DNA of 13,038 bases. It comes from Flavobacteriales bacterium. Its GTDB lineage: Bacteria > Bacteroidota > Bacteroidia > Flavobacteriales_E > Vicingaceae. Position 1 is the first letter of the stretch. Each line of letters begins with the position of its first letter. This document shows, piece by piece, positions 1 to 13,038 of this stretch. Below the pieces are notes generated by a model. The model was not told the DNA's origin. It ran no database searches and saw only the letters and a list, made by a program, of their open reading frames with translations. Both the position numbers and the translations under genes were made by a program. The stretch lies in the NCBI GenBank assembly GCA_002402165.1, contig NVVI01000002.1:27462-40499 (forward strand), in the 5' to 3' direction.

Positions 1-3000
1 ATAAATTCAAGCAATTTATTCACGGATTTCCTGTAGAAGATGGTGTCTTTTATATTCATGCAAAAAATGGATACATTATTTCTGCCAATGGTGAATATTA
101 CCCAATAACTAACTTAAGCTCTACATCTGTTAGTATTTCTCCTGCAAGAGCTATCGAAATAGGAAAAAAATCAATTACTAATTCTAAAGAAAGTTTTAAT
201 GATAAAGTTACTACTCGCCCTATTAAAGTAATTGTGTCAGATAAAAATGGTGCTTATTCTCTTGCGTATAAAACAGATATTTATTCTCAGCACCCGCTAG
301 TGAGAAAGTACATTTATGTTGATGCGTCTACTGGAAAGATTATTAAAGAAAAAAATAGAATCCATAATGCCGATGTTGTTGGTGTTGGAGTTACTAAATA
401 TAGCGGAACAAGAGCAATTACTGCTGACAGCATAGGTGTAGGCTCATACATTCTTAAAGATAATGGACGAAACGTTTATACTAGAGATTTAAACGAAGCA
501 TACTTTTCAGCAAGTGCCGTAGATTTTACTGACACTGATAATATTTGGAACAACATTAACGCACAACAAGATGAAGTTGCATCTGATGCTCATTGGGCTG
601 CTGAAAGTTTCTATGATTATTTTTTAACTACATTCGGCATAAACAGTTATGACAATGCAGGATCTCCTCTCAACACATATGTTCATTATGGTGTAAATTA
701 TGACAATGTTTTTTGGGACGGAACCAGCGTTAGTTGTGGTGATGGAAATGGCACAACTAATAACCCACATACTGCTTTAGATGTAATTTCGCACGAATTT
801 TCTCACGGAATAATCGAAAATACTTCGAACCTTCTTGGTTCGTACGAATCAGGATCACTTTCAGAATCTTATTGTGATATATTTGGAACAGCAATAGAGT
901 TTTATGCTAAACCAGGGTCTGCCAATTATACTTTTGCAGAAAACGTATCTATTACTGGAACTCCTATTAGGAGTTTATCAAACCCTAATACTTATGGCCA
1001 TCCCGACACATATTTAGGAACTAATTGGGCTACTGGCCCTGCTGATAATGGTGGAATTCATACCAATAATGGAGTTCAGAATTTCTGGTTTTACTTACTA
1101 ACCAATGGCGGATCTGGAACAAATGATATTGGAGATTCATACTCTGTTACAGGTATCGGAATGGCAAACGCAGTTAGTATTGCATATAGAACTTTAACAG
1201 TTTATTTAACTTCAAATTCTCAATATACTGATGCCAGAACTTTTTCTATTCAAGCCGCAGTAGATTTATACGGGGCTTGCTCTGCAGAAGCAGTAGCAAC
1301 ACAAGATGCGTGGTATGCTGTTGGAATAGGAACTTCTTCTTCCAACTCGCCAGTTGTAGCTGGGTTTTCTTCTGATGTTCAGTTTTCTTGTTCAGTACCT
1401 ACAACTGTTAATTTTATAGATTTAAGTCAAAATGCTACAATATCTTATAAATGGTATTTTGGTGATGGAGATAGTAGTTCTGTTGCTAATCCTTCTCACC
1501 CTTATAGTGCTGCTGGGGTTTACACAGTAACATTAATTGTAGAAGGCATTGGTTCTTGTGGAACCCAAGCAGATACATTAATTCAAACAAATTATATTAC
1601 AATAACCAATGGAGGAGGCCCTGTTACTGCTAGTTGTTCTCCTATTACTACAGGAGCTGGTACCGTTGGTATGGGAATTTTTAATTTTACATTAAATACC
1701 ATTAACAATTCCACTGCACTAGGGGGGCTTGACAGTTATCAAGATTATTCTTGTTCTCAATCAACAACCCTTACTGAAGGAAATTTTTATAACATTAATA
1801 TTACAACGGGAATAACTTATAATGAAAATGTTATTGTATGGATTGATTTTGATAATGATGGAACTTTTGCTCCTATTGCCGAAAAAGTTTTTGAAAGCAG
1901 TAACATTTTGCAAAACCACTCAGGATCGATTATTATTCCTGCAGGAGCTATATTAAGCACTCCTTTAAGAGTAAGAGTTTCTTCAGATTATTATGCGAAC
2001 ACTGTTGGTCCATGTACAAATTCCCAATACGGACAACATGAAGACTATACTGTTACTATTATCCCTAACACCAACCCTCCAGTAGTTGACTTTGCAGCTG
2101 ACAACGTTGTTGTAAATATAAGTCAAACGGTAAACTTTACAGATTTATCTCAAAATGTTCCTACTTCTTGGAACTGGACTTTTAGTGGAGCAACCCCTTC
2201 GTCATCTGTACAACAAAACCCATCTGTTTCTTATGCAGCAATAGGAACCTATCCAGTTACGTTAGTAGCTTCTAATGCATTTGGTGCTGATTCTTTAACA
2301 AAAACTGCATATATAAGTGTTGTTAATCAGTTTAACATGTGTGTTGGTATTGATTCTACTAACGCAACGTCAGGGTTGTTGTTTGATTCTGGTGGTTCTA
2401 TTGGTAATTACAGTAATAATGAAAATTGTTCTTTTTTAATAAATCCAGGCTGTGCAATTGATGTTACGCTAACATTTAGCTCTATTAATATGGAAAGTTG
2501 CTGTGACCGTATTAGGGTTTATGATGGGATTGATGCAACCGGAACACTGCTGTTGACAGCCACAGGATCGACTATTCCAGGACCTGTTACTGCTTCTTCA
2601 GGTTCCATGTTCATCACTTTTACATCAGATGGTTCGGTAGTTTATTCAGGTTTTGATGCATCTTGGAATTCAACTGTACCAACATCTCCTCCTGTTGCCA
2701 ATTTTTCAATATCCAACAGTAATCCTCCGCTAAATACTGTAGTTAATTTTACTGATTTATCAACAAATTATCCCGGTGCATGGAGTTGGGATTTTGGAGA
2801 TGGGAACTTTTCTTCTTCTCAAAATCCATCACACGCTTATATGGTTCCAGGAACTTATTCAGTTCAACTAATCGCTGATAATTGTTTCGCATTGGATACA
2901 ATATCTTACAACCTTACTGTACAAGATTCTGCATTCATTTCTGTTTCTCCTAACCCATTATTGGCAACAAGTCTTTGTGGAGACTCAATAACAGAACAAA

Positions 3001-6000
3001 TTACTATATATAACTCAGGGAATGGAGATCTTGTCACCTCAATTTCAGGAGCAAGTAGTAATAATGTTAACAGTGATTTTTATGATGGTTTTGAAAGTGG
3101 CACTCTTGCTAATTGGACAATGGAAGCTGGAGCTTATACTAAGCAAATAACATCTTCCAACCCTGGTGCAGGAACATACTCATTAGAATTTATTAATGGA
3201 GCTGGTGCTCATCTCGATGGTATTAGTGCAGCATTCAGTAATGCAACCCCGAATGAAATAAGTTTTAAAGTTAAGAATTCATCAACAACGGAAATTGGGT
3301 CAATGATAGTGATTGGAGACAACCCTGCAACACTCAATGATGGTTTATTTTATATGTATATGAGTAACAATGCCACTTTTTACGTAAACGGGATAGCTAA
3401 CGTTGCTAGTTATTCTGCAAACCAATGGGTAACTCTAGAGTTAAAAAATATTGATTGGACTTCAAAAGTATTTGATTTGTATGTAGATGGCTCATTAATT
3501 ATTTCTTCATTAACATTTCAAAATACAGGGATTTCTCAAATAAATAAAGTTCATCTTTATGCTTGGTCGAGTACAAGCACATGCTCTTTTGATGAGATAA
3601 CAATTGGAGGTGTTCCATCCCCAAGTTGGATAACAACAAGTACTGACACTCTGAACACGGCAATAGGTGATTCTTCAATATTTTTTGTGACACTTTATTC
3701 AGCAGGTTTAAACGCAGGAACTTATTCCTCGAACATTGTACTTACGTCAAACGATCCATTAAGCCCTTTTGATACCATTCCTGTTTCATTTACTGTTATA
3801 GGTGCTCCTGAAATAGGCTTCTCTGCTTCCTGCCTAAACTTTGGGTCTATAATGGAAAACACTACTGCAACCGATTCAGTAACTATCTATAACAATGGGT
3901 GTGATACTCTTTATGTTACAAACATTAGCTCAACATTAGCTGAATACAGTCCAAATGTAACTACCTTAATCATTTTACCTGGAGATTCAGGGAATGTAGT
4001 AGTTACTTTTGCTCCAACTAGCATAGGAAGTTTTAATTCAACTTTAAACATCTTTAATAGTGATGTAGATACAACTATTTGCTTAACCGGATCTGCAACT
4101 GGCGCCCCTATCATATCTGTTAATCCTACATCAATTAATGTAAACTTATTTGCATGTCAAGATTCTGTCACTATTCCTGTTACAGTTTATAATACTGGGC
4201 AAGGTCCATTATATTCTTCCATTAGTGTTAGTAGTTCCTCTTCAGGAAGTGGAGGTGCTTTTTATGATGGTTTTGAAAGTGGAAATTTAAGCACTTGGCT
4301 TTCTGGAGGAGGAAGTTATACAAATATTGTAACAACATCAGCTCCAGCTAATGGTACTTATTCCTTGAGTATGACTGGTGGGGCATCTACCCATTATAAC
4401 GGAATATACCATTCATTTGGTCCTGCTGCAGTAAGCACTTTAAGCTATAAAGTTAAAACTCAAGGTGGTGGCATTACGGGATTAGTTGTTATAGGAGATA
4501 ATAATATTACTAGTGATAATGGAATGGCTATGACTTATTTTAGTGGCAATACCTTTTATTTTTACACCCCTTCCACAGGAAGCATTACTACAACTATAAA
4601 TCCTAACCAATGGTATCAAGTTGAATTTAAAAATATTGATTATAGTGCTAAAACATTCGATTATTATTTTGATGGAGCATTACTTAGTACAAGTGTTCAA
4701 TTTAGAAGCATTACTATAAATAGCCTGTCTAGAATTCATCTTTATGGATGGGACTCTGGACTAACATCATTTTATGATGAAATAACTATTGGGGGAATTC
4801 CAGCTCCTAATTGGATAATTACAAGTACTGATACTCTGAACACAGCAATAAGTGATTCTTCAATATTTTTTGTGACACTTTATTCTGCTGGTTTAAATGG
4901 TGGAACACATTACGCTGATATTACCATTAACTCAAACGACCCAGTAACCCCACAAATAATGATAACATGTACCTTAAATGTTAGCTTCGATCCATGTGCC
5001 GATTTCACCTATAATATTCCTAACATTTGTAGCGGGCAAGTTGATTTTACTGATATAACAACGAACAATCCAACTACTTGGAGTTGGACATTTGGTGATG
5101 GGAGCTCCTCAAGCGCCCAAAATCCATCATACACTTATGCTGGAGCAGGAAGTTACACAGTTGAACTTATTGCTTGTAATGGAACATCTTGTGATACTGT
5201 AAGTTATGTGGTAACCATTTCAAATACAAATGGTCCAATAGCTGCTTTTTGTTCACCAATTACCACTACTGCTGGTACTGTTGGAATGGGAGTTTATAAT
5301 GTTAGTTTTAATTCGATAAATAACACCACAAATGGTGGTACGGACAGCTATCAAGACTATACTTGTGGGGTTTCTACAACAGTAACAGAAGGAAATTCCT
5401 ATGCCATAAACGTTACTACTGGGAGTGGATATGGCGAAGATGTTCGGGTGTGGATTGATTTTGACAATGATGGTCAATTTAACATGACAAATGAATTAGT
5501 ATTTGTATCAGATAATATTTTGCAAAATCATTCAGGTAGCGTAGCAATTCCTACCGGATTGTTAATTGGCACACCTTTAAGAATGAGGGTGATTTCTGAC
5601 TATGAAAGTAACAGCATTACAACTTCTTGTTATACCCCAGCGTATGGACAATGTGAAGATTATACTGTTTTAATTCAATCTAACAACCAGCCACCAATTG
5701 CTAATTTTAGCTATAATATATTAAACCAATGTCAAGGAGTTATTCAGTTTACAGATATATCCACAAATTTCCCTACAAGTTGGTTCTGGAATTTTGATGA
5801 TGGAACCACTTCTACTAACCAAAACCCTTTTCATACATACACATCTGCAGGCTTGTATAATGTGACGCTAACTGCCACTAATTCTTTCGGTTCTGATGTA
5901 TACAATCAGCAAATAATCATAAACTCTTTAAACGCATCTATCGATATATTAAGCACTACCCTCATTAATCAGCCTATTAATTTTAATGCCAATGCGCCAG

Positions 6001-6428
6001 GTGCTATCTCATGGAGTTGGGATTTTGGAGATGGATATCTTGCGAATATACAATCGCCAACACACACATATATCAATGTGGGACAATATGTTGTTACACT
6101 AATTGTAACTAATGGTGCTGGCTGTACTTCTACCGCATATGATACCATCAACATATTTCCAGTATCCATTGATGAGCACGATAGTTACTTTATGATTTTT
6201 CCAAATCCAAATAATGGAACCCTTTATATTGTAAATAAAACAAGTGAAAACATTAGCTCTATAAACATCATTAGTGCTTTAGGTAAACTTGTTTTTAGCT
6301 TTAACAACAATGAAAATTACTTTAATTCTCAAAAAATAGAATTAAACGAAGTTTCTACAGGGGTTTATTTTGTGAAAATTTTATATGAGGATAATAACCT
6401 GATTAGTAGAAAATTTTTAATAAAATAG
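1..6428 (+). CDS. Giant secreted M4 (thermolysin-family) metallopeptidase with PKD/GEVED/CUB/lectin modules and T9SS type A sorting domain, 5'-truncated
   Basis: This is a zinc endopeptidase, predicted to be exported by Sec and then the T9SS to the surface or medium. The frame is open from nt 3, so the true start and signal peptide lie upstream; the GTG at 234 is internal. Residues below count from nt 3. Residues 1-115 are the end of an FTP propeptide (HGFPVEDG...YIISANGEYYP) and a PepSY domain. The catalytic domain has HEFSH (264-268, nt 792-806), the third zinc ligand E288 in SESYCDIFG, and the active-site His in DNGGIH (nt 1059). The thermolysin Arg203 equivalent is kept (IRSLSNP), but the Tyr157 position is Gly. 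Downstream modules (nt, approximate) are PKD 1356-1610, GEVED 1620-2070, PKD 2070-2325, CUB 2326-2675, PKD 2680-2925, Ig-like with inserted lectin-like domain 2926-3800, HYDIN/ASPM-like Ig 3801-4100, a second Ig/lectin 4101-4985, PKD 4986-5230, GEVED 5230-5690, and PKD 5691-5925 and 5926-6157. The T9SS type A domain is 6158-6425 (IFPNPNNGTLYI ... STGVYFVKI). Family and sorting class are secure; the substrate is unknown. Confidence 0.95.
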   Translation, partial: KFKQFIHGFPVEDGVFYIHAKNGYIISANGEYYPITNLSSTSVSISPARAIEIGKKSITNSKESFNDKVTTRPIKVIVSDKNGAYSLAYKTDIYSQHPLVRKYIYVDASTGKIIKEKNRIHNADVVGVGVTKYSGTRAITADSIGVGSYILKDNGRNVYTRDLNEAYFSASAVDFTDTDNIWNNINAQQDEVASDAHWAAESFYDYFLTTFGINSYDNAGSPLNTYVHYGVNYDNVFWDGTSVSCGDGNGTTNNPHTALDVISHEFSHGIIENTSNLLGSYESGSLSESYCDIFGTAIEFYAKPGSANYTFAENVSITGTPIRSLSNPNTYGHPDTYLGTNWATGPADNGGIHTNNGVQNFWFYLLTNGGSGTNDIGDSYSVTGIGMANAVSIAYRTLTVYLTSNSQYTDARTFSIQAAVDLYGACSAEAVATQDAWYAVGIGTSSSNSPVVAGFSSDVQFSCSVPTTVNFIDLSQNATISYKWYFGDGDSSSVANPSHPYSAAGVYTVTLIVEGIGSCGTQADTLIQTNYITITNGGGPVTASCSPITTGAGTVGMGIFNFTLNTINNSTALGGLDSYQDYSCSQSTTLTEGNFYNINITTGITYNENVIVWIDFDNDGTFAPIAEKVFESSNILQNHSGSIIIPAGAILSTPLRVRVSSDYYANTVGPCTNSQYGQHEDYTVTIIPNTNPPVVDFAADNVVVNISQTVNFTDLSQNVPTSWNWTFSGATPSSSVQQNPSVSYAAIGTYPVTLVASNAFGADSLTKTAYISVVNQFNMCVGIDSTNATSGLLFDSGGSIGNYSNNENCSFLINPGCAIDVTLTFSSINMESCCDRIRVYDGIDATGTLLLTATGSTIPGPVTASSGSMFITFTSDGSVVYSGFDASWNSTVPTSPPVANFSISNSNPPLNTVVNFTDLSTNYPGAWSWDFGDGNFSSSQNPSHAYMVPGTYSVQLIADNCFALDTISYNLTVQDSAFISVSPNPLLATSLCGDSITEQITIYNSGNGDLVTSISGASSNNVNSDFYDGFESGTLANWTMEAGAYTKQITSSNPGAGTYSLEFINGAGAHLDGISAAFSNATPNEISFKVKNSSTTEIGSMIVIGDNPATLNDGLFYMYMSNNATFYVNGIANVASYSANQWVTLELKNIDWTSKVFDLYVDGSLIISSLTFQNTGISQINKVHLYAWSSTSTCSFDEITIGGVPSPSWITTSTDTLNTAIGDSSIFFVTLYSAGLNAGTYSSNIVLTSNDPLSPFDTIPVSFTVIGAPEIGFSASCLNFGSIMENTTATDSVTIYNNGCDTLYVTNISSTLAEYSPNVTTLIILPGDSGNVVVTFAPTSIGSFNSTLNIFNSDVDTTICLTGSATGAPIISVNPTSINVNLFACQDSVTIPVTVYNTGQGPLYSSISVSSSSSGSGGAFYDGFESGNLSTWLSGGGSYTNIVTTSAPANGTYSLSMTGGASTHYNGIYHSFGPAAVSTLSYKVKTQGGGITGLVVIGDNNITSDNGMAMTYFSGNTFYFYTPSTGSITTTINPNQWYQVEFKNIDYSAKTFDYYFDGALLSTSVQFRSITINSLSRIHLYGWDSGLTSFYDEITIGGIPAPNWIITSTDTLNTAISDSSIFFVTLYSAGLNGGTHYADITINSNDPVTPQIMITCTLNVSFDPCADFTYNIPNICSGQVDFTDITTNNPTTWSWTFGDGSSSSAQNPSYTYAGAGSYTVELIACNGTSCDTVSYVVTISNTNGPIAAFCSPITTTAGTVGMGVYNVSFNSINNTTNGGTDSYQDYTCGVSTTVTEGNSYAINVTTGSGYGEDVRVWIDFDNDGQFNMTNELVFVSDNILQNHSGSVAIPTGLLIGTPLRMRVISDYESNSITTSCYTPAYGQCEDYTVLIQSNNQPPIANFSYNILNQCQGVIQFTDISTNFPTSWFWNFDDGTTSTNQNPFHTYTSAGLYNVTLTATNSFGSDVYNQQIIINSLNASIDILSTTLINQPINFNANAPGAISWSWDFGDGYLANIQSPTHTYINVGQYVVTLIVTNGAGCTSTAYDTINIFPVSIDEHDSYFMIFPNPNNGTLYIVNKTSENISSINIISALGKLVFSFNNNENYFNSQKIELNEVSTGVYFVKILYEDNNLISRKFLIK
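1620..2070 (+). repeat. GEVED domain coding module, copy 1 (copy 2 at 5230-5690)
   Basis: This stretch encodes a GEVED-type extracellular domain: CSPITTGAGTVGMG, DSYQDYSC, then a DxDxDG calcium-type loop (WIDFDNDGTF, nt 1839 onward), NILQNHSGS, and the family's closing motif as YGQHEDYTVTI. Copy 2 at 5230-5690 is clearly similar along its whole length at the protein level (YGQCEDYTVLI at the end). Each copy is sandwiched between PKD domains, which suggests that a PKD-GEVED-PKD block was duplicated within the gene. Confidence 0.85.
3636..3712 (+). repeat. Direct repeat, first copy (partner at 4821-4897)
   Basis: This 77-nt segment matches 4821-4897 with 5 mismatches by hand alignment, including an identical run of about 34 nt. 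It encodes the second half of an Ig-like domain (TSTDTLNTAIGDSSIFFVTL, then YSAGLN) just after the inserted lectin-like domain. The two copies are 1185 nt apart, exactly 395 codons. The rest of the two 395-codon modules is much less similar, so this tract may have been homogenised by gene conversion. Confidence 0.85.
4821..4897 (+). repeat. Direct repeat, second copy (partner at 3636-3712)
   Basis: This is the second copy of the 77-nt near-identical tract, encoding TSTDTLNTAISDSSIFFVTL and then YSAGLN. The upstream ends of the same two modules also share an identical 24-nt stretch encoding FYDGFESG, at 3077-3100 and 4259-4282. Confidence 0.85.
5230..5690 (+). repeat. GEVED domain coding module, copy 2
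   Basis: This stretch encodes CSPITTTAGTVGMG, DSYQDYTC, WIDFDNDGQF (DxDxDG loop near nt 5457), NILQNHSGS and YGQCEDYTVLI. It has the same order and nearly the same spacing as copy 1, about 3.6 kb upstream in the same gene. Confidence 0.85.
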
Positions 6429-6440
6429 TTTTATAGCTAA

Positions 6441-6446
6441 ATGTGA
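6441..6446 (+). promoter_or_regulatory. ATG-TGA mini-ORF overlapping the GTG start of the surface-protein gene
   Basis: The bases ATGTGA contain an ATG directly followed by a stop in its own frame, and the GTG in the middle is the only start that gives the signal peptide. No Shine-Dalgarno sequence precedes it, as is usual in this phylum. This site fixes the gene start at GTG unless the base calls are wrong. Confidence 0.6.
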
Positions 6447-9400
6447 AAAAACACTTTAAACACATAGTAATTATCCTATTACTTTTCGCATCGGGAAGTA
6501 TTAGTGCTTCTCATTTAATGGGTGGAGAAATAACATGGGAATGTATGGGAAACGGAACCTATATTTTTTCCATGAAATTATATAGGGATTGTAATGGATG
6601 GGATGACCCTTCACTTGTTGGCCCTATTAACATGGAAGTTCATAATCATGCAACAATTACTGGCATTTCGATGAACTTAACTGCTCGAAATGATATCTCT
6701 CCTCAATGTACTGGAGGAGGCCCTTCAATAACTTGTGTTGGTGGAGGAAATGGGGCTGTTGAAGAATTTGTTTACAATTCTGCACCAATAACTATATCTG
6801 GAACTCCTCCTGCCCAAGGGTGGGTTTTTACTTATGACAATTTTGCAAGAAACGGAGCTATAACCAATCTAGTTAGTCCTAGCTCTAGGGGGTTTACATT
6901 AAGGGCTAAAATGTTTGCCTATAGTGGCCTAAACACTAGTCCGTGCTTTGATTCATCTCCAAGTTTTTCAACCAAACCATCAACCATTGTTTGTGCTGGA
7001 GTTCCTTTCACTTATAATCAATTGGCTTTTGATAAAGATGGTGACTCTTTAGTCTATTCTTGGGCTCAGCCTTTAGATGATTTTTCTGGAGCATTTACCT
7101 CAACAAATCCTGTTGCAATTCCTTTTTCTGGCACTTACACATTTAACAGCCCTTATCCAAACACCACACATAATGCATCAAATGTTCCTGCAACACTTGA
7201 TGCTAATACTGGAGAAATTAATTTTACATCATTTACTCAAGGAAATTTTGTTAACTGTATAAAAGTATCTTCCTATAAATGCGGGGTACTTGTGGCTGAA
7301 GTTTTTCGTGAAATCCAAGTAATAATTCTTTCTTGTCCAGCAAATGCACCACCGACAACTAACTTTCCATTTTTAGACCCCTCTGGAAACCCTTCTTTTA
7401 ATGACACTGTTATAGCTGGGGAGTTAATAAATTTCAAATATTGTGGTTATGATACTCCTGGCCAACTAATTACAATGACTGTAATTGGTGATCAATTTGG
7501 AACAAACTATGCCAATCCAAATGCAGGATGTCAAAACCCACCTTGTGCAATTTTAGGTCCTCCGCCTCTTCCTTCTATTAGTGGATTTGACTCTGTTTGC
7601 ATATTTTTTCAATGGCAAACTGCTTGTAGTCATTTACAATCTTCTGGAGGATGTGCCGCTACATCAAGTACTTATCAATTTCTTTTTACCATTCAAGATG
7701 ATGCTTGCCCCACAGCTGGACTTAATATCGGAACAGTTTCTATAACTATTATTCCTCCTGAACCAATTGAATCACCAGAAATTCATTGTGTATCGGTTAT
7801 TCCAAATGGGGATGTTATATTAACTTGGGATACCCCCATAGATACTGTTTCAGGGTTTAATGATTATGAAATTTTCCATTCATCCAACCCTACTGGCCCA
7901 TTCACTTCTATAGCTACTATTGGAAATTATAACCAAACCACATATACCCATATTGGTGCTAATGGTAATTCTGCTCCACAATATTATTATATCCAAAGCT
8001 TAGGTTGTGCTGAAGGAACTGCCGCAGCTGTTATTGATACTGCTTCTTCTATCTTTTTAACGGCTACAGCTACTGGCAACATTGCCACATTGAATTGGAA
8101 CCCAATATACAACCCGTTATTATCTTCATCGTCAACATGGTATCGAGTTTATAGAGAACAACCTATAGGTACATGGACGCTTATAGATTCTACTCAATCA
8201 CTAACCTATGTTGATACACTAAACTTATGTGATTCTTTAATTAGCTATAGAGTAGAAATAGACGATAACTTACCCTGTACTTCAATGTCTTCAATTGATA
8301 CTGTCTCTATAAGTGGCGGTGCAGCTAACTTAGCTGATTTTTCATTTATAGGTACTTGTATTGGAGATTCTATATACTTTACTTTTATAAACCTAAGTGG
8401 TAATGTTATTCCCAATTATTACTGGGATTTTGGAGATGGTGATACTAGCAACCTTGTTAATCCAGTTCATTTTTATGGTTCCGCGGGGAATTTTACAGTG
8501 TCTTTAAATGTAAGTACATCCTCTAATTGTCAAGATAGTGTTTCCCAGGTGGTGACTATTAACCCAATACCAACTTTAACAGTTAGCCCAGATACTATTA
8601 TTTGCCAAAATACTGCTGTACAACTAAATGGCACAGGTGGAAATAGTTATTTATGGTCTCCGGGAGGAAGCCTCAATGATGATACTATTAATAATCCTAT
8701 TGCCAATCCCACGAGTACAACTAATTATATATTATTAGTTACTGATACTAATGGTTGTCAAAATACTGATTCTGTTTTAGTAAGCTTATTTACTATTCCA
8801 ATTTTTACAGCTGGAAATGATACTGCAATATGCTTAAATGACAGTGTTCAATTAAATGCGAGTGGTGGATTGACTTATAGCTGGACACCAAATATTTCAC
8901 TTAGTAATGATACCATAGCTAACCCTTGGGCATTCCCTACTGTTACAACAACATACATTGCTACCATCATGGATTCTAACTTGTGCAGTTATGTTGACTC
9001 GGTAACAATAACAATAAATCCATTACCTATTTTAGTTACAACTGATACCGCTATTTGTATAAATGATACTGTTCAAATTTTTGTTTCTGGGGCATCACAA
9101 TACTTGTGGACTCCGTCTTCTACGTTAAATGATTCTACAGTTTTTAATCCTTTAGCATTTCCTCTTACAACTACGACTTACTCAGTCAATGGTATTGATA
9201 CAAATGGGTGTTCTAATACTGAGACACTAACCGTTACCGTTAACCCTCTTCCTATTGTTGATGCAGGACTGGATACCACTGTTTGTAATGGAACTTCTTT
9301 AACTTTAGGAGGAAACCCTACTGGCTCTTTTGGTTCTTCCTATAATTGGTCACCTTCTGCATCATTAAATGATGATACCTTAGCTAACCCTATTGCTACG

Positions 9401-12091
9401 CCAACAATTAATCCAACAGAATATATTGTTACTGTTACAGATACTAATGGGTGTATTAATATGGATAGTGTTCTTATTTCAATTAATCCTTTGCCTGTTA
9501 TTATTACAAATAATGATACCTCAGTTTGTATCGGAACCTGTGCACAATTAAATGCTTCTGGTGCAATTTCTTACTCTTGGTCTCCAGGAAATGAATTATC
9601 TGATTCTACTATTGCTAATCCTGTTGCTTGTTTATCAAATACAACTACTTTTATAGTTACAGGAACTGACATTAATGGTTGTATTGACACTGCTAGTGTA
9701 ATAATTACTATTAATCCATCACCAATTGTTAACGCTGGAAATGACACAGTAATTTGTGTTGGTACTTCCACTATTCTTGGTGGTGCCCCAACAGGGTCTA
9801 ATGGATCTATTTACAGCTGGACTCCAGCTACTACTCTAAATGACTCTACAATAGCAAATCCAACAGCTACCCCTTTAGCTACAACAACTTATTTCTTAAC
9901 TGTTACTGATACCAATGGTTGTATTGATATGGATACTGTAACAATTACCATTAACCCACTTCCTATTGTTGATGCAGGATTGGATACATCAATATGTATT
10001 GGTGATTCTATACAAGTAAACGCTACTGGTGCGGCTTCTTATCAGTGGACTCCTAATACAACTATAAATAACAATGGTATTTCTAACCCTATTGTTTTTC
10101 CAACTACAACTACAACCTATTTTGTAATAGGAACAGATACTAATGGATGTATAAACATAGACAGTGTTATAATAATAGTTAATATGCTACCTACGATAAT
10201 TATAAACAACGATACTACAGTTTGTGTTGGTACATGTGCTCAATTAATCACATCTGGTGGAATAAGTTATACTTGGTCTCCTGGAAGCAGTTTATCTGAT
10301 TCAATTATTCCGAATCCTATTGCTTGTCCAATAATAGCTACAACTTACATGGTAACTGTAACCGATAGTAATACTTGTGTAGATACCTCTAGTGTTACTA
10401 TTTCGATAAACCCTTTACCAATAATTGATGCTGGACCAGATTTATGGATATGTTCTGGAGATTCTATTCAGCTGAGTGTTACTGGAGGAATAAGCTATTT
10501 ATGGACACCTTTTTTAGGGCTAAATGATACAACTATTTCCAACCCAATGGCAAACCCAACAGATACTGCGATTTATCTCGTTACAGGTACAGATATTAAT
10601 GGTTGTGAATATACAGACACGCTACAAATTATTGTTAACGATGAAGTACCAATAGACCCAGGAATGAATGACACTATTTGTGCTGGAGATTCTATTATGT
10701 TAGGAGGGGTTCCGACATCTCCAAACGGAACATCATTTTTGTGGTTCCCAAATGGGGGAACATTAGACAATGATACTTTGGCTAATCCGATAGCATTTCC
10801 GCTAATAACTACAACTTATTATATTGTTGCTACTAATGATACTTGTACAGCTATTGATTCTATAACAATTACAGTTAACCAACTCCCAAATATTGCCGCT
10901 GGAGGAGATATAGATATTTGTTTTGGTGATTCGGTACAATTAAATGCTTCAGGAGGATTAAATTATATATGGCAGCCTGGAGGTTTATTAAATGACTCTA
11001 CACTTTCTAATCCTATTGGAATTCCAACTGACACAACCCAATTTATAGTCTTTGGGACAGATACAAACGGTTGTTCTGCTTATGATTCAATAGTTGTAAA
11101 TGTTAATCCTCTGCCGATAATTATCGCTTCAAGCTCTTCTCCAAATGTATGTTTAAATGATACCGTTCAGCTAAATGCAAGTGGAGGAATAAGTTATTTA
11201 TGGACTCCCTCTATCGGATTAAGTGATACAACTATAGCCAACCCTTTAGCTTTTCCTATTAACGGAACAACATATATTGTAACAGGCACTGATGCAAACA
11301 TGTGCTCCAATACAGATAGCGTAACCATTAATGTAAACCAATTAAACATTGTAGATTTAACAGACACTGTCATTTGTATTGGTGAAGCACTACAACTTGA
11401 AGTAATAGGCCCTAGCGGATCAAGCTACAATTGGAGTCCTCTAACTGACTTATCAAATCCAAATATATATAATCCAATAACAACAACTCAAGTAACTATT
11501 CTTTACCTAGTAACTGTTACAGACACAAATGGATGTGCTGACACAACCTCTATTTTAGTGACTGCTGAACCAAAACCAATTTCAGATTTCACAATAGATG
11601 CAACTCCATCTTGCGATGGAATACTAGTTGAATTTACAAATCTTAGCACTGGTGCAGTCTCTTATTTATGGAATTTTAATGATGGGGCTCAATCTGATGA
11701 AATACACCCTATTCATCTTTTTCAATACACCTTTTCAACAACTGTTATTCTAACCTCTTATAGTCAAGGTTTATGTATTGACACTATAAGTTATCCTATT
11801 ACCTCTGGAAAATTTGAAGATTATTTTAATCTTACACCTCCTACTATTTTAACTCCAAATAATGATGGAATAAATGATGTTTTCCGATTAGACCTCCCTG
11901 AGGAAATAAGTGAATGTACGAGCATTCTAGTCTTCAATCGTTGGGGGAAAAAAGTTTATGATTCTAAAAATCATAGTAATGGCTGGAACGGCAGAACAAC
12001 ATTAGGTAAAATGGTGCCTGATGGTACTTATTTTTATATCATAGATATTAATGGAATAACTAAAAAAGGATCAATTACTCTAATGAAATAA
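6443..12091 (+). CDS. Giant repeat-rich surface protein (adhesin-like) with T9SS type B / gliding-motility C-terminal domain
   Basis: This 1882-residue protein is predicted to be cell-surface and T9SS-exported, probably an adhesin or stalk; that role is inferred from architecture only. The start is GTG at 6443: it gives a good signal peptide (MKKHFK, then a hydrophobic core, cleavage near residues 21-22), and the ATG two bases upstream hits TGA at once. Residues 23-300 are the N-terminal domain typical of large Bacteroidota surface proteins (SHLMGGEITWEC, YRDCNG, DKDGDSLVYSW). Residues 300-440 are a Cys-rich domain with no clear family. FN3-like domains lie at nt 7765-8010 and 8040-8290, and a PKD domain (YYWDFGDG) at 8320-8563. 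Thirteen Ig-like units occupy 8564-11569, and a PKD-like domain (YLWNFNDG) 11570-11815. The C-terminal type B sorting domain is 11816-12088 (TPNNDGINDVF, FNRWGKKVYDS, VPDGTYFYII). The gene lies 14 nt after the M4 gene, which suggests co-transcription. The repeat part resembles SprB-like proteins only in general design, so no gene symbol is given. Confidence 0.93.
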   Translation: MKKHFKHIVIILLLFASGSISASHLMGGEITWECMGNGTYIFSMKLYRDCNGWDDPSLVGPINMEVHNHATITGISMNLTARNDISPQCTGGGPSITCVGGGNGAVEEFVYNSAPITISGTPPAQGWVFTYDNFARNGAITNLVSPSSRGFTLRAKMFAYSGLNTSPCFDSSPSFSTKPSTIVCAGVPFTYNQLAFDKDGDSLVYSWAQPLDDFSGAFTSTNPVAIPFSGTYTFNSPYPNTTHNASNVPATLDANTGEINFTSFTQGNFVNCIKVSSYKCGVLVAEVFREIQVIILSCPANAPPTTNFPFLDPSGNPSFNDTVIAGELINFKYCGYDTPGQLITMTVIGDQFGTNYANPNAGCQNPPCAILGPPPLPSISGFDSVCIFFQWQTACSHLQSSGGCAATSSTYQFLFTIQDDACPTAGLNIGTVSITIIPPEPIESPEIHCVSVIPNGDVILTWDTPIDTVSGFNDYEIFHSSNPTGPFTSIATIGNYNQTTYTHIGANGNSAPQYYYIQSLGCAEGTAAAVIDTASSIFLTATATGNIATLNWNPIYNPLLSSSSTWYRVYREQPIGTWTLIDSTQSLTYVDTLNLCDSLISYRVEIDDNLPCTSMSSIDTVSISGGAANLADFSFIGTCIGDSIYFTFINLSGNVIPNYYWDFGDGDTSNLVNPVHFYGSAGNFTVSLNVSTSSNCQDSVSQVVTINPIPTLTVSPDTIICQNTAVQLNGTGGNSYLWSPGGSLNDDTINNPIANPTSTTNYILLVTDTNGCQNTDSVLVSLFTIPIFTAGNDTAICLNDSVQLNASGGLTYSWTPNISLSNDTIANPWAFPTVTTTYIATIMDSNLCSYVDSVTITINPLPILVTTDTAICINDTVQIFVSGASQYLWTPSSTLNDSTVFNPLAFPLTTTTYSVNGIDTNGCSNTETLTVTVNPLPIVDAGLDTTVCNGTSLTLGGNPTGSFGSSYNWSPSASLNDDTLANPIATPTINPTEYIVTVTDTNGCINMDSVLISINPLPVIITNNDTSVCIGTCAQLNASGAISYSWSPGNELSDSTIANPVACLSNTTTFIVTGTDINGCIDTASVIITINPSPIVNAGNDTVICVGTSTILGGAPTGSNGSIYSWTPATTLNDSTIANPTATPLATTTYFLTVTDTNGCIDMDTVTITINPLPIVDAGLDTSICIGDSIQVNATGAASYQWTPNTTINNNGISNPIVFPTTTTTYFVIGTDTNGCINIDSVIIIVNMLPTIIINNDTTVCVGTCAQLITSGGISYTWSPGSSLSDSIIPNPIACPIIATTYMVTVTDSNTCVDTSSVTISINPLPIIDAGPDLWICSGDSIQLSVTGGISYLWTPFLGLNDTTISNPMANPTDTAIYLVTGTDINGCEYTDTLQIIVNDEVPIDPGMNDTICAGDSIMLGGVPTSPNGTSFLWFPNGGTLDNDTLANPIAFPLITTTYYIVATNDTCTAIDSITITVNQLPNIAAGGDIDICFGDSVQLNASGGLNYIWQPGGLLNDSTLSNPIGIPTDTTQFIVFGTDTNGCSAYDSIVVNVNPLPIIIASSSSPNVCLNDTVQLNASGGISYLWTPSIGLSDTTIANPLAFPINGTTYIVTGTDANMCSNTDSVTINVNQLNIVDLTDTVICIGEALQLEVIGPSGSSYNWSPLTDLSNPNIYNPITTTQVTILYLVTVTDTNGCADTTSILVTAEPKPISDFTIDATPSCDGILVEFTNLSTGAVSYLWNFNDGAQSDEIHPIHLFQYTFSTTVILTSYSQGLCIDTISYPITSGKFEDYFNLTPPTILTPNNDGINDVFRLDLPEEISECTSILVFNRWGKKVYDSKNHSNGWNGRTTLGKMVPDGTYFYIIDINGITKKGSITLMK
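8564..11569 (+). repeat. Array of 13 tandem Ig-like units (75-81 residues each) inside the type B surface protein
   Basis: The units start at nt 8564, 8795, 9020, 9245, 9488, 9716, 9956, 10184, 10412, 10640, 10880, 11108 and 11339, and the array ends at 11569, covering residues 708-1709. A typical unit begins PLPIxxAGxDTxIC, continues GDSIQLNASGGISYLWTP, then LNDSTIANPxAxP and TTTYxVTGTDTNGC, and ends DSVTITIN. Most units have exactly two cysteines, one near each end, compatible with an intradomain disulfide. Units 4, 6 and 10 are long (80-81 residues) because QLNASGG is replaced by LGGxPTGxxG. Units 5 and 8 have four cysteines. The fold is inferred to be a small Ig-like beta sandwich of the kind common in Bacteroidota surface proteins. 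The repeats are diverged at DNA level, with only local near-identical stretches. Confidence 0.93.
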
Positions 12092-12101
12092 CATTTCATT
12101 A
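12081..12101 (+). terminator. Possible weak hairpin around the stop codon of the surface-protein gene
   Basis: TAATGAAA and TTTCATTA form a perfect 8-bp stem with a 5-nt loop (TAACA) that holds the TAA stop codon. The stem has only one G-C pair and is not followed directly by a T run, so it is a poor intrinsic terminator. It could mark the transcript end or be chance in AT-rich DNA. Confidence 0.3.
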
Positions 12102-12152
12102 TCTCTCCTAGATAAATTTTCAACTAAAAACATTATAAACCACTACTATTAT

Positions 12153-12160
12153 TACATTTG
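12153..12160 (+). promoter_or_regulatory. yicC: Bacteroidota-type -7 promoter box (TACATTTG) ahead of yicC
   Basis: TACATTTG is an exact match to the TAnnTTTG -7 element of the primary sigma factor in Bacteroidota. It ends 18 nt before the yicC ATG, so the leader would be very short. I see no convincing TTG-type -33 element about 20 nt further upstream. It lies in an 87-nt intergenic region (12092-12178) in which I see nothing else except the hairpin at its left edge. Confidence 0.5.
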
Positions 12161-12178
12161 TAGCTTAATTCATTAAGA

Positions 12179-13038
12179 ATGGTTAAATCTATGACCGGTT
12201 TTGGAAAAGCAACCGGAGAAGTAAATAATAAAAAAATTACTGTTGAAATTAAATCCCTAAACAGTAAGCAAGCAGACATTTCTGTAAGAATGCCTTCTTT
12301 TTACAAAGAAAAAGAGCTTCCACTTCGATCTATAATTAGTAAAAACTTACAAAGAGGTAAAGTCGAATTCAACCTCTATGCAGAATTACTAGGAGATAGT
12401 TCTAGTCTTCATCTAAATAAAGAACTTTTTAAAAAATATTATGAAGAGTTTAGTTCTGTTGCCAATGATATAGACCCAAAGCACAATACAGACTTAGTAG
12501 CAATTGTTTCTAGAATGCCCGATTTATTAAAAGTCGAAAGAAGTGAATTAGATGAAAAAGAATGGAATAGTGTTTGCAAAATAATTGAAGAAGCTCTTTC
12601 TAATATCAATGAATTTAGAACTACCGAGGGAAGCTCCTTAGAAAAAGAAATTACTTTAAGAGTTGATAATATTTCTAAACTACTTAAGTCTGTTGAACAA
12701 TACGAACAAGAAAGAATTGAAACTGTAAAAACAAGAATTATCAATAATTTAAATGAAGTGATAGACGATTATAAAATTGATAAAGATCGTTTTGAACAAG
12801 AATTAATTTACTACATCGAAAAATACGATATAACTGAAGAAAAAACACGGTTATCTCAACATTGTACTTATTTTAAAGAAACCATGAATTCTTCAATTTC
12901 AGAAGGAAAAAAGCTAGGTTTTATTTGCCAAGAAATGGGTAGAGAGATTAATACATTAGGCTCAAAAGCAAATCATTCTGAACTTCAAAAAGTAGTAGTT
13001 CAAATGAAAGATGAATTAGAAAAAATAAAAGAACAGAT
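12179..13038 (+). CDS. yicC: YicC/YloC-family endoribonuclease, 3' end cut by the window edge
   Basis: 286 complete codons are visible. The start ATG at 12179 gives MVKSMTGFGKA, the usual N-terminus of this family; Met5 is the family's conserved internal Met, so the first ATG is preferred. The YicC N-terminal domain shows VEIKSLNSKQADISVRMP (residues 22-39) and RGKVEFNLY. The C-terminal DUF1732 domain shows FEQELIYYIEKYDITEEKTR (from residue 205, nt 12791) and GKKLGFICQEMGREINTLGS (from residue 243), followed by MKDELEKIKEQ. Family members are about 285-295 residues, so only a few codons are missing. E. coli YicC is described as an endoribonuclease acting on RNA including the small RNA RyhB. 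The protein has no signal peptide and should be cytoplasmic. In many bacteria the next gene is guanylate kinase (gmk), but that would be outside this window. Family assignment is secure; the substrate in this organism is unknown. Confidence 0.95.
   Translation, partial: MVKSMTGFGKATGEVNNKKITVEIKSLNSKQADISVRMPSFYKEKELPLRSIISKNLQRGKVEFNLYAELLGDSSSLHLNKELFKKYYEEFSSVANDIDPKHNTDLVAIVSRMPDLLKVERSELDEKEWNSVCKIIEEALSNINEFRTTEGSSLEKEITLRVDNISKLLKSVEQYEQERIETVKTRIINNLNEVIDDYKIDKDRFEQELIYYIEKYDITEEKTRLSQHCTYFKETMNSSISEGKKLGFICQEMGREINTLGSKANHSELQKVVVQMKDELEKIKEQ

Follow-up and report, generated by a model that had tools for sequence, protein, structure and literature searches.

SprB, the gliding adhesin of Flavobacterium johnsoniae, is a long and repetitive adhesin of the T9SS type B class. 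Among proteins of solved structure, the nearest by sequence to the protein described here is GhpA (grappling hook protein A) of Aureispira sp. CCB-QB1 (PDB 9flp and others), which likewise has related Ig-like units in arrays and carries a type B signal at its C-terminus. In a phmmer comparison with GhpA (E 4e-125), residues 727–1440 were aligned with residues 3016–3772 and residues 1800–1869 with residues 5817–5884. More widely, T9SS type B proteins (CHU_C, TIGR04131) with Ig_7 and PKD repeats share all these domains: the array region is matched by 6718 proteins among 8000 scored candidates, and PF19081 together with PF13585 is found on most of the 120 array-region matches listed. Full-text literature searches gave, among their top-ranked results, no description of Lys/Arg-free repeats in T9SS proteins or adhesins. 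The compositional rule treated here is real and undescribed in the top-ranked results searched; the architecture that carries it is known.

The window, which is the whole stretch of DNA analysed, comprises 13,038 nucleotides of a Flavobacteriales bacterium (contig NVVI01000002.1), and all features given below lie on its plus strand. An ORF with a GTG start (6443..12091) encodes 1882 aa with CHU_C and TIGR04131 matches, and its product is, as predicted from these domains, a T9SS cargo and a type B surface protein of known architecture. The corresponding protein record (P0001), with 1857 aa, is 25 residues shorter than the ORF read from its GTG, so its start is probably M26 and the signal peptide is omitted. 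This probable signal peptide, read off the sequence, covers about residues 1–23 (6443..6511), its end being approximate. The N-terminal domain (SHLMGGEITW..., residues 1–303, 6443..7351) had no Pfam match in a local scan, is conserved with 580 matching proteins, and is matched by several other proteins of the same genome. It is followed by a possible FN3-like region of inferred limits (about residues 440–600, 7760..8242), suggested by a weak match to 3mpc at residues 460–520 (E 0.074), and by a PKD domain matched best at residues 652–705 (8396..8557; PF18911 and PF00801). Thirteen Ig_7-type units (PF19081) then occupy residues 707–1707 (8561..11563), each 75–81 residues long and with two or four Cys. 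A second PKD-like domain, matched by PKD_4 in two stretches, is placed by inference at about residues 1712–1790 (11576..11812), and the CHU_C/TIGR04131 type IX secretion signal ends the protein (residues 1800–1879, 11840..12079). The signal exceeds both curated cut-offs (CHU_C 76.7 bits, cut-off 27; TIGR04131 53.1 bits, cut-off 35), and PF19081 reaches 98.6 bits over the whole protein against a curated cut-off of 27.3; two listed single Ig_7 units fell just under that cut-off in the genome search (26.8 and 26.3 bits). Upstream lies an ORF, open at the window start, for an M4 thermolysin-type protease with PKD, GEVED and CUB domains and a type A T9SS signal (3..6428), and downstream the gene of a YicC-like endoribonuclease (12179..13036). 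T9SS machinery is present in the genome, with one copy of SprA (2560 bits) and 17 PorP/SprF matches above cut-off.

The protein carries a run of 1107 consecutive residues free of Lys and Arg (residues 604–1710, 8252..11572), read from the translation between R603 and K1711 (11573..11575), the latter being followed by Pro. The extent given in the initial annotation is exact, as is its stretch of 1034 residues that also lacks His (residues 677–1710), the sole His of the run being H676 (8468..8470), and each of the thirteen Ig-like units has 0 Lys, 0 Arg and 0 His. The same annotation foresaw one tryptic peptide of about 1100 residues; the peptide would indeed be very long, but its size is 1187 residues (604–1790), because trypsin should not cut K1711 before Pro. 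The claim that the region is acidic also holds, with 78 Asp and 9 Glu for a net charge of −87, Glu being rare in the run as well (0.8%).

Lys and Arg codons are one base away at 538 of the 1107 codons of the run. The log10 probability of 1107 free residues is −55 at the 10.8% K+R of non-array ORFs, a background made of 196 unfiltered ORFs of at least 150 aa from the examined part of the genome, some of them perhaps spurious, and −20 at the 4.0% K+R of the protein's remaining residues. The pooled arrays of this genome hold 63 K/R in 15,407 residues (0.41%), and at this rate 1000 residues free of K/R have a probability of 0.017; K/R-free arrays number 4 of 23, as expected at the pooled array rate (null mean 2.9, P 0.31). 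The run is therefore not exceptional among the arrays of its own genome, and the question becomes one of the array composition of the lineage and not of a single run. A cause at the level of DNA was rejected, since the other five reading frames are full of K/R codons (33, 132, 128, 64 and 110, against 0 in frame). The recent duplication of one K/R-free unit was likewise rejected, because the units have diverged, with a median amino-acid identity between the 13 of 47% (range 30–64%).

That such runs are routine in comparable repeat proteins of related genomes, which the initial annotation named as a ground for refuting its reading, is true in part: they are common in some lineages and unseen in others. 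Of the 23 array proteins identified in this genome, 5 have runs of more than 1000 residues (1999, 1232, 1107, 1071 and 1023), and one more ORF of the same genome (L026) reaches 1014 when masked bases are counted as non-K/R. The run of 1999 belongs to a 2493-aa array protein (G000:C38, L021 6975–14453). For the wider counts, loci of one assembly were merged to give 83 genomes and 151 arrays (per-locus counting gave 86, with little change), and most array counts leave out N105 and N111, which are near-identical records. On this basis, runs of at least 1000 residues occur in 14 of 151 array proteins from 83 genomes, and outside this genome in 9 of 128, in 8 of 82 genomes. Among 119 array-region homologues, namely the best 120 of the 6718 matches minus the window's own record, 39 have runs of at least 1107 and 44 of at least 1000, the longest being 2584. 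In 35 stretches from 29 genomes, hand-picked among the strongest PF19081 matches listed for the phylum, the up to three largest ORFs of each stretch had no run above 526. No run of at least 1000 was present among 119 listed proteins with the N-terminal domain (median run 126, median length 1110), a set that makes a poor control because its proteins are short (3 of 119 reach 1400). What is special is not this one run but the array K/R content of certain lineages. The f1 family accounts for 17 of the genomes, and pooled values below 1% are found also in f43, f46, f47, f48 and f49 (one genome each). Since arrays were picked through homology to K/R-free units and through strong PF19081 matches, this sample does not survey the phylum as a whole.

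Array K+R, computed with masked bases taken out, ranges from 0 to 9.5% over 154 arrays, so the Ig_7 fold does not demand the absence of Lys and Arg. In the HMM-based counts the window's array is taken as residues 638–1790 (15 hits), with PKD parts, K1711 and K1790. Per genome (83 genomes), the median is 1.45%, with at most 0.5% in 24 genomes and at least 3% in 18. Most of the variance in K+R (76%; 28 genomes, 96 arrays) lies between genomes, a share that none of 2000 permutations reached and that is unchanged when this genome is left out. Mixed genomes exist (G218, with arrays of 0.00–1.41% K+R, and G224, with 0.09–2.00%), and a genome of the same genus (G209) has arrays of 1.35 and 2.12%. The number of units has no clear relation to K/R among the 23 arrays of this genome (rho −0.30, p 0.17) and a weak one overall (rho −0.16, p 0.045).

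The correlations between genomes ignore phylogeny. Lys and Arg vary together (rho 0.59, phylogeny-uncorrected), and Asp plus Glu does not follow K+R (rho −0.05, 83 genomes). The net charge of the region is negative, as first annotated, but this acidity comes from the loss of cations and not from a gain of acids. Other residues give rho of 0.20 (Glu), 0.24 (His), 0.12 (Gln), −0.27 (Asn), −0.45 (Gly) and −0.41 (Ile) against array K+R. More Cys is observed in K/R-poor arrays (rho −0.54 per genome). At the 14 columns where tolerant arrays carry the most K/R, poor arrays mostly have Thr, Ser, Val, Ile, Leu, Ala, Asn or Gln, and seldom Asp or Glu. The rest of the protein follows the array, K+R outside and inside being correlated across 69 genomes (rho 0.61); by protein, the mean outside is 2.5% where arrays have at most 0.5% and 5.4% where they have at least 3%. 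Mutation bias was rejected as a cause, since low array K/R accompanies low GC (rho 0.37), the opposite of what such a bias would give, and since L078 (G223), with 66% GC in its examined stretches and 9.7% Arg in neighbouring ORFs, still has arrays of 0.30 and 0.68% K+R. As a side observation, the examined stretches L085 and L103 (G203) have a GC of 0.46, compared with 0.33–0.36 in the other examined members of the same genus as G000, the genome of the window.

The initial annotation argued that drift alone should bring basic residues into such diverged repeats, so that selection against positive charge was likely, and substitutions among close arrays support selection as opposed to drift. Under a one-step codon model applied to eight comparisons, about 393 replacements to K/R were expected and 10 were seen (sum of expectations 392.5). 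Each comparison has 365–473 nonsynonymous differences, with 43.6–58.1 K/R expected and 0–2 seen; the eight share ancestry and are not independent, and one of them sets the array against a paralogue of its own genome. Structural constraint and transition bias do not enter the model, which uses the best local alignment per pair. Glu, to which the same assumptions apply, lies much nearer to its expectation: 8.2–13.1 were expected and 2–12 seen per comparison, with sums of 85.9 and 47. The absence of K/R lies at the protein level, and these comparisons of coding sequences suggest that it is selected.

These figures bear on a further explanation, in which an intrinsic preference of the Ig_7 fold for short polar residues, combined with drift of lineages, would produce the composition. 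Against the ORF background used for composition and genome comparisons, which was filtered to K+R >8%, Glu, His and Met are depleted in the arrays of this genome (ratios 0.20, 0.22 and 0.22), Thr and Cys are enriched in them, and Glu is low even in several arrays that bear K/R. However, the same type of unit holds at least 3% K+R in 18 of 83 genomes, and among near relatives K/R lies about 40 times under the one-step expectation while Glu lies about twofold under, so we consider the fold an unlikely source of the K/R loss as such. Another proposal is that the cell saves on making amino acids for proteins that it loses, and the mean cost per residue is 21.98 in arrays and 24.48 in the background. 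Yet cost is not clearly related to enrichment (rho −0.29, p 0.21), cheap Glu is depleted, and costly Trp and nitrogen-bearing Asn are enriched, which makes such saving a highly improbable cause.

Salt adaptation of the halophile type would be in line with the acidic surface (net −87 in 1107 residues). However, the net charge of neighbouring ORFs (K+R >8% filter) shows no relation to array K+R (66 genomes, rho −0.03). The K/R-free arrays L104, L148 and L129 come from records whose isolate codes are presumably freshwater ones (RE for the Rimov reservoir, ZE for Lake Zurich, and the Kiruna lakes), and the highest K+R values, 9.45 and 9.49% (L133 and L125), bear the same RE and ZE codes. We regard salt as a very improbable driver.

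Resistance to proteases was another cause offered in the initial annotation: Lys and Arg would have been removed as the cut sites of extracellular trypsin-like or gingipain-like enzymes. It fits this proposal that the residues differing from genome to genome are precisely the two after which trypsin cuts, His, Glu and Gln following weakly or not, that K1711, which ends the run, precedes Pro in a bond that trypsin leaves uncut, and that Pro follows residual K/R more often than other residues in arrays with less than 1% K+R (8.8 against 5.6%). But bonds of K/R to Pro are no commoner in poor arrays (31/353 below 1%, 78/1153 at 1–3% and 86/1102 at 3% or more; Fisher p 0.57 for the first class against the last), and their excess over other residues is found in all classes. 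Cleavable K/R also flank the stalk on both sides (R603, and K1790 with ten further ones up to the C-terminus), which would let a protease set it free all the same. Match counts for proteases, made in 64 of the genomes, do not follow K+R in the case of Peptidase_C25 (rho −0.13) and go the wrong way in that of the trypsin family (rho 0.29, p 0.02), of which this genome, 91% complete, has no match at E 0.001. The proposal thus found no support in two weak tests, those of K/R-Pro bonds and of protease match counts, and we regard it as improbable.

The reading preferred here, to which we give a probability of roughly 45%, is lineage-specific selection that keeps long exported stalks free of cationic side chains, with a cause that is probably electrostatic. 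The stalk would consist of the PKD domain and 13 Ig_7 beta-sandwich units, between the N-terminal domain and the C-terminal secretion signal, and the Ig_7 fold would set the base composition, low in Glu, His and Met and high in Thr and Cys. In this lineage, as in some other Bacteroidota, purifying selection would then strip the stalk of Lys and Arg. T9SS surfaces are generally described as anionic, and a chain of a thousand residues would have to traverse the periplasm and the SprA channel before standing on such an outer surface, where one free of cations could avoid sticking to envelope polyanions or to neighbouring chains. We infer charge as the cause because both cations go, their replacements are mostly neutral and the rest of the protein follows; that mutation bias would run the opposite way also favours it. 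His follows K/R weakly (rho 0.24), which counts against an electrostatic cause, as do the mixed genomes G218 and G224 and the array values of G209, and since acids do not rise as cations fall, net charge itself is not clearly the target.

Judged by these sequence comparisons, the exclusion of cations is real, recurs in several lineages and seems marked by selection. A broader rule for exported T9SS stalks in some Bacteroidota lineages, in which the channel or an anionic coat makes cations harmful in long chains, is possible but doubtful. If it is true, whole surface proteins would be cleared of K/R, down to almost none in the arrays, and the cation content of an array would report the surface chemistry of its species.

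The run is also rich in a motif of glycosylation. In Bacteroidota, D-S/T-A/I/L/V/M/T has been given as the O-glycosylation motif (PMC8550257; PMC12871550), and D[ST][AILMTV] occurs 42 times in the run, two to four times per unit, against 9.3 (sd 2.7) in shuffled sequences. If the organism has an O-glycosylation system of this kind, its stalk may be a rod with heavy O-glycosylation. O-glycosylation as the cause of the K/R loss was rejected, since motif density does not follow K+R (rho −0.05). With regard to processing, PorU is reported to cleave the signal in Porphyromonas (PMC4804311). Ig_7 arrays are found in L029, L032 and L037 (G138, G080 and G099), genomes with no Peptidase_C25 match at E 0.001, which perhaps have no PorU-type sortase.

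The consequences are practical as well as biological. Peptides of a thousand residues are hard to see in trypsin-based proteomics, so a part of the surface proteome is likely undercounted in these bacteria. Furthermore, as K/R content varies widely from genome to genome within one domain family, the arrays provide a natural experiment on the demands that a secreted protein faces from export or surface chemistry.

Compared with the described systems, the protein lacks the adjacent sprF-type gene by which SprB-type adhesins are recognized: the downstream gene is YicC-like, and the contig of this gene (C33) has no PorP/SprF match, all 17 lying on other contigs. It differs from GhpA in size, 1882 aa against 5898 aa, so that the giant size of the latter is not matched. 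GhpA has Lys and Arg in the part of the alignment examined, whereas this stalk has none. T9SS type B Ig_7 arrays in general contain 0–9.5% K+R, and this lineage stands at the low end of that range.
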